Below, piece after piece: positions 1 to 64,000 of a stretch of 64,000 nt of DNA. The translations under genes and the position numbers were made by a program. Within the stretch, counting starts at the first letter, position 1; each line of letters begins with the position of its first letter. The stretch is from Nitrospira sp. Lineage in GTDB: Bacteria > Nitrospirota > Nitrospiria > Nitrospirales > Nitrospiraceae. Under the pieces are notes generated by a model, which saw only the letters and a list, made by a program, of their open reading frames with translations, had not been told where the DNA came from and ran no database searches. The stretch is taken from positions 1,251,001 through 1,315,000 of the forward strand of contig CP126122.1 in NCBI GenBank assembly GCA_030123565.1, written 5' to 3'.

Positions 1-303
1 GGCTTCGATGGTGACTTCCGCATCGTGGGCCAGGCCGAAGCTGTTCTTAGCCGCCGACAGGATGGTCGTGAGCTGCAGGGGAGAAAGGGTGGTCGGCGTT
101 CCGCCGCCGAAATAGATGGAGTCCAACGGTTCCGGTCCAAATGGATGGCGATCACCGTACAGACGCATTTCCGTCAGCAGGGAAGAGAGGAACTCCTCGG
201 CGGCGCGCGCCTGATGGATTTCGAGGTAGAAGGCGCAGAAGTGGCAGCGCTGGTGACAGAAGGGGATGTGGATATAGAGGCCGCGGCCGGTACGTTCAGA
301 CAT
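1..303 (-). CDS. hemW: HemW-like radical SAM protein, N-terminal part (cut by window edge)
   Basis: Only the first 101 residues are in the window; the gene continues beyond base 1. The product begins MSERTGRGLYIHIPFCHQRC and carries the radical SAM cluster motif C-x3-C-x2-C (CHQRCHFC) at about residues 16-23, followed by YFGGGTP, the glycine-rich SAM-binding segment. IHIPFC...FC together with YFGGGTP is typical of the HemW/HemN family. HemW is a haem chaperone, whereas HemN is oxygen-independent coproporphyrinogen oxidase; the short N-terminus favours HemW. The ATG at 303 lies six bases after the stop of the small gene upstream, so the two are probably co-transcribed. Confidence 0.85.
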   Translation of the reverse strand, partial: MSERTGRGLYIHIPFCHQRCHFCAFYLEIHQARAAEEFLSSLLTEMRLYGDRHPFGPEPLDSIYFGGGTPTTLSPLQLTTILSAAKNSFGLAHDAEVTIEA

Positions 304-309
304 GGCCGT

Positions 310-573
310 TCAGTCCGGTTGTTGCTCGGGTGAAAAATCGCGGATCAGGGCGACTTCAATTTCGTCCGTCGGAGACTTCCCGCGGTTGCGGACGTGCGCT
401 TTCCAGGCCGGATATTGCCGCAGGGTTTCGAACAGGTTCTTGATCATTACCGGTTTCATATATAGTTCCCACTCTCGGAGCCAGGCCTGTTCGTCGTGGG
501 GCCCTTCGTAGTCGTCGGGGAATCGGGCTTCGAGGCTGATGCGAAAGACGAATGTTTTCTCTTCCGACCACAT
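310..573 (-). CDS. small conserved hypothetical protein upstream of hemW
   Basis: An 87-residue soluble protein starting MWSEEKTFVFRISLEARFP, with no membrane segment or recognised domain. The frame is open from 594, but the ATG at 573 is preferred because a GGGAG ribosome site lies seven bases before it, while the ATG at 594 has none. It ends six bases before hemW and faces away from the fmdB-like gene. Function unknown. The protein is rich in Trp, Tyr and acidic residues and has an aromatic-rich stretch (AWLREWELYMKP) in the middle. Confidence 0.6.
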   Translation of the reverse strand: MWSEEKTFVFRISLEARFPDDYEGPHDEQAWLREWELYMKPVMIKNLFETLRQYPAWKAHVRNRGKSPTDEIEVALIRDFSPEQQPD

Positions 574-596
574 GTGCGGACTCCCATCGGTCATGA

Positions 597-626
597 TTGC
601 GAAGTGGAACGGCCCTTACTTATAAT
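597..626 (+). promoter_or_regulatory. sigma70-type promoter for the fmdB-like gene
   Basis: A -35 box TTGCGA (597-602), an 18-base spacer and a perfect -10 TATAAT (621-626) stand 27 bases before the ATG at 653. An AAGGAG ribosome site lies at 639-644. Prediction from sequence only. Confidence 0.5.
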
Positions 627-652
627 GTTGCAAATTCCAAGGAGTAGAGACC

Positions 653-880
653 ATGCCCATCTTCGAATACGTCTGTCAGGAATGCAACCATCGTTTCGAA
701 CTCTTGCTGCAGGGGAACGTCGTGCCGGCCTGTCCGGCCTGTAAGGCGACGGCGTTGCACAAGCAATTTTCCGCCTTCGGTGTGGGGGCGACCGCCGGTT
801 GGGCTGGTTCGTCCGACTCGGGCGGCGCCTGCGGCTCCTGTGGTGATCCGCGCGGTCCCGGCTCCTGTTCCATGAATTGA
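653..880 (+). CDS. FmdB-family zinc ribbon protein
   Basis: A 75-residue protein starting MPIFEYVCQECNHRFELLLQ, the signature of FmdB/putative regulatory zinc ribbon proteins. Two CxxC knuckles (CQEC at about residue 8, CPAC at about residue 28) should bind one zinc ion. The tail is Gly/Ser/Cys-rich (CGSCGDPRGPGSC). The family is often described as regulatory, but its real role is poorly known. A good promoter and an AAGGAG site eight bases before the ATG support the start. The next gene begins 17 bases after its stop. Confidence 0.85.
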   Translation: MPIFEYVCQECNHRFELLLQGNVVPACPACKATALHKQFSAFGVGATAGWAGSSDSGGACGSCGDPRGPGSCSMN

Positions 881-897
881 CTTCGCACGGGACGACG

Positions 898-1218
898 ATG
901 GGCGAGTACGAAGAGAGCCTGCGCCGCGCGATCGGGACCATTTCACAGTCCGACCCGTTGATCAAATTGCTTCAAGAGGTCCGGTTGAGACGAATGAAGC
1001 CCGACGATCCGGGATTGCGGGCCGTCACCGAGTCTTGGCTGGGGGTCTATACCCAGATCTTGAAATCCCAGTCGTTCCCTCCCACGGCCCTCGCTCGGCT
1101 GGACCCCGTACCCCGTCTCGAAGTTCTTGTCGAGGCGGGCCTGTTGTCTTGGGACCATCCGGGAACCAGAGATCTCCGCGAGCTGTTCCAGCGCTTGATG
1201 GTTCCCGCCGCCCGTTAG
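898..1218 (+). CDS. hypothetical protein
   Basis: A 106-residue soluble protein starting MGEYEESLRRAIGTISQSD. A TTG at 877 would overlap the stop of the fmdB-like gene, but the ATG at 898 is the more natural start. No cysteines, signal peptide or membrane segment. Leu/Arg-rich and probably helical, with the segment DPLIKLLQEVRLRRMKPDDPGLRAV. Function not recognised. It sits between the fmdB-like gene and a secreted protein gene, all on the plus strand with short gaps, so one transcript is likely. Confidence 0.6.
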   Translation: MGEYEESLRRAIGTISQSDPLIKLLQEVRLRRMKPDDPGLRAVTESWLGVYTQILKSQSFPPTALARLDPVPRLEVLVEAGLLSWDHPGTRDLRELFQRLMVPAAR

Positions 1219-1234
1219 CAGGACATTCTTCGGC

Positions 1235-1909
1235 ATGCGGCTGCGAAGCATCGTGGCGGTTGTATTGCTGGTCTGGTCGGTACCAACAACGGTGCCGGCT
1301 GGTGAGCCGCTCGGTGTCCGCCCCCTCCACATGGGGCTGGAGGCAGCGTTGACCACGCTTCCTCCCCATACCCATCTTCTCGTCGATCGATCGGCCATCG
1401 AACAGTTTCTCGTGGAATTGGACGGCCGGCCGCCGGACTGGGCCAAGGTCTACGGGCATGGGCACCATGATCCAGGTCACGATGATCGGCTGTTCGCGCT
1501 GAACCGCGAGCGCGATGCCGGGCGTGAGGGAAAGGCCCCGTTGCAGTGGCTGATCGCGTTTGTGTGGGCCGGTGAGTTGTCGGGGTTCGATGAACAGGAG
1601 GGAGGGTTCCGTGTGGCATTGGGGCCCAAGTTCAACCGGACCGGATGGGGTGAGGTGCGATTCAAACATGAGGACCTGCCGACGATGCTCATCGCCTTGG
1701 CGGGAGACCGGACGCTCGGGCTCAAGGCGCGACTTCAGCAGGGAGAACGTCTTGCTGTCGATGTGCTCATGGTCGGCCGGCTCATCCCGGAGGAATCGCT
1801 GGTCTACGACTTTTCACATGAAGAAGAGGGGCGGGGATTGATCATGCCCGTGGTGCGCATCGAAGCGGTGGAGTTCATATTGAAAGGAGAAGCGGGCGGA
1901 CGCGAGTGA
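1235..1909 (+). CDS. exported hypothetical protein
   Basis: 224 residues. The N-terminus (MRLRSIVAVVLLVWSVPTTVPAGEP) is a clear Sec signal peptide with cleavage expected after VPAG or nearby. The mature part is acidic with a His-rich stretch (YGHGHHDPGHDD, about residues 73-84) that could bind metal. No family recognised. It follows the 898-1218 gene by 16 bases. The downstream neighbour on the other strand is a response regulator, so the two genes converge. Confidence 0.65.
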   Translation: MRLRSIVAVVLLVWSVPTTVPAGEPLGVRPLHMGLEAALTTLPPHTHLLVDRSAIEQFLVELDGRPPDWAKVYGHGHHDPGHDDRLFALNRERDAGREGKAPLQWLIAFVWAGELSGFDEQEGGFRVALGPKFNRTGWGEVRFKHEDLPTMLIALAGDRTLGLKARLQQGERLAVDVLMVGRLIPEESLVYDFSHEEEGRGLIMPVVRIEAVEFILKGEAGGRE

Positions 1910-1939
1910 ACGCTGTCATGCGGGCAGGGATCGAGACTG

Positions 1940-2584
1940 TTACCGGGCTTGCTTCAGGTGCGGATAGGCCTGATGCAGGCAGGAGTCACACACGGCTTCC
2001 GTGATTTTGGAGCGGGCCTGTTGGCGCAGATAATCCTCGATGCGTTGCCAATGGGCACGGTCGGTTTTCACGCGTTTGCATTTGGCGCAGATGTGAAGCG
2101 TGCCGTGGAGTGCGGTGATCTGCTCGAAGGCATGGTCGAGTTCCTTGGTGCGTTCCAGCAGTTCCTGTTCGCGAATCTTTCGAGCGTCGATTTCCTGTTT
2201 CAGGCTCAGGGCGTTCGCCGTGCGTGCAATCAACTCGGCCGGAATCACCGGCTTGCGGATATAGTCCGTCGCGCCGGCGGTATAGGCGGCCTGAATGTCT
2301 TCCGCGGTACTGTGCGCCGTAATGACGATGATGGGCAGGTTCTGGAGGCGCTCGTCGGCCCTGATCTGCCGGCAGGCCTCCAACCCGTCGATCTCAGGCA
2401 TTTCGAGATCCATCAAGACCAGATCGACGGTGCTCGCCGCCTTTCCTTTTTTTCCCACTCCCAAATGCTGAAGGCCTTCCCTTGCCGTGGCGATCGGCAG
2501 CAGGGGACCGAAGCCGGCGCTGTGGAGGATGCTGTGCAACAGGTCCCGTTCTTCTTGAAAGTCGTCGATGATGAGAATGCTCAT
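1940..2584 (-). CDS. response regulator with C-terminal cysteine motif
   Basis: 214 residues. The receiver domain (about 1-125) has the acidic pair in LIIDDF, the phospho-acceptor Asp59 in LVLMDLEMPE, a Thr in VITAHS and the conserved Lys in RKPV. A coiled linker (QEIDARKIREQELLERTKELDHAF) follows. The tail (about 160-214) contains CAKCKR and VCDSC, matching the small CxxCK...CxxC module that ends many single-domain regulators. The ATG at 2584 has an AGGAG upstream. It lies 41 bases downstream of the hybrid kinase gene and is its likely partner. Confidence 0.85.
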   Translation of the reverse strand: MSILIIDDFQEERDLLHSILHSAGFGPLLPIATAREGLQHLGVGKKGKAASTVDLVLMDLEMPEIDGLEACRQIRADERLQNLPIIVITAHSTAEDIQAAYTAGATDYIRKPVIPAELIARTANALSLKQEIDARKIREQELLERTKELDHAFEQITALHGTLHICAKCKRVKTDRAHWQRIEDYLRQQARSKITEAVCDSCLHQAYPHLKQAR

Positions 2585-2625
2585 GTCCGTCGTGCTCCTC
2601 TGAAATGCCTCCCCAATCGGCACGC

Positions 2626-4863
2626 TCAGGCTGCGCGGTCCGATTGGTCGAGGATCGCCGCCAATGTTCCGATCTCTTGGTGGATAGCAGTGAGATCACG
2701 GGCCCCGGCCGCCTGCTCGAGCCGTTGTCCCACCGCACCGATGTCCTGGAAACCGTAGGACCCCGCCAGGCCCTTGATGCGGTGTCCCATGGTCCTGATC
2801 GCCTCATAGTCCTGCCGGGCGGCTGCCTCCTGCATTGCGCCGACATCCTTGCGGCGATACTCCAGGAACTTGGGGCGACGGCGCTGAATTTCTTGATCGA
2901 TGCGGGTCGCCAGGTCCGGCGCTGTGCCGGTTCCCTTGGATTGTGAATCTGGCGCCGGGGCAGGGGAACCATAACGGCTCAGGGCATCGAGCAATTGCGG
3001 GCGGGAGATGGGTTTGGTCAGGATCCCCGAACAGCCGGCCGCAAGGCTCTGCTCCTCCGCATCCTGGAGGGCATTGGCTGTCAGCGCGAGAATCGGGGTA
3101 GGGGATCGTTGATGGGTCGATTCCCAGGCGCGGATCATGCGGGTGGCGGTGAAGCCGTCCATCCCCGGCATCTGCAGGTCGATGAGGACGATGTCGAACC
3201 GGCTTGCCTTGAACGCCGCCACCGCCTGCTCTCCGTCCGAGACGATGGCGACCTGATGCGGAGTCCTCTGAAAATAGCACCTCATCAGCTCCTGCGACTC
3301 CGGCGAATCTTCGGCCAGCAACAGGCGTAGCCCCTGGGCCACCGGTGCTGAAAATGCGGATGACGGGACTGTTTGCAGGGGCCGGCTGTTGTTCTCCTGT
3401 CGTTGTGGGACCTCCGATTCTGAAACCGCGATGAGTGGAAGTTCGACGACGAACGTACTGCCGCCCTGGGCGTTGCTTTCGGCCCAGATGCGTCCGCCCA
3501 TGAGTTCGACCAGCTGTTTACAGATGGCCAGACCGAGCCCGACTCCGCCGTGACGGCGGCAGGCCGCGCTATCGACTTGGGTGAAACGCTCGAAAATCCG
3601 CTCCAATTGCTCGGGAGGGATTCCGATCCCGCTGTCGACGACGGAAAACCGGATACGGGGCGATTCTTGGCTTGGATGGGCCACGGTTGCGCGCACGGTG
3701 ACGTGCCCTTGCTCGGTGAACTTCAACGCGTTGGCGATGAGGTTCAACAGCACCTGGTGGAGACGAAACCCGTCGCCCTCGATGAACGGAGGAATCTCAG
3801 AGGCGAGATGGAAGGTGAGGGTCAGCCCCTTTTCCTCCGCGCGGTGGCTCAAGAGCTGGACCGTCCGTTCGACGATCTGGTGCACGTCGAACGGGCGCTG
3901 TTCGAGTCGTGTCTGCCCCGCTTCGATGCGTGAAAAGTTCAGCAGGTCCGTGACGAGGCACAGCAACGTGTGGCCGGCTTTGGCACACATTTCTGCATAG
4001 CGGCGTTGGGGTGGCGTGAGGCTGGTGGTCAGCAGCAAATCGGCCGTCCCGCAGATGGCGTTCAGGGGCGTTCTGATTTCGTGGCTGATGTTCGCGAGGA
4101 AATCGCTCTTGGCCTGGCTGGCGCCTTCCGCGGCTTCGCGGGCCCGGCGGAGGGTCGTCTCCAGTTCTTTGCGTTCCGTGATGTCACGGGCGAAGGCGCA
4201 GAAGCTCGTGGATCGTTCGAGCCGGAGCGGCATCACCGTCAGTTCGATAGGAAATTCACGCCCGTCTTTATGCAAGGCGGTGACTTCGATGCGGCGGCTG
4301 AGGATCGGCCCTTCCCCCTTGGCCAGGAAACGCCGCAATCCCTTGAGATGGGCTTCGCGAAATGCCGGTGGAATGATCAGGTCGGACAGAGACGCCCCCA
4401 GTGCCTCCTTACGGATGAAGTCGAAGGTTTGTTCAGCTTGGCGATTCCAGGTCGTCACGATGCTGTCGGCGTCGATCGTGATGACTGCATCCAAGGCGCC
4501 GTCGAGCATGGTGCGCATACGTTCCTCGTCCTCGGCTCGGAGCCGCCCCATCTGCCGGTGCTGATAGAGCAGGTAGGCCGTAATCCACAAGCCGATGATG
4601 CCCAGGGTGTGATTGAACAGCCCGGTCGTCAGATCGTCGGTCGGGATGTGGACCAGGAGTTTCGCCGGAATCAGCAGCGACCATCCGCCGACGGCGAGCA
4701 AGAAGACGCGCCGGGAATACAGCCGCGACGCGGGCACCGCGAGAAAGAAATACGGCAGCCATGTGGCGAACTCCGATTCAAATCGCAGATCCGCACAGAA
4801 GATGAGTCCCGTCAGGATGAGGAGGACAGCGGTCGTCGTGGAACAGTCGGTCGGTTTTTCCAT
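2626..4863 (-). CDS. membrane hybrid sensor histidine kinase (PAS-HisKA-HATPase-REC-Hpt)
   Basis: 745 residues from the ATG at 4863. The first 115 residues hold several hydrophobic segments, probably four membrane helices. A PAS domain follows (about 125-235), then HisKA with phospho-accepting His261 in ANISHEIRTP, and a HATPase with the N box NLIANALKF and G box DSGIGIP. A receiver (Asp562 in LIDLQMPGMDG) and an Hpt domain (His694 in MGHRIKGLAG) end the protein. The layout gives a complete intramolecular phosphorelay that could hand phosphate to the adjacent regulator at 1940-2584. Signal unknown. Confidence 0.9.
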   Translation of the reverse strand: MEKPTDCSTTTAVLLILTGLIFCADLRFESEFATWLPYFFLAVPASRLYSRRVFLLAVGGWSLLIPAKLLVHIPTDDLTTGLFNHTLGIIGLWITAYLLYQHRQMGRLRAEDEERMRTMLDGALDAVITIDADSIVTTWNRQAEQTFDFIRKEALGASLSDLIIPPAFREAHLKGLRRFLAKGEGPILSRRIEVTALHKDGREFPIELTVMPLRLERSTSFCAFARDITERKELETTLRRAREAAEGASQAKSDFLANISHEIRTPLNAICGTADLLLTTSLTPPQRRYAEMCAKAGHTLLCLVTDLLNFSRIEAGQTRLEQRPFDVHQIVERTVQLLSHRAEEKGLTLTFHLASEIPPFIEGDGFRLHQVLLNLIANALKFTEQGHVTVRATVAHPSQESPRIRFSVVDSGIGIPPEQLERIFERFTQVDSAACRRHGGVGLGLAICKQLVELMGGRIWAESNAQGGSTFVVELPLIAVSESEVPQRQENNSRPLQTVPSSAFSAPVAQGLRLLLAEDSPESQELMRCYFQRTPHQVAIVSDGEQAVAAFKASRFDIVLIDLQMPGMDGFTATRMIRAWESTHQRSPTPILALTANALQDAEEQSLAAGCSGILTKPISRPQLLDALSRYGSPAPAPDSQSKGTGTAPDLATRIDQEIQRRRPKFLEYRRKDVGAMQEAAARQDYEAIRTMGHRIKGLAGSYGFQDIGAVGQRLEQAAGARDLTAIHQEIGTLAAILDQSDRAA

Positions 4864-5060
4864 ACGCTTGCCGATCGAAGGTGCTTGCGTAGTGCTACTT
4901 GGACAAGATGCGGATCTCACTTGAAGTATAGCGGGGTGTCGGCGGGACACCTAGCATCTCCTGAAATTCAGCAGGCTGAATAAAGGTGCGAGCGAGTGAG
5001 GGTGCTGCAGCCGGTCGGTCGTGACAGGAGTGCTTCGGCGCCGGAGGAACAGGCTGGGTT

Positions 5061-5960
5061 TCAGTAGGCATCCCGCGCGCAGCGGAATCCGGTGCCGGAA
5101 GGGCGGCTGTCCATCGTGCCCCAGTCCCGGTCGGTCGTCCGCAGGCTGATGGCCGGTTTGAGCCAGGACCCGCCGCGCATGGCCTTGATGGCTCCCCGCT
5201 CCGGCCCCTGCGGATCGCTGAGCGGCGCCGTCCGGTAGTAGTTGGGGTTATACCAGTCCTGCACCCATTCGGCGACATTGCCGGCCATGTCCAACGTGCC
5301 GTAGGGGCCGGCGCCGGCGGGAAAACTGCCGACCGGCAAGGTCAGGATCTCCCCCTTGAGGCCTTTCTCTTTGGAAATGGCCGCTCCTTCTCCTTTGATC
5401 CAGAAGGCCTCCCATTCCGTGCTGTCGGCGAATTGCACGGTTCGTCCGGCCCAGTAACTGGCGCTGTTCCCCTTGCCGATGTCCCATTCGTTGCCCCAGG
5501 GATAGGTCCTTCCGTCCGTCCCCCGCGCCGCCTTTTCCCATTCCGCTTCGGTCGGCAATCGTTTGTGGGCCCAACGGCAGAATTCAACGGCATCGAGCCA
5601 ACTCACGTTGACGACGGGATGTTGTTCGCTGCCTGGCAGCGGCTCGTTGTGTTCCCACAAGGTCGATGCGGGGGTGGCATGGGTAGGCGCGTGATAGCCG
5701 GTCGCCAGCACGAATTGATGGTAGGCGGCATTCGTAACTTCGTAGCGATCGATCCAGAACGCACCCAGGTAGACGCGGCGCAGGGGATGCTCATCCGGCA
5801 GGCCGCCGCTGTCTGCCGCCGTCCCCATCGTAAATTCGCCGGCTGGGACCAACACCATGTCCTGCGGATCGGAGGCGCCGAGAACCGATGGCTGATGGCC
5901 CATGATCAGCAGGAGGCAGAGCACAACCAGGTGTGAATGCATCGATCTCAGCGCGATCAT
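5061..5960 (-). CDS. exported formylglycine-generating-enzyme-like (SUMF1/EgtB-fold) protein
   Basis: 299 residues with a signal peptide (about 1-28, ending SVLGAS). The mature protein is a complete FGE-sulfatase domain: MVLVPAGEFTMG near the start, PVVNVSWLDAVEFCRWAHKRLPTEAEWEKAARG in the middle, then YPWGNEWD, DMAGNVAEWVQDWY, RGGSW and the terminal GFRCARD. Family members generate formylglycine in sulfatases, act in ergothioneine-type chemistry or are accessory proteins; which applies here cannot be told. The ATG overlaps the stop of the PqqC-like gene by four bases (ATGA), so the two are translationally coupled. No sulfatase gene is in the window. Confidence 0.85.
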   Translation of the reverse strand: MIALRSMHSHLVVLCLLLIMGHQPSVLGASDPQDMVLVPAGEFTMGTAADSGGLPDEHPLRRVYLGAFWIDRYEVTNAAYHQFVLATGYHAPTHATPASTLWEHNEPLPGSEQHPVVNVSWLDAVEFCRWAHKRLPTEAEWEKAARGTDGRTYPWGNEWDIGKGNSASYWAGRTVQFADSTEWEAFWIKGEGAAISKEKGLKGEILTLPVGSFPAGAGPYGTLDMAGNVAEWVQDWYNPNYYRTAPLSDPQGPERGAIKAMRGGSWLKPAISLRTTDRDWGTMDSRPSGTGFRCARDAY

Positions 5961-6709
5961 GGCTTGTTCAGCCTGCAGGCTTTGGCGACGCCGTCGCGGT
6001 ATGCCATCCATAGATCGAGGCCTCTCGTGACACAGGCCAGGACTGCCTCCTGACGGCTCCTGGTCTCGGCATAGTTGACGACCATCGTATAGGCGTCCTG
6101 CCGGTGTCCTGCCTCCACCTTTTGGTGCGCCCGAATCAAATCCATGTGCTTCCGGTCGATGCCGTGGTGACGGATGAGGGGATGGGCGTCGATGTAGGCT
6201 TCGATGGCAGCCTCGGTTTTCGGTTTGGAGGGTTCCTGGATCTCCTGCCGATCCTTCACGCTGCCTTCGACGAATACCGCCAGGGCCGCCGCGCCGACGA
6301 CCCAGTCGCGGTTGGCTGTGACCTTCTCCAACCATGCCCGATAACGGGCGCTGGCCGGCAAGAGTACGGCATTCTGAAACCCTTCGCTGTCGAATCCCAG
6401 TCCGCGCATCATCTCGTTGAATAACTCGGGGTGGGAGCGACCGAAGGAAAGACCGCCGGTATCTTCTTCATAAATATTTTCCGCCAGCATGCGTCGTACC
6501 TCCGGGGGTGGGTTCTGCCCATGGACGCGGGCCAGCAGGACCGGGAAGTCCCGAACATAGACGAGAAATTCCTGCTGGTAGTGCAGCTTCAACTGCGCCT
6601 TCGTAGTCCCGGGCCCCATGATGAGCGGCCAGGCCCAGTGGTGTTTGCGGTCCATGACGACCAACAGACGCTCCAGAAATTGAGTCTTGGTCAGTCTCTT
6701 CTGTGCCAT
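5957..6709 (-). CDS. PqqC/TENA-like haem-oxygenase-fold protein
   Basis: 250 residues and all-helical in character. It resembles iron-containing redox proteins of the haem-oxygenase-like superfamily (PqqC, TenA, diiron oxidases). Candidate metal-ligand segments are the E-x-x-Y/H stretches: HYQQEFLVYVRDFP, ENIYEEDTG, FVEGSVKDR and the RHHGIDRKHMDL region. No other PQQ gene is nearby, so pyrroloquinoline quinone synthesis is not implied. The overlap with the FGE-like gene suggests a joint role, perhaps oxidative maturation of a secreted product (inference). Confidence 0.7.
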   Translation of the reverse strand: MAQKRLTKTQFLERLLVVMDRKHHWAWPLIMGPGTTKAQLKLHYQQEFLVYVRDFPVLLARVHGQNPPPEVRRMLAENIYEEDTGGLSFGRSHPELFNEMMRGLGFDSEGFQNAVLLPASARYRAWLEKVTANRDWVVGAAALAVFVEGSVKDRQEIQEPSKPKTEAAIEAYIDAHPLIRHHGIDRKHMDLIRAHQKVEAGHRQDAYTMVVNYAETRSRQEAVLACVTRGLDLWMAYRDGVAKACRLNKP

Positions 6710-6756
6710 GCCTTGCCTTCCCTCTTTGTCACTGGCTACAATCAGCCGCCGATCCC

Positions 6757-7041
6757 ATGAAACCCGTGACCATTCAAAATTCCGACGACATTCTCAACTT
6801 CCTTGCCGAAGTGGCGTTGCGCGGCAAGGGGTTTACGACCGACTGTCTCCTGGACTACGTGTTGGACGAAGGATTCACGGAGCCGATTTATCTCAATGCC
6901 TCGGGCGAGGATCCGGACGCGTTCTACAAGAACCAGCCCCAGGCCTGGGCGATCTATCAAGTGCGCGAGTGGAAGCGAGTCTTGACCGTATCCGGCGGGG
7001 CCGGGAAGGAACGGCGCGTTCAGATCACCGAGACCCCGTAG
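6757..7041 (+). CDS. hypothetical protein
   Basis: 94 residues from the ATG at 6757 (MKPVTIQNSDDILNFLAEVA). The frame is open further upstream, but the upstream residues are not protein-like. Soluble, mixed alpha/beta, with no cysteine motif. The segment WAIYQVREWKRVL suggests a small structured fold. Divergent from the PqqC-like gene, with only 47 bases between the starts. No function recognised. Confidence 0.6.
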   Translation: MKPVTIQNSDDILNFLAEVALRGKGFTTDCLLDYVLDEGFTEPIYLNASGEDPDAFYKNQPQAWAIYQVREWKRVLTVSGGAGKERRVQITETP

Positions 7042-7189
7042 GTGCAGACGCCTCTGTGCCCATAGGTCAGTGTATTGAGCGGACGACTTAATTGCAACGA
7101 ATCGCGCACTGTTCACCACCTGTCATGCCGGTCTCTGACGAGCCGGGCCCGGCAGAGGGGATGAGCCGGCGACCGGGAGGCAGACAGTG

Positions 7190-7456
7190 ATGCAGAACAA
7201 CAACCGTCTGGGTGCTGCGAAGCTGGTCACCCTCTGCGAGCCGGGGGATGTCGGTGAACTGGCTCTCATCAAAAGCCTGCTCGACGGGAACGGCATCACC
7301 TATGTCGTGCATCACGAACACATCGGGGCGCTGTATCCCGGCGTGTCTCTGTTATGCAGCCGGGTGATGGTGGAGGAGCGTGAGAAACCGCGGGCCGAAA
7401 TTCTCTTGAGCCGCCTCGCCCTTCAGATCAGGGAAGCCACTGGGGAAGTCGAATAG
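7190..7456 (+). CDS. DUF2007-like putative signal-transducing protein
   Basis: 88 residues from the ATG at 7190. A GGAGG at 7176-7180 serves either this ATG or the GTG just before it. The body (KLVTLCEPGDVGELALIKSLLDGNGITYVVHHEH) is the DUF2007 pattern, which resembles the PII-like/ferredoxin fold: a strand, then a helix that scans neighbouring factors, then a strand, followed by a hydrophobic loop and MVEEREKPRAEILLSRL. Role unknown. It converges with the next gene. Confidence 0.7.
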   Translation: MQNNNRLGAAKLVTLCEPGDVGELALIKSLLDGNGITYVVHHEHIGALYPGVSLLCSRVMVEEREKPRAEILLSRLALQIREATGEVE

Positions 7457-7459
7457 CTG

Positions 7460-7948
7460 CTATGGGTGGCCCTTGGGCTTGACCGGCTCGGGAGTGGTGG
7501 GGAGGGGCAGGCGAACATCCGATCCTGAAAAGTGCCCGCCGACCAACTTGCCTTCTTCGAAATAGAGATAGCGGTGTTTGACGACCGCGGGGCTTTCCCA
7601 ATCTTCAAATATCCATTCTTCGCGCCGCAGCCCGTCGCCGGTATGTGTCACGTTCATCGTATTCGGTGAACCCCAGGCCTCCAAGACCTGTTTGCGGTCC
7701 ATGCCCACCATCACACGATGGCTTTCGATGTGTTTGGAAAAGTCCGGGTCCAGCCAGCCCGGTACGAAACGAAACGCGATCAAGCTGACCAGGAACAGTA
7801 CCAAAAACGCATAGATAATGATCCGGACCGGCCGCTGGCGGATGAAGGGTACTGGTTCCGGCATCGGGGGGACGGCTGAAACGGGAGCGGTTGGGGTCGT
7901 CTGGTCGGTCACAACTATCCTTCCGTCATCGAGCTTCGACAACAACAT
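7460..7948 (-). CDS. membrane-anchored BamE/SmpA-like protein
   Basis: 162 residues. The cytoplasmic N-terminus is Pro-rich (TTPTAPVSAVPPMPEPVP). One membrane helix follows at about 42-62 (IIIYAFLVLFLVSLIAFRF), then a periplasmic domain with the phrase VGMDRKQVLEAWGSPNTMN. That phrase matches the start of BamE/SmpA/OmlA-type domains, in which G-M/T-x2-x-V is followed by a G-x-P turn. BamE is normally a lipoprotein of the outer-membrane assembly complex; this one has a transmembrane anchor and no lipobox, so it is more likely a fold relative than BamE itself. Confidence 0.6.
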   Translation of the reverse strand: MLLSKLDDGRIVVTDQTTPTAPVSAVPPMPEPVPFIRQRPVRIIIYAFLVLFLVSLIAFRFVPGWLDPDFSKHIESHRVMVGMDRKQVLEAWGSPNTMNVTHTGDGLRREEWIFEDWESPAVVKHRYLYFEEGKLVGGHFSGSDVRLPLPTTPEPVKPKGHP

Positions 7949-8083
7949 AGGCTTGTCTGCATGCTAAACAATCGTTTTTCGGTCCGTCAAGGGATCGTGA
8001 AGGGCCATGGTCGGAGCGCTTTCAGCCCGATGCCCGGCTGCGACCTGCTATCCTTGAGGCAGGGAGCAGTGGAGGCGCCGACT

Positions 8084-8737
8084 ATGGAACCATCGTGCCG
8101 CGTCAACCGTCGAGGGATCGCGTGGATTTTTGCGGGGCTTTGTCTGGTTTGGCAAGGGGGGAGTTCTCTGGAGGCCGGCAGTCTCTATGTCTATACCGAT
8201 GCGCAGGGACAACCGGTGCTCGCCGATAACCTGCAACAGGTGCCGCCGGAGTATCGCGGGCGCGTACGGACGGTGGGCGGACAGGAAGCCGCGGTGCCCG
8301 ATGCGGCAGTACCAGGCACGGAAACCACTGTCCGCAAGGCGCCTGCTTCTTCGGGGGTGACGGAGGCCATTCTCGGCGCCCTCGCCCAGAGGGTCTCGAA
8401 GCATCCGATCGAGGGGCTCACGCCCTATCAGACCGCAGTGGTCATCGCAGCAGGCGCCTGTTGGGTCGTGCTGTTGGGCCTGCTGTTTCTCAGCGCCAAT
8501 CCTGCGGTGCGGCTCCTCTCCAAATTTCTCATGCTGTTGGTCGGCGTGAGCGCCGTCTACCAGTTGTCCGTCGGCAACGTCATGCCGACCGGCGTCGTCG
8601 GCTCCCCCCAGCAGGCGTCGGAGCAGGCGATGGACAACGTCATGGGGCGGATGAAATCCAAGACCGAGCAAAGCTATCGCCTGCAGGACGAACGCACGAC
8701 TCGCCAGTTGCATCAGGTCGAACAGGCAGCCCCGTAA
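8084..8737 (+). CDS. membrane protein with DUF4124-like N-terminal domain
   Basis: 217 residues from the ATG at 8084, preceded by GGAGG at 8071-8075. A signal or anchor helix (residues 10-30, IAWIFAGLCLVWQGG) is followed by SLYVYTDAQGQPVLADNLQQVP, the pattern of DUF4124 domains found in envelope proteins. Two adjacent hydrophobic segments (VVIAAGACWVVLLGLLFL and LLSKFLMLLVGVSAVYQL) follow, then a charged Gln/Arg-rich tail. Function unknown. Convergent with the next gene. Confidence 0.65.
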   Translation: MEPSCRVNRRGIAWIFAGLCLVWQGGSSLEAGSLYVYTDAQGQPVLADNLQQVPPEYRGRVRTVGGQEAAVPDAAVPGTETTVRKAPASSGVTEAILGALAQRVSKHPIEGLTPYQTAVVIAAGACWVVLLGLLFLSANPAVRLLSKFLMLLVGVSAVYQLSVGNVMPTGVVGSPQQASEQAMDNVMGRMKSKTEQSYRLQDERTTRQLHQVEQAAP

Positions 8738-8758
8738 GGGCTGCCGATCCGTCGGCTG

Positions 8759-9538
8759 TCAATCCGCATATTTCGGAACGGGGATTTTTTTGACCTTCGG
8801 CGCGGGCGGCGGCTGTTGCGCGAAGGCGCTGGAGTAGGGGTTGAGGACCGGTTCATGCGTGTTGCGTTGCCGCATCTTGACCAGGGACAGGCTCTGGGTG
8901 CCGATTTCCATGCGGTCGATGGGGGCCTTCGATGTCAACGGGTCCGGCAGACCCTGCAAGGCGAACATCTGAAAGGTCAGGGACCAATCGAGCGAATCCT
9001 TGCCCTTTTCCTTCACGATAAAACGCGCCTCGGGTGAGGGGTTGCCGCTGAAAAACAACAGCATGATATTGGATCGGAAGACCGGGGCCGCCGCATCATC
9101 GGACGGTTTGAATTCCGGTACGAGCTCGGGAATCCTGTTCAGCGGCACCGGAGGGGAGAATTCAATGTCCACCAGGCGAACAAAGAGGGGCCGTTGCTCG
9201 TTGTGGTCGTTCGGGTCGAAGGTATAGCTGAATGAGTAGCGCACGTCGACGCCGTCCCGTTTGAAGGTGTAAACGTCCTCGCCGTTCTCGGGCGCTACGA
9301 CCTTTTTGAAGTACTGATCCCAATCTCCGATCGGGTAGTAGGTGAAGGCGCGCAGGGCGGATTTGCGATCCCGCACCGCCTGCGGCAGACCGAGTTTTTC
9401 ATGTAGCTCGGTCTGTTTGAGCCCGAGGTAGCCGTCTTCAAAATAGGGACCGGCCCATACGACATCGCATCCGAGCGGGACCATGCTCAGGCAAATGAGA
9501 AGCAGGATGGATCGGCGAGTCACTGTCCGATGCGCCAT
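8759..9538 (-). CDS. exported hypothetical protein
   Basis: 259 residues. A signal peptide occupies about 1-29 (SILLLICLSMVPLGCDVVWAG). The Cys in PLGC might be read as a lipobox, but the residue at -3 is Pro rather than Leu, so cleavage after VWA is likelier. The mature part starts GPYFEDGYLGLKQTELHEKLGLPQAVRD, again with a BamE-like helix-turn pattern, and ends Pro-rich (QQPPPAPKVKKIPVPKYAD). It and the 7460-7948 product may belong to related envelope families (inference). No enzyme motif seen. Confidence 0.6.
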   Translation of the reverse strand: MAHRTVTRRSILLLICLSMVPLGCDVVWAGPYFEDGYLGLKQTELHEKLGLPQAVRDRKSALRAFTYYPIGDWDQYFKKVVAPENGEDVYTFKRDGVDVRYSFSYTFDPNDHNEQRPLFVRLVDIEFSPPVPLNRIPELVPEFKPSDDAAAPVFRSNIMLLFFSGNPSPEARFIVKEKGKDSLDWSLTFQMFALQGLPDPLTSKAPIDRMEIGTQSLSLVKMRQRNTHEPVLNPYSSAFAQQPPPAPKVKKIPVPKYAD

Positions 9539-9727
9539 GGGGCAGACTCAGGATCGAGTCAGACGATGATCGGCATCGTATCGGCCAGGGTGGTCAATGT
9601 CAAGGCAAGGAACCGGCAATGGCTTGCCGAAAAAAGTCCGTTCCCGATATGATGGCCGTTCCATTACGCGTCGCCGCTCAGGCAGTCTTCCTACCTGATA
9701 TGGGGTGACAGAAAGTCATAGGTCGTC

Positions 9728-13411
<3,684 letters not shown>

Positions 13412-13459
13412 CCATCAGGAGGGAGGTTCCGGATAGGTTACGGGCACCTTCTGGTACGG

Positions 13460-13957
13460 CTAGTTCTTGACGGCTTCGAGGGTCGAGGGGACGGCAGGGG
13501 AGGCAGAGAGGCCGGACACCACGGTCGTGAGGGAAGACCTGATCCAACGGTACCGTTCATCCGCCCAGGTATTGAACGTCTCCGAGTTTTCAAACACCAG
13601 TTCCCAGGCCTTGGCCGCATCCAGCAACAAGAGCTGGTGCGGACGGTTCTGTCCGGGAAAATACACCACGAGCACGGCGGACTTGCCGGTGAGGCTCACA
13701 TCGGTAAAGACGTGGATCATGGCAGCCGTGGGAAGCGGGACATCTCGTGTGGCAGCCTCGACGAGCGGCTGGTACAGGCGGTGCAGCAGGTTGGTGGTGT
13801 CTTCGTAAGGGCTGGCGGTCTTCAACAGCCGGGGATTGGGTTTGTCGCCGAATAGATTGTCGGTCAGGTAGGTTGCGGCTTCCCACGTCGGCATCATGCC
13901 GGACGAGGCCAGGCTCTCGCAGAGATAGGCGATCCAATTGCGAGTCCCGTTTGCCAT
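13460..13957 (-). CDS. hypothetical protein, operon partner of the HD-GYP regulator
   Basis: 165 residues, soluble, starting MANGTRNWIAYLCESLASSG. No recognised domain. The central region (AMIHVFTDVSLTGKSAVLVVYFPG) looks like a beta-rich core. It starts two bases after the stop of the HD-GYP response regulator and must be co-transcribed with it, so it may take part in the same signalling output (inference). Confidence 0.65.
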   Translation of the reverse strand: MANGTRNWIAYLCESLASSGMMPTWEAATYLTDNLFGDKPNPRLLKTASPYEDTTNLLHRLYQPLVEAATRDVPLPTAAMIHVFTDVSLTGKSAVLVVYFPGQNRPHQLLLLDAAKAWELVFENSETFNTWADERYRWIRSSLTTVVSGLSASPAVPSTLEAVKN

Positions 13958-13959
13958 GG

Positions 13960-15138
13960 TCAGTTGTCCTGGCCCGGCGCGGCGGGCTTGTGCCGAGAGG
14001 CGGAGAGCCAGGTGGGATCGGCAAATTGGTCGTAGATGCGTTTGATGTCTTCCATCGAGGCGAAGAAGATATCGAGCAGATCGGGATCAAAGTGCTTCCC
14101 TCGCTCCTTCAGCATGATCTCCTTGGCATGGTCGAAGTCGTACGCCGGTTTGTAGACCCGCTGAGTCGTGAGGGCGTCGAAGTTGTCTGCGATAGCGGTA
14201 ATCCTGCCCTCCAAGGGAATGTCTTCTCCCTTGATCCCGCGTGGATAGCCGGTGCCGTCGTATCGTTCATGGTGGGTCCAGGCGATGAGCGCGGCGACTT
14301 TCAACAGTTCCGAATCGGAACCGGCTAAAATCCTGTATCCGATTTCGGTATGTTGGGTGATCACCTTGAACTCTTCCGGGGTGAACTTGCCAGGTTTGAG
14401 CAACACATGGTCCGGGGTGCCGATCTTGCCGATGTCGTGCATGGGGCTGGCCGTGCGGATGAGATCACATCGGTCGGGGGACAGTCCATAGCGGCGTGCC
14501 AATAGTTCACAGTAGTGGCTCATCCGTTGGATGTGCTGCGCCGTCGAACTGTCGCGAAACTCCGCCGCGATGGCGAGCCGCTGAATCGTTTCTTCGCGTG
14601 AGAGGCGCAGTTCCTTTTCGCTGCGCTCGAGCCATTCGAGGGCCTGCTGCAGGGCGATCGTCCGCGTCCGGACGACTTCTTCAAGATTCTCCCGGTGCAT
14701 GGCATTTTCGATTTCCAGCTTGCGGCGTCGCAACGCGTTGGCCACGTTGATCAACACCTCGTTGGCTTCGAACGGCTTGATCACGTATCCGAAGGCCCCC
14801 ATGTCCAGTGCCGCGTTCGCGAGAACGGGGCTGTCGAGGCCCGTGATCATGATGACGGCGGTGGTGGCATATTGAGTCAGAATGTGGCGCACGAGGTCCA
14901 TGCCGGACTCGCCCGGCATATTCACATCGCAGAGCACCAGGGCGTAGGACGTTTTCTCCAACTGCTGGCGGGCTTCACGGGACTCTCCGGCCAGGGTTAC
15001 GTGGTACCCATGGGGTTCGAGGAGATACCCCAGCAGCCGACGGATGGGTTCTTCATCATCGACGATGAGGATGTTGCGGTTTTCGAGGAGCGACGGTTGG
15101 GTGATCTGTTTCTGTTCTGGAACGGAGGGAATGCTCAT
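13960..15138 (-). CDS. response regulator with HD-GYP phosphodiesterase domain
   Basis: 392 residues. The receiver domain (about 20-140) has VDDEE, phospho-acceptor Asp71 in LVLCDVNMPGESG, and IKPF. A coiled linker (about 145-190) leads to an HD-GYP domain with His234-Asp235 (MHDIGKIG), a downstream H-x2-IG motif (QHTEIGYRIL) and HHERYDGTGYP. All metal ligands and the GYP loop are intact, so cyclic di-GMP hydrolysis (RpfG type) is expected. The kinase that drives it is not adjacent. Confidence 0.92.
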   Translation of the reverse strand: MSIPSVPEQKQITQPSLLENRNILIVDDEEPIRRLLGYLLEPHGYHVTLAGESREARQQLEKTSYALVLCDVNMPGESGMDLVRHILTQYATTAVIMITGLDSPVLANAALDMGAFGYVIKPFEANEVLINVANALRRRKLEIENAMHRENLEEVVRTRTIALQQALEWLERSEKELRLSREETIQRLAIAAEFRDSSTAQHIQRMSHYCELLARRYGLSPDRCDLIRTASPMHDIGKIGTPDHVLLKPGKFTPEEFKVITQHTEIGYRILAGSDSELLKVAALIAWTHHERYDGTGYPRGIKGEDIPLEGRITAIADNFDALTTQRVYKPAYDFDHAKEIMLKERGKHFDPDLLDIFFASMEDIKRIYDQFADPTWLSASRHKPAAPGQDN

Positions 15139-15544
15139 ACAGCTGGCTCTCGCCTGGTTAAGTCGGCCATGGGGTGATTCAGGGGCAACATCATTATCGG
15201 TCGACTGACTGTGAGTCTGAAGCGCATGAAGAACTCGTAGAGGAGGTGCACCTTTTGTGCCATCATGTCGGTGCGCAGACTGCCTCTACGGTCTTGGCGT
15301 GCCTTGGTCGCATGGATGCTGATGATGGCCTTGATCATGCGGCAGGATTCTGTGGGCAATGGTTGTCGCTGGTTGAAGGAGACATTCGACGAGGTCGTCA
15401 ACTCTGACGCCGGTCCGTCGGCCTTTGCACAGGATGAGGCCTCTCCGAAGGACCATCGCGCCTGTTGAGATCGGATTATACATGGCTCGGCGGTGAATGC
15501 CAGTTGAAACGCACTTGGGAACCGGTCGGCGGGAGCCGAGTGAT
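15139..15544. other. intergenic stretch with one doubtful small ORF
   Basis: About 400 bases separate the divergent HD-GYP and rph genes. On the plus strand, 15265-15468 could encode a 67-residue protein with a basic N-terminus and one hydrophobic segment (RALVAWMLMMALIM). The nearest AGGAGG (15241-15246) is 18 bases away, too far to be convincing. The minus-strand frames have no better support. Nothing else recognised. Confidence 0.3.
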
Positions 15545-15573
15545 TTGCTCTTTGAAGACCTGTTCACTATAAT
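15545..15573 (+). promoter_or_regulatory. predicted promoter for rph
   Basis: TTGCTC (15545-15550), a 17-base spacer and a perfect TATAAT (15568-15573) lie 50 bases before the rph start. Sequence match only. Confidence 0.5.
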
Positions 15574-15622
15574 TCGCTGCCTTGGATTCTGGTTGCAGGT
15601 TTGCAGGAAGGGGTGCTGGTCA

Positions 15623-16366
15623 ATGGGGAACGGCGCAGGGTTCAGTCGGATCGATGGACGGAGGCGGGATCAGATCCGACCGGTCAAGGTGACGCAAAAT
15701 TTCATCAAACATGCCGAAGGATCGGTCTTGATCGAAATGGGGGAGACCAAGGTCATTTGCACCGCGTCGGTGGAGGAAAAAGTCCCGCCGTTCCTGAGGG
15801 ATAAGGGACGGGGATGGGTGACGGCGGAATATGCCATGCTCCCACGAGCCACCCATGATCGTTCCCCACGGGAATCGGTCAAGGGCAAGCAGGGTGGGCG
15901 CACGCTGGAGATTCAACGTCTGGTCGGACGGGCCCTGCGCGCGGTGATCGATACGACTCGCCTGGGCGAACGGACCATCTGGATCGATTGCGACGTCATT
16001 CAAGCCGACGGGGGGACCCGCACGGCCTCGATTACCGGCGCCTTTATCGCCTTGGCGGATGCGTTGGCCGTCCTGAAACAAAAGGAACTCGTAAAGAAAA
16101 ATCCCCTGACGGACTACCTCGCGGCGATCAGCGTCGGGAAGGTCGGCGGCGAAGTGCTGGTAGACTTGGCCTACGAGGAAGATTCCCAGGCGGAAGTGGA
16201 CTTGAACTTGGTGATGACGGGCGCGGGACGGTACGTTGAGGTGCAGGGGACTGCCGAGCGGACCCCGTTCGACAAAAAGGACATGGACCAGTTTCTCGAC
16301 CTTGGATGGGGGGCGATCCGCGACCTGGTGGAGATGCAGAAGTCGCTGATCGGTGCGATCGGCTGA
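15623..16366 (+). CDS. rph: ribonuclease PH
   Basis: 247 residues from the ATG at 15623, close to the usual length for RNase PH, a phosphorolytic 3' exoribonuclease that trims tRNA precursors. Family segments are present: R-x-D-x-R near the N-terminus ([11 protein letters not shown]), the run [54 protein letters not shown] and [17 protein letters not shown], which carries substrate and phosphate contacts. It is followed two bases later by rdgB and then tRNA-Pro, so one transcript holds a tRNA and an enzyme that matures tRNA 3' ends. Confidence 0.96.
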
Positions 16367-16368
16367 CC

Positions 16369-16973
16369 ATGCAGCTTGTACTGGCGACCAGGAATCGACA
16401 TAAGAAGCAGGAGGTGGTCGCCCTGCTGCAGGATTTGAACATCGCCATTTTATCCCTGGATGACTTTCCCGATGCGCCGGAGGTGGTCGAAGACGGCGAG
16501 ACCTGTGAAGCGAATGCCATGAAAAAGGCCGTGGAAACTGCGCGCTATACGGGACTGCCAGCAGTGGCGGACGACACAGGGCTGGAAGTCGATGCGCTTG
16601 GTGGACGGCCCGGGGCCTTCGCGGCTCGTTACGCAGGCGAACATGCCAGTTACGAGGACAATTGCCGGAAATTGCTGCACGAGCTTCGTGCTGTCCCTTC
16701 AGAGAAACGAGGGGCCCGGTTTGTGACGGTGGCGGCCATTGCCTTGCCGACCGGGAAGACCCGGTCGGTGAAGGGGGTGTTGGAAGGATCGATTGCCGAA
16801 GAGGCCGTGGGTTCCCATGGATTCGGGTATGACCCGGTCTTCTTCGTGCCGGAGTACCGTCAGACCCTGGCTCAACTGTCACCGGAGGTGAAAAACCGGA
16901 TCAGCCACCGCGCCCGCGCCTTTTCACAGGCTAGGGACCTTCTGCGGCATCTGATGGCGGAACAGAACTCAGT

Positions 16974-16983
<10 letters not shown>
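16369..16983 (+). CDS. rdgB: dITP/XTP pyrophosphatase (RdgB/HAM1)
   Basis: 204 residues starting [16 protein letters not shown]. It removes non-canonical purine nucleoside triphosphates (dITP, XTP) by hydrolysis to the monophosphate. Family marks: the N-terminal ATRNxHK, the metal-binding [16 protein letters not shown], the run [15 protein letters not shown] and the late ISHRARA. The rph-rdgB order is common in bacteria. The stop codon TAG (16981-16983) is part of the downstream tRNA-Pro gene, so the last three residues and the stop share bases with the tRNA acceptor stem. Confidence 0.96.
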
Positions 16984-18830
<1,847 letters not shown>

Positions 18831-18856
<26 letters not shown>

Positions 18857-19496
18857 GGTGGCTCTCCTTTCGCTCCCCGGTCTTCTGGGCCTCGCGCCAC
18901 TTTCTCGCCGCGACTCGGTTCTGGCAGCGCGGGTGGCAGTATACCTGGTCCCGTCTGATCGCTAAATAGATCTTGGCGCATTCCGGGCAGCGCCGAATGT
19001 AGTCCCCCGACTGGGCCAAGAGGTGTACAAAGCGGTACTCAAACTCTTTCGCCTTGCGTTTCGCGCTCACGAAGATTGTCCCGGTCTCCTCGGAGAAGCT
19101 GCCCGGTGATACTACGACCAGTGTCATCTGAGGAAAGGTGAAGGCGGTGTATCCCTCGTGCCAATAGCGCTCTAACTGTTCCAGGACTGCGGCCTGAATG
19201 TCCTGGGCTTCTTTGCGACTGGGAATGGTCTGGTAATTTTTGGCATTGGGCACTCCTTCTACGCTCCAGCCACTTTCCGGGGCCACCATCCCGCCGTAGC
19301 GTTCCCCCGTCTCATCCACAAAGGCCGCGACTTCAAACGCCACCAGCGTCCACTCTGTCGGTGTCAGGGTCTCTAGCTCCGTTTGCAGGAACTTAAGCAC
19401 CCATCCGACGGCGCCATCCGTCATCGTGCGGATGCGCTCGATGGCTTTTTGGTACTCCTGTTGGAATTCCTGCTCGGCTTTCGCCAGTGCGCTCAT
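18831..19496 (-). CDS. CGNR-like zinc-finger protein of the island
   Basis: 221 residues from the ATG at 19496, which has AAGGAG eight bases upstream; the open frame reaches 19586 but lacks support there. Helical N-terminus (KAEQEFQQEYQKAIERIR), a mixed middle region, and a C-terminal finger: CPECAKIYLAIRRDQVYCHPRCQNRVAARKWR at about residues 165-197. That spacing (C-x2-C, RRDQ, C-x3-C, then a basic tail) is the CGNR/ABATE type of zinc finger found in putative transcription regulators. Paired with the integrase by overlap, it may control integration or excision (inference). Confidence 0.65.
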
Positions 19497-19602
19497 GCCT
19501 TTCGCTCCTTTCTCATGCTGAACCCTCTCCGTATTCCTGATCCCAACACTACTGAAAAAAGTGTCGGGCTGAAGGGTCGTCTTCATCTGAATTTGTTTGG
19601 CA

Positions 19603-19633
19603 AGTGTACCTCCTCACTGCTAATGCCTGTCAA
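19603..19633 (-). promoter_or_regulatory. possible leftward promoter for the zinc-finger/int operon
   Basis: Read on the minus strand, a perfect TTGACA (19628-19633) is followed after 19 bases by TACACT (19603-19608). The spacer is long, so this is tentative. It points toward the gene starting at 19496. Confidence 0.3.
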
Positions 19634-19698
19634 GAGTCATCACGCCTAAAAAATATGAGACGTGATCTCTTCGCAACCATTCTTCCAAGGAGGTGTCC

Positions 19699-19905
19699 AT
19701 GGTCAGTACAAAATTGATCACCATTCGAGAAGCGGCCAACCGGTTAGGGCTCAAGGAGAGCACGATCAGGAAATACATCCTGAAACGGCAGATCGCCTAT
19801 GTGAAGCCGTCCGTACGCGCCGTCCGGATTCCCATCGAGGAACTGGAACGGATTCTGGCTGCCGGGCTGAGGCCTGCCATCCCTCAAGCGGAGGCTGCCC
19901 GATGA
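19699..19905 (+). CDS. excisionase-like HTH protein
   Basis: 68 residues from the ATG at 19699; GGAGG (19688-19692) is six bases upstream. The sequence LITIREAANRLGLKESTIRKYILKRQIAYVKPSVRAVRIPIEELERIL is the MerR/excisionase winged helix: HTH, then a wing with conserved Arg and the closing I-P-x-E-E-L-E-R. Such proteins act as recombination directionality factors or repressors. Its stop overlaps the ATG of the next gene (ATGA), so the two are coupled. Divergent from the int operon. Confidence 0.85.
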   Translation: MVSTKLITIREAANRLGLKESTIRKYILKRQIAYVKPSVRAVRIPIEELERILAAGLRPAIPQAEAAR

Positions 19906-20615
19906 GCCGCTGGAAGGAGTTCCGGCGGGAGCCAGTCGCCGGCGAATGGACGCGAAAGCAGAAACGAGGCTATCACCGTGTAAGGTCGTTGCTGTGGTTC
20001 TGGGAATGCCATCAATTCCAGGTGCTCTGGATCACGCTGTCCACGGCCGAAGGCGGGGATGCGGAGAAGCTGACCTACCATCACAAGCAACTGCGCCAAC
20101 GGATCGAACGGCAACTCGGCTTTCAGGGTTTGGAGTATTACCAGGTCCGGACAGAAGAAGGGCATGGCGTCCTCCATATCTTCTGGGCCTGGCGGGTGCC
20201 GGACGGGGAACGCGCGCGCCGGTTCTGGATCTCGCAGGAATGGCTCTCGTCACAATGGCAGGCCCTCCATGGGGCTCCAGTCGTCTGGATCAAGGCCTAT
20301 CAACCCAGCCACCGTTCGCGGAACCGTCTGAGCCGCTACGTCATCAGCCAATACGTCCAGGATCAATGTGGCTACGTGAACATGTGCTGGTCCTGGAAAC
20401 GGTCGCTTGGCTTTCCCATCAGTCGGCTGTGGGAGGAGATGCGACACCAATGGTCCACCAGGAATGCCTATCGCCGGATCAGAGGCGAGATCGAAATCCC
20501 GAGGATCGTGTTCATCAAGACCTGGGAAGATCTGCTGTCGGGGCATCCGATTTGGTTCAGCGGCACCATTTTGCAATTGGTGTTGGGGAAAGGGCTTGTC
20601 TACCAGGAGGTCTAG
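19902..20615 (+). CDS. possible rolling-circle replication (HUH-type) protein
   Basis: 237 residues, rich in Trp, Arg and Gln, starting MSRWKEFRREPVAGEWTRKQ. Three segments in the right order recall Rep proteins of small replicons: VLWITLST (motif I-like strand), EEGHGVLHIFWAWR (motif II-like, with His-x3-His instead of His-x-His) and RNRLSRYVISQYV (motif III-like, Tyr present, no following Lys). The match is imperfect, so function is tentative. Placement between an excisionase gene and an intergenic block with strong hairpins fits a replicative role in the excised element. Confidence 0.4.
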   Translation: MSRWKEFRREPVAGEWTRKQKRGYHRVRSLLWFWECHQFQVLWITLSTAEGGDAEKLTYHHKQLRQRIERQLGFQGLEYYQVRTEEGHGVLHIFWAWRVPDGERARRFWISQEWLSSQWQALHGAPVVWIKAYQPSHRSRNRLSRYVISQYVQDQCGYVNMCWSWKRSLGFPISRLWEEMRHQWSTRNAYRRIRGEIEIPRIVFIKTWEDLLSGHPIWFSGTILQLVLGKGLVYQEV

Positions 20616-20616
20616 C

Positions 20617-20859
20617 ATGATCTGGCATCGATGCGATTTGAAGCTGCCAAGTCTATTTGGGCCGACCTGTTGCGGACGGGAAGCGAACACCTATGATCGG
20701 GCACGGAAAGCCTGGCTCTGCCCTGAACATACGAAGGAACGGCTGTGTGAGTTCTGCCAATTCGAACGAGCCTGGGTGCGGTTTTGTTATAGGGAGCACG
20801 ATGTCACATGCGAAATCTGGCTCTGTGTGGGGTGTGCGGGGCTTGCCGGGCGACGGTGA
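20617..20859 (+). CDS. small cysteine-rich (zinc-ribbon-like) protein
   Basis: 80 residues from the ATG at 20617, with GGAGG at 20606-20610. Ten cysteines, arranged TCCG, CPEH, CEFC, CY, CEIWLCVGC, suggest two zinc ribbons. It starts right after the stop of the Rep-like gene and is probably made with it. Family not recognised; small ribbon proteins are common partners of replication or regulatory genes on mobile elements. Confidence 0.6.
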   Translation: MIWHRCDLKLPSLFGPTCCGREANTYDRARKAWLCPEHTKERLCEFCQFERAWVRFCYREHDVTCEIWLCVGCAGLAGRR

Positions 20860-21231
20860 GGCCATCAAATCAATCTGTCCCTGTCACCCGTCAGCTATCC
20901 ATCACGGGTGAGAGGGAACGATGCTCCATCCTTGTGGAAGGCGGCGATGCGTCAGCTTGGCCGTCGTTCTGGGTGATTGTTGGTTACACACATAGAGAAG
21001 AGAAGAAGAATACTGAAACCATGGGGAGAGTAGGAACGCAAAGAGTCCGCCCAACGAGGCCGCCCGGCCGTTCCGGACCAATGGACCGGACGGCCGGGGG
21101 GATCGGGGGCGCAGCCCCCGCTTCACTTGATCTATATGGTCAAAGTAGGACGACAGGCTGTAAACTGCTCATCTCGTCGAAATTGAGTAGTTGCTTGAGG
21201 GCATAGGAGATTTGACCTGCAACTTCCTACT
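20860..21231. other. 372-base non-coding block with hairpins, possible origin
   Basis: No gene seen. It holds an inverted repeat CACCCGT/ACGGGTG around 20885-20910, a long imperfect hairpin at 21063-21098 and a perfect GC hairpin at 21104-21120. A purine-rich run (AGAGAAGAGAAGAAGAA) lies at about 20994-21010. The block sits between the Rep-like operon and the large AT-rich gene, and could hold a replication origin, a terminator and the promoter of the large gene. Confidence 0.4.
21063..21120 (+). terminator. tandem strong hairpins
   Basis: First hairpin: 21063-21079 pairs with 21083-21098 across an AAT loop, with one bulged T and one mismatch. Second hairpin: CGGGGGC (21104-21110) pairs perfectly with GCCCCCG (21114-21120) across GCA. 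No T-run follows, so these may be a factor-dependent terminator or an origin structure rather than a classical terminator. Confidence 0.4.
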
Positions 21232-24200
21232 ATGAGCTACTCCTTGCTTGCTATAACGGGTCCTCCAAGGCTCCTCTCAAGGCTTAAGAAGTTCAATAGA
21301 AGAACTACAATTGAGAAGCTCAGTTCTCTACTCACACTCCCAGAACTCCACGCTAATACTCTTAGGGTAGAGCTACTGATCCACTTAGCCTGCCTACATT
21401 GTCACGGTTCCAAAACTCCTTCCCGGTATGAGTTGAAACACTGGCTAAATGTGTGGCTTGGTGCAACACAAGCTGCTCAGTGGGAGGACGCTGTAGAGGA
21501 CACCTTTATCTACAATGTGATGTGGGAGACGGGAAACTTTAGAGTCTTTCAGGGGATATGGGAGGGTAATGGGTTTAATCTGCAGGAAATTTTGGACGCT
21601 ACATTTCTTGGCTACACGCCTCCTGAGTCGGATGAATTAAAGCGATCCGTTTTGGGTTTGTTGAAGCTTAGTGAAGCTATCGTGAGTGGCCCAAATTTTC
21701 ATCGCTGGACTATGGGGAGTGGGCATCCTCACCAAGATATTGAATTGCCCGGCGACGACGAGCTTCAAAGAATGGTAGGCAACGTCTCTTTTAGTGCTGA
21801 AAAGTTGCGTGAGATCGGAATAGATCCGGTGGTTCTTAACCCATTTATTCTTCCTGATATCTCGGCCGGCGAACTTGCAACTCAAGAGCTTGGGCGGTCG
21901 TCTCTCGAGAGTCATCCACTTATCAGTGTTGATGGCTACCTAGTGGTCTGTCTTCCCACCGCTATCAGTGTTGCGATCAGGTTTTACGTTCTGAGATGGC
22001 TTGCAGCTAGAGGATTGCTTCATGGCTTGGAAAGAAAGCTTCGTCTGAAACAGAGTGAATACGTATTCGATGAGTTGCGAATACACGCAGGGTTAGTGGT
22101 TAATCAGGATCACGTTTTCCCGCCAAGAACCAAAGGGCTTCCAGAGTTTGATCAACTGTTAGGAAGGTTTGATGTAGACAAAGTCTGTCACGTCATCGTC
22201 TTGCCAGAATCTCTTGAGGGTGTTGCTAGAGAGGGATTAGTGGCCGAGAGAAACATCCCTGAATTTGGCGAATCGATATCTGCATACATCAGAGTCGTTG
22301 CCGACGACCTTAATCGTCAGTACCCAGGAACGAAGGGTTTAACGCTCTTCATCATCGGCGGCTTGGGTAGAGGGTTTGTGTTTGGCCTGCTCGAGCCTCC
22401 TTCGGATTGGGTAATCAGTGCTTTCAGTGTGGATGCTATAACTCATTTTGTCCGGACTTCTGAGTCTAACCTTTTGAAATTGTGGAAATTGAAAAGGGAA
22501 GAAGAGGCTATCGAAAAGAGTGGAATTACTCTGTTTCATCCATGGGGAGATCTGAATCTTTTTGCATGTTGGAGGGAGCAGGGATACACGCTGATTGCCA
22601 GAGATATGGAGTACCCTGACCAATCAATGTTGAGTGTGGCTCACAATTATGTAGCTTCCCTCCGGGAGAACAATCACAAAGATTATGATTTCCACTCCGT
22701 GATTTTTCACAATGGAGCTTTTAGACGGACCTGTCGGGTAACCCCTCATTCGTATTTTGGGGAGGCGCGGAGGTTGCCGGTTTATTGTGAGGTCGCTAGT
22801 CTCGGGGAAGGGATATTGCGGGGAGCGGTCGAGACTGCAGGCAGGCCTTGGTGGCTGAGTATGGACTCCGATCCGAGGTCGACATCCAAGCATGGTAGAA
22901 AATTTCTGTATGGTTTATGGAACGCTCTCCTTTCGTGGCTGGATAAGCTGGCGCCGGTTCTGGAGCGATACTGCCCTATCTCTTTGGGACCGGTACATAT
23001 AGAGATTACAGTGGAGCAAGTGGATTCTTGGCAGGAACTTAGAGGTCTCACGGCGACAAATTCGTCTGTTCTGTCGCATTCTGTCAGTGGTACCACCGTT
23101 GTTGTACGCGTCCCTAGAGAGTTCCGATCCCAGTTCAATAAGCCGGAAAATATTGCAGAGCGCACCTTGCTAGAAACTGTTGCGCGGGAAGTATTGGTAA
23201 TTGCTAATGGCAGCGCAGCCTCGGAGGCTCCTGAAATAACTGCTCGCGCTATTGTTTCGGAAGTGATGCCCAGTGCCGATATGCGAATGGTGCATTTTTT
23301 TGAGGCGCGAGATCCCGGGGCTCAACTTGCTGGCCAAGGTGTTATCAGTGACCCAAGATTCATTTGCCCAGAGGATCAAACTTTCTGCAAATTAGGAATG
23401 GCTGCACGAATCTGCCCATCTGTTCCCAAGGGCATAGTTTCGGGAGTGTCTGCCTGTCTTAAAGTTTTAAATGCCGGCGTTGACAGACTCTGGGAAGAGA
23501 TCGCGACTCAGCTCCGAGGGGTGAACCGACTGTCCCTTATATCAATGAGTCTCACAAACCATGAATCTTTGTTGCGTGACAGATCTCATTGGGGAGAGAC
23601 CTCGAGAGCCTTAATGGCGATTCATTCGAACTCCACAGATGTGCAGGAAGTTGCGCATAGTCGGGAGATTGATAGGATAAAAGCCGAATTGGCAAACCGT
23701 ATTCTGATTGAAATGAGCATATGTGAAGCGCCTACTATCGGCGGAGCTTCGGCTACATTAGAACTGCTAGATAAATTGTCAGCATGGATCATAACCTTGA
23801 TTGAACTAGCCCAACTGTCAGATGCGATCAAGTACGGCCTTGTTTCTCCTGAATTCAGGATTCGCAACAATGGCTTTATCGAAGGAAACCAGCGCTCTTT
23901 AGCAGAGGTGCTGGATCAGTATGGAAAATCGACTTTCAGGGAGCAGTTTCATCAGAGCGCTGAAAATTACCATGCCAAATATGAGTCGCGTGACTCACAT
24001 GCCAAAATTGTTGAGCATCACACTGCGGCTTTCAAGAATGCTTTTAAGTCCGAATATGGAATGGAAGTTTCAGAGTATTACGATGTGCTAGCAGAACTTT
24101 GGGACTGTGCGACTGAACACTTAAACACTGTAGTAGTGCTTGGTCTCGCAGAGTTGCGTGCCCGCCTCCGTAGCAACAGGAGTCTTTCAGAGGAATCTAT

Positions 24201-24951
24201 CGACCACTTTATTGCAGCATTCGCACTCCATCCAAGGGACAGCTGGGATAGAGTTCCACCCGACTTCGACAAGAAAGATTTTTACCCTTGGAGATATCAG
24301 AGGAGGTTGTCGCTTTCCATGCGACCACTCGTACTAGTGGAATCCTCTGATCCCGGAACATGCATCTATGGCATCCAAACAGTTGGACAAAGTATGGACT
24401 ATGTTCTTGGTCGGATTGAGAACGGATGGTTGGATACTGAATCTGTTAGGTCGGATGCGATGAAGTCGTACATTGGAGTTGTTGCAAATCAAGAAGGTGA
24501 AGCGTTCGAGGCGGAAGTAGCTACCTATTTTCCAAATGATAAGTGGAAAACCCACCAAAGACTTCTACTAAGTAGCCTAGGGGCTCCGGCTGAGCTTGGC
24601 GATATAGATGTTCTGGCGTGGAGGCAGGATGGATTGGGTTTAATCGCAATTGAGTGCAAACGATTAAAACCAGCCCGGACCGTTGGCGAGATAGGGGAGC
24701 AACTTTCAAAATTCAAGGGGGAAGCCCTCGATCGTCTTGCCCGTCATACTAAAAGACTCCACTGGCTAAACGTTAACTCTGAGAGTGTTAGATTGCATTT
24801 AGGTATACCGAAAAGCGATTTCCGCTTTGAGGGCCTTTTGGTGACGAATGTTATTGTGCCCATGCAATACGTTAAAGACCTTCCTATACCTCCGGATAGG
24901 GTTGTTCCACTTGGCAAGCTAGCAGACCTGGTTAAACGTCTTAGTTCCTAG
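21232..24951 (+). CDS. unrecognised 1239-residue protein with C-terminal PD-(D/E)XK nuclease-like domain
   Basis: 1239 residues starting MSYSLLAITGPPRLLSRLKK. I do not recognise the first 1080 residues: mixed alpha/beta, no membrane helix, no Walker motif. The last 150 residues look like a restriction-endonuclease fold: a helix with Glu1093 (GEAFEAEVATYF), then GDIDVLAW with Asp1124/Asp1126, a 14-residue hairpin, and IAIECKR with Glu1141 and Lys1143, i.e. D-x14-E-x-K. This is the Mrr/NERD-like arrangement. The gene is visibly AT-richer than the chromosome. Cargo position in an integrative island and the nuclease motif suggest an anti-invader role (inference). DNA repair or mobile-element maintenance are alternatives. 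Confidence 0.75.
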   Translation: MSYSLLAITGPPRLLSRLKKFNRRTTIEKLSSLLTLPELHANTLRVELLIHLACLHCHGSKTPSRYELKHWLNVWLGATQAAQWEDAVEDTFIYNVMWETGNFRVFQGIWEGNGFNLQEILDATFLGYTPPESDELKRSVLGLLKLSEAIVSGPNFHRWTMGSGHPHQDIELPGDDELQRMVGNVSFSAEKLREIGIDPVVLNPFILPDISAGELATQELGRSSLESHPLISVDGYLVVCLPTAISVAIRFYVLRWLAARGLLHGLERKLRLKQSEYVFDELRIHAGLVVNQDHVFPPRTKGLPEFDQLLGRFDVDKVCHVIVLPESLEGVAREGLVAERNIPEFGESISAYIRVVADDLNRQYPGTKGLTLFIIGGLGRGFVFGLLEPPSDWVISAFSVDAITHFVRTSESNLLKLWKLKREEEAIEKSGITLFHPWGDLNLFACWREQGYTLIARDMEYPDQSMLSVAHNYVASLRENNHKDYDFHSVIFHNGAFRRTCRVTPHSYFGEARRLPVYCEVASLGEGILRGAVETAGRPWWLSMDSDPRSTSKHGRKFLYGLWNALLSWLDKLAPVLERYCPISLGPVHIEITVEQVDSWQELRGLTATNSSVLSHSVSGTTVVVRVPREFRSQFNKPENIAERTLLETVAREVLVIANGSAASEAPEITARAIVSEVMPSADMRMVHFFEARDPGAQLAGQGVISDPRFICPEDQTFCKLGMAARICPSVPKGIVSGVSACLKVLNAGVDRLWEEIATQLRGVNRLSLISMSLTNHESLLRDRSHWGETSRALMAIHSNSTDVQEVAHSREIDRIKAELANRILIEMSICEAPTIGGASATLELLDKLSAWIITLIELAQLSDAIKYGLVSPEFRIRNNGFIEGNQRSLAEVLDQYGKSTFREQFHQSAENYHAKYESRDSHAKIVEHHTAAFKNAFKSEYGMEVSEYYDVLAELWDCATEHLNTVVVLGLAELRARLRSNRSLSEESIDHFIAAFALHPRDSWDRVPPDFDKKDFYPWRYQRRLSLSMRPLVLVESSDPGTCIYGIQTVGQSMDYVLGRIENGWLDTESVRSDAMKSYIGVVANQEGEAFEAEVATYFPNDKWKTHQRLLLSSLGAPAELGDIDVLAWRQDGLGLIAIECKRLKPARTVGEIGEQLSKFKGEALDRLARHTKRLHWLNVNSESVRLHLGIPKSDFRFEGLLVTNVIVPMQYVKDLPIPPDRVVPLGKLADLVKRLSS

Positions 24952-25024
24952 AGGCAGCTATACAAACGATCGCCGGCATCCTGCTTCAAAGCTGGATTTG
25001 CCTTGCACTATTAAACGAAAATCT

Positions 25025-25054
25025 GGTCACGGTTTTGGTCACGGAACCGTGACC
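25025..25054. terminator. perfect 10-bp inverted repeat between convergent genes
   Basis: GGTCACGGTT (25025-25034) and AACCGTGACC (25045-25054) are exact reverse complements around a 10-base loop. The loop contains a further GGTCACGG copy. Location between the convergent 1239-residue gene and the DUF5677-like gene suits a bidirectional terminator, although no T-run follows. An operator is the alternative. Confidence 0.45.
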
Positions 25055-25138
25055 TGTTTCAAGCGGATTTCTGTAACGCGTTCGCGCGGATTGAATTGCT
25101 TGATCCGGAGCCAACTACGCAACAGGAGTGTGAATCGA

Positions 25139-25876
25139 TCACTTCTGAATTTCAGATTTGACTTGCTGGTAAACATTGTCGATATGTTTTCCATAGTCGA
25201 GTGAAAAACCATCATTTACCTGGCTGAGTATGTCGAGCAAGTAAATGCATGAAGTTAGAAACGTTCTCCGAAGATCTTCTGGTGTGGAATCTAAACAGGC
25301 AAGTGATTCATCGTCTAGCCCAAGGTAGGATTTAATTCCTTCAGAACTAGGGTGTGTCACCCTGCAAAACATTTTATATAGAATGTACTGAAAACTCAGG
25401 CCTACTGATTTTGCCATCTTTCGGACGGACATACCCGCCCAGTTATGCTTGTTAGGATAATTTTTCTTAACTCGTTCGTATTCTTTTCGCTCCGAGGTTC
25501 TTTGATCAACGTCTTTTGAGGTAAGGATTTTTTGAATGATGACATCATCGGGATTCTCGCTAACATAATTGCTCAAAAGTTTGTCGAAATCATCGATTTC
25601 GAGGTAAGCATATTCCGTAAATAATGGAACGCGCTTGTCTGGATCATGTCCCACATATTTAAGGTTCAGCAGCAACTCCAGCAGGGATCTAAGAAGGATC
25701 TTTGCGTCTTGTCCATAGCCATGACTGGTAAGCAGAAAAATGCTCTCTACTGTCTTGCTACTTTTCCTTAGGCCATAAAGCAATAGTCCCTGGTGAGGTG
25801 AATTGACGGCATTAATCCTTTTTTCGGTATTGGAGACCAATTCGCTAATTTGAGTTTTTACAGATCCAGTATGCAT
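25139..25876 (-). CDS. DUF5677-like protein (island cargo)
   Basis: 245 residues, AT-rich gene, starting MHTGSVKTQISELVSNTEKR. The helical segment AKILLRSLLELLLNLKYVGHDPDKRV is the hallmark of DUF5677-type proteins (R-x-L-x-E-L-L-x-N-L-x-Y). A later His-containing helix (YKMFCRVTHPSSEG) also matches the family pattern, where a conserved Arg/Glu and a His may form a site. Biochemical role unknown; members are often seen in accessory regions. It converges on the 1239-residue gene and is the last gene before the right end of the island. Confidence 0.6.
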   Translation of the reverse strand: MHTGSVKTQISELVSNTEKRINAVNSPHQGLLLYGLRKSSKTVESIFLLTSHGYGQDAKILLRSLLELLLNLKYVGHDPDKRVPLFTEYAYLEIDDFDKLLSNYVSENPDDVIIQKILTSKDVDQRTSERKEYERVKKNYPNKHNWAGMSVRKMAKSVGLSFQYILYKMFCRVTHPSSEGIKSYLGLDDESLACLDSTPEDLRRTFLTSCIYLLDILSQVNDGFSLDYGKHIDNVYQQVKSEIQK

Positions 25877-25927
25877 AATGAGGGGCTTTCAAGCTCCCTT
25901 GGATTAGGGAGGCAGTAGGGTTCTTTT

Positions 25928-25975
25928 ACTCCCGGTTTTACTCCCGGTTCGCTCCCAGTTTTGCTCCCGATTGCC
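25928..25975 (+). repeat. right arm-type repeats (integrase binding candidate)
   Basis: 25928-25952 is identical to 17747-17771 near the left end. Two further imperfect copies of the CTCCCGGTT unit follow (CTCCCAGTT, CTCCCGATT) up to 25975, giving four units. The array ends about 115 bases before attR. Confidence 0.6.
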
Positions 25976-26022
25976 AGTCCAACCTAATCCTACTTAATCC
26001 CACCTGCAAGGAAGATTTTCGC

Positions 26023-26052
26023 TTGGTTTGGCATTCGTTTAGGCGATACAAT
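26023..26052 (+). promoter_or_regulatory. possible promoter reading out of the island into the DUF748 gene
   Basis: TTGGTT (26023-26028), 18-base spacer, TACAAT (26047-26052), pointing through attR toward the gene at 26159. Without the island this gene would lie 21 bases after the tRNA-Arg CCA. Prediction only. Confidence 0.35.
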
Positions 26053-26089
26053 CACGCTTAATCTTTATTAATATCATTGGCTTCTGGTG

Positions 26090-26137
26090 AGCCTTCTAAG
26101 CTGAGGGTCGCTGGTTCGATTCCAGCCGGGCGCACCA
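26090..26137 (+). repeat. attR: right 48-bp attachment repeat
   Basis: Exact copy of 17653-17700, a partial tRNA-Arg (3' half only). It lacks the 5' acceptor and D arm and cannot form a tRNA. Confidence 0.93.
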
Positions 26138-26158
26138 CGAGCGTCTTTTCATTTGCCC

Positions 26159-29116
26159 ATGGCGCTGGTCACGCGATTTCGAACGGCCCTGATCGTCTTG
26201 TGCGGCGCCGTGGCACTCTATGCCTTGTTGGGCTTTGTCGTCATCCCCTACGCCGTCAAGACCTACGCGATTCCCGCCTTGTCCGAGCGCCTGCGGCACC
26301 CAGTCCTGTTGGGTGACATCTCGCTCAATCCCTTTACCTTCGCGCTGACCCTCTCGGAATTCGAAATTCAGGAACCGGACCGAACACCGATGCTCGGGTT
26401 CAAGGAACTGTTCGTGAATTTCGAGGGGACCTCGCTCGTTCGCTCCGCCTACATCTTTGACGAAATCCGGCTCACCCTTCCCTTCGGTGCCCTGCATATT
26501 CACCCGGACGGCAAGCTGAATCTCCTCGGGCTCGTCCCCCCCGCCTCTGAGCAGGGTGAACAGCCGGCTGAGGCATCGAAGTCGAGCGCGAATACCGAGA
26601 AGAAACCCCTGCCGCCGTTGGAAATCGGTCTCTTGAGCATCCGGCAGGGGGTGGTTGAGTTCCGGGACGAGTCCAAACGCAAGCCGGTCGCGATCGATGT
26701 GGTGCCCATTGAAATCACGCTCCGGAACTTCAGCACGCGGCAAGGGGGGGAAAACGCCTATGCCTTCACGGCCGAATTCGGGCAGGGGGAAGTCCTAGAT
26801 TGGGAGGGAGAGTTTCACCTGGATCCGTTGGAGTCCACGGGACGCCTGTCGCTCTCCAATGTGAAACTCAAGACCTTTTGGCCGAGCATCCGCGATCGGT
26901 TTCGATTCGATATCCTGAGCGGGGCTGTCACGGTCAATGCACGGTATCACTTCGATATGGCGGCGGCCCCGGTCAACCTGCAGGTATCCGATGGAAAGGT
27001 CGTCCTGTCGGACTTCCGGTTGGCGGCAATAGGGGACCGTGATCCGGTCATCACCGTGCCGTCCTTGGAGTTTGAGGCGATCCATCTGGATCTGCCCAAG
27101 CAAGCGATGGGGTTGAAGGCCATGCGTCTGACCGGCGCCGAAGTCCGGGCCTGGCTGGCCGAAGACGGCGTGCCGAATTTCAAGACGCTCTTCGCGCCGT
27201 CGGCGGAGGACGGGGGCCATGAGAATCCTCCCAAGGAGGCGCCGTCCAAAGATCCGGCGAAACCTTGGACGGTCGAAGTTCAGAAGGCCGAGGTCGCGAA
27301 CATGCGGATCGGGTTTGAAGATCGCAGTGTGAAGCAGCCCGCGGAATTGACGATCGAGGAGTTGCAGGTGACGGTCAATGATATCTATGTCCCGCTGAAG
27401 GGCACGTTGCCGGTTTCCGTCGGCCTTCGGTTCAATGGAGAGGGAACGATCGAGAGTAAGGGGACGGTGCAAATCGATCCGCTGCAGGCGGACCTCACCC
27501 TGGTCTTGGCGCACATCGGTCTCCGGCCATTCCAGCCCTATCTCGGTCGCATGATGCAGATCGAGCTGAGAGACGGGGAGTTCGAGTTGGCTGGGGAGGC
27601 ACACTATCGGAGTCGCCATGAATCCGAGCCCCTCTTGCGGTATGTCGGGCGGATCGGCCTGAACAATCTGCATGTCGTCGATGCGGTGTCGCAAAAAGAG
27701 TTGCTCGGGTGGACGGCGTTAGGGGTGAACAAGGTTGTGTTGGAGGTCGAGCCCACCAAAGTGAAGATCGGGGAAATCACCTGGGGTGATCCGGCGATGC
27801 AGTTCGTGATCGCCAAGGACGGCACGACGAACCTCTCGCACGCGATGCGCAGACCCGAACAGGGGACGGTACAACCGAGCGAGCCGAAACCGCCTGCGGA
27901 ACCGGCCTCCAAGAAAACGAGCGCCCCCACCCCGATCGAGATCGACCTCGTCAAGTTGTCGAGGTTGTCCGCGACATTCGTGGATGAATCCATCGAACCG
28001 ACCGTAACGACCGGGATTCAGGACTTCAGCGGCACCATCAAGGGCCTGTCTTCCAAACAGGTGGCCAAGGCGGAGGTGTCCTTGGCCGGGAAGGTCGATA
28101 ACGTGGCGCCGCTCAAGGTGCAGGGTCGGATCAACCCGCTCAGCGGAGATGCCTTTACGGATCTCAAGTTTATCTTCCAGGGCGTGGATTTGACCGCGGT
28201 TTCGCCCTATGCCGGAAAGTACGCGGGATATCCGATCACCAAGGGCAAGCTCTCGCTCGACCTCATATATCAGGTGTCGAAGCAACAACTGGTCGGCGAA
28301 AACAAGGTGGTCGTCGATCAGTTTACGTTCGGGGAGAAGACCGAGAGCCCGGATGCGACGAGTCTGCCTGTCCGTCTGGCGGTGGCCTTGCTGAAAGATC
28401 GGCGCGGCCGGATCGATATCGACATGCCGGTACGAGGGGACTTGAGCGAACCGGACTTCCGGTACGGGAAGGTGGTGCTCAATGCACTGGTCAATCTGAT
28501 CACCAAGGTGGCGACTTCGCCCTTCTCGGCACTGGGAGGGCTCGTCGGGGGGGGAGGAGAAGACCTGCAATTCATCGAGTTCAAGGCCGGCAGCGGAGAG
28601 CTTGAGGCGACGGAACAGCAGAAGCTCGGGTCGATCGCCAAGGCGCTCCAGGAGCGGCCGGCGTTACGGGTGGAGGTCATCGGGGCGGCCGATCCCACCC
28701 ACGATCGAGAGGCCCTGGCTCTGCAGAAAATGAATGCCGAGGTGCAACGGCGTTTCACCCACGGGGGGACGAAAAACTCCCAGGTGACCCTGTCCCAGGA
28801 ACGCGAATTCGAACTCTTGAGCGATCTCTATGCCGAGAAGTTGGGGAAGCAACCGACGAAGCGCGAAGAGGCATCGGGCGGAAAGCTCGTCGAGCGGGTG
28901 CTGACGGTCGATGAATTGCGGGCACAACTGCTGCCGGCGATGACCGTCGAAGAGTCGGAGCTGCGCTCGTTGGCGCAAAGCCGCGCCAAGGCGATCAGGG
29001 AAGAATTGATTGTCCAGGGCCGGTTGCCGGAGGAGAACGTCTTTCTTGTCGAAGTCGAGCTGACCGCTTCAGAAGGGAAACCGGTGCGGACCCATTTGAA
29101 TCTGACGGGCGGATGA
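26159..29116 (+). CDS. DUF748 / AsmA-like envelope protein
   Basis: 985 residues from the ATG at 26159 (a TTG six bases earlier is possible). One N-terminal membrane helix (about 10-32, ALIVLCGAVALYALLGFVV) precedes a long periplasmic beta-rich region. Family phrases: VLLGDISLNPFTFALTLSEFEI, LPPLEIGLLSIRQGVVEFRDES, and in the third quarter LKVQGRINPLSGDAFTDLKFIFQGVDLTAVSPYAGKY and LDLIYQV. The C-terminus (LEATEQQKLGSIAKALQERPALRVEVIGAADPTHDREALA) resembles an OmpA-like tail. DUF748/AsmA proteins are thought to form bridge-like lipid conduits between membranes. The start lies 21 bases after attR. Confidence 0.88.
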   Translation: MALVTRFRTALIVLCGAVALYALLGFVVIPYAVKTYAIPALSERLRHPVLLGDISLNPFTFALTLSEFEIQEPDRTPMLGFKELFVNFEGTSLVRSAYIFDEIRLTLPFGALHIHPDGKLNLLGLVPPASEQGEQPAEASKSSANTEKKPLPPLEIGLLSIRQGVVEFRDESKRKPVAIDVVPIEITLRNFSTRQGGENAYAFTAEFGQGEVLDWEGEFHLDPLESTGRLSLSNVKLKTFWPSIRDRFRFDILSGAVTVNARYHFDMAAAPVNLQVSDGKVVLSDFRLAAIGDRDPVITVPSLEFEAIHLDLPKQAMGLKAMRLTGAEVRAWLAEDGVPNFKTLFAPSAEDGGHENPPKEAPSKDPAKPWTVEVQKAEVANMRIGFEDRSVKQPAELTIEELQVTVNDIYVPLKGTLPVSVGLRFNGEGTIESKGTVQIDPLQADLTLVLAHIGLRPFQPYLGRMMQIELRDGEFELAGEAHYRSRHESEPLLRYVGRIGLNNLHVVDAVSQKELLGWTALGVNKVVLEVEPTKVKIGEITWGDPAMQFVIAKDGTTNLSHAMRRPEQGTVQPSEPKPPAEPASKKTSAPTPIEIDLVKLSRLSATFVDESIEPTVTTGIQDFSGTIKGLSSKQVAKAEVSLAGKVDNVAPLKVQGRINPLSGDAFTDLKFIFQGVDLTAVSPYAGKYAGYPITKGKLSLDLIYQVSKQQLVGENKVVVDQFTFGEKTESPDATSLPVRLAVALLKDRRGRIDIDMPVRGDLSEPDFRYGKVVLNALVNLITKVATSPFSALGGLVGGGGEDLQFIEFKAGSGELEATEQQKLGSIAKALQERPALRVEVIGAADPTHDREALALQKMNAEVQRRFTHGGTKNSQVTLSQEREFELLSDLYAEKLGKQPTKREEASGGKLVERVLTVDELRAQLLPAMTVEESELRSLAQSRAKAIREELIVQGRLPEENVFLVEVELTASEGKPVRTHLNLTGG

Positions 29117-29124
29117 CCGAGGCG

Positions 29125-29493
29125 TCACCTTTTAGGGAGGTACCGCATGCGGGTCCCGTGCAGCAGCGACAATTCGATTTCGCTGGGGTGCAACTCCACG
29201 GGAAAATACGCCCCGGAAATTTTGGCCGCATTGATGCTGGCCCCTTCGAGTCGCGCCTTACGAAAATCGATCCCCCGCAGGTCGGCCTGCCGAAAATAGC
29301 ACTCGCTGAAATCCAGCCCATCGGCTTCCAATCCCCGCAGATCGAGGCCCCGCAGGTCGCAGCGCGTCAGGTCAACCGGTTCGCCCGCCGCCCGTTTGAC
29401 GTTGAACTCCTTGATGCAGCCTTCGCGGAGCAGGCGGTACATCGGATCGTTTGAGATCCGCAGTCCGTTGGTGGTCGGTTTCGTGTTCTCCAT
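29125..29493 (-). CDS. pentapeptide-repeat protein
   Basis: 122 residues. Consecutive pentapeptides A(D/N)Lxx run from about residue 38 to 95: CDLRG, LDLRG, LEADG, LDFSE, CYFRQ, ADLRG, IDFRK, ARLEG, ASINA, AKISG, AYF. They form about two coils of a right-handed beta helix. The N-terminal 35 residues are not repeats. Such small proteins are common and their roles are mostly unknown. Convergent with the DUF748 gene. Confidence 0.85.
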   Translation of the reverse strand: MENTKPTTNGLRISNDPMYRLLREGCIKEFNVKRAAGEPVDLTRCDLRGLDLRGLEADGLDFSECYFRQADLRGIDFRKARLEGASINAAKISGAYFPVELHPSEIELSLLHGTRMRYLPKR

Positions 29494-29705
29494 GAGGCCT
29501 CCTCGGCTGTCGCATTCCTTATCGGGAGTTTGAGAGAAAACTTGAGCTGGCCCGTCGGCGATGCGCCTGTGACAGTGCGAGGTCCGGCGCGGACATCTTC
29601 CGCTTGCGCCGGACTCCTGAGAAACGGTACTCTTAATCGCTCATTCAAACTTATCGCGCAGTACATTGCATCCTATTTTCCGACCGGATACAGAAGGAGG
29701 ACACC

Positions 29706-30341
29706 ATGGGACTACGACTTGGCGACGACGCTCCGAACTTTACGGCGGAGACGACGGAAGGGACGATCAATTTCCACCAGTGGTTGGGAAACGGGTGGGG
29801 CATTCTGTTCTCTCACCCCAAGGACTTTACGCCGGTCTGCACGACGGAGTTGGGCTACATGGCGAAAATCAAGGGTGAGTTCGAGAAGCGCGGGGTGAAG
29901 ATCCTGGCCATCAGTGTGGATCCGCTGGATTCGCATCGCGGCTGGACCAAGGACATCAATGAAACCCAGAACTGCACGGTGAGTTATCCCTTGATCGCGG
30001 ACCCGGAGAAGAAAGTGGCCATGCTCTATGACATGATCCACCCGAATGCGCTGGACAACATGACGGTGCGGTCGGTGTTCGTGATCGGGCCGGACAAGAA
30101 GATCAAGTTGATGCTCACCTATCCCGCTTCCTGCGGCAGGAACTTCGATGAATTGTTGCGGGTAGTGGATTCCCTGCAATTGACGGCGAAATACAAGGTG
30201 GCGACACCGGTGAATTGGAAGGAGGGGCAGGATTGCATCATCACCCCCGCGGTGAGCGATGAGGAAGCCAAGACCCTGTTCCCGAAAGGGTTCAAGACCG
30301 TGAAGCCCTATCTGCGGATCACGCCCCAGCCCAACAAGTAA
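29706..30341 (+). CDS. 1-Cys peroxiredoxin (Prx6 type)
   Basis: 211 residues, the right length for Prx6-class enzymes, which reduce hydrogen peroxide and organic peroxides. Key features: FSHPKDFTPVCTTELG with the peroxidatic Cys and upstream Thr, the Arg in VRSVFVIGPD, and a C-terminal dimerisation extension (VATPVNWKEGQDCIITPAVSDEEAKTLFPKGF). AAGGAGGA lies seven bases before the ATG. A strong terminator follows, so it is monocistronic. Confidence 0.95.
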   Translation: MGLRLGDDAPNFTAETTEGTINFHQWLGNGWGILFSHPKDFTPVCTTELGYMAKIKGEFEKRGVKILAISVDPLDSHRGWTKDINETQNCTVSYPLIADPEKKVAMLYDMIHPNALDNMTVRSVFVIGPDKKIKLMLTYPASCGRNFDELLRVVDSLQLTAKYKVATPVNWKEGQDCIITPAVSDEEAKTLFPKGFKTVKPYLRITPQPNK

Positions 30342-30370
30342 TTGCGTCTTCACTGAGCTGAACAGAGGAC

Positions 30371-30406
30371 GGGGAGCCGACCGCAGGGTCGGCTCCCCGT
30401 TTGCTT
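30371..30406 (+). terminator. rho-independent terminator after the peroxiredoxin gene
   Basis: A perfect 12-bp stem (GGGGAGCCGACC at 30371-30382 with 30387-30398) and a 4-base loop, followed by a T-containing tail GTTTGCTTT. Confidence 0.85.
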
Positions 30407-30458
30407 TGAGGCAAGAGCCTTGCCGTCCTGCTCGTACTGAGCATCCGCTCACGAAAAC

Positions 30459-32651
30459 TCACACCAATAACAGGCCTGCCCGGCGGATAGTGTGCCAGGC
30501 GCGGCTGGCACTGAACCGATCGAAGCCCCGAGCGCCGGTGACGGGAAAGTTGTCGCGCACTTCGGCCAGGCGTGGATACCCACTGGTGCTCCGGTGAGGT
30601 CCGGGGGTCGATTCCCGAAGCAGCGTGAACAGCCATGCGGCGTGACGTGGTGCGAGGCTGAGTGAGAAATCCTCCACCCTGGTCGGCAGAATGACTCTGG
30701 CTCGTGAGGTTCCGGATGTAATCAGCAGGGGGCTGCCGCCGATCCAGACGCAGCGCCGTTCGGCTGTGAGGGGTGTGGATGAGGAAGAGGCCAGCGCCTT
30801 CTTCAGCCAGGTCCTCGGCACCTTGGGCGGTTTCACCGTCTGCGAGAACCAGCGTTGCACCGGGAGGTTCAGTCCTGCCTGTTCGATGTAATTGAGCAGT
30901 GCCGCACGCAGTCCTTCGCCGAGCCAGGCCGGGCAGGTGGCTGTGGAATCGGCGTGGCGGAGGTCGTTTTCGGCAAACCCTCCGAAGGCCGGTCCGAGGA
31001 TGGTGATCCCCTCCGCTGCCGGATTGAGTCCGATGGGGCTATGGGCCGTGGCCGTGAACTTGTGCCAGAAGGCGGATTGCAACAATCCGTTCGCAAACAG
31101 TTGCCGGACCCGTTCCAACGAATCCACCGTGTCGGCAATCGTCTCGCCGGGGCAGCCGTACATCAAATAGGCATGGACCAGAATGCCGGCTTGGCGAAAG
31201 GCTGCCGCCACCCTTGCCGTCTGGTCCACCGTGATGCCCTTCTTCATCCGTTCGAGCAATCGATCCGAGGCCGCTTCGAGTCCGGCGGTGAGGGCGATGC
31301 AGCCGGACGCCGCCAACAGCCTGGCGAGGTCGGGAGAAAAGGCTTCCTCGAACCGGATATTGCCCCACCAGGAAATGGTCAGACCCTGTTCGAGCAGGCG
31401 AAGCGCGAGGGCCTTCAGCGCAGCGGGCGGTGCGGCCTCGTCGACGAAATGAAAGCCCCTTTGCCCGGTTTCTTGAATGAGGGCCTCGATCTGCTCAACC
31501 AACACATCGGTCGGGGTCGCCTCATACCGCGCGATGTAATTCAGGCCCACGTCGCAAAAGGTGCATTGTTTCCAGTAACAGCCGTGGGCGACCGTCAACT
31601 TGTTCCAATGGCCTTCCGACCAGAGCCGATGCATCGGGTTGAGACTGTCGAGGATAGAGAGATAGCGTGGGAGCGGCAATCCAGCATAGGTCGGTGTGCC
31701 GAGTTCCTGCATGGGCGGGTCCGGCTCGGTATTGCCGTCTCGAAACAACACCTTGCCGTTCGTGCGGAGAAAGGTTCTGCAGAGCAACGCATCAGGGCGT
31801 CCGCCCTTCAGGTGGTCCAGGAGACAGAGCAGCGGTCGCTCGCCGTCGTCGAGCGTGACGTAGTCCACATAGTCGAACAGTCGCGGATCTTTCAACCGTC
31901 GCAATTCCGTATTCACGTAACCGCCGCCGAGAACCACGACGATATCCGGCCGTTTGAGTTTCAGCGCCTGCGCGATCCGTAATGCGCCGAAGAGATTGCC
32001 GGGGAAGGGGATGGTCAGTCCGACGACATTCGGGTCACTCCGGTCGATATGGGGCCAGAGCGCATCGAGCAGCAGCTCATCGGTGAGGCTCAGTGGTTGG
32101 TCGAGCGCTTGCTCGATCCGGTCGAACGACGACGTGGCCTGCATGATCTGCTCGGCATAACGGTTCAAAGACAGATGGGGCGCCACGGTTTCGTGGAGCA
32201 GGTCGGTGAGGTCCTCGATATAGAGGGTGGCACGGTGCAGGGCTGCGTCGGAGGTCGAGCAAGGGAACGATCCAGGTTCAGGCCTGCCGTGAGCGGCGAA
32301 ACGTGGTCCCTCCGGAAGAAAGCCCGGGCGGGCGAGGTGCGGCGCCAGCATCGGATCCTGTCCCTGAAGAAATGCGATCACCGGTCCGATGGTCGCGAGA
32401 TAGGGCTCTTCGAGGGCCAGGAATTGCCGGACCTCGCCGCGCCACTGTTGATCCGCGCTCCTGATACGTTGAAACGCCTGTTCCAACCCCGGCCGTGAAA
32501 AGAGACGCAACAGCATCTCGATGCCGAGGTCCGCCTGCGCGGCTTCGTAGCCGCGGGATCGTAAGAATCCGGTGAGGTAGGCGGTCGAGGGATAGGGCGT
32601 ATTCAACTGTGTCAACGGTGGAATGACGAGGAGGATACGCGGCTCGGCCAT
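30459..32651 (-). CDS. B12-binding-type radical SAM protein
   Basis: 730 residues. The N-terminal region (about 1-250) opens MAEPRILLVIPPLTQLNTPYP and includes VVVLGGGYVNTELRRLKD, the pattern of cobalamin-binding-like domains that precede radical SAM enzymes. The cluster motif C-x3-C-x2-C is CYWKQCTFCD at about residues 356-363. The barrel follows with GFHFVDEAAPPAAL and TISWWGNIRFEEAFS. The last 150 residues are unusual for the family and have no recognised domain. Substrate unknown; relatives act in methyl transfer, lipid or cofactor synthesis. Overlapping or adjacent partner genes are absent. Confidence 0.85.
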   Translation of the reverse strand: MAEPRILLVIPPLTQLNTPYPSTAYLTGFLRSRGYEAAQADLGIEMLLRLFSRPGLEQAFQRIRSADQQWRGEVRQFLALEEPYLATIGPVIAFLQGQDPMLAPHLARPGFLPEGPRFAAHGRPEPGSFPCSTSDAALHRATLYIEDLTDLLHETVAPHLSLNRYAEQIMQATSSFDRIEQALDQPLSLTDELLLDALWPHIDRSDPNVVGLTIPFPGNLFGALRIAQALKLKRPDIVVVLGGGYVNTELRRLKDPRLFDYVDYVTLDDGERPLLCLLDHLKGGRPDALLCRTFLRTNGKVLFRDGNTEPDPPMQELGTPTYAGLPLPRYLSILDSLNPMHRLWSEGHWNKLTVAHGCYWKQCTFCDVGLNYIARYEATPTDVLVEQIEALIQETGQRGFHFVDEAAPPAALKALALRLLEQGLTISWWGNIRFEEAFSPDLARLLAASGCIALTAGLEAASDRLLERMKKGITVDQTARVAAAFRQAGILVHAYLMYGCPGETIADTVDSLERVRQLFANGLLQSAFWHKFTATAHSPIGLNPAAEGITILGPAFGGFAENDLRHADSTATCPAWLGEGLRAALLNYIEQAGLNLPVQRWFSQTVKPPKVPRTWLKKALASSSSTPLTAERRCVWIGGSPLLITSGTSRARVILPTRVEDFSLSLAPRHAAWLFTLLRESTPGPHRSTSGYPRLAEVRDNFPVTGARGFDRFSASRAWHTIRRAGLLLV

Positions 32652-32702
32652 GCGAGGGACATACCATACTGCGCAGCGCGGCTGCCACCCGGCCGGCCGA
32701 CC

Positions 32703-34058
32703 TCAGGCTGCCGCTTCGTCCCGAACGGTCTGCATAGAGGATTGGATGAAGTAGCCGGTCCAGCGTTTGAGATGGAAATATTCGATCACGTGGCGGGGCA
32801 ATTCGGCGCGGGACATGGCGCGGACGATGGTGGGCCTGGAGTCCAGCGAGAGGTCGACCGTGGGAGGATGGTCTTTCGATGCGTCCGGATCGTAGATCAG
32901 GACGAGGGGTTTGAGTCTGGCTTCGAAGTTGATGTTGAGCACGAGTCCAAGGGAGCCCTCGGAAAGGACGACCACGGTTCCCGGGGGATAGACACCGAAG
33001 GTCTGGATCATGGCCACGACGACGTCCGGCGCAAACAGGTGTTTCTCAAGTTTGTACATCCTGGCCAACGCCTCCGCCGGTGAAACGGCCTGTTCTGGGT
33101 CGAGGTGGTTGATGAGGGCGTCGTAGTGTGCGACGGCGCCGACGATTCTGGCGGGAAGCGAAATCTGGTCGCCCTTGAGTTTCTCCGGATACCCGGATCC
33201 GTCCAGCCGTTCGTGGTGGCTGCGGATGATGTCCAGGACCTCTTCGGGGAATCCGGGATATTGTCTGAGGATGTCCGCCGCGAGGTAGGGATGGCGCTGG
33301 TATTCCATGGTTTCCAGTTGGGAGAGATGGGATCGGTTTCGGAGGATGCGGCGGGGAAGGCGCCGCTCGCCGATATCGAGTAAGAGCCCCGCCATGCCGA
33401 TCAGTTGTGTCCTGTCCTGCGAGATGTCGAAATGCTGGGCGACCATCATCGACAGGGTCGCGACATTGAGGGCGTGGAGAACGGCGACGTTGTCGATGTC
33501 TTCGGGATCGAAGGCGCTGGCTACCGTCCCTGCCGCTTCGGTATGGGACAGCAGGCTGTTGAGTCCGCCGATCATCACCTTCGCACTGCGCAATCCCTCC
33601 TGGGAGCCGCTGCAGAGGTCTTGCATCATCTGCGTGCCGCGATGGATCACCTGCCGATAGGCTTCGGATGCCAGTTCGACCGCTTCTTTGTAATCGCTGT
33701 GGGTCGGGAGGGGCGCGTCTGCCGACGATGGTGCCTGGTCGAGCGATAGGTCGCTCAATCCCGTTTTCGGGATCGTTTCAGGGGTCGATTCCGCCGTTGA
33801 AGGGGAGGGGCGGGGCGCGTCATCATTCGTTTCCGGATCCGATTCCCGTGGATAGACCAGCACCGTCGCCAGCCCGAGACCCCGAATCGTATTGATCTGA
33901 TTCTGCGAGGTGATTTTGAACGATCGCCGCGGAAAGGGATGTTTGAACCAGGAACAATTCAGGTCGACATACATGCCGACACGAAGAGACGCCGGGGGGA
34001 CGGCAAGGGCCCCGGCTGTATCGATCTTGGATGGATCATCGTCGGACCTGTGAGGCAA
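32703..34058 (-). CDS. HD-GYP-type protein with DUF3391 and a degenerate HD motif
   Basis: 451 residues. The N-terminal DUF3391-like part has LRVGMYVDLNCSWFKHPFPRRSFKI. A Ser/Thr/Pro/Asp-rich linker (about 75-115) follows, then the HD-GYP fold: LHALNVATLSMMVA, HPYLAADIL, SHHERLDGSGYPEKLKG. The signature HD is Leu227-Asp228 (AGLLLDIGERRLP) instead of HD-x-GK, so a metal ligand and the lysine are lost. The GYP loop is kept. The protein may bind cyclic di-GMP or cleave it poorly. C-terminal region includes a PilZ-like or PAS-like extension (SLGLVLNINFEARLKPLVLIYD) usual in this subfamily. Confidence 0.85.
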   Translation of the reverse strand: MPHRSDDDPSKIDTAGALAVPPASLRVGMYVDLNCSWFKHPFPRRSFKITSQNQINTIRGLGLATVLVYPRESDPETNDDAPRPSPSTAESTPETIPKTGLSDLSLDQAPSSADAPLPTHSDYKEAVELASEAYRQVIHRGTQMMQDLCSGSQEGLRSAKVMIGGLNSLLSHTEAAGTVASAFDPEDIDNVAVLHALNVATLSMMVAQHFDISQDRTQLIGMAGLLLDIGERRLPRRILRNRSHLSQLETMEYQRHPYLAADILRQYPGFPEEVLDIIRSHHERLDGSGYPEKLKGDQISLPARIVGAVAHYDALINHLDPEQAVSPAEALARMYKLEKHLFAPDVVVAMIQTFGVYPPGTVVVLSEGSLGLVLNINFEARLKPLVLIYDPDASKDHPPTVDLSLDSRPTIVRAMSRAELPRHVIEYFHLKRWTGYFIQSSMQTVRDEAAA

Positions 34059-34153
34059 AGAGTCACCCTTTTTCGTACCTTCGAAGTCTCGGACCTGACG
34101 TCAGAACAATAGATTATGGGCTGTATCGGAAGTGGAACAGTGGAACTTGATCG

Positions 34154-35335
34154 TTATCGCTCACTTTGCCGGGACGAAAGGCTTTCTGCCTCGACCAGAT
34201 GGAGGAACTCCAAGCACGCAGAACGAATACCGGGCGGATCCCGGCGCAGGTCGCTGCCTAGAATGTAGACCAGGTCCCGGCCATAGAGGGTTGCCATCTC
34301 GTGAATACGAGCCTGGGCCATTCTCCCGGCGGCCGCCGGATAGATGGGCCGGCATGGGCCGAGCGGTCGGCGGCAGGAGGCGGCAATCCGCCGGCAGTCT
34401 TCCCGTGAGATGGGATAGTTCAAGCCGAAGGTGGGATAGATGGAGATGTCGGCGCCGGCGAGTCTGGGAAGGAGGCCGAACAGGACCGAAGGGGCGATGC
34501 CGCTGTCCGGAGACACATAGTGGCTCCCGAGAAAGTCCGGATGTGAGAGGAGGGGAAGGGCGAGCGACGGGAGGCCTGCCAGGGAAGCCATGGCGTCAAA
34601 GCCCACGAGGCCCGGACAGACGAGCAGGGCGCCGGCACCGGCCTTCTGCGCCAGAGTTGCCCGTTCGACCATGGTCGGCCAGGGGCTGGAAATGTGCGGC
34701 GCGTACAGACAACGTTTTCCGGTGCGACGTGAGGCTTCGGCGACGGCTTCCACGCATCGTGCGACCCGTTCCTCGAACCGGCAAAAGGCATGGTCGCCCA
34801 GGGCTTGATCGTCCTTGATCAGATCGACTTCACCGAGTGCGAAGTCCTGGGCCAGCACCGCCAGTTGCCGCGGGGAAAACCCGAGCGGCTTCAAAACCGC
34901 ACAGACTAACGGGCGTCGGGGAACCTGCAGGAGAGCGCGAAGTCCCTGTATCCCGAAGCGGGGGCCTGTCATACGAGCGACGACCTCGTCCGGCAGCGAG
35001 AGGTTCGTGACGCGGACCTGCCCCTGCAAGCTTGCCATGCCGAAGGTCATATGGAGAAGGTTGCTCAAGGAACCATCCAGGAGCTCAGTCGGAAAACTGA
35101 TCACTGCCTGGTGGTGATCAGCGCTCAGGGACTCCAGTTGCATCACCTGGCCGAGGAGATGGTCTCGAATCGCTCCGGGAGGAATGACATGGTCGGCCGC
35201 CTCGACGGTCTGCTCGATGCAGAGCAGCTTCGCACGGTCACGGGCCTCCTCTGCCGACCCGCGAATGAGGTACTCCACCGAAAAGCGCCGGCCCGAGAAC
35301 TGAGCGTCGAGGTCCTGACTTGAACGGGAAGACAT
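34154..35335 (-). CDS. RuBisCO-like protein (form IV)
   Basis: 393 residues from the ATG at 35335. The RuBisCO large-subunit fold is evident: LVCAVLKPLGFSP (counterpart of the catalytic TKPK...G loop), then GEVDLIKDDQALGDHAFCRFEERV, the counterpart of GGxDFxKDDE. The carbamylated Lys174 is present, but the last metal ligand Glu is Gln177. Further on come HISSPWPTMVERA, ADISIYPTFGLNYP and LGSDLRRDP. With this substitution carboxylation is unlikely. Form IV proteins act in enolase-type steps of methionine salvage or unknown reactions. It is divergent from a cyclase-family gene. Confidence 0.88.
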   Translation of the reverse strand: MSSRSSQDLDAQFSGRRFSVEYLIRGSAEEARDRAKLLCIEQTVEAADHVIPPGAIRDHLLGQVMQLESLSADHHQAVISFPTELLDGSLSNLLHMTFGMASLQGQVRVTNLSLPDEVVARMTGPRFGIQGLRALLQVPRRPLVCAVLKPLGFSPRQLAVLAQDFALGEVDLIKDDQALGDHAFCRFEERVARCVEAVAEASRRTGKRCLYAPHISSPWPTMVERATLAQKAGAGALLVCPGLVGFDAMASLAGLPSLALPLLSHPDFLGSHYVSPDSGIAPSVLFGLLPRLAGADISIYPTFGLNYPISREDCRRIAASCRRPLGPCRPIYPAAAGRMAQARIHEMATLYGRDLVYILGSDLRRDPPGIRSACLEFLHLVEAESLSSRQSER

Positions 35336-35455
35336 GGCGTGCTCCGAGGTTGCAGTCGTGAGGAGAGAGCGTACCGTATTCGCGCCCAAGCCGGTAGTCC
35401 CCGCTGGCCTGCAGTGGCAGACATGCGCGGCTTGGCCGCAAGGAGAAAAATAGCC

Positions 35456-36262
35456 ATGGAACGACGAAACAACGCTCACCCTGCGACCGGTTCTCTTGTG
35501 GTGATCCTATTCATCCTGCTGACAGGAGTGAATGGATGGGGTGACGCGACGGCCGCGCAACGGCTTGTCGACCTCACCCATACGTTCGATGAGACCACGC
35601 AGGTTTGGCCGAATAATCGCCCCTTCCATCGGGACTCCATCGTGCAGGGCGGGACAAAGACCCAAGACTGGTATGCCACAGGACAAGTGGCCCTCTCCGA
35701 ACATGCCGGAACCCATATGGATGCTCCCATTCACTTTGCGCAGGGACAAGCTGCCATCGATGCGATTCCGGTCGAGCGTTTGATGGGACCGGCCGTGGTG
35801 ATCGATGTGCGGGCTGCCGCAGCAGACGATCGCGACTACCGCTTATCCCCGGCGGATCTTTATCGCTGGGAGGCCGGCCATGGGAAGATACCGGCGGGAG
35901 CCATCGTCATGATGTTGACCGGCCGGGGCGCCGACTGGAAAGATCGTGAGCGGTATTTCGGCAGCGCCACACCGGATGTCTCGACCACGCTCCATTTCCC
36001 TGGATTTTCGAAAGAGGCCGCCGAGTTTCTGGTCACCGAACGACACATTCACGGAGTCGGGATCGATACGCCCAGCATCGATTATGGTCCTTCCCAGGAT
36101 TTTCCGGTCCATCGAATCCTGGGCGGAGCCGGTCTGTACGGTCTTGAAAATGTCGCGCGACTCGATCAGGTCCCTCCGACCGGCGCCACCCTTGTGGCCC
36201 TGCCGATGAAAATCGCGGGCGGCACCGGCGCGCCAGTCAGGATCATCGCGATTCTTCCATAG
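35456..36262 (+). CDS. exported cyclase-family (kynurenine-formamidase-like) hydrolase
   Basis: 268 residues from the ATG at 35456, with AAGGAG at 35440-35445. A signal peptide covers about 1-34 (SLVVILFILLTGVNGWGDATAA). The metal site HAGTHMDAP (His83, His87, Asp89) is intact, followed by DIPVERLMGP-type and GVGIDTPSIDYGPSQDFPVHRIL segments. The family hydrolyses amides or cyclises esters; the substrate here is unknown and export is less usual. Its TAG stop touches the first base of a repeat element. Confidence 0.88.
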   Translation: MERRNNAHPATGSLVVILFILLTGVNGWGDATAAQRLVDLTHTFDETTQVWPNNRPFHRDSIVQGGTKTQDWYATGQVALSEHAGTHMDAPIHFAQGQAAIDAIPVERLMGPAVVIDVRAAAADDRDYRLSPADLYRWEAGHGKIPAGAIVMMLTGRGADWKDRERYFGSATPDVSTTLHFPGFSKEAAEFLVTERHIHGVGIDTPSIDYGPSQDFPVHRILGGAGLYGLENVARLDQVPPTGATLVALPMKIAGGTGAPVRIIAILP

Positions 36263-36452
36263 CAGGATGGTGAAAAAGGCCGCCAGCTTCGTTCTCGCGA
36301 GACACTGCCGCCTCACTATCTCGGCGGCGTTCACAAACGTGACGCGCTTTATTCAGCGCGTCAACCTCCGAGGCTCAACGTACCACAAGGGTACGCCTCG
36401 CCTCCTCGCATTGCTGCGGCCTCGCTGGACGGCCTTTTTGACCATCCTGCGA
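36262..36452 (+). repeat. structured inverted-repeat-bounded element, copy 1
   Basis: 191 bases. The two ends are near-perfect inverted repeats of 26-27 bases (36262-36287 against 36426-36452) starting GCAGGATGGT. Inside are hairpin a (GCCGCC 36307-36312 with GGCGGC 36323-36328, loop of 10), hairpin b (GACGCGC 36341-36347 with GCGCGTC 36356-36362) and hairpin c (36369-36400). A second, larger copy lies inverted at 50945-51248. REP- or MITE-like; no target duplication seen. Confidence 0.85.
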
Positions 36453-36538
36453 GTTCGCTCTTCGTCGTCTCAAACCCTGCGCTCTTTCGGTTTTCGGAAG
36501 CGCCAAAATGGTTTTTTAGCAGTTTGATAGTCGATAAA

Positions 36539-37117
36539 ATGAGCCGCATTCGGTTGTACAGCGATTTCAACTGTCCCTTCTGTTATGCGATGCACGAGCG
36601 TCTCCATGCCCTTAGCCTGATGGAGCGGCTATCCTGGCAGGGTGTCCAGCACGCGCCGCATCTTCGCAGGCCGATGGCGACATGGTCCGGGCATCTGGGG
36701 ACCGAATTGAGACAGGAGGTCGAGATGGTGCGCCGGCTGGCGCCCGAACTCGCGATCACGGTGCCGCGGGGGAAGCCCAATACCGGACCGGCCATTGCGG
36801 CGGCGGCCCGTGCCCTGCAGGTCGATCCCTTACGGGCCCAGGCCTTTACGAGATCCCTGTACCGCCTGTTTTGGTTGGAGGGCCTGGACCTTTCCGATGG
36901 GACCGTCCTACAGCAGGAAGCCGAACGTCATGGGTTCGCTCCTGCGCAGGTATCCGCCGCGTCCACCATTCCGGTCGATCACCTGCTACGGTCGTGGGAA
37001 GAGCAATGGAGAGACACAGAACATTATGGGGTCCCGCTTCTTGAGCGGCCGGATCATAGGGTGCTCGTCGGTCTGATGTCTGCCGATTCCCTCCAGAGCT
37101 TTCTCGCCGGCCTGTAA
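36539..37117 (+). CDS. DsbA-family oxidoreductase (FrnE/HCCA isomerase-like)
   Basis: 192 residues from the ATG at 36539. A thioredoxin-like strand and CxxC (YSDFNCPFCYAMH) are at the N-terminus, followed by a large helical insertion and a final VLVGLMSADSLQSFL. No signal peptide, so cytoplasmic. This matches DsbA-like proteins of the FrnE or 2-hydroxychromene-2-carboxylate isomerase group; the CPFC pair favours redox chemistry. Redox partner unknown. Confidence 0.85.
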   Translation: MSRIRLYSDFNCPFCYAMHERLHALSLMERLSWQGVQHAPHLRRPMATWSGHLGTELRQEVEMVRRLAPELAITVPRGKPNTGPAIAAAARALQVDPLRAQAFTRSLYRLFWLEGLDLSDGTVLQQEAERHGFAPAQVSAASTIPVDHLLRSWEEQWRDTEHYGVPLLERPDHRVLVGLMSADSLQSFLAGL

Positions 37118-37206
37118 AGTCTGATCCGACCGCCTCCTGAAGAGTGTGTGGAATGCCGGCGGCGTTGTAAAAACTTCTTAATCAGTTTGTCCCCCATCGT
37201 CACCGT

Positions 37207-37223
37207 GTTATGACTGGCATAAC
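37207..37223. promoter_or_regulatory. possible operator
   Basis: Perfect inverted repeat GTTATG-ACTGG-CATAAC about 50 bases before the outer-membrane protein gene, just after a T-rich stretch that could hold its promoter. Confidence 0.3.
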
Positions 37224-37271
37224 AGGGGTCGGTTCGGTCCGGCCGCGCTACATTCCCCAAAGGAGCGACCC

Positions 37272-38021
37272 ATGGTATCAGTCAACGCGTCGATGGCTCT
37301 GTTCCTGTTCGGTGGTGTTCTCCTCGCGGCAGATCCTGCTGTGGCCCTCGCAGCGAACGCTGCTCCGAAGGCCGGCCAGGCTCCCGCAGCGACGGCAGAG
37401 CCCAAACAGTCAGAGGAAAAGAACGAGGTCTATGTGAGTCTCTTCGTGCAGGGCAGTCATCCCCTGAATCGTCCGGTACGACTACAGGACGACCCCTTCA
37501 CGAACACCGATGTTCAAGGGGGCTTGGGCGGCGGTTTGAAAGTCGGGATCTTTCCGGCGTTCGCCGGGCGGGTCATGGGACTGGAGGCCGAGGTGTCAGG
37601 ACTCAATGGGAAGGTCGATGCACCAACCAGTACGACCGGCGGGGTGACGAGAAGCGCGAACTTCCGCCTCAATTCTATCAATGCCATGGCCAATTTCCTG
37701 CTGCGTTATCCAGGCGAGGTCATCCAGCCCTACCTCGGTGTCGGGGCGGGGGTGTCAGGCGGGTTTGCGCGGAACCTGAATCTTCAGCAGAGCACGATCG
37801 GGGTGATCCATGAGAATGCAGCCGACGGCGCGTTCGCCTATCAGGTCCTGGGCGGGGTTCGCGCGAACGTGAGCGACCATGTGTTCCTGTTCACGGAGTA
37901 CAAGTACTTCGTGGCGAACTATCAATGGGAGAGCGAGCTTGCAGACGGGTCGCATGGCCCCTCGTTCACGCTGAACTATCGCACGCACATCATTTCAGGC
38001 GGGCTCGGCTTCCGCTTCTAA
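37272..38021 (+). CDS. outer-membrane beta-barrel protein
   Basis: 249 residues. Signal peptide about 1-28 (MALFLFGGVLLAADPAVALA), an Ala/Pro-rich linker (about 30-50), then alternating amphipathic strands: GGLGGGLKVGIFP, VMGLEAEVSGL, NSINAMANFLLRYPG, IQPYLGVGAGVSGGF, AYQVLGGVRANVSDHVFLFTEYKYFVANYQWE, and a final strand ending in Phe (HIISGGLGFRF). This is the OmpA/OmpW-like porin-type eight-strand barrel pattern. Probably monocistronic. Function as structural or small-solute porin is an inference. Confidence 0.85.
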   Translation: MVSVNASMALFLFGGVLLAADPAVALAANAAPKAGQAPAATAEPKQSEEKNEVYVSLFVQGSHPLNRPVRLQDDPFTNTDVQGGLGGGLKVGIFPAFAGRVMGLEAEVSGLNGKVDAPTSTTGGVTRSANFRLNSINAMANFLLRYPGEVIQPYLGVGAGVSGGFARNLNLQQSTIGVIHENAADGAFAYQVLGGVRANVSDHVFLFTEYKYFVANYQWESELADGSHGPSFTLNYRTHIISGGLGFRF

Positions 38022-38269
38022 TCCTCCATCAAGTCGCATCGTCTCCACGCCGTTCACGAGGGATTCCTCCCACACCCTTCCAGCTGCTGCAGCCGGCATC
38101 CCGGCGTCTTCCGGCATCTTCTTTCAGTTCTCTGTTCCGGAACCGGTCGATGCAAGGAGCCCTTAGCCGGGAACGAATTCAGATCGGCACCCGCTTGCAG
38201 GTCGGGGTGGATGAGGCATAAGATACAGCACCGCGCAGTCTGTCGATCCGGCACCAGGAGGAAGGAACT

Positions 38270-39553
38270 GTGTTCTGGGACAAGCGGGATCCTTCGCAGA
38301 AAGCAAGCCGCCTCTGTTCATTCTGCGGCAAGCGTCAGGGCGAAGTTCAGTCCCTCATGACCAGCCCCGAGCCCTACAGCTGTCCTTCTTGCCGTACATC
38401 CGCTCCGCTCTTGATCTGTGAGGAATGTATTCAGCGTTGCTCGCTGTCCCTCGCCAAGGATAAGAACGGCGGCGCGCAGGGTTCGTCTTCCTCCCTGCCG
38501 ATCGCGATCCCTAAACCGACCGACATCAAGGCGACGCTCGATGACTACGTGGTCGGGCAGGATCGGGCCAAGAAAGTCCTTTCCGTCGCGGTCCACAACC
38601 ACTACAAACGTATTCTGAACCGGGAACGGCTCAAACACGTCGATCTTCAAAAGGGCAACATCCTGATGATCGGATCGACCGGGACCGGGAAGACCCTCCT
38701 GTCCCAGACGCTGGCCCGCATCCTTCATGTGCCCTTCACCATCGCCGATGCCACGGCCCTCACGGAGGCCGGATACGTGGGCGAGGATGTCGAGAACGTC
38801 GTGCTCAAGTTGCTGCAGAGCTGCGAGTACGACGTTGCGCGCGCCGAGACCGGCATCATCTACATCGATGAGATCGACAAGATCAGCCGCAAGTCGGAGA
38901 ATCCTTCGCTGACGCGTGATGTGTCGGGCGAGGGGGTGCAACAGGCGCTCCTGAAGCTGGTCGAAGGGACGATTTGCAATGTGCCGCCGAAAGGCGGGCG
39001 AAAACATCCCGATCAAGAGTACATTCGGGTGGACACGACGAACATTCTATTCATCGCCGGCGGGGCCTTCGTCGGGTTGGACCAGATCATTGGCCAACGG
39101 ACGATGCCTAAGCGGCTGGGGTTTGGAGCGATCGGTCCCGCAGGCGGGATCGACGGCCATACAGACCTGCTGCGGCAGGTCCAATCGGAGGACCTGCTGA
39201 AATTCGGGCTCATTCCAGAATTCGTGGGTCGATTTCCGGTCCTGACGACCCTGTCGGATCTGGATGTGCCGGCCCTCATTCGAGTCCTCACCGAACCGCG
39301 CAACGCGCTGGTGAGACAGTATCAGGCCCTCTTCGAGATCGAGGGGGTCGAGCTTCAGTTTACCGATTCCGCCGTCAAAGCCGTTGCCCGCCGGGCTGCT
39401 GTGATGAAAACCGGGGCGCGGGCGCTGCGCACGATTCTGGAAGAGGTGATGTTGGACCTCATGTACGATGTGCCGGCATTGGGCGGGGTAAAATCCGTGG
39501 TGATCACGGAAGAGGTCATTGCAGGGATCGGGCAGCCTCAGATCCTCACCTGA
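38270..39553 (+). CDS. clpX: ClpX-type AAA+ unfoldase, solitary paralogue
   Basis: 427 residues from a GTG at 38270 after a strong AGGAGGAAGG. The N-terminal zinc domain differs from the usual four-cysteine type: it has three CxxC pairs (Cys16/19, Cys38/41, Cys50/53) plus Cys57. Walker A (GSTGTGKT), the pore loop [10 protein letters not shown], Walker B ([11 protein letters not shown]), sensor and arginine motifs are intact. A LGFGA segment in [13 protein letters not shown] corresponds to the ClpP-docking loop. No clpP or tig gene is adjacent, so this is probably a second ClpX with its own substrate set (inference). Confidence 0.9.
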
Positions 39554-39696
39554 AATCCCACTTCAACGAGTAGAATGTCCTCATCAGTAACCTTCCGCCG
39601 AGGACATGAGAACGATGGGGCACACCTCACCACTTCCCTCTCCATGAGGAACCATAGAAAGGAACAGTGGTGCATTGCCCGGCCGGAAACCAACGA

Positions 39697-39867
39697 TTAC
39701 GCTGCGTGCCTGGCCCTGGTGTCGCCTGCGGCGGCTTCGAAGGAGCGGCTGCCGTCGGGAGACGAAGCGAGCCGCCTCTTCTCAGATTCACTCTCGCCCG
39801 CCATCGACCAGGCGATCAGCCAGACAAGCGCAACCATCGTTCCGAGACCGATGACCTCGACGGCCAT
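39697..39867 (-). CDS. tiny membrane protein, 56 residues
   Basis: Starts MAVEVIGLGTMVALVWLIAW, one membrane helix (about 5-22), then a charged tail (GESESEKRRLASSPDG). A good GGAGG ribosome site lies seven bases before the ATG at 39867. The shape resembles small accessory subunits of oxidases such as CydX or CcoQ, but length and helix alone cannot prove that. A second tiny membrane gene of the same orientation lies just upstream. Confidence 0.55.
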   Translation of the reverse strand: MAVEVIGLGTMVALVWLIAWSMAGESESEKRRLASSPDGSRSFEAAAGDTRARHAA

Positions 39868-39919
39868 ACGCCACCTCCCTTGACCAAACCGCGAATTCGT
39901 CTTGGCCTGGTACAGGCAC

Positions 39920-40099
39920 CTATGCTGCTTGACGGGAGCCGGCGGGGGCTTGCTGGATGGCCTCGCCCGATTCCCCGACGTTTTCGCCTGGTGCCTGCGG
40001 GGACTTCTTCGACTGTGAGTAGGTGATGTCTATACAGACGAACAACGTTCCCACCATTGCCAAGAGACCTACGACGATTCCCCAATAGACTCCTGACAT
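39920..40099 (-). CDS. tiny membrane protein, 59 residues
   Basis: From the ATG at 40099: MSGVYWGIVVGLLAMVGTLF, one membrane helix (about 5-24) and a hydrophilic tail (SKKSPQAPGENVGESGEA). A short inverted repeat CTCGCGC/GCGCGAG lies just upstream. Together with the 39697-39867 gene it forms a pair of single-helix proteins. Function unknown. Confidence 0.5.
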   Translation of the reverse strand: MSGVYWGIVVGLLAMVGTLFVCIDITYSQSKKSPQAPGENVGESGEAIQQAPAGSRQAA

Positions 40100-40552
40100 A
40101 AGCCACGCTCTCGCGCGAACTGCGCGAGTCCTTCTTCCCATGCGCCTTCAGACCACCATGCGATCGCCATTCCGGATCGGTCCTGCTGAGGCCCCTTCTC
40201 CCGGTACCTTTGCTTGCGTCACATGGAACTGATTTCGATCCTTACAGTCGGCCATAGACAATATCTTTGTTGGGGTGACATGCGAAGCCGGAGGTCGTGG
40301 ATGGCCCTTCCGGTGGTCGCACTGGCACCAGAGGCAAGCGATTCGGCTCTCTTGTTGGAAAGAATTCGTTTGGAGAGGAGGCCACACCTGCCATGTCCGT
40401 CCCGTCGGATTCCTGTTCCACGGAAGATCATGGCACCACCTCCAGAATGAGGCGGATCGCGTAGGAGAGTGTATTCTATGCCTCGGCAATACAGCGGTCA
40501 AGAGCGAGAAGAGCAAGACGCTTGAGGATAGGGGAGAATGATCGAGAGGTTC
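40100..40552. other. about 450 bases without a convincing gene
   Basis: Several overlapping frames exist. A GTG-started frame (40275-40541) codes a Trp/His/Cys-rich peptide ending in ECILCLG, and another (40301-40450) has GGAGG six bases before its ATG. They overlap in different frames and none resembles a known family. The stretch probably contains the promoter of the tiny membrane genes. Confidence 0.3.
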
Positions 40553-40966
40553 TTAGATCACGTCGTCGCTGAGCGGAGCAAGAGCGGATGGTGGATTCCT
40601 GGAGGATTTGAAACGCAGGGTGAATTCCTGCTGCCCGGCATCGGGGGAGCGGCGGTAGATTCCTTCTGCGGTCAGGTGGTCCTGCGAGTGCGACTTGCCC
40701 TGTGGGAAGAGTTTCAGCCGAAACTCCCCGGTCTGTGGTTGTGACGGCCCCTCCGTGGGCAGGGTCGTTTCAACCTGGACATATTCCTGCAGGGTCGCGA
40801 GGGCCTGGGTGAAGAGTCCGCGCAGAAAATCCCTGGGGATCGTTTGGTCGAAGGACCCGTTCAAGCCGGGGCTGCGGAAGTCTTCAACCGTCGTTGCATG
40901 AACCTCTGCCGCCGCCACCGGCGTTGCGATGAAAAGCATCAGGGCCGTGAGCAAGGGGCCGAACAT
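40553..40966 (-). CDS. exported hypothetical protein
   Basis: 137 residues. Signal peptide about 1-19 (LLTALMLFIATPVAAAE). The mature part (VHATTVEDFRSPGLNGSFDQTIPRDFLRGLFTQALATLQEYVQVETTLPT) is soluble with a helical centre and a beta-rich end. No family recognised. It follows the 41053-42219 lipoprotein gene by 86 bases. Confidence 0.65.
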   Translation of the reverse strand: MFGPLLTALMLFIATPVAAAEVHATTVEDFRSPGLNGSFDQTIPRDFLRGLFTQALATLQEYVQVETTLPTEGPSQPQTGEFRLKLFPQGKSHSQDHLTAEGIYRRSPDAGQQEFTLRFKSSRNPPSALAPLSDDVI

Positions 40967-41052
40967 GAAAACAGTCTATCGACAGGCAACAGGGCAGTCA
41001 AGCTGCGAGGGGCTCTCGGTCGGCGCGGAAAAATGGTGATGAAACGGGCGGG

Positions 41053-42219
41053 CTAACAACGAGTCAATTGTTTTTCGCTCCGGCCCCATTGCGAGACCGT
41101 GCCGCTGTTATCGAGCAACTCCATTTGGCCTGAAGCCGACAGACGAATCGAGAGGGGAGGTGTTTTGCCCTGAGGCACGGCTAATCGGAACCGCTCCTGT
41201 TCCTGCTCAATCCGGCCCCTCTGCGACGTCGCCTTGTAGAACTCCGATACGTTGGCCGAGGTGATCTTCCACACGAATTCCTCCTGGCGATCGACAAACT
41301 TGGCCGAGCCTTCCCAGGTGCCGACGAGAAAAGGGTCAACCGGCGGTAGTTGTTTGACGGCGACCTTGTGAGGGATTGCCGGGAAGGATTGCCAGAGTAA
41401 CGGGTCGAATTTGTTCGGACCCTGGTCCTTCGCAAGCCTGTTCCAAGCGACGCTCAGGATGCCGGTCGTCGAGAAGCGGTCGTTTCCCGCCACCTGATAG
41501 GTTCCGTGAAGGATCTCCTGGTAGGATTCAGCCTGCCACCTGCCTCGGTCTGCCGTCACCGTCCCAGGCATGACCACGGCGGTCGTCAGGGTCCAGTCGC
41601 CTGGTTCGCTCAGGGTAAGGTGGCCCTTGCCGAACATCAACCCCACCGGTATGCATCCGTACCAATCACCGGCCCACTGTGACGGCATTCCCGTCAGGCC
41701 GGACCCGCTCTGGCCTGTGGCGGCAACGGAGGGCTGGTCGGCGAGCCTGGTCGCGGCGACCTTGGCGAGATTCGTCACGGCAGCCTGTGGATTGCTTTGT
41801 TTCGAGGGGGAGAGCGACAAGGTCACCAACGCATCGTCCTTCAGGAACGTCAGTTGAACCGCACCGATGGGAGAGCGGAGGGTGAAGGCTCCGTCGCCGA
41901 TCCCTGGGACCGGTTGATGGCCGGTTTTTGTTCGCTGGTCGTGGAACAGACTTTTCTTCTCCCCCTCCGCGCCGGGGGTGAGTTCCACCGTGACGGTTTC
42001 CTGGGGATTGCGTTTCGCCTGGTAGAGGCACTGCCGGTCGTTCTGCTGCTGAGCAACCGTCACGGGGGTGCCGATCGCCAATTCGACATCGGCCTCGGTC
42101 ACGATCAAACAGGCATTGAGCTTCGCCGAGAGTACATCGGAGGACTTGGAACAACCGAGGACCGCAGTCCAGGCAAGCAATAGGCAGAGGGCTGGTCGTA
42201 TCGAGGAAAAAAGAGCCAT
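41053..42219 (-). CDS. lipoprotein of unknown function
   Basis: 388 residues from the ATG at 42219. The signal peptide ends in a lipobox (AVLGC, Cys at about residue 22). The first domain (about 30-140) contains CLIVTEADVELAIGTPVTVAQQQNDRQCLYQAKR, a DUF3558-like pattern with two cysteines and a conserved sequence VPGIGDGAFTL. The second half (about 160-388) has WAGDWYGCIPVGLM and repeats of WEGSAKF / TGILSVAWN beta strands. Role unknown; likely on the periplasmic face of a membrane. Confidence 0.7.
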   Translation of the reverse strand: MALFSSIRPALCLLLAWTAVLGCSKSSDVLSAKLNACLIVTEADVELAIGTPVTVAQQQNDRQCLYQAKRNPQETVTVELTPGAEGEKKSLFHDQRTKTGHQPVPGIGDGAFTLRSPIGAVQLTFLKDDALVTLSLSPSKQSNPQAAVTNLAKVAATRLADQPSVAATGQSGSGLTGMPSQWAGDWYGCIPVGLMFGKGHLTLSEPGDWTLTTAVVMPGTVTADRGRWQAESYQEILHGTYQVAGNDRFSTTGILSVAWNRLAKDQGPNKFDPLLWQSFPAIPHKVAVKQLPPVDPFLVGTWEGSAKFVDRQEEFVWKITSANVSEFYKATSQRGRIEQEQERFRLAVPQGKTPPLSIRLSASGQMELLDNSGTVSQWGRSEKQLTRC

Positions 42220-42338
42220 GCGCGGAGGTAGTCTAGGAGGGATGAGGGCAAATAGCAAGCTTTCCACCTCCATCCGAAGCGGGGGTGGCCGCGAGCCTTC
42301 CGTCGGTGAACGAGCTGCCGGCAGGACCGGCGCGGCGA

Positions 42339-42764
42339 TCACGCCTGCGCCGGAACGAACTTCAGCGCCGCAGAATTGATGCAGTAACGCAGCCCGGTCG
42401 GGGGCGGGCCGTCCTTGAAGATGTGGCCTTGGTGGCCGTCACAGCGGGCGCAATGGACTTCGGTGCGGGGAAAAATGAGTTTGAAGTCCGTCTTCGTGCC
42501 GACGACCTCCGGTTTCACCGGTTGCCAGAAACTCGGCCAGCCGGTTCCGCTGTCGAACTTATGTTCGGACGAGAAGAGCGGCAGGTCGCAGCCGGCGCAT
42601 TGATAGAGGCCGGGCTTCTTGTTGTCGTGCAGCGCGTTCTTGAACGGCGCTTCGGTCCCCTCGTGCCGCAACACCTGATATTGTTCGGGCGTGAGTTGCT
42701 TCTGCCACTCGCTGTCGCTCTTGTTCACCTTCACGATCGGGCCGATGTTGAGATTGTCGCCCAT
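42339..42764 (-). CDS. msrB: peptide-methionine (R)-S-oxide reductase
   Basis: 141 residues from the ATG at 42764, with AGGGGG before it. It reduces the R form of methionine sulfoxide. Zinc ligands are in CAGCDLPLF and [11 protein letters not shown], the substrate pocket is [11 protein letters not shown], and the catalytic Cys is in [12 protein letters not shown]. No msrA is fused or adjacent. Confidence 0.96.
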
Positions 42765-42878
42765 AAGTCCCCCTCGCTCCCTGGGTGATGAGACACAGGT
42801 CTCTGGTGATACGTTACCATGCCTGTGTCTCACCGACCAGCCGCTTCTTACAGACCCAGGAGCCGGCGGAAGGGATTG

Positions 42879-45278
42879 TCAGGCTCCGGCCATGGAGGCA
42901 CCGGCCTCGACTTCCGGTTGAGGCCTGCGAGTCGGTTCCTCGTGGAACGCGGCCTGCAGAACTTCGTCCAATCGTTGGACGAGGAAGAGCTGGAGATCCT
43001 GGCGCACTTCTTCAGGAATCTCCTTGAGATCCTTCTCGTTCGCCTTCGGCAGGATGATCCGCCGGAGGCCGGCTCGATGCGCGGCCAGCACCTTTTCCTT
43101 GATGCCGCCCACCGGCAACACCAATCCGGTCAGGCTGATCTCGCCGGTCATCGCCGTGTCGCTGCGCACCGGCTTGCCGACATAGACGGAGGCCAGCGCG
43201 GTCGCCATCGTGATGCCGGCCGAGGGGCCGTCCTTGGGAATGGCGCCGGAAGGCACGTGGATGTGCAGGCCGTTCCGTTTGAACCGGGAGATGTCGAGGC
43301 CCATCGCCTCGGCATGGCTCCAGAGGTAGCTGCGGGCGGCCCGCGCCGATTCCTGCATCACGTCGCCCAGCTGGCCGGTCAAGGTCAGCTCATGGCTGCC
43401 CGGCAGCAGGCTCGTTTCGATATAGAGCACATCGCCGCCGGTCGGAGTCCAGGCGAGTCCGGTCGCCACACCGGGAGGCAGGTCTTTCCGCGCCTCTTCC
43501 GGTTGGAACCGTTCCTGGCCGAGCCACTCGTCCAGCAGGGGCTGGGTGATCTCGACCCTGGTCGCTGAGGCCCCGGAAGGACGGTCCGCCAAGGTCACGG
43601 CGATCTTTCTCGTCAGGCGGCCCAACATCTGCTCCAACTGCCGCACGCCGGATTCCCTGGTGTAGCGGCCGATGATGTGGTCGAGCACCGCCTCGGGCAG
43701 ATCAATGTCTTCGGCCCGCAACCCTGCTTCCTTCAACCGTCTCGGCCAGAGATAGCGCAAGGCGATCTCGCGCTTCTCCCGTTCGCTGTAGCCGTTCAGA
43801 CGGATGATCTCCATCCGATCCAGCAACGGCTGCGACAGCGTCTCCAGCGTGTTGGCGGTCGTGATGAAAAACACCTTGGACAGATCGAACGGCAAATCGA
43901 GATAGTGGTCGCGGAACGTATGGTTCTGCGCGGGGTCCAGAATCTCCAGCAACGCCGCCGCGGGATCGCCGCGGAAATCGCGCCCGAGCTTATCCACTTC
44001 ATCCAGCATGATGACCGGATTGTTGACCCCGGCGCGCCGTACCGCTTGGATGATGCGGCCCGGAAGGGCGCCGACGTAGGTGCGGCGGTGGCCGCGCAAC
44101 TCGCCCTCGTCATGGAGTCCGCCGAGGCTGAAACGCTCGAACGTGCGCCCCATGGCCTTGGCGATGGACTGGCCCAGACTGGTCTTGCCCACGCCCGGAG
44201 GGCCGACCAGGCAGAGGATCGGCGCCTTGGCGGAGGGGTTCAGTTTCAGCACCGCCAGGTGCTCCACGATGCGTTCTTTGACTTCCTTGATGCCGTAATG
44301 GTCTTCGTTCAACACGTTCCGGACATGCGCGAGGTCCAAGTGCTCTTCCGAGGCCTTGTTCCAGGGCAGTTCAAGCACCAACTCCAGATAACTCCGGATC
44401 ACTTGGTGCTCGGGCGAGCCGCTCGGAGTCTTGGCAAGGCGCGCGAGTTCACGGTCCGTTTCCTTCCTGACCTGCTCGGGCAGGTCGGCTTCTTGGATCT
44501 TTTTTCTGAGCGATCCGATCTCGCCCTCTTCACTCTCGGTCTCACCCAGCTCCTGTTGAATGGTCTTCAACTGTTCGCGCAGGAGGTACTCCCGCTGCGT
44601 CTTACCGAGTTTTTCCCTGGCTTCGCTCGCAATCTTGTCCCGCAACTGGAGAATTTGCACCTCGCGCGACAGGGCTGCATAGAGCCCGCGCAACAGGTCT
44701 GCGCGGGTGGAGGCTTCCAGCAACTGCTGTTCACCGTCCAGCGTGAGGTTCAACAGCGAGGCGATGCGATAGGCCAGCACGACTGGGTCCTCTTCCGTGC
44801 CGAGAGCCGTCACCGCTTCATGGACGCCGGGAGTTTGGATGAGCTTCGGCAGTTCGGTGATGATGTCCAGGATCGCCCGATGCAGCGCCTCGACCTCCGT
44901 GCTCCGTTCACTCGGCGGCGGCAGTTGTTTGACGCGCGCCTGCAGGTAGGGATCGGTCTGGTCGAGCTTGAGGAGCACGAACCGCTCCAATCCCTGGATC
45001 AAGATATTGTAATGGCCTTCGGATGCCCGTGCCGTCTGTTTGATGACGGCCTTGGTGCCGATGGTGTAGAGATCCTGCAACATAGGCTGATCGGTTTGCG
45101 CATCCCGCTGGGCCACCACGAGCAACGTTTTGTCTTCGGTCTTCAACGCCGCTTCGACCGCTGCGATGGAGCGGTCCCGCCCGACGGTCAAGGGCATCAT
45201 CGTGCCGGGGAACAACACCGTCCGTTTCAGCGGAAGTACGGGGAGGTTCGTGAGTATGGGACTGTTCGAATCGTTCAT
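42879..45278 (-). CDS. lon: ATP-dependent Lon protease
   Basis: 799 residues from the ATG at 45278, with GGAGG before it. The N-terminal substrate domain (about 1-205) starts [20 protein letters not shown] coiled region follows (about 210-330). The AAA+ module has Walker [12 protein letters not shown], Walker [14 protein letters not shown] and a sensor. The C-terminal protease has Ser686 in [11 protein letters not shown] and the catalytic Lys in [14 protein letters not shown] (about 729). The dyad is intact. The tail after 770 is Glu/Pro-rich and variable. Confidence 0.97.
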
Positions 45279-45422
45279 GTCGTCCTCCAAGGTTCTTGGA
45301 TGGTCATCGCGGGAAAGATGAAAGGGAGGCAACGACAAACCCTCTCATGCCGCTCACTGTGAGGTAAGATAGCCATGGAGACGGGTGAGTCAAGCTTCGG
45401 CCTTGGGGAGGAGAGCGAACGG

Positions 45423-47483
45423 CTACCGGTCGATGAAGAGGCTGCCGGGGTTTTCCAGGTATGTCTTGCGATTGAGTCGTTCTGGGCGCGCGCCTGGAGT
45501 GGACGGTGGAACGGAGGAGTAGTCGTCCCTGCCCTCCAGGTCGAAAAATGCGCCGATGCTGGTGTCCGCGCCGAGTCCCAGCCCACGGCTGACCGCATAT
45601 TGATCGGCGCCTCCTTCTTCAATGAAAAGCCCCCAACCCCCGAGGTTCGCCATGCCCAACCCGGTCGAAGCAGGCAGGTCGTAAAAGTCGCTGGACGGGC
45701 CGCCGTCGACGGCCAGGGCGACGCTGCCGTCCCAGGCAGCTCCGCCGTTGTAAAAGGGGCCCTTCGAACCGTACCGGTCCTTGCCCTGATAATCCACGGC
45801 CAGGCCCACGCCGAAGTGGGCGGCAGTGCCGTGGCCGTAGCGGGCCGCCTGGTGCTCGTCGTCGCCGTTGAGATCCAGCTTCATGCCGAGGCCGAAATAG
45901 TACCCGTGCCCTTGGGAAAAATTCGCGCTGCGGTACAGATCGTTGCCGTCCAGGTCGATGAGCAGCCCCCAGCCGCCCGCCAGACTCTGGGCACGGTGCG
46001 CCGGATTTTTGCTGAAGAGACGGAGTCCCGACCCGGTCCCCAGTCCGAAACAATCATATTGAAAGGCGGCGTCCTGCGGCTGCGCATTGGGCGCGTCGGT
46101 CCCATTGTAGGCACTGGGATAACGTCCGCCGCATTCGTAGGAATCGTTTCCTGCCACATCGACCACGGCCCCGACACCCAACGGCGCGCCGAATCCCAGC
46201 GCATAGCCGAAACTCCTGTACCGATCGTCTCCGGCGCGATCCACCAGCAGGCCGAATCCGCCGAAGGCCGCGCCCTGGGTGAAGCGGCTTCCCTCGTAGA
46301 TGTCCTGTCCCTCTCCATCATACAGGAGTCCGAGGCCTGCCAGGCCGACGCCGCCGGAGCCGGGAGCCAGGTGATAGGTGTCGTCGCCGCCGTGATCGAT
46401 CACGAGACCGATGCCGGCTCGCCCCGTGGCAAGGCCGAGGGGGAAGGGCTGGTAGGTATCGTTGCCGCTCAGGTCGATGACGACGCTGTTGCCCAGGTCG
46501 CTGTTCGGACTCGCGCCGATGAATCCCCGGTAACTGTCGTTGCCGCCCAGGTCGATGATGAGCGCGGCGCCCCTGTCGAGATCGTAGCTGTTCGAGCCGG
46601 GGCCTCCGATCACCAGCCATCCGTACGACGTCTGCTGAGCCAGCAGCAGGTCTCCGGTGATGCCGGGAATCGAATGGCTGACCGGCTTCCTATTGTGGAA
46701 GGCGATCTCCAATTGCCGCAAAAATTTCCGGTTGCCGAGCCGCGCCAGCCGCTGGGCGGCGGTGATCAAGGAGGCATAGTCGACCTGTTGCAACAGGAGC
46801 GTGGCGAACCGGGCGGCGGCTTCGGCATCCGCGAGGTGGGCGGGCGGGGTGATTTGAGGGCTGAACTGTTCGATGAGGGGGCGGGCCTGTGCGAACAAAA
46901 ACTCCCGATCCTGCGGGGACAGATGGCGCAGCGCCTGTTCGCGGTCTTGGTAGGCATGTTGGAGGACTTCCATGATGAAGGTCAGGAGATCTTCGCTCGC
47001 GAGGGTGACGGGAAACGCGAGCGGGGTGAAGGGCGCGCCGGTGCGATCCATCTTGCCTTCGAGAATCTCGATCATGGCCGGCAGTCCCTCGACGCCCGAC
47101 TCCGCCGCCCCTGCGGCCAGTAACCCGGCCTCCTCGATCGCCGCGAGTCCGTCCCAGGGATCGGCGAGCGTGCGCAGCACCAGGCTGCGCTTGAATTTGG
47201 CGGTCTTGTCGGTCTGGTCCTTGAGGCCGGCCAGGAGAGCGGGAAGGCTGGTGTTGAGATTGTCGCGCAGGTCCGGTCCGACCAGGGGCTGCAGCCGAGG
47301 AATGACGGCCTGTTGTTGGCGATCCACCGGTCGCTCTTGCGGTTGGGTCGCGGCAAACCACGAAGAGATATTCGCGCAGCCGCCGAGCATGAGCCATAGC
47401 CCCATCGTCACGACGAAGGAGAGCCGCCGGCCCTGGCCGCAGCAGAAGAACCTCTTCATGGGGGGCTTACGATCGTAGAACAT
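45423..47483 (-). CDS. lipoprotein with tandem Gly-Asn/Asp-rich repeats
   Basis: 686 residues (an ATG at 47459 is an equally possible start, MKRFFCCG). The lipobox LMLGGC is at about residue 36. A helical region (about 50-270) is followed by about ten copies of a motif of the form L-x-x-D-x-x-G-x-D-x-Y (IIDLGGNDSYRG, VIDLSGNDTYQP, VIDHGGDDTYHL, LYDGEGQDIYEG, LVDRAGDDRYRS, VVDVAGNDSYEC, LIDLDGNDLYRS and so on). The pattern recalls calcium-binding beta-roll or PKD-like surface repeats, but the repeat length of about 30-40 is longer than RTX. Likely on the cell surface or in the periplasm. Confidence 0.7.
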   Translation of the reverse strand: MFYDRKPPMKRFFCCGQGRRLSFVVTMGLWLMLGGCANISSWFAATQPQERPVDRQQQAVIPRLQPLVGPDLRDNLNTSLPALLAGLKDQTDKTAKFKRSLVLRTLADPWDGLAAIEEAGLLAAGAAESGVEGLPAMIEILEGKMDRTGAPFTPLAFPVTLASEDLLTFIMEVLQHAYQDREQALRHLSPQDREFLFAQARPLIEQFSPQITPPAHLADAEAAARFATLLLQQVDYASLITAAQRLARLGNRKFLRQLEIAFHNRKPVSHSIPGITGDLLLAQQTSYGWLVIGGPGSNSYDLDRGAALIIDLGGNDSYRGFIGASPNSDLGNSVVIDLSGNDTYQPFPLGLATGRAGIGLVIDHGGDDTYHLAPGSGGVGLAGLGLLYDGEGQDIYEGSRFTQGAAFGGFGLLVDRAGDDRYRSFGYALGFGAPLGVGAVVDVAGNDSYECGGRYPSAYNGTDAPNAQPQDAAFQYDCFGLGTGSGLRLFSKNPAHRAQSLAGGWGLLIDLDGNDLYRSANFSQGHGYYFGLGMKLDLNGDDEHQAARYGHGTAAHFGVGLAVDYQGKDRYGSKGPFYNGGAAWDGSVALAVDGGPSSDFYDLPASTGLGMANLGGWGLFIEEGGADQYAVSRGLGLGADTSIGAFFDLEGRDDYSSVPPSTPGARPERLNRKTYLENPGSLFIDR

Positions 47484-47512
47484 GTCACCCGATGTTCCAG
47501 TCGCCCCATCGG

Positions 47513-49039
<1,527 letters not shown>

Positions 49040-49117
49040 GCGCCTCCGGGGCGTGGATGAGTGGATGAATGGCCCGCCATGTCTCCTGATTGAAAATAAG
49101 AGCCTTTTGACCGGCTG

Positions 49118-50320
49118 TCAAGGCCGGATATCGGGATCTGAGTTGGAATACGTACCGCCATCAGCTCTTTTCTTCCGAAGGCTTCCCGCCACCATGCGGA
49201 ATTCGAAGAGACGGCATTCGATCGCGCCGTTGAACAGCGGGATGCGGCGGGAAGGGGCGAGCCGCAGCAGACCGGGAAGTGTCAGGTCGGCCGTAAAGAT
49301 CTGGACCGTCCAACCGCAGAACTGTTGCTTCAGGTGATCGCCGAAGCGGGGATAGAAGGTCCGCAGGGCCTCGGCCTCTCCCATGCGGTGGCCGTAGGGA
49401 GGATTCGTGACGAGCAGGCCTGCGTCGGCCGGGGCGGGAAGATCCAGCACATCCCCCTGTCGGAGTGCGACGGCTTCGCCGCTTCCCGCGACGGCGAGGT
49501 TGGCCCTGATCGAGGCGATCGCCTGTGCGCTGCGATCGGCCGCATGGATCAAGCTCTGCTCGGCAGGGATTTCCGCAGCCTTGAGCCGATCGCGCAAGTC
49601 GCTCAGCCGGCGTGGATCGAACGAGAGGAGCTTTTCGAATGCAAACCGCCGGCCGAGTCCCGGCGCCACCCGGCGGGCCATCAAGGCTGCCTCGATGACG
49701 AAGGTGCCGCTGCCGCACATGGGATCGAACAGCACCGTATCGGGCGTCCACTTGGCCAGACGCAAAATACCCGCCGCGAGGTTTTCCCTGATCGGCGCTT
49801 CACCGGCCGACTTCCGCCAGCCGCGTTTGAACAGGGGCTCGCCGGACGTATCCAGGTACAGGGTGCAGGTCGTGCGGTCCAGAAACACGGCGATCAGCAT
49901 ATCCGGCGCATGGGTATCCACCGTCGGGCGCTTCCCCCTGGCATACTGGAATCGATCGCAGACGGCGTCCTTCACGCGCAGGGTGACGAAGTCCAAACTC
50001 TTCAAGGGACAGTGCTGCGCGCTCACCTTCACCTTGATGCTCTGCTGCGGGGTGAACCAATCCTGCCAGCGGACCGCCATGGCCGCATCATAGACATCCT
50101 GCTCGTCGCGATAGGGAGCCTCCGCAATGCGCCAGAGGATACGGCTGGCGATACGGCTCTGGAGGTTCACCAGATAGCACAGGGGGAGTGGGCCGTGAAA
50201 GTGCACCCCTCCGGCCGTCTGCTGAATGGCGGAGGCGCCCAGGTCCTTGAGTTCGTCGGCCAGGACCGCTTCGAGCCCGCGGGGGCAAGGTGCAAAGAAG
50301 GCGTGGTTTGTGCTATCCAT
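49118..50320 (-). CDS. THUMP-domain RNA methyltransferase (RlmL/YpsC-like)
   Basis: 400 residues. N-terminal ferredoxin-like and THUMP region (about 1-160, HAFFAPCPRGLEAVLADELKDLG and WRIAEAPYRDEQDVYDAAM). The SAM-dependent methyltransferase domain has motif I DPMCGSGTFVIEAALMA (about 198) and the catalytic NPPYG (about 307). The group methylates N2 of guanosines in 23S rRNA or tRNA; the exact target is not clear. It is divergent from the NUDIX gene, with the starts 29 bases apart. Confidence 0.88.
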   Translation of the reverse strand: MDSTNHAFFAPCPRGLEAVLADELKDLGASAIQQTAGGVHFHGPLPLCYLVNLQSRIASRILWRIAEAPYRDEQDVYDAAMAVRWQDWFTPQQSIKVKVSAQHCPLKSLDFVTLRVKDAVCDRFQYARGKRPTVDTHAPDMLIAVFLDRTTCTLYLDTSGEPLFKRGWRKSAGEAPIRENLAAGILRLAKWTPDTVLFDPMCGSGTFVIEAALMARRVAPGLGRRFAFEKLLSFDPRRLSDLRDRLKAAEIPAEQSLIHAADRSAQAIASIRANLAVAGSGEAVALRQGDVLDLPAPADAGLLVTNPPYGHRMGEAEALRTFYPRFGDHLKQQFCGWTVQIFTADLTLPGLLRLAPSRRIPLFNGAIECRLFEFRMVAGSLRKKRADGGTYSNSDPDIRP

Positions 50321-50349
50321 TCTCTACGCCGTCGTCAGCGGGGACCAGG

Positions 50350-50892
50350 ATGAAATTCTGTTGTGAATGTGGGGCCGGGCTCTCGAAGAAAATCCCTCCC
50401 GGCGACAACCTGCCGCGGTTCGTCTGCGACACCTGCCTGGCCATCCATTACCAAAATCCGAAAATCGTCGCCGGTTGCATTCCCGAGTGGGAAGGCAAGA
50501 TCCTGCTCTGCCGGCGGGCGATCGAGCCGCGCACCGGCCATTGGACCTTTCCCGCCGGCTTCATGGAAATCGGAGAGAGCATCGAGCAGGCGGCGATCCG
50601 CGAAACCCTGGAGGAAGCCCATGCCGACGTGGAGATCACGTCGCTGTATGCGGTGCTGAGCCTGCCCCGGATCAGCCAGGTGCACATGGTGTTTCGCGGA
50701 ACCATGCGCAGCGCGGAGTTCAAGCCCGGCACGGAGAGCCTGGACGTGCGACTGTTCGCGCTCGGCGAGATTCCCTGGGAGGACCTGGCCTTTCCGGTGG
50801 TGCGCGAAGCGTTGCAACGGTACGTCGAAGACGTGACGCGCGGCACGTTCTCCGTCCATGTGGGCAGCGTCTTCCCCCCGATGAAATCGTAA
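50350..50892 (+). CDS. NUDIX hydrolase with N-terminal zinc ribbon
   Basis: 180 residues from the ATG at 50350. The N-terminal ribbon has CCECG and CDTCLAIHYQNPK, as in NADH pyrophosphatases. The NUDIX box GFMEIGESIEQAAIRETLEEAHAD fits G-x5-E-x7-R-E-x-x-E-E, with the last Gly replaced by Ala. It hydrolyses nucleoside diphosphate derivatives, possibly ADP-ribose or NADH; the substrate is unknown. A structured repeat begins 53 bases after its stop. Confidence 0.88.
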   Translation: MKFCCECGAGLSKKIPPGDNLPRFVCDTCLAIHYQNPKIVAGCIPEWEGKILLCRRAIEPRTGHWTFPAGFMEIGESIEQAAIRETLEEAHADVEITSLYAVLSLPRISQVHMVFRGTMRSAEFKPGTESLDVRLFALGEIPWEDLAFPVVREALQRYVEDVTRGTFSVHVGSVFPPMKS

Positions 50893-50944
50893 CCGGCATT
50901 CTTGAAGCGCATCTCGAAAACGCCAAACACATGAACGGTATTTC

Positions 50945-51248
50945 GCAGGATGGTCAAAAAGGCCGTCCAGCGCGGCCGCAGCGAGGTCCGCGACGCGAAG
51001 CATAATGAGCGTCACGTGTGCGGACGCCGGCGAGACGGTGAGCCGGCCGTGTCTTGGAGGCGAATCGTCACAGTCTTATCCGCCCACCCTGAGGCTGCCG
51101 AGACAGGCTCTGTGCCCATGGCCGTACGGTGAGCCTCTGAGGTTCACGACGCGCTGAATAACGCGCGTCACGCTTGTGAACGCCGCCGAGATAGTGAGGC
51201 GGCCGTGTCTTGCGAGAACAAAGCTGGCGGTCTTTTTCACCATCCTGC
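50945..51248 (-). repeat. structured inverted-repeat-bounded element, copy 2 (expanded)
   Basis: 304 bases, inverted relative to copy 1 at 36262-36452. Both ends have the same GCAGGATGGT-type inverted repeats. Inside, the 64-base hairpin unit occurs twice: unit A (GCCGCC 51182-51187 with GGCGGC 51198-51203) and unit B (GCCGGC 51026-51031 with GCCGGC 51042-51047), both with a 10-base loop. The one stem difference is compensated. It lies between the convergent NUDIX and HesB-like genes. Confidence 0.85.
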
Positions 51249-51253
51249 TACTG

Positions 51254-51562
51254 TCAGTTGTTGCTGGGCATGATGAGCCCCAGCTCATTCGCCGGCGGAT
51301 GCACGAAGGAAAAGCCCCGGGCTTCCTGATAATCCACCGTCATCCCGCTCGTGCGATGCACGCTCCGCCGTTCCACCGCAATCGTCAACCCGTCGATGTG
51401 CTGCACTTCATCTTCTTCCTGGGCCGCCGCCTCCAAGGTGATCGATAGGGACAGGCGCTTCTCATCGAGATCGCGCAGCTCGATCCGCACGACCGGATCT
51501 TCCGGATGTTTCTCGACCAGCTTGCGCAGTCGTTCGATGGCGGTCCAGGTGAGGTTCAGCAT
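51254..51562 (-). CDS. HesB/IscA-like protein without cysteines
   Basis: 102 residues from the ATG at 51562. The sequence LNLTWTAIERLRKLVEKHPEDPVVRIELRDLDEKRLSLSITL fits the A-type Fe-S carrier fold. The three cluster cysteines are absent; the tail has EARGFSFVHPPANEL where CGCGxSF would be. It thus cannot carry a cluster in the usual way. It starts two bases after the stop of the RelE-type toxin gene and belongs to that operon. Confidence 0.65.
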   Translation of the reverse strand: MLNLTWTAIERLRKLVEKHPEDPVVRIELRDLDEKRLSLSITLEAAAQEEDEVQHIDGLTIAVERRSVHRTSGMTVDYQEARGFSFVHPPANELGLIMPSNN

Positions 51563-51564
51563 GG

Positions 51565-51840
51565 TCAAACGTGGGAAGGCCGGGTCGTCGGCGCTATGTG
51601 GTGGATACAGTGAATGTCCACGAGCTGTTCCGTCCGATCGATGGAGTAGAAGATCCGCCAGTCGCCCACGGCATATTTGTGGAGGCCGGGCAGGTCGGCT
51701 GCGACCGGTTCATGGCGCAGGTTCTCCACGTTGGAGGCGAGCCATTTCGTCTTGTCGAACAGCCGTTGCGCCATGGTTGGATCGGCAGTGCGCAGATCGG
51801 TGATGACTTCCGGCCGGAAGGCCAAACGAAACCAGGGCAT
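51565..51840 (-). CDS. RelE/ParE-type toxin
   Basis: 91 residues from the ATG at 51840. The segment PEVITDLRTADPTMAQRLFDKTKWLASNVENLRHEP...LPGLHKYAVGDWRIFYSIDRTEQLVDIHCIHH is the RelE/ParE fold: two helices, then strands with Arg in WRIFY and a final I-x-x-I-x-H. RelE relatives cleave mRNA on the ribosome; ParE relatives poison gyrase. The antitoxin gene ends four bases upstream. Confidence 0.88.
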   Translation of the reverse strand: MPWFRLAFRPEVITDLRTADPTMAQRLFDKTKWLASNVENLRHEPVAADLPGLHKYAVGDWRIFYSIDRTEQLVDIHCIHHIAPTTRPSHV

Positions 51841-51844
51841 CGGA

Positions 51845-52060
51845 TCACCAGCGCAGGCCGAGCTTGTCGGCCACCTCGTCACCCGTGAGGCGTTCGGTCG
51901 AGGCCAGGGACTGTTTGAGCCGCTCGCGGACGGACTCGCCGAGTGGGGCGCCGAGATCGGGGTCGCCGAGCAAGGTCCGCAGCCGATCGTCCACGATCCC
52001 TTCGACCAGGTTCTTCAGTTCGGCCAGACTGAGATTCGAGATGGTGTTGGGCTCGGCCAT
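51845..52060 (-). CDS. antitoxin of the RelE/ParE-type pair
   Basis: 71 residues starting MAEPNTISNLSLAELKNLVEGIVDDRLRTLLGDPDLGAPLGESV. GGAG lies six bases before the ATG at 52060. Helical, acidic; no clear DNA-binding domain in the short N-terminus. Gene order (antitoxin first, four-base gap) and size identify it as the partner of the toxin at 51565-51840. Confidence 0.75.
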   Translation of the reverse strand: MAEPNTISNLSLAELKNLVEGIVDDRLRTLLGDPDLGAPLGESVRERLKQSLASTERLTGDEVADKLGLRW

Positions 52061-52120
52061 GGCGTGCTCCGGATCATATTTGGAGCATACGAGGCCCGTC
52101 GCGGGAAATGCAATACGCGG

Positions 52121-52360
52121 TTAGAAAGGCTTAAACAGCGGGAGGTCAGGAATCTTGCGAAAATGCTCATCCAGTGTTTCAGATTTTTCCCAGTCAGAGG
52201 CAAGACGGACACGCCCGCTCAAGGCCTTGAGTTTCTCCAGTTTCTTGCGACGGATCAGATCGGAGATGGCCTGGTGGATGGCGTCGGTCTTCGTCTTGGC
52301 CGAAGTCACATCCATCAGATCCTTAAGGAGGGCTTCATCCAGATTGAGGGTCGTCCGCAT
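52121..52360 (-). CDS. orphan VapB-like ribbon-helix-helix antitoxin
   Basis: 79 residues from the ATG at 52360: MRTTLNLDEALLKDLMDVTS is the ribbon, followed by KTKTDAIHQAISDLIRRKKLEKLKALSG, as in VapB antitoxins. The C-terminal toxin-binding region (LASDWEKSETLDEHFRK) is short. No PIN-domain toxin follows: the next gene downstream is the antitoxin of another pair. It may be a remnant or act in trans. Confidence 0.8.
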   Translation of the reverse strand: MRTTLNLDEALLKDLMDVTSAKTKTDAIHQAISDLIRRKKLEKLKALSGRVRLASDWEKSETLDEHFRKIPDLPLFKPF

Positions 52361-53847
52361 CGGCGTGGCTCCAGTATGGCTGGATGATATGCAGAGCACG
52401 GGCACCTGTCAACAACTGAGATCAGACGGCGAATCGGATGAACGTGACCTCGGATTGTCACGGCTCGGTGGTAGGCTGGGCAGGTCGCGAGGGAAGGCGT
52501 CGGGGCGACATTGTTTTAGTAGACGTGAACAGGTATTCTTCCGGCGCTTCCGTAGACCACAGTAGAGGAAATGACATGGCGCGCGGCGTGACAAAGAAGA
52601 CGAAATCGACCGAAACCCAGACCGTTCCCTACAGACATCCGGAAGCCAAGAGCCTCATGCGGCCGGAGGTGGGGACCCAGGCGCAGTTCAAAAAGAAGAA
52701 AGCCCCCAAGACCTACCGCTATGATTCTTCTCTGTCGCCCGCACTGGACTGGGACGGCAAGAATCCGGCCCGCGAGGAGGGCGAACAGCTCATCCAGCAG
52801 ATTCTTGGCGCCAAGACGTTGGAAGAGGCGAAGGCTGCCGCCTCGAAGCTCAAGAGCCTGAGCAAGCCCTTCTTGAATTGGGCGGGGAAGGCGGAGCGGC
52901 TGTCGTTCGACGTGCCGACCCTGCCGCTCTTCATCCATGAGCGGCTCTCCACCAAGGCCATCATCGAAACCCTGGCGGGCCACAAGCGCGATCAACAACA
53001 GACCATGTTCGACCTGTTCGGCGATCCGCAACGGTCGATCACCGATCAGGTGCTCAAAGCCTACGAGTACCAAGACAACTGGTCGAACAGGATGGTCCTG
53101 GGCGATTCGCTGGTGGTGATGAATTCCCTGCTGCATTACGAAGGGCTCGGCGGGCAGGTGCAGATGATCTACATGGACCCGCCCTACGGCGTGAAGTTCG
53201 GCAGCAACTTCCAGCCCTTCGTCAGGAAGCGCGACGTGAGCCATAACGACGATGAGGACATGACCCGTGAGCCCGAAATGGTCCAGGCCTACCGCGATAC
53301 GTGGGAGTTGGGCCTGCACTCGTACCTGACCTATCTGCGCGACCGGCTCTTGCTCGCCCGAAACCTGCTCACACCAAGCGGCAGCATCTTTGTCCAGATC
53401 AGCGACGAAAATCTGCACCATGTGCGGGAAGTGATGGATGAGGTGTTTGGGGCGGAGAATTGTGTCTCTGTTATTGCATTTCAGAAGACAAGTAGCGCAT
53501 CGGGGGAACTGCTTTCGTCAATTTCTGACTACCTTATTTGGTTTGCCAAGGATAAGAGTAGCCTAAAATACCGCCAAATTTATCTTCCTAAGAAGATTGG
53601 GGAAGATGGAGGCGAACAATATACATGGGTTCAGTTCAGCGATGGAGTCAGAAAGAATCTTGGTGGTAGTGACAAGTTGCGAGATCTTCCAGAAGGAGCA
53701 AAGGTATTTCGCCAAGATAACCTTACGAGCCAGCGCCCGGCGCAGGAGGGTGATGTTAGAGAATTTGAGTTTGAGGGAAGGAAGTTTACTCCTGGCAAGG
53801 GTACCTTCAAGTCAAATTTCATTGGGCTCTCTAATCTAGCTAAGAGC

Positions 53848-54273
53848 TTATCCGTAAATTACATTTATCGCCAACGGGATTTTTCTGAACGTGATGATCG
53901 CCGCGGCAAGATGGGTGAGGCCGAGGAAACTGCGTTCGAGTTTCTCATACCGCACGAGCAGCTTGCGAAAGCGATTGAACCAGCTATGCGCGACCTCCAC
54001 AATCCACCTCCTGGCTCGCTTCGTCGGATGCCGCCGCTGCTCCTCGGCTTCCTGCCCGCGCCCTTTGACATGGGCGATGTAGCCATGCTCTTCAATGGTG
54101 ACACGTGCCGGAATGCCGGTGTAGCCTGCATCGGCACACAAGTGCTGGCTGCGTCGCTCAGGCGGCGAGGGACGCGGCACTACGATGGCGTCAAGGACGA
54201 CGGCCAGCTGGCTCACATCATGCCGGTTTGCCGCGGTCACGATGATCGACAGCGGGACGCCACGATCGTCCAC
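53848..54273 (-). CDS. IS5-family transposase, second frame
   Basis: Carries the rest of the catalytic domain: KRHLLVDDRGVPLSIIVTAANRHDV, then LCADAGYTG (second Asp) and IVEVAHSWFNRFRKLLVRYEKL (Glu, with the Y-(2)-R-(3)-E-(6)-K-like end). The frame is read from the A7 run near 54293 (product then continues G-S-K-R-H-L-L-V). The ATG-like start in the open frame is unlikely to be used by itself. Confidence 0.85.
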   Translation of the reverse strand: MDDRGVPLSIIVTAANRHDVSQLAVVLDAIVVPRPSPPERRSQHLCADAGYTGIPARVTIEEHGYIAHVKGRGQEAEEQRRHPTKRARRWIVEVAHSWFNRFRKLLVRYEKLERSFLGLTHLAAAIITFRKIPLAINVIYG

Positions 54274-54724
54274 CAGCAGGTGGCGCTTGCTTCCATTTTT
54301 TTCCCCGATCCGTCGGGTTCGGCCCGACCGCTTCCTGAGCCAGCGGCGCTTTCATCATGGCCCCGTCGATACTCTGCCAGCGCCACGCGATGCCTTCCAC
54401 GTCGTCATACTCCGCCAGCCCGGCCTGCCAGAGGGCTGCGAACAGGCCGGCGTTCTGCCACTCGAGAAAGCGCTTGTGAATGGCGCTCGCGCTCCCAAAG
54501 CGCTCGGTCGGCAACGCCTTCCACTGACAGCCCGTGCGCAACACGTAGACGATGCCCTCGAACACCAGGCGCGCCTCCTTGGGTTTGCGCCCACCCCCGG
54601 GTTTGCGCACGTAGGGCTTGGCCCTCGCACGCCGGCGCGCGGGGATCAAGGGTTCGACCCGTTGCCAAAACGCGTCCGACACTTCCCATGCTGCCGCCCT
54701 GCTGTGCGTCACACGTTTCGCCAT
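54218..54724 (-). CDS. IS5-family transposase, first frame
   Basis: 168 residues. Start MAKRVTHSRAAAWEVSDAFWQRVEPLIP and the segment GIVYVLRTGCQWKALPTERFGSASAIHKRFLEWQNAGLF are the DUF4096-like N-terminal part of IS5 transposases. SIDGA carries the first Asp of the DDE triad. The frame ends shortly after a run of seven A on the minus strand (RGKKWKQ). The second frame begins at the same run in +1 phase, so a full transposase would need frameshifting or transcript slippage. Confidence 0.88.
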   Translation of the reverse strand: MAKRVTHSRAAAWEVSDAFWQRVEPLIPARRRARAKPYVRKPGGGRKPKEARLVFEGIVYVLRTGCQWKALPTERFGSASAIHKRFLEWQNAGLFAALWQAGLAEYDDVEGIAWRWQSIDGAMMKAPLAQEAVGPNPTDRGKKWKQAPPAGGRSWRPAVDHRDRGKPA

Positions 54725-55546
54725 CGTTGATCTCCCCCATTCGTCCGAGTCGAGATGGGAGGCAGTGTACCATATTATTTACGGATAAGCTCTAAGGCTA
54801 AACGTCTGATCGCAGTCGGTAATACTCTGGCCTATGTAAGATACTTTGATGATTTTCCGGTTTTTCCAATTTCCAATGTCTGGAGCGATACGGTCATCTC
54901 GGGATTCTCTACGGAAAAATTGTACGTTGTTCAAACTGCCCCAACTGTCATCCAACGCTGCCTCCTCATGACCACCGACCCAGGCGACCTGGTGCTCGAT
55001 CCCACTTGCGGGAGCGGCACGACGGCCTATGTGGCGGAGCAATGGGGTCGGCGATGGATCACCGTCGATACCAGCCGCGTGCCCTTAGCCCTGGCCCGCC
55101 AGCGGCTCCTGACCGCGACTTTTCCTTGGTACGACCTGAAAGATAACCATCGTGGTCCCGCCGGTGGCTTCGTCTACAAGCGCAAGCAGAACAAGAAGGG
55201 CGAAGAGGTGGGCGGCATCGTGCCGCATGTCACGCTCAAGTCCATTGCCAACAACGAGCCGCCGGCCGAAGAGGTGCTGGTGGACCGGCCGGAAACCAAG
55301 GACGGCATCACGCGCGTGACCGGCCCATTTTGTTTCGAGGCGACCATCCCGACGCCGGTGGATTGGGAGGGCGACGGCATTGAAGATTCCGGCGTCGGCT
55401 TGTCGCACGGTTCGTTCGTGGATCGCATGCTCGAAGTGCTGCGCAAGAGTCCTGTGCTGCGGCTCGAAGGGAACAAGACTGTCACGTTGAAGAACATCCG
55501 GCCTCCGTCGAAAACCTTGTCCCTGTCTGCAGAAGCCCTGGCGCCC

Positions 55547-55641
55547 CTCACCCCCACCCTCTCCCCTGAAGCAGGGGCGAGGGAGAAACAACGTGACCAC
55601 CCCTCTCACTCGAAGGGAGAGGGCAAGGGAGAGGGTGACAA
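55547..55641 (+). repeat. GC-rich CCCTCTCCC-type repeat inserted in frame in mod
   Basis: The stretch contains CACCCCCACCCTCTCCCCTG and its near-complement CAGGGGCGAGGGAG, followed by a second half with CCCTCTCACTCGAAGGGAGA. It encodes PLTPTLSPEAGAREKQR and SHSKGEGKGEG without breaking the frame. A related copy lies at 55936-55971. Such repeats are widely scattered in bacterial genomes and often sit between genes. Confidence 0.7.
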
Positions 55642-55935
55642 ACCGGTGGCCTTTGTTTTCGGGCCGGAGAACGGCGCGGTGAGCGAGAAGCTGGTCTATG
55701 AGGCGGCGCGGGAGGCGCATGCCAAGAGCTATACGCACCTCTATGTGATCGGCTTCGCCATTCAGCCCAACGCCAGGACGCTCGTGGAAAAATGCGGCGA
55801 GGTGATGGGCGTCCCTGCGACCTATGTGCAGGCCACGCCGGACCTGCTGATGGGCGACCTGCTCAAGAACATGCGGTCGAGCCAGATTTTCAGCGTGTGC
55901 GGCCAGCCGGAGGTCGAAGTCAAAAAGCTCAAGAG

Positions 55936-55971
55936 CCCCTCACCCCAGCCCTCTCCCCGAAAGGGCGAGGG
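55936..55971 (+). repeat. second CCCTCTCCC-type repeat in mod
   Basis: AGCCCCTCACCCCAGCCCTC followed by TCCCCGAAAGGGCGAGGG. It forms a hairpin (CCCTCTCCCC/GGGCGAGGG) and encodes SPSPQPSPRKGEG in frame. Confidence 0.65.
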
Positions 55972-56334
55972 TGTTCAGTACCAAGTCGAGTTGCTGGGGT
56001 TGGATGTGTTCGATCCGATCACCATGGAGGTGACGCACCGCAGCGGCAACGACGTGCCGGCCTGGTTTCTGGATACGGATTACAACGACCTCTGTTTCCA
56101 CGTGTCGCAGGCCTTCTTTCCCCGCACCAGCGCCTGGGACAATTTGAAGAAGGTCCTCAAGGGCGAGTATGAAGAAAGCGTGTGGGACCATTTGTCGGGA
56201 AGCAGCAGCGCGCCGTTCGAAGCTGGTGAGCACAAACAGATTGCCGTGAAGGTGATCGACGACCGCGGCAACGAATTGCTGGTGGTGAAGAAACTCACGT
56301 AAACTCTGTTCTCTCGCTCAAGGAGAGGTAACAG

Positions 56335-56541
56335 ATGAAAACGCTGGAAGAGCTGATCAAAGAACTCCCACCGCATCTCCAGAATGAAGTGCGGGATTTC
56401 GCTCAGTTCTTGGCCGATACCAAGGTCCGAACGAAGCGAAAACATCTTCGCATGGACTGGGCCGGCGGGTTGCGTGAGTACCGAGACCGATTCACCTCGC
56501 TTCAGCTGCAAAAAAAGGCCCTGGAGTGGTGGGGCGATTAA
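56335..56541 (+). CDS. vapB: VapB-type antitoxin (DUF2281-like)
   Basis: 68 residues. MKTLEELIKELPPHLQNEVRDFAQFLADTK is the DUF2281 pattern: an acidic amphipathic helix pair often found before PIN toxins, followed by a basic tail and MDWAGGLREYRDRFTSLQLQKKALEWW, which would thread into the toxin. AAGGAG precedes the ATG. Its stop shares one base with the toxin start (TAATG). Confidence 0.88.
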   Translation: MKTLEELIKELPPHLQNEVRDFAQFLADTKVRTKRKHLRMDWAGGLREYRDRFTSLQLQKKALEWWGD

Positions 56542-56939
56542 TGTACCTGGTCGACACCAATGTCTGGCTGGAAGCGATCTTGGACCAGGAACGCGCGGAA
56601 GAGGCGCGCTCCTTTCTCCAGCATACAGAAAGCCCTCAGCTTGCCCTCCCAGACTTCTCCCTCTTTTCGATCGGCATCATTCTGACGCGCCTCAAGAAAG
56701 ACTCTCTGTTCCATACGTTCCTGGAAGACACCGTGGAGGAGTCGGGAGTATCGTTGATTCGACTCGATTCAGCGGGGCTTAATCAGATTCTCGCTCTACG
56801 CGAGTCGGTCCCTCTGGACTTCGACGACGCCTACCAATACGTCGCGGCTCAGAAACATGATCTCATCCTCGTCAGCTTCGATGCCGATTTCGACCGCACG
56901 GAGCATGGCCGCAAGCAGCCTCATCAGGTCGTAACATGA
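56541..56939 (+). CDS. vapC: VapC-type PIN-domain toxin
   Basis: 132 residues from the ATG at 56541. PIN-domain acidic residues: Asp5 in MYLVDTNVWLEA, Glu near EARSFL, Asp in PLDFDDAYQYVAA and in FDADFDRTE. VapC toxins are magnesium-dependent ribonucleases that cut tRNA or rRNA. Coupled to vapB by overlapping stop/start and to the ygiT-like gene by an ATGA overlap. Confidence 0.93.
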   Translation: MYLVDTNVWLEAILDQERAEEARSFLQHTESPQLALPDFSLFSIGIILTRLKKDSLFHTFLEDTVEESGVSLIRLDSAGLNQILALRESVPLDFDDAYQYVAAQKHDLILVSFDADFDRTEHGRKQPHQVVT

Positions 56940-57157
56940 CATGCCGCGTCTGTGGATCGCCGATGCAGTCGGTGAGGACAGATTTGCCGTTCAAGGTGAG
57001 CGATCGGTCGATTGTCGTGATCAAAAGCCTGCCGGTGCTCCAGTGCGACAATTGTACCGAGTATGTGCTCGAAGATCCGGTGATGGCGACCGTGGAGCAC
57101 CTCCTTGATGCCGTGGACGATGCGGCGGAATTGAGCGTAATCAAGTATGCCGCCTAA
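56936..57157 (+). CDS. YgiT-type zinc-finger protein (MqsA N-domain-like)
   Basis: 73 residues. CRVCGSPMQSVRTDLPFKVSDRSIVVIKSLPVLQCDNCTEYVLEDPVM has the two CxxC pairs and VxxVPxxxCxxCGE-like turn of YgiT/MqsA zinc domains. The helix-turn-helix of full MqsA is missing. The usual partner toxin (MqsR or DUF4258) is absent; here it follows vapC with a four-base overlap. Confidence 0.82.
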   Translation: MTCRVCGSPMQSVRTDLPFKVSDRSIVVIKSLPVLQCDNCTEYVLEDPVMATVEHLLDAVDDAAELSVIKYAA

Positions 57158-57287
57158 GGCAACCGAAGTAATTTCATGAGCAAAATATCGAACCTGACCA
57201 TATCGGAGAATTACCGGCTGGAAGTTGGATGCATTGCATACCGAATTGCCGGCGCGAAGCCGAGTCACTTGAGTCGATGATCTCTTG

Positions 57288-60200
57288 ATGAGCGCCTACG
57301 AAGTTCCTCAACCCATTCTCAATTCTCCGTTCGACGCGCCCCGTGAACATTGGCACATCGTCGAAGGGGAAACGCCCGTGACCAGGCCGGGCCGCCGTCC
57401 TGCCATGTATTTCTATCGCGATCCCAAGGCCAAACCCGAGACCGAGGCCGGGCGCGTGGTCGGGACTGCCGTCGAACTCACCCTGGTCAACCGCATTCGT
57501 GAGCAGGTGCAGCGCTGGCGGTCGGAGGGCTATCCCGGCGTGACCCGCACGACCCTCGAACTGTTGCAATGGTGGCGGCGGGATGGACGGGTGCAGCGCC
57601 TGTTCTTCGCGCAGCTTGATGCGGCGGAGACGATCATCTTTCTCTGCGAAGCGCGGGCGGATTTTCGTCAAGGGATCGACGTGCCGCAGGAGTCGCTGAG
57701 CGAGGAAAAACGGGCACAGGGGTTCGCGGGATTTCGACGCTATGCCTCCAAGATGGCCACCGGGTCCGGGAAGACGACGGTGATGGGCATGTTGGCCGCC
57801 TGGAACATTCTCAACAAGGTCAACGATCGCAGCGATGCGAGATTTTCCGATGTCGTGCTGATTGTCTGTCCCAACGTGACGATCAAGAACCGGCTCCGCG
57901 AACTGGACCCTGACGGGGGAGAGGCCAGTCTCTACCGTACGCGGGACCTCGTGCCGTCGCACCTCATGCCCCTGCTCTCGCAAGGCAAGGTGCTGGTGAC
58001 GAATTGGCATGTGTTTGAACCGCAGGCGGTGCAGACCGGCGGCGTCGGAGCCAGGGTGAATCGGGCCGGCGTCGAGGTACGCACGAAAGAGACCATCACG
58101 ATCGGCACGAAGACCACGACGGCGCGCGGCACGCGATACCTGACCAGGGAGGATCTCGAACGGCAGGTCGCCGCCGGGTTGCTCACGCTGCTGGCCGAGG
58201 AACATGACAAGGACGGCACGCTCAAGAAAGTCAGCGTCGAGTCCAAGCGGTATGTCGAGAGCGATACGGCGCTCGTCAACCGAATTCTCGGCCGTGCCGT
58301 AGGCGGGAAGCAGAACATCCTGGTGATGAACGACGAAGCGCACCATGCCTATCGGATCGTCCGCGAGGAGCGAGATGAACAGGAGGAGGATCTCTTCGGG
58401 GAAGATGAGGAAGCCGAGGATTTCTTCAAGGAAGCGACGGTATGGATCGATGGGCTGGATCGTATCCAGAAATTGCGGGGGATTAATTTCTGCCTCGACC
58501 TGTCCGCCACACCCTATTTTCTCGGGCGAGTGGGGCAGGATACCAATCGACCGTTTCCCTGGGTCGTGAGCGATTTCGGGTTGATCGATGCGATCGAGTC
58601 CGGCTTGGTGAAGATTCCTCAGCTTGCCGTCAGGGATACGACGGGGAAAGACATTCCCGGCTACTTCAATATTTGGCACTGGATCTTGCCGCAACTCACG
58701 CCCGCCGAGCGGGGCGGGAAGCGGGCCAACCCCAAGCCCGAAGCCATCCTGAAGTATGCCAACCATCCCATCGCGATGTTGGGCGGCCTGTGGGAGAAAG
58801 AAGGGGAGAATTGGGCCACCCAACGCGATGACCGGCGACCGCCGGTCTTCATTCTGGTGTGCAAGAACACCCAGATCGCCAAGGTCCTCTACGATTGGCT
58901 GGCGGACGACAAGCCGCCGACAGGCATTCCGCCGGTGAAAATCACGAGCTTCAAGAACCAGTCCGGTGTCGTGAACACCATTCGAGTGGATTCCAAGGTC
59001 ATCCATGAATCGGACAGCGGCGAGGCGAAGAGCGATGAGGTGCGTTGGATGAGATTCACGCTGGATACGGTGGGGAAAATCGCCTGGCCGACGGATCGGC
59101 TCAGGCGCCCGCTCTATCCGGAAGGCTTCAAGGACCTGGCGGAGAAACTCAAGCGGCCTGACCATCCGCCGGGTCGGGACGTGCGTTGCATCGTCAGCGT
59201 CGGCATGCTGACGGAGGGTTGGGACTGCAATACGGTGACGCACATTATCGGGCTGCGGCCCTTCATGTCTCAACTCCTGTGCGAGCAGGTGGTCGGGCGC
59301 GGCCTGCGCAGAGCGAGCTACGAACTGGGCCCTGATGGCAAACTGACCGAAGAGGTGGCCAAGGTCTTCGGCGTGCCCTTCGAAGTCATCCCCTTCAAGG
59401 CCAACCCTCAGGGGCAGCCACGGCCTCGCGTAGAACGGCATCACGTACATGCCATTCCGGCCAAGTCGCAATTCGCCATTACCTATCCCCGAGTCGAGGG
59501 TTATACCCAGGCCATTCGCAATCGGGTGACGGTGGATTGGGCTCATGTGCCGTCCCTGGTCTTGGAACCGGGTCGCATCCCGCCTGAAGTGGAGGTGAAG
59601 GGGCTGCACGTCACCAACCGCGGACGGCTTTCCCTGTCAGGCCCAGGCAAAGTCGATGATGTCACCCTCAAGGAGTTTCGAGCGAAGCGCCGCATTCAAG
59701 AACTGATTTTTGATCTGGCTCAAACGCTGACCCGCGACTATGTCGCCCAGAAGCATTGCGCGATTCCTCCCCATGTCCTGTTTCCTCAACTGACCGCCAT
59801 CATTCAACAGTATCTCGACAACAAGATCGAGGCTCGGCCGCCGGCGGATCACAAAGACCTCTTTCTCGCGCCCTATTACGGCTGGGTGGTGGAGCGACTG
59901 CTGGAGGCGATTCGCCCCGATACGTCACAGGGTGAAGCGCCTGAAGTGCCGCGTTATGAAGCCAGCCGAGGGCCCGGTTCGACGGGCGATGTGGATTTCT
60001 GGACGAGCCGCGACGTGCGGGAGGTGACGCGGTGCCATTTGAACTATGCCGTCGCCGATACGGTTCAATGGGAGCAGTCAGCCGTCTACTACTTGGATAA
60101 ACATGAGGCGATAGAGGCCTTTGTGAAGAATGCGGGGCTCGGGTTCGCGATTCCCTATCTCCATAACGGGCAGATGCATGACTACGTGCCGGATTTTCTC

Positions 60201-60401
60201 GTCCGACTGAAGACCGCTCGCCCGTTGCACCTGATTCTGGAGACGAAAGGCTACGATCCGCTCGAAGAAGTGAAGCGGGCGGCAGCCGAGCGGTGGGTGG
60301 CTGCGGTGAACGCCGACGGAACCTATGGGACTTGGGCCTACCGTGTGGCCAAGAAAGTATCGGATATTCCGTCACTCATTGAAAATCTGATGACAACATA
60401 G
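57288..60401 (+). CDS. res: type III restriction-like helicase-nuclease (Res)
   Basis: 1037 residues from the ATG at 57288. Superfamily 2 helicase: Walker A ATGSGKTT (Lys162), Walker B/DEAH Asp349-Glu-Ala-His352 (NDEAHHAYR), then LDLSATP, and the late QVVGRGLRR. A C-terminal PD-(D/E)XK site is visible: VPDFLVRL with Asp969, then LILETKG with Glu985 and Lys987. This is the Res subunit of a type III-like system: it translocates or cleaves when directed by Mod. The only Mod in the window is broken, so the system is probably inactive unless another Mod exists. Confidence 0.92.
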   Translation: MSAYEVPQPILNSPFDAPREHWHIVEGETPVTRPGRRPAMYFYRDPKAKPETEAGRVVGTAVELTLVNRIREQVQRWRSEGYPGVTRTTLELLQWWRRDGRVQRLFFAQLDAAETIIFLCEARADFRQGIDVPQESLSEEKRAQGFAGFRRYASKMATGSGKTTVMGMLAAWNILNKVNDRSDARFSDVVLIVCPNVTIKNRLRELDPDGGEASLYRTRDLVPSHLMPLLSQGKVLVTNWHVFEPQAVQTGGVGARVNRAGVEVRTKETITIGTKTTTARGTRYLTREDLERQVAAGLLTLLAEEHDKDGTLKKVSVESKRYVESDTALVNRILGRAVGGKQNILVMNDEAHHAYRIVREERDEQEEDLFGEDEEAEDFFKEATVWIDGLDRIQKLRGINFCLDLSATPYFLGRVGQDTNRPFPWVVSDFGLIDAIESGLVKIPQLAVRDTTGKDIPGYFNIWHWILPQLTPAERGGKRANPKPEAILKYANHPIAMLGGLWEKEGENWATQRDDRRPPVFILVCKNTQIAKVLYDWLADDKPPTGIPPVKITSFKNQSGVVNTIRVDSKVIHESDSGEAKSDEVRWMRFTLDTVGKIAWPTDRLRRPLYPEGFKDLAEKLKRPDHPPGRDVRCIVSVGMLTEGWDCNTVTHIIGLRPFMSQLLCEQVVGRGLRRASYELGPDGKLTEEVAKVFGVPFEVIPFKANPQGQPRPRVERHHVHAIPAKSQFAITYPRVEGYTQAIRNRVTVDWAHVPSLVLEPGRIPPEVEVKGLHVTNRGRLSLSGPGKVDDVTLKEFRAKRRIQELIFDLAQTLTRDYVAQKHCAIPPHVLFPQLTAIIQQYLDNKIEARPPADHKDLFLAPYYGWVVERLLEAIRPDTSQGEAPEVPRYEASRGPGSTGDVDFWTSRDVREVTRCHLNYAVADTVQWEQSAVYYLDKHEAIEAFVKNAGLGFAIPYLHNGQMHDYVPDFLVRLKTARPLHLILETKGYDPLEEVKRAAAERWVAAVNADGTYGTWAYRVAKKVSDIPSLIENLMTT

Positions 60402-60653
60402 TTATGGACCGCCTTTCCCTTGCGTCCCTGCAACCAAAACCTCACAGTTTCGCGCCTGGTTCATGGCGGTTGCTTCCTGGTCGGCTTAGCCTGTTCCACA
60501 ACCCTTCGTTTCGTTGCTCCATTCATCTTCTGTTGTGTGTTCCCGATGTTCTCACGATTGTTCCTGCCTGTCGCCGCCATCTCTTCTGAATTTGGGTACC
60601 TCTGCGCCGGTTGGCTGGTTGTCCGTGCCAGAAGAACCGTCATGGTCGGGAAT
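60402..60653. other. intergenic region before the hybrid kinase
   Basis: About 250 bases with no supported gene. A TTG-started frame (60420-60713) is hydrophobic in places but has no ribosome site and resembles no family. Confidence 0.35.
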
Positions 60654-60682
60654 TTGAAACAGGTGGGCCGGACTGCTATTCT
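60654..60682 (+). promoter_or_regulatory. predicted promoter for the hybrid kinase
   Basis: TTGAAA (60654-60659), 17-base spacer, TATTCT (60677-60682), 50 bases before the GTG start at 60733. Confidence 0.5.
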
Positions 60683-60732
60683 CCCCAACGAACGAATGGG
60701 GATTCGCTCGTGAAAGGTCGCAGGTAGATAAG

Positions 60733-63700
60733 GTGTCGCTACCGGCCTGGTTCGCGCAAGGACGTCTCTGGTACGTCGCATGGGGCGCCGTCGTCCTGTC
60801 CTGCCTCTTGAGTCTCCTCTTCAGTCGTCTCATCCACGGATACGTCACTTGGGACTATCCCTTTTCGGCCGGCATCATTTCACTCATCGTGTCGTCGGTT
60901 GCGGTCTCGCTCATCAAGCGCATGCAGGTGCTGGAGCGGGAGTTGGCGGACACGAAACGTGATCGCGCCCAGGACCTCGCGGCGCGGACCCAGGCCGAAG
61001 CAGCCTTGCGCGTGAGCGAGGAGCGGTTCAGGGGATTTATGGACCATAGTCCCGCCATCGCCTGGATGAAGGATGACGCAGGCCGGCATGTCTATGTCAA
61101 CCGGGTGTTTGCGCATCGCTTCGGGATCACGCCGGAGCAGTGGTTGGGCCTGACGGACTTCGAGGTTTTTCCCGAGGAGGTGGCGCGGAAGTTTCGTGAA
61201 CACGATCAGCTGGTCCTGGCGCAGGACCTTCCGCAGGAATTTTTCGAAACCGCGCCGGACCCGGACGGGACTGTGCGCGATTGGTGGTCGTTCAAATTTC
61301 CGTTTCAAGACTGTGCCGGGAAACGGTATGTCGGCGGGGTCGCGATCGATGTGACGGACCGCAAGCGAACCGAAGCGGCCTTGCGCGTGAGTGAGGAGCG
61401 GCTGCGTCTTGCGCTGGAGGCGGCGCAACTCGGCACCTGGGATTGGGACATGCGCACGAATGCCGTGCAGTGGTCGGACAATGTGCATGCCGTCTTCGGC
61501 CTGCCACGCGGAGGGTTTACCGGTACCTATGAGGCCTATTTGAGCCTGGTCCATCCTCAGGACCTGGATCGTCTGCTCCAGGCCATCAGCCGATCCATTC
61601 AGGCCGGCGCGGACTACCGGGTCGAACATCGGATTCTCCGGCGGGACGGGACGGTGCGCTGGGTGGCCTGCCGGGGTGATGTATTGCGCGACGCCGATGG
61701 GACACCTGTGCGCATGCTGGGCACCGTCATGGACGTGACGGCCCGCATGGAGATGGAAGTGAAGCTGGCGGAAAGCGAAGCGCAGCTGCGGGCCATTCTC
61801 GACCACAGCCCCGCCTTGATCTTTCTCAAGGACCAGGCCGGGCGGTATCTCGACGTCAATCGGCAGTTCGAACGGACGTTCAATCTATCCCGCGACATGA
61901 TTCTCGGGAAAACCGATGTCGAGTTGTTTTCAGCGGAGCAGGCCGCGGCCTTTCAGGCGAACGACCGCCTGGTGCTTGAGACCAAACGGCCGCTCCGGTT
62001 CGAAGAAGTGGCCCTCCATGACGACGGTCCGCATACGAGCATCGTCTTCAAGTTTCCCCTCCTGACTCGCGACCGTATCCCTTACGCGGTCGGCGGGGTC
62101 GCCACCGACATCACCGACCGGAAGCGGACCGAAGAGGCCTTGGCCCAGGCGCGGGACCAGGCGATGGAGGCGGCGCGACTCAAGTCGGAGTTCCTCGCGA
62201 CGATGAGTCATGAAATCCGGACCCCGATGAACGGGGTGATCGGAATGACGTCGTTGTTGCTCGACACGGACTTGACCCCGGAGCAGCGGGAATATGCGGA
62301 GACCATCCGGAATTCCGGCGACCACCTGCTTACGATCATCAACGACATTCTCGACTTTTCAAAGATCGAGGCGGGCCGCTTGACCTTGGAACAGCTCGAC
62401 TTCGATCTCAGGAGCCTGGTCGAGGATACGCTGGACCTGCTCGCGGCGCAGGCCCAGCGCAAGGGCCTCGACCTGGTGGGACTCATCGACGCGGCTGTGC
62501 CCTCGGCCCTGCGCGGCGATCCTGGCCGCTTGCGCCAGGTGCTGACCAATCTGCTCGGCAACGCGATCAAGTTCACGGATCAGGGTGAAGTCGTGCTGCG
62601 GATGACCCTGGCCCAGGATGAAATCGACCATGTGGTGTTGCGCGGAGAGGTCACTGATACGGGGATCGGGATCAGTCTGGAAGGTCAGGCCAGACTGTTC
62701 CAGACCTTCAGCCAGGTGGATGGCTCGAATACGCGACGACATGGTGGAACCGGCTTGGGGTTGGCGATCTGCAAACGCCTGACGGCGCTCATGCAGGGCG
62801 AGATCGGTGTGGAGAGTATCCTCGGCAAGGGGAGCCGATTCTGGTTCACGGTCCGTCTAGCGAAGGGGCTTGCAGAGGAAGCGAAAGAGGCGCCGGGGCT
62901 TCCGGCGCTCGACGGCCGGAAGGTCTGTCTGGTGGGGAAGCCGGGGGCGAGCCGGACTTTGCTGGAACGTTCCATCGCCGATCGCGCAATGCAGGGAACC
63001 ACGGTGAATGATGGGGCCGAGGCCATGGTCCTGATGCGCAAGGCGGCGGCAGAGGGCCGGCCCTTCGACCTGGCCATCATCGAAGAGCGGCAGCCCGGTA
63101 GCGAGGGGACTGCCTTTGCTCAAGCCATGAAGGCCGATCCTGCGCTGAGGAGCATTCCGGTGATCGTGGTGACCTCGTTCGGGCAACGGGGTGATGCCCA
63201 AGCGGCCCGCGAGGCCGGTGTGGCTGCGTACCTGACCAGACCGATCCATCAATCCGCCCTCGGACGCTGTCTGGCGATGCTGCTTCGGACTGCGTCGGAG
63301 CAGCGCATCGGGAGGGACCGTCCCGCACGCCCGCTCATTACACGCCACAGTCTCCAGGAACAGACCGGTCGCGAACGTCCCCGCGTGCTGCTGGTGGATG
63401 ATCAGGAAGTCAATCAGGTTGTGGCGGTGTCTATGTTGGAACGGTTGGGGTGCCTGGTCGATGTGGCAGGTAGCTGGCAAGCGGCAGCCGAGGCCGTGAA
63501 GGCGGCCCCCTATGATTTGGTGCTCATGGATTGTCGAATGTCCCAGTCTGAGGGCTATGAGAGCGTCGCCATGATTCGCCGACAGGAGGGGAACGGGCGA
63601 CGGGTGCCGATCGTGGCGCTCAATGCAGAGGCACGACCGGATGATCGGGAACGATGCCTCGCCGCCGGGATGGATGATTCCCTCGCCAAACCTTTGCAAT

Positions 63701-63762
63701 TTACCCAGCTGGAGGCGATGTTGCGGCGATGGATCAAGAGGGGGCTCGACGACAGTCGATGA
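60733..63762 (+). CDS. hybrid sensor histidine kinase with three PAS domains and two receivers
   Basis: 1009 residues from a GTG at 60733. Two hydrophobic N-terminal helices (about 10-30 and 45-62) and a coiled segment precede three PAS/PAC domains (about 95-215, 220-335, 345-470). HisKA has His493 (ATMSHEIRTPMNG), followed by HATPase with NLLGNAIKFTDQG and TGIGIS. The first receiver (about 730-850) lacks the phospho-acceptor: EE at the expected place (LAIIEERQPGSEG). The second receiver (about 885-1005) is normal, Asp933 in LVLMDCRMS. No Hpt domain. Partner unknown. Confidence 0.92.
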   Translation: MSLPAWFAQGRLWYVAWGAVVLSCLLSLLFSRLIHGYVTWDYPFSAGIISLIVSSVAVSLIKRMQVLERELADTKRDRAQDLAARTQAEAALRVSEERFRGFMDHSPAIAWMKDDAGRHVYVNRVFAHRFGITPEQWLGLTDFEVFPEEVARKFREHDQLVLAQDLPQEFFETAPDPDGTVRDWWSFKFPFQDCAGKRYVGGVAIDVTDRKRTEAALRVSEERLRLALEAAQLGTWDWDMRTNAVQWSDNVHAVFGLPRGGFTGTYEAYLSLVHPQDLDRLLQAISRSIQAGADYRVEHRILRRDGTVRWVACRGDVLRDADGTPVRMLGTVMDVTARMEMEVKLAESEAQLRAILDHSPALIFLKDQAGRYLDVNRQFERTFNLSRDMILGKTDVELFSAEQAAAFQANDRLVLETKRPLRFEEVALHDDGPHTSIVFKFPLLTRDRIPYAVGGVATDITDRKRTEEALAQARDQAMEAARLKSEFLATMSHEIRTPMNGVIGMTSLLLDTDLTPEQREYAETIRNSGDHLLTIINDILDFSKIEAGRLTLEQLDFDLRSLVEDTLDLLAAQAQRKGLDLVGLIDAAVPSALRGDPGRLRQVLTNLLGNAIKFTDQGEVVLRMTLAQDEIDHVVLRGEVTDTGIGISLEGQARLFQTFSQVDGSNTRRHGGTGLGLAICKRLTALMQGEIGVESILGKGSRFWFTVRLAKGLAEEAKEAPGLPALDGRKVCLVGKPGASRTLLERSIADRAMQGTTVNDGAEAMVLMRKAAAEGRPFDLAIIEERQPGSEGTAFAQAMKADPALRSIPVIVVTSFGQRGDAQAAREAGVAAYLTRPIHQSALGRCLAMLLRTASEQRIGRDRPARPLITRHSLQEQTGRERPRVLLVDDQEVNQVVAVSMLERLGCLVDVAGSWQAAAEAVKAAPYDLVLMDCRMSQSEGYESVAMIRRQEGNGRRVPIVALNAEARPDDRERCLAAGMDDSLAKPLQFTQLEAMLRRWIKRGLDDSR

Positions 63763-63798
63763 CGGAGGGGGGAACCTCTGTGTGACGAGGGGAGAGTC

Positions 63799-64000
63799 AT
63801 GGAACGGTTGAAGGGTAAAATTTCGATCGTCACCGGCAGCAGCAGCGGGATCGGCAAGGCCATCGCGCTGCGGTTCGCCCGCGAAGGGGCGACGGTAGTG
63901 GTGGCGGCCCGGCGGTTTTACAAATGCGAAGAAACGGTCGCGCAGATTCAGGCCGCCGGGGGGACCGCCCTGCCGGTGCAGACGGACATCGCGGATGAGT
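63799..64000 (+). CDS. short-chain dehydrogenase/reductase, N-terminal part (cut by window edge)
   Basis: The first 67 residues are seen: [20 protein letters not shown] with the NAD(P)-binding TGxxxGIG, then [20 protein letters not shown], and VQTDIADE with the acidic turn after the fourth strand. The Arg-Arg after the second strand suggests NADPH preference. GAGGGGAGAG precedes the ATG. Substrate cannot be told. Confidence 0.88.

Follow-up and report, generated by a model that had tools for sequence, protein, structure and literature searches.

The window, a 64,000-nucleotide stretch of the single-contig genome (4.62 Mb; chromosome GC about 60%) of a Nitrospira bacterium, holds a long open reading frame whose nature we sought to determine: does it encode a new anti-phage system, as an earlier note on this DNA had suggested, or a member of a known one, and what carries it? 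The frame at 21232-24951 on the plus strand is free of stops over 1239 amino acids, and local GC is 0.43-0.50 at 21-26 kb, compared with about 0.60 in the flanks. The earlier description of a 1239-residue protein in an AT-rich island is thus borne out. The broader proposal was right in kind: a large single protein, probably an effector against phage, that ends in a PD-(D/E)XK nuclease and is encoded on an integrated island. The protein and its two parts are as follows:

21232-24951, plus strand: Upx-family protein, 1239 aa (95% of the NF042954 and PDLC02221 profiles covered; 9WUF matched by phmmer, E=1e-95)
21232-24327, plus strand: Upx-specific N-terminal and central region, approximately residues 1-1032 (Foldseek match of the predicted structure of residues 1-1080 to 9WUF)
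24328-24948, plus strand: PD-(D/E)XK-like nuclease domain at the C-terminus (residues 1033-1239; model, Foldseek, invariant residues)

Distant kinship with Upx

The protein is a distant, full-length member of Upx, a known single-gene anti-phage defence. The NCBIfam profile NF042954, "anti-phage protein Upx", matched residues 13-1215 (profile positions 21-1224 of 1240; E=1.2e-167, 559 bits), and the PADLOC profile PDLC02221, Upx, matched residues 14-1215 (profile positions 40-1251 of 1271; E=2.6e-151, 503 bits). When the PDB was searched with the 1239-aa sequence (phmmer), a single chain was returned, 9wuf_A (1272 aa), over residues 16-1182 (E=1e-95); the family profile recovered the same chain (E=0) and nothing else significant. 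The chain is named "Restriction endonuclease", and the 9WUF entry, released on 2026-02-11, is titled "Cryo-EM structure of Upx" in the fold library. A literature search found no report of Upx structure or mechanism. The earlier statement that the first 1080 residues match nothing does not hold, since the whole length matches the Upx profiles and 9WUF, and the same matches rule out an undescribed system. Upx is said to have been tested against phage by Gao et al. 2020. It is listed as an anti-phage system in PMC10855318, with that study given as the reference.

The window protein shares with Upx the full-length homology, the overall fold, the C-terminal nuclease motif and the stand-alone gene. 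It differs in its host, a Nitrospiraceae bacterium, in its identity of 22-25% to the reference clade (9WUF, at about 25%, and the Enterobacterales), in its placement in a separate subclade, and in its score. The NCBI equivalog cut-off for NF042954 is 1900 bits; a Xenorhabdus homologue (L034) exceeds it with 2185 bits, whereas the window protein, at 559, lies far below. On this score the protein belongs to the broader family as a diverged member and is not a proven equivalog, and, given the low identity as well, its function may have drifted. In the tree, the window protein stands beside a subclade of five loci (L019, L020, L021, L022 and L047; SH-aLRT 88) and apart from the Xenorhabdus/Photorhabdus clade that includes L034.

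A single-sequence search of the genome contigs with the 1239-aa protein found no relative. The scan that used a seven-member starting alignment as its query yielded 52 loci in bacteria and archaea, and it found Upx homologues on two viral contigs. Six plasmid records carry homologues; none was found in the phage collection by tblastn. Occurrence within the phylum is patchy, with 3 full-length matches among 396 genomes.

Individual homologues showed features of their own. A Pyrinomonadaceae MAG carries tandem Upx-family genes (L052:10094-17469; 1218 and 1238 aa), with the D...E-C-K motifs intact in both. On S. meliloti pHRB800, one of the six plasmid records, the Upx gene is interrupted by IS66-type transposase genes (L006:5444-12301), and the homologues in Paludibacterium and Dehalococcoidia (L064, L066) lie in several frames and are likely pseudogenes or sequencing errors. 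Two distant homologues (L051, L053) appear to have an extra N-terminal SEC-C-like metal-binding motif (weak matches), which is absent from the window protein.

Predicted fold and nuclease motif

The structure of residues 1-1080 was predicted with a pLDDT of 89.6 and a pTM of 0.90. Foldseek aligned this part with 9WUF from end to end (E=2.4e-61, TMq 0.83, rmsd 4.9, 1106 columns) and gave no other significant match; weak likenesses to acyl-CoA carboxyltransferases (E at least 0.04, TMq under 0.1) were rejected as not significant. Since residues 1-1080 match 9WUF throughout and nothing else, the model points to an Upx-specific scaffold in which no other enzyme is recognisable.

Residues 1033-1239 were modelled by AlphaFold2 with a pLDDT of 90.7. 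Here too, 9WUF was the first Foldseek match (E=1.3e-7, TMq 0.64), followed by R2 endonuclease, Bse634I and the CRISPR ancillary nucleases Can2/Card1, and on the strength of these neighbours the domain is predicted to be of the PD-(D/E)XK type. Its elements run in the model as helix, strand, strand (D1126), strand (E1141, K1143), helices (K-H-x-x-R) and strand, the order of PD-(D/E)XK folds: D1126 is on one strand, E1141 and K1143 are on the next, and H1172 and R1175 are on the following helix. Positions P229, E827, R1024, P1032, G1123, D1126, L1128, E1141, K1143, H1172 and R1175 are invariant in the aligned near-full-length proteins (52/52). The motif follows the pattern GD-I-D-V-L...E-C/A-K across the 52 homologues, and its counterpart in 9WUF is GDIDLLAW...IECKD. 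The analysis thus shows a nuclease fold with an invariant D/E/K catalytic triad. Of the motif first read from the sequence (E, D-x14-E-x-K), D1126, E1141 and K1143 thus stand in every homologue, but the upstream Glu varies.

The earlier note had described this nuclease as Mrr/NERD-like. The D...E-x-K order and the PD-(D/E)XK fold agree with that description, but membership of either family is rejected: Mrr_cat (PF04471) scored 12.1 bits against a gathering cut-off of 21, and the NERD profile weakly matches one homologue only. No Pfam family scored above its cut-off for the 1239-aa protein. A GapS1 match (E=0.18) was disregarded. The window protein resembles Mrr_cat, NERD, Can2/Card1 and Bse634I in this fold and residue order, and the resemblance is confined to its C-terminal ~200 residues; no cyclic-nucleotide-binding CARF domain was seen.

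The carrier element and its relatives

The upx gene is cargo of a mobile element integrated at tRNA-Arg(TCT), as evidenced by an integrase, att repeats and an empty site. The element measures 8437 bp from one 51-bp direct repeat to the other (17653-17703 and 26090-26140); the two repeats are 98% identical. At the empty site in a relative (genome G141, locus L101), where the flank is 93% identical, a DUF748 gene follows directly after tRNA-Arg. The features of the element, beyond upx itself, are:

17624-17700, plus strand: tRNA-Arg(TCT), target of the insertion and whole at the left-hand end (ARAGORN, Rfam)
17653-17703, plus strand: attL, 51-bp direct repeat within the 3' portion of tRNA-Arg (98% identical to 26090-26140)
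17651-18856, minus strand: tyrosine recombinase (integrase), 401 aa (PF00589, E=5.7e-30; phrog_1, E=5.5e-69)
17747-17771, plus strand: inner repeat of 25 bp, ACTCCCGGTTTTACTCCCGGTTCGC, which may serve as an arm site for the integrase (100% copy at 25928-25952)
18831-19586, minus strand: backbone protein, 251 aa, C-terminally Cys-rich, with a weak CGNR zinc-finger match (sub-threshold PF11706; conserved in sister elements)
19693-19905, plus strand: small helix-turn-helix-like protein, AlpA/excisionase-like by inspection only (93-99% conserved in sister elements)
19902-20615, plus strand: 237-aa Rep-like protein at the core of this family of elements (pRKU1 Rep likeness; genus-wide copies)
20617-20859, plus strand: small protein of 80 aa, Cys-rich and zinc-ribbon-like (conservation of 84-95% among sister elements)
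25139-25876, minus strand: 245-aa DUF5677 protein, its gene convergent with upx (PF18928, E=1.6e-26)
25928-25952, plus strand: 25-bp inner repeat, second copy (identical to 17747-17771)
26090-26140, plus strand: attR, 51-bp direct repeat that closes the element on the right (repeat; empty site in L101)

The sole cargo of this element is upx and the DUF5677 gene. Its Rep-like protein is 26% identical over 157 aa to Rep of the Thermotoga mini-plasmid pRKU1 (846 bp).

Element copies were inspected in loci L093-L099 and L114-L133 and in the window (17653-26140). The same backbone occupies the same tRNA in six congeners, with integrases 92-95% and Rep-like proteins 96-99.6% identical. Sister elements lack upx. 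Their cargo, for the most part defence-like, includes an ATPase of the AAA_13 type (PDC-S06), a DUF3644 protein (PDC-S19) alongside a RES-domain protein, a DUF4062 protein with Abi_alpha, a reverse transcriptase of the DRT UG14 type (E=6e-198) and an ATPase that is KAP/PifA-like. In one sister element (L095:9844-14970), a 1344-aa P-loop ATPase adjoins a 317-aa DUF5677-like protein (weak match), a possible defence pair.

Twenty further copies have integrases 31-56% identical to that of the window and lie at other targets: tRNA-Arg TCG, tRNA-Cys or tRNA-Gln, or a place where no tRNA was found. Where both ends were captured, end repeats of 33-48 bp are present in most cases. Their cargo includes SIR2, OLD/AriA-like, AAA with DUF4276, and RelA/SpoT proteins, alongside response-regulator-like and fructose-bisphosphatase genes. 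The product of one sister cargo gene (L127:8727-11783) is 1019 aa long, bears a RelA/SpoT domain and weakly matches PDC-S33. A search of the 396 phylum genomes with the Rep-like protein gave ~40 near-full-length copies, which for the most part agree at 96-100% identity. With fragments counted as well, the matches fall in 17 genomes of the genus and in two further genera of the family; a single genome has as many as six, and the host genome has three.

As cargo of an integrated element, the Upx protein might serve the element, for example in its maintenance or in the exclusion of rivals, and not host defence. We consider this quite improbable: sister elements do without upx, and homologues are found in many unrelated settings (chromosomes, plasmids, restriction-modification loci). 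On balance, we favour the view that the copies form an undescribed family of small integrative elements, with a near-identical HTH/Rep/zinc-ribbon core and integrase-specific targets, for which upx is interchangeable cargo. Since the cargo is often a phage-defence gene, the platform would spread and reshuffle defence genes within the genus. A literature search found no description of the family, which is weak evidence of novelty. Like tycheposons, phage satellites and other small tRNA-integrated elements, these elements combine a tyrosine recombinase, a tRNA target and swappable cargo. Unlike those, they have a core of a pRKU1-like Rep and small zinc/HTH proteins, which is 96-100% identical in most copies although these use at least four other integrase types; among the genes of the element inspected, none was recognised as coding for a capsid. 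The carrier family is the more novel part of the locus, more so than the Upx protein, and deserves a look of its own.

Gene neighbours and mode of action

In the survey of 59 Upx loci, the only recurrent neighbours of note were type I restriction-modification genes (L019, L020, L025, L063, L035) and integrases. No neighbour family occurred in more than 5 of the 59 loci, and among 92 neighbours each Pfam family was seen in 3 at most. The lack of a conserved neighbour fits a one-gene system, that is, a stand-alone gene without an obligate partner.

The earlier note had pointed to the DUF5677-like gene as a possible partner, with which upx would form one system. They do make up all the cargo of the window element, and the weak DUF5677 match in L095 likewise stands beside a cargo gene, here an ATPase. 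However, upx and the DUF5677 gene are convergent, with 187 bp between their stop codons, and BLASTP, by which divergent members could be missed, found no DUF5677 relative beside the 58 other Upx loci. The L095 match itself ties the family to other cargo. The DUF5677 gene, the sole copy in the host genome, is best regarded as separate cargo; its partnership with upx is not supported, and a two-gene system is highly improbable.

We consider it likely that the window protein acts as a distant Upx whose ~1030-residue, Upx-specific scaffold restrains the C-terminal nuclease. The scaffold would probably sense an infection-linked signal and keep the enzyme in check until that signal appears. The PD-(D/E)XK nuclease (D1126/E1141/K1143), probably metal-dependent, would then cut nucleic acid, most likely invading DNA. 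The outcome would be a direct attack on the phage, not cell suicide. A role in defence is supported by the neighbours of Upx genes, which include type I restriction-modification, GajA/OLD-type ATPase, Fic and Schlafen-type genes (HipA proteins are encoded nearby as well), by the sister cargo (DRT UG14, KAP/PifA, Abi_alpha, SIR2, AAA, OLD-like), and by the patchy occurrence in 3 of 396 phylum genomes.

Two other outcomes of nuclease release were weighed. If the released nuclease also degraded host DNA or RNA, the infected cell would be killed or arrested. Such abortive infection is possible, if somewhat doubtful. Large gated-nuclease proteins often work so, and Can2/Card1, which are triggered by signal nucleotides, are in the Foldseek list of the nuclease domain. 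Nevertheless, the locus has no toxin-antitoxin layout and no partner gene, and the table of a Pseudomonas survey, which is given without mechanistic data, places Upx under nuclease activity/nucleic-acid degradation and not under abortive infection (PMC10855318).

Alternatively, the protein could be a restriction-like enzyme that attacks any incoming DNA without a host mark, plasmids included. The depositors' name for the 9WUF chain, the type II enzyme Bse634I among the fold matches, and the four homologues that lie within or adjoin type I restriction-modification gene sets (L019, L020, L025, L063) speak for this reading. It is nonetheless unlikely, as no conserved methyltransferase accompanies Upx genes and there is none in the window element.

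The window protein extends the range of Upx to the nitrite-oxidiser family Nitrospiraceae. The 52 aligned homologues from bacteria and archaea give an invariant set, E827, R1024, P1032, G1123, D1126, E1141, K1143, H1172 and R1175, and the Upx mechanism is thus directly testable by mutation. Since the carrier element collects defence genes, the other cargo of its relatives, namely the DUF3644 gene, the ATPase with DUF5677, DUF4062 with Abi_alpha, and the RelA/SpoT protein, are candidate defence genes.

Follow-up and report, generated by a model that had tools for sequence, protein, structure and literature searches.

Stop-codon-associated MITEs with a structurally conserved hairpin in Nitrospira

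A mobile element family behind two palindromic repeats

Two palindromic repeats in a 64,000-nt stretch of a Nitrospira sp. genome (hereafter the window) are members of a family of mobile elements of the MITE type, i.e., elements that lack a transposase of their own, which numbers hundreds of copies in Nitrospira-type bacteria. We consider it likely that these elements are moved in trans by an IS5-family transposase at YTAR targets, collect at stop codons, and carry a hairpin that may serve as a two-way gene end. Such elements would illustrate a simple route to a near-harmless transposon: a target that contains a stop codon and is duplicated on insertion.

The preliminary description had placed the two repeats at positions 36262-36452 (copy 1) and 50945-51248 (copy 2), where we found them. 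Their inverted ends are 21 nt long, with a complementarity of 95% and 90%, respectively. The interior is single in copy 1 and doubled in copy 2, where it forms a 74-nt direct repeat with units 80% identical. The hairpin GCCGCC-GAGATAGTGA-GGCGGC was read in copy 1 and in the second unit of copy 2, and its variant GCCGGC-GAGACGGTGA-GCCGGC in the first unit of copy 2; the loop has 10 bases in all three versions. The reported vicinity of stop codons was also correct: copy 1 starts at the TAG (36260-36262) of a gene ending at 36262, and in copy 2, 3 nt separate the right end from the TGA of an opposite-strand gene at 51254. The unit boundaries, on the other hand, had to be redrawn. Alignment of the flanks revealed that the real element is larger, since most full-length copies extend to the left by another ~80 nt, up to a second terminal repeat (Table 1).

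Table 1. Features of the two copies in the window (positions in the window; element orientation given as strand).
Feature	Position	Strand	Remarks
Copy 1 target duplication, ATAG (CTAT in element orientation)	36259..36262	.	Holds the TAG stop of gene 35498-36262; CTAT/CTAT pair
Copy 1 full element, 264 bp	36263..36526	-	Right terminal repeat at 36263, hairpin unit to ~36450, left spacer arm to 36526
Copy 1 module B (74-nt type, two hairpins), single	36298..36368	-	
Copy 1 second target duplication, ATAG	36527..36530	.	
Copy 2 hairpin unit, inner-left arm to right terminal repeat	50946..51247	+	Outer-left arm unrecognisable
Copy 2 module B, unit 1	50983..51056	+	
Copy 2 module B, unit 2	51139..51212	+	
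Copy 2 right terminal repeat (CGGTCTTTTTCACCATCCTG)	51228..51247	+	
Copy 2 right target 4-mer, CTAC	51248..51251	.	Stop of the convergent gene at 51254-51256

DNA searches with the two window copies returned 49 and 53 matching rows in the 4.62-Mb single-contig genome. The end motif GGATGGTSAAAAAGGCC, with at most one mismatch, occurs 28 times in these 4.6 Mb, vs. none for the reversed control. The covariance-model search suggested in the preliminary description, run together with the DNA searches, located around 60 places in this genome (the 71 rows of the model include some places counted on both strands). Covariance models of Rfam matched neither copy to a known family, and copy 2 had no match even at E ≤ 1.

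The full-length element is short (~207 bp, longer with extra modules), multicopy, and without a transposase gene. Its termini are inverted repeats of the type CAGG(C/A)TGNNGAAAAA, and its parts are arranged as YTAR - CAGGCTGNNGAAAAA - spacer - inner arm CAGGATGNTCAAAAAGG - long hairpin - CCTTTTTCANCATCCTG - YTAR. Of the 57 copies of the genome, 23 retain a recognisable outer-left repeat, with at most three mismatches. The pairing partner of the right terminal repeat in the long hairpin is an inner near-copy, which differs from the true ends by a C instead of a G: the inner arms have C in 31 of 32 copies, the right ends G in 29 of 31 scorable copies.

The relative G006 lacks 215 bp of copy 1. 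We sought a clean empty site in this genome and did not obtain one, as both copies have remnants there, copy 1 its left arm and copy 2 its right half. The left flank of copy 2 (50893-50945) resembles a GTGAAGCGTATCTCG repeat present at the same site in other genomes, and the left arm of this copy may therefore have been replaced. The convergent spacer that houses copy 2 hosts other palindromic families in relatives (GTGAAACGTGAAA..., GCTGATAGC..., GTGAAGCGTATCTCG...; loci L218-L244). Depending on the genome, it contains the element hairpin, other palindromes, or little structure. We dropped the treatment of these orthologues as a single vertical set, because the palindromes at the site differ between genomes.

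Mobility and the IS5-family partner

A search with the left end identified two perfect end pairs in the genome, each spanning 1.3 kb. They delimit two near-identical 1.3-kb IS elements that have the same 18-bp ends as the MITE, are flanked by CTAG on each side, and encode a transposase of 363 aa. This protein belongs to the IS5 family (NCBIfam NF033581, 282.5 bits for a cut-off of 140) and contains the Pfam domains DUF772 and DDE_Tnp_1. The IS and the MITE have the terminal repeats in common, but not the interior. IS relatives (85-88%) with the same ends were found in G044, G023, and G019; only one end of the G044 element lies within the sequence examined, and the G023 element is flanked by TTAG/TTAG. 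A more distant IS5-type branch (43% identical) has ends of the CAGGCTGTTGACAAAC type, and the 4-bp repeats match in most of its copies. The genome of the window has a second IS5-type branch, in two copies (L445, L446) with ends CAGGCTGTTGACAAAC.

The IS transposase was detected at E ≤ 1e-40 in only 11 of 29 genomes of the genus, and was not found in G006, while nearly all of the genus genomes searched have many MITE copies; like the differing interiors, this counts against the mechanism we favour. The search for the ends of short transposase fragments in G041, G013, and G017 was unproductive (its second round covered G013 only).

Two genomes, G013 and G023, contain recent, near-identical full-length copies at unrelated sites that have no similarity beyond YTAR. 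The left and right flanking 4-mers of these copies were identical in all of the 19 scorable cases (out of 20), including cases of TTAG and CTAA. They agreed in 14 of 17 cases in records of named organisms, and in 13 of 23 older copies of the genome of the window (shuffled mean 6.6, maximum 12 in 2000 shuffles). The target duplication is 4 bp long and corresponds to YTAR. The family is a MITE by its short, multicopy form without a transposase gene, its terminal repeats, its target duplications, and the presence of an IS with the same ends. From the shared ends, the IS5-family transposase is the likely mobiliser of the MITE in trans.

Conservation of the hairpin

Folding of the 127-nt unit yields a single hairpin with 39 pairs. 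We selected 18 short copies on the basis of their length and clear ends; in this set, 94.9% of the cells are paired (31-41% in a control with slid partners) and two-sided changes occur at 16 of the 39 pairs, which none of 500 shuffles reached. The preliminary description had proposed selection for structure, and had named as counter-evidence further copies with uncompensated stem changes as frequent as loop changes. The copies do not bear this out: in 14 diverged copies the deviation from the consensus was 0.26 in both stems and loops, and ~90% of the pairs were kept. A set of 32 of the 57 copies (length 117-130; three others of that length omitted) has 122 two-sided changes, vs. 56 one-sided changes that keep the pair and 89 broken pairs. 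Module B gave a similar picture in 28 of its 29 full-length copies (L107 was left out): 98.4% of the cells were paired, and two-sided changes affected 9 of 17 pairs (0/500 shuffles).

Our strongest test followed one insertion in place, copy L175, located between convergent genes. Both flanks are present in 24 genomes, including that of the window; a complete or partial hairpin occupies the site in 23 of these, but not in G003. The alignment included 20 of the 23 orthologues (G005 is truncated, G009 and G012 were judged poorly alignable, and the duplicates G012b and G018b were left out). In these, 94.3% of the cells pair and two-sided changes occur at 10 of 30 pairs (0/500 shuffles), in a test that is favoured by the derivation of the structure from the same alignment; the count of further pair types was not significant (69/500 shuffles). 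Hence, the structure was kept in place, and not only during the spread of the element. The paired changes in both dispersed and vertically inherited copies thus strongly support the proposed structural constraint. This provides a testable case of a transposon-derived sequence kept by paired mutations within one genus, and thereby opens to testing the old question of whether palindromic repeats benefit bacteria or are purely selfish.

A C.C mismatch in the middle of the stem is kept in all 18 short copies and in 19 of the 20 L175 orthologues. When only pairs called on both strands were counted, G-U and A-C deviations were about equal (12:11, 25:18, 3:4, and 9:11), and so no single RNA strand is favoured. 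This symmetry fits a two-way role or a role in DNA. An earlier count of 88 G-U vs. 24 A-C, which had suggested RNA on one strand, reflected a bias of plus-strand folding and disappeared with the both-strand pairs.

Position at stop codons

We could place 56 of the 57 copies relative to genes, the remaining one being at the end of a stretch. None was inside a called gene: 41 were between genes in the same direction, 13 between convergent genes, and 2 between divergent genes (background of 162 junctions: 112, 26, and 24, respectively). Genes were called with a purpose-written script, not with a standard caller. In 23 copies the stop of the facing gene was 1-5 nt inside the drawn right boundary of the element, mostly at -3, where the duplicated TAR itself forms the stop. 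The left duplication is a stop codon in 7 further copies, giving a total of 30 stop-seated copies out of 56, or 26 of 56 without the four right-end cases that are TGA and not YTAR (L175, L180, L185, and L095). The available YTAR sites outside genes, as counted in this genome only, are stops in 16-17% of the cases (20-22% for CTAG), which gives a binomial P of 4e-10 to 2e-7 for 30/56. The YTAR target accounts for the stop-codon position, as it includes TAG or TAA and the stop is rebuilt when the target is duplicated.

The recent copies of G013 and G023 were seated on stops in 10 of 20 cases, five per side (P 0.0007 to 0.005), and one of the two IS copies of the genome of the window is likewise on a stop codon. 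The counts from named records weigh against a strong reading of stop seating: an open frame of at least 80 codons ended at 34 of 83 right ends and 5 of 17 left ends, for a background of 19% of strand-sites.

A candidate role at gene ends

The mechanism we favour combines these elements. An IS5-family DDE transposase would insert the MITE in trans at YTAR; when it landed on a stop codon, the 4-bp duplication would recreate the stop and leave the protein unchanged. Such sites would be tolerated, and copies would accumulate exactly at the 3' ends of genes. A/T tracts of 4-5 nt adjoin the stem in most of the 32 copies, and the A5/T5 tracts appear positioned so that a transcript from either side would end in a stem followed by U's. 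The hairpin might then be conserved after insertion as a putative bidirectional terminator or 3'-end insulator, i.e., a MITE of this kind may serve as a ready-made gene ending at stop codons. Of the functions considered, this one fits best, and we regard it as about as likely as not. A simple terminator scan gave a weak signal (two sites vs. 0.5 expected in copy 2, one vs. 0.6 in copy 1). In the copy-2 spacer, the fold z was below -3 in 12 of 27 genomes and several had no strong hairpin, which shows that the hairpin is not essential at this site. Termination does not explain the kept C.C mismatch, and 41 of the 56 copies are between same-direction genes, where a strong terminator could harm the operon.

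The main competitor to this mechanism is a purely selfish MITE, in which the hairpin serves only mobility (e.g., end binding or folding), the stops reflect target choice and the death of harmful insertions, and the host gains nothing. The choice and tolerance of sites account for much of where the copies lie, half of the recent copies are already at stops, and the hairpin was lost at some sites. Yet, the L175 copy, apparently unmoved in ~20 genomes of the genus, keeps its pairs with two-sided changes, and the C.C mismatch is maintained there too; we hold this explanation to be rather unlikely. Paired changes could also arise without selection if template switching at the palindrome copied one arm onto the other. 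The excess of two-sided over one-sided kept changes (122 vs. 56) agrees with such structure-guided mutation, as does the scarcity of wobble intermediates in module B (7 cells vs. 42 two-sided). Repeated correction should nevertheless erase the C.C mismatch, which persists in 18/18 short copies and 19/20 orthologues, making this an improbable account.

A structured RNA acting in trans, or a cis-riboregulator on one strand, would produce the strong covariation, but the wobble pairs have no strand preference, Rfam contains no matching family (for copy 2 even at E ≤ 1), and genes end at either side of the element; we give it little credence. Least probable by far are REP/BIME elements spread by a RAYT (Y1) transposase. 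The repeats are palindromic, intergenic, and near stop codons, and the genome has three Y1 genes (L067-L069, encoding 162, 296, and 284 aa, two of which are of RAYT-like length). This reading is contradicted by the 4-bp target duplications, the terminal repeats, and the IS5-family partner. The link to a REP-type transposase raised in the preliminary description also failed in the genome: none of the three Y1 genes had a copy close by, the nearest hairpin match being at ~5.6 kb.

Relation to known repeats

In the literature searched (including PMC12306157, PMC3119063, PMC6382973, PMC3049150, PMC3733652, and PMC10969869), we found neither a description of this Nitrospira family nor the combination of YTAR stop seating, a marked inner end, and structural conservation in place. 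The MITEAba12/ISAba12 pair (PMC6382973) is similar in that the MITE is short and non-coding, shares terminal repeats with an IS, has target duplications, and occurs in many copies. MITEAba12 has 9-bp duplications without motif and folds weakly (PMC6382973), unlike the Nitrospira element with its YTAR target, stop-codon seating, conserved long hairpin, and nested modules. The Chunjie MITE of Geobacter uraniireducens (178-235 bp, with terminal and direct repeats, intergenic; PMC10969869) resembles by description the similar-sized elements that we found in 'Deltaproteobacteria' records, a likeness in size and general plan.

The pneumococcal BOX elements are modular and encode, at the very 3' end, the stop codon of 36 genes, and the SPRITE elements are terminator-like and enriched at gene ends (PMC3049150). 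The Nitrospira element resembles them in its modules and its placement at gene ends. It differs in that the stop is supplied by the target duplication itself and in the presence of an IS partner that shares its ends. To our knowledge, the sequences of BOX and SPRITE are unrelated to it.

ERIC/IRU and Correia elements are imperfect palindromic MITEs like the Nitrospira element. They use a TA target and their ends differ from those described here; we know of no stop seating among them. ERIC elements at the 3' ends of genes were reported to affect transcript levels. REP repeats are extragenic palindromes of 20-40 bp with a GTAG or CGTC tag, of which the GTAG group is linked to RAYT and a part is within 15 nt of stop codons (PMC12306157, PMC3733652). 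The Nitrospira elements are likewise extragenic palindromes that are in part near stop codons. Unlike REPs, they have terminal repeats, target duplications, and an IS5-family partner. REPs have, as far as we know, no target duplications.

Distribution and modules

The hairpin model matched in all 41 genomes of the genus and order (G033 only at 4e-4). Of 12 records bearing other names, 7 had matches and five had none. Named records with the same right end were mostly Nitrospira, and the matches of stretches of the window's genome to loci named as Nitrospirota or Nitrospiraceae reached 82-85%. The 'Deltaproteobacteria' elements have the same plan, including the inner C, and one is apparently on a TAA stop, as read by eye. 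Module B was found in all 25 genus genomes, vs. one of 15 others, weakly. Since the hairpin is order-wide and module B nearly restricted to the genus, the MITE is probably the older of the two, and module B was added at the level of the genus. The same module is also found within other, unrelated outer stems.

These data allow a broader, tentative proposal, which we put forward with more doubt than confidence: a cross-phylum class of MITEs that colonises stops through YTAR, has a decoy inner end marked by a G-to-C change, provides conserved, interchangeable two-way gene endings, and gains in its loops structured modules shared with other palindromic frames. If this were true, a large share of the 3' ends in these genomes would be of transposon origin.

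A record named Nitrospinota (G046; L349, L354) has 89 hairpin matches, as many as Nitrospira; it may be misnamed, or the family may be well established there. G003, a single contig of the same genus, has only two hairpin matches and one module B match, whereas its relatives have dozens, making it a natural, nearly element-free strain.

Solo copies of module B were observed in L074 (3054-3127), L079 (3008-3081), L098 (5053-5126), and L118 (5575-5648). They sit with a third hairpin (CTGCGCG...) in differing outer stems of unrelated sequence, and these settings look like interchangeable interior modules of multi-branched palindromes. A further module, with a conserved CTTACCCGCCCACCC and TGTGCCC/TGTCCC flanks, is present inside the elements L070, L088, L092, L103, and L115; the sequence of its hairpin varies between copies.
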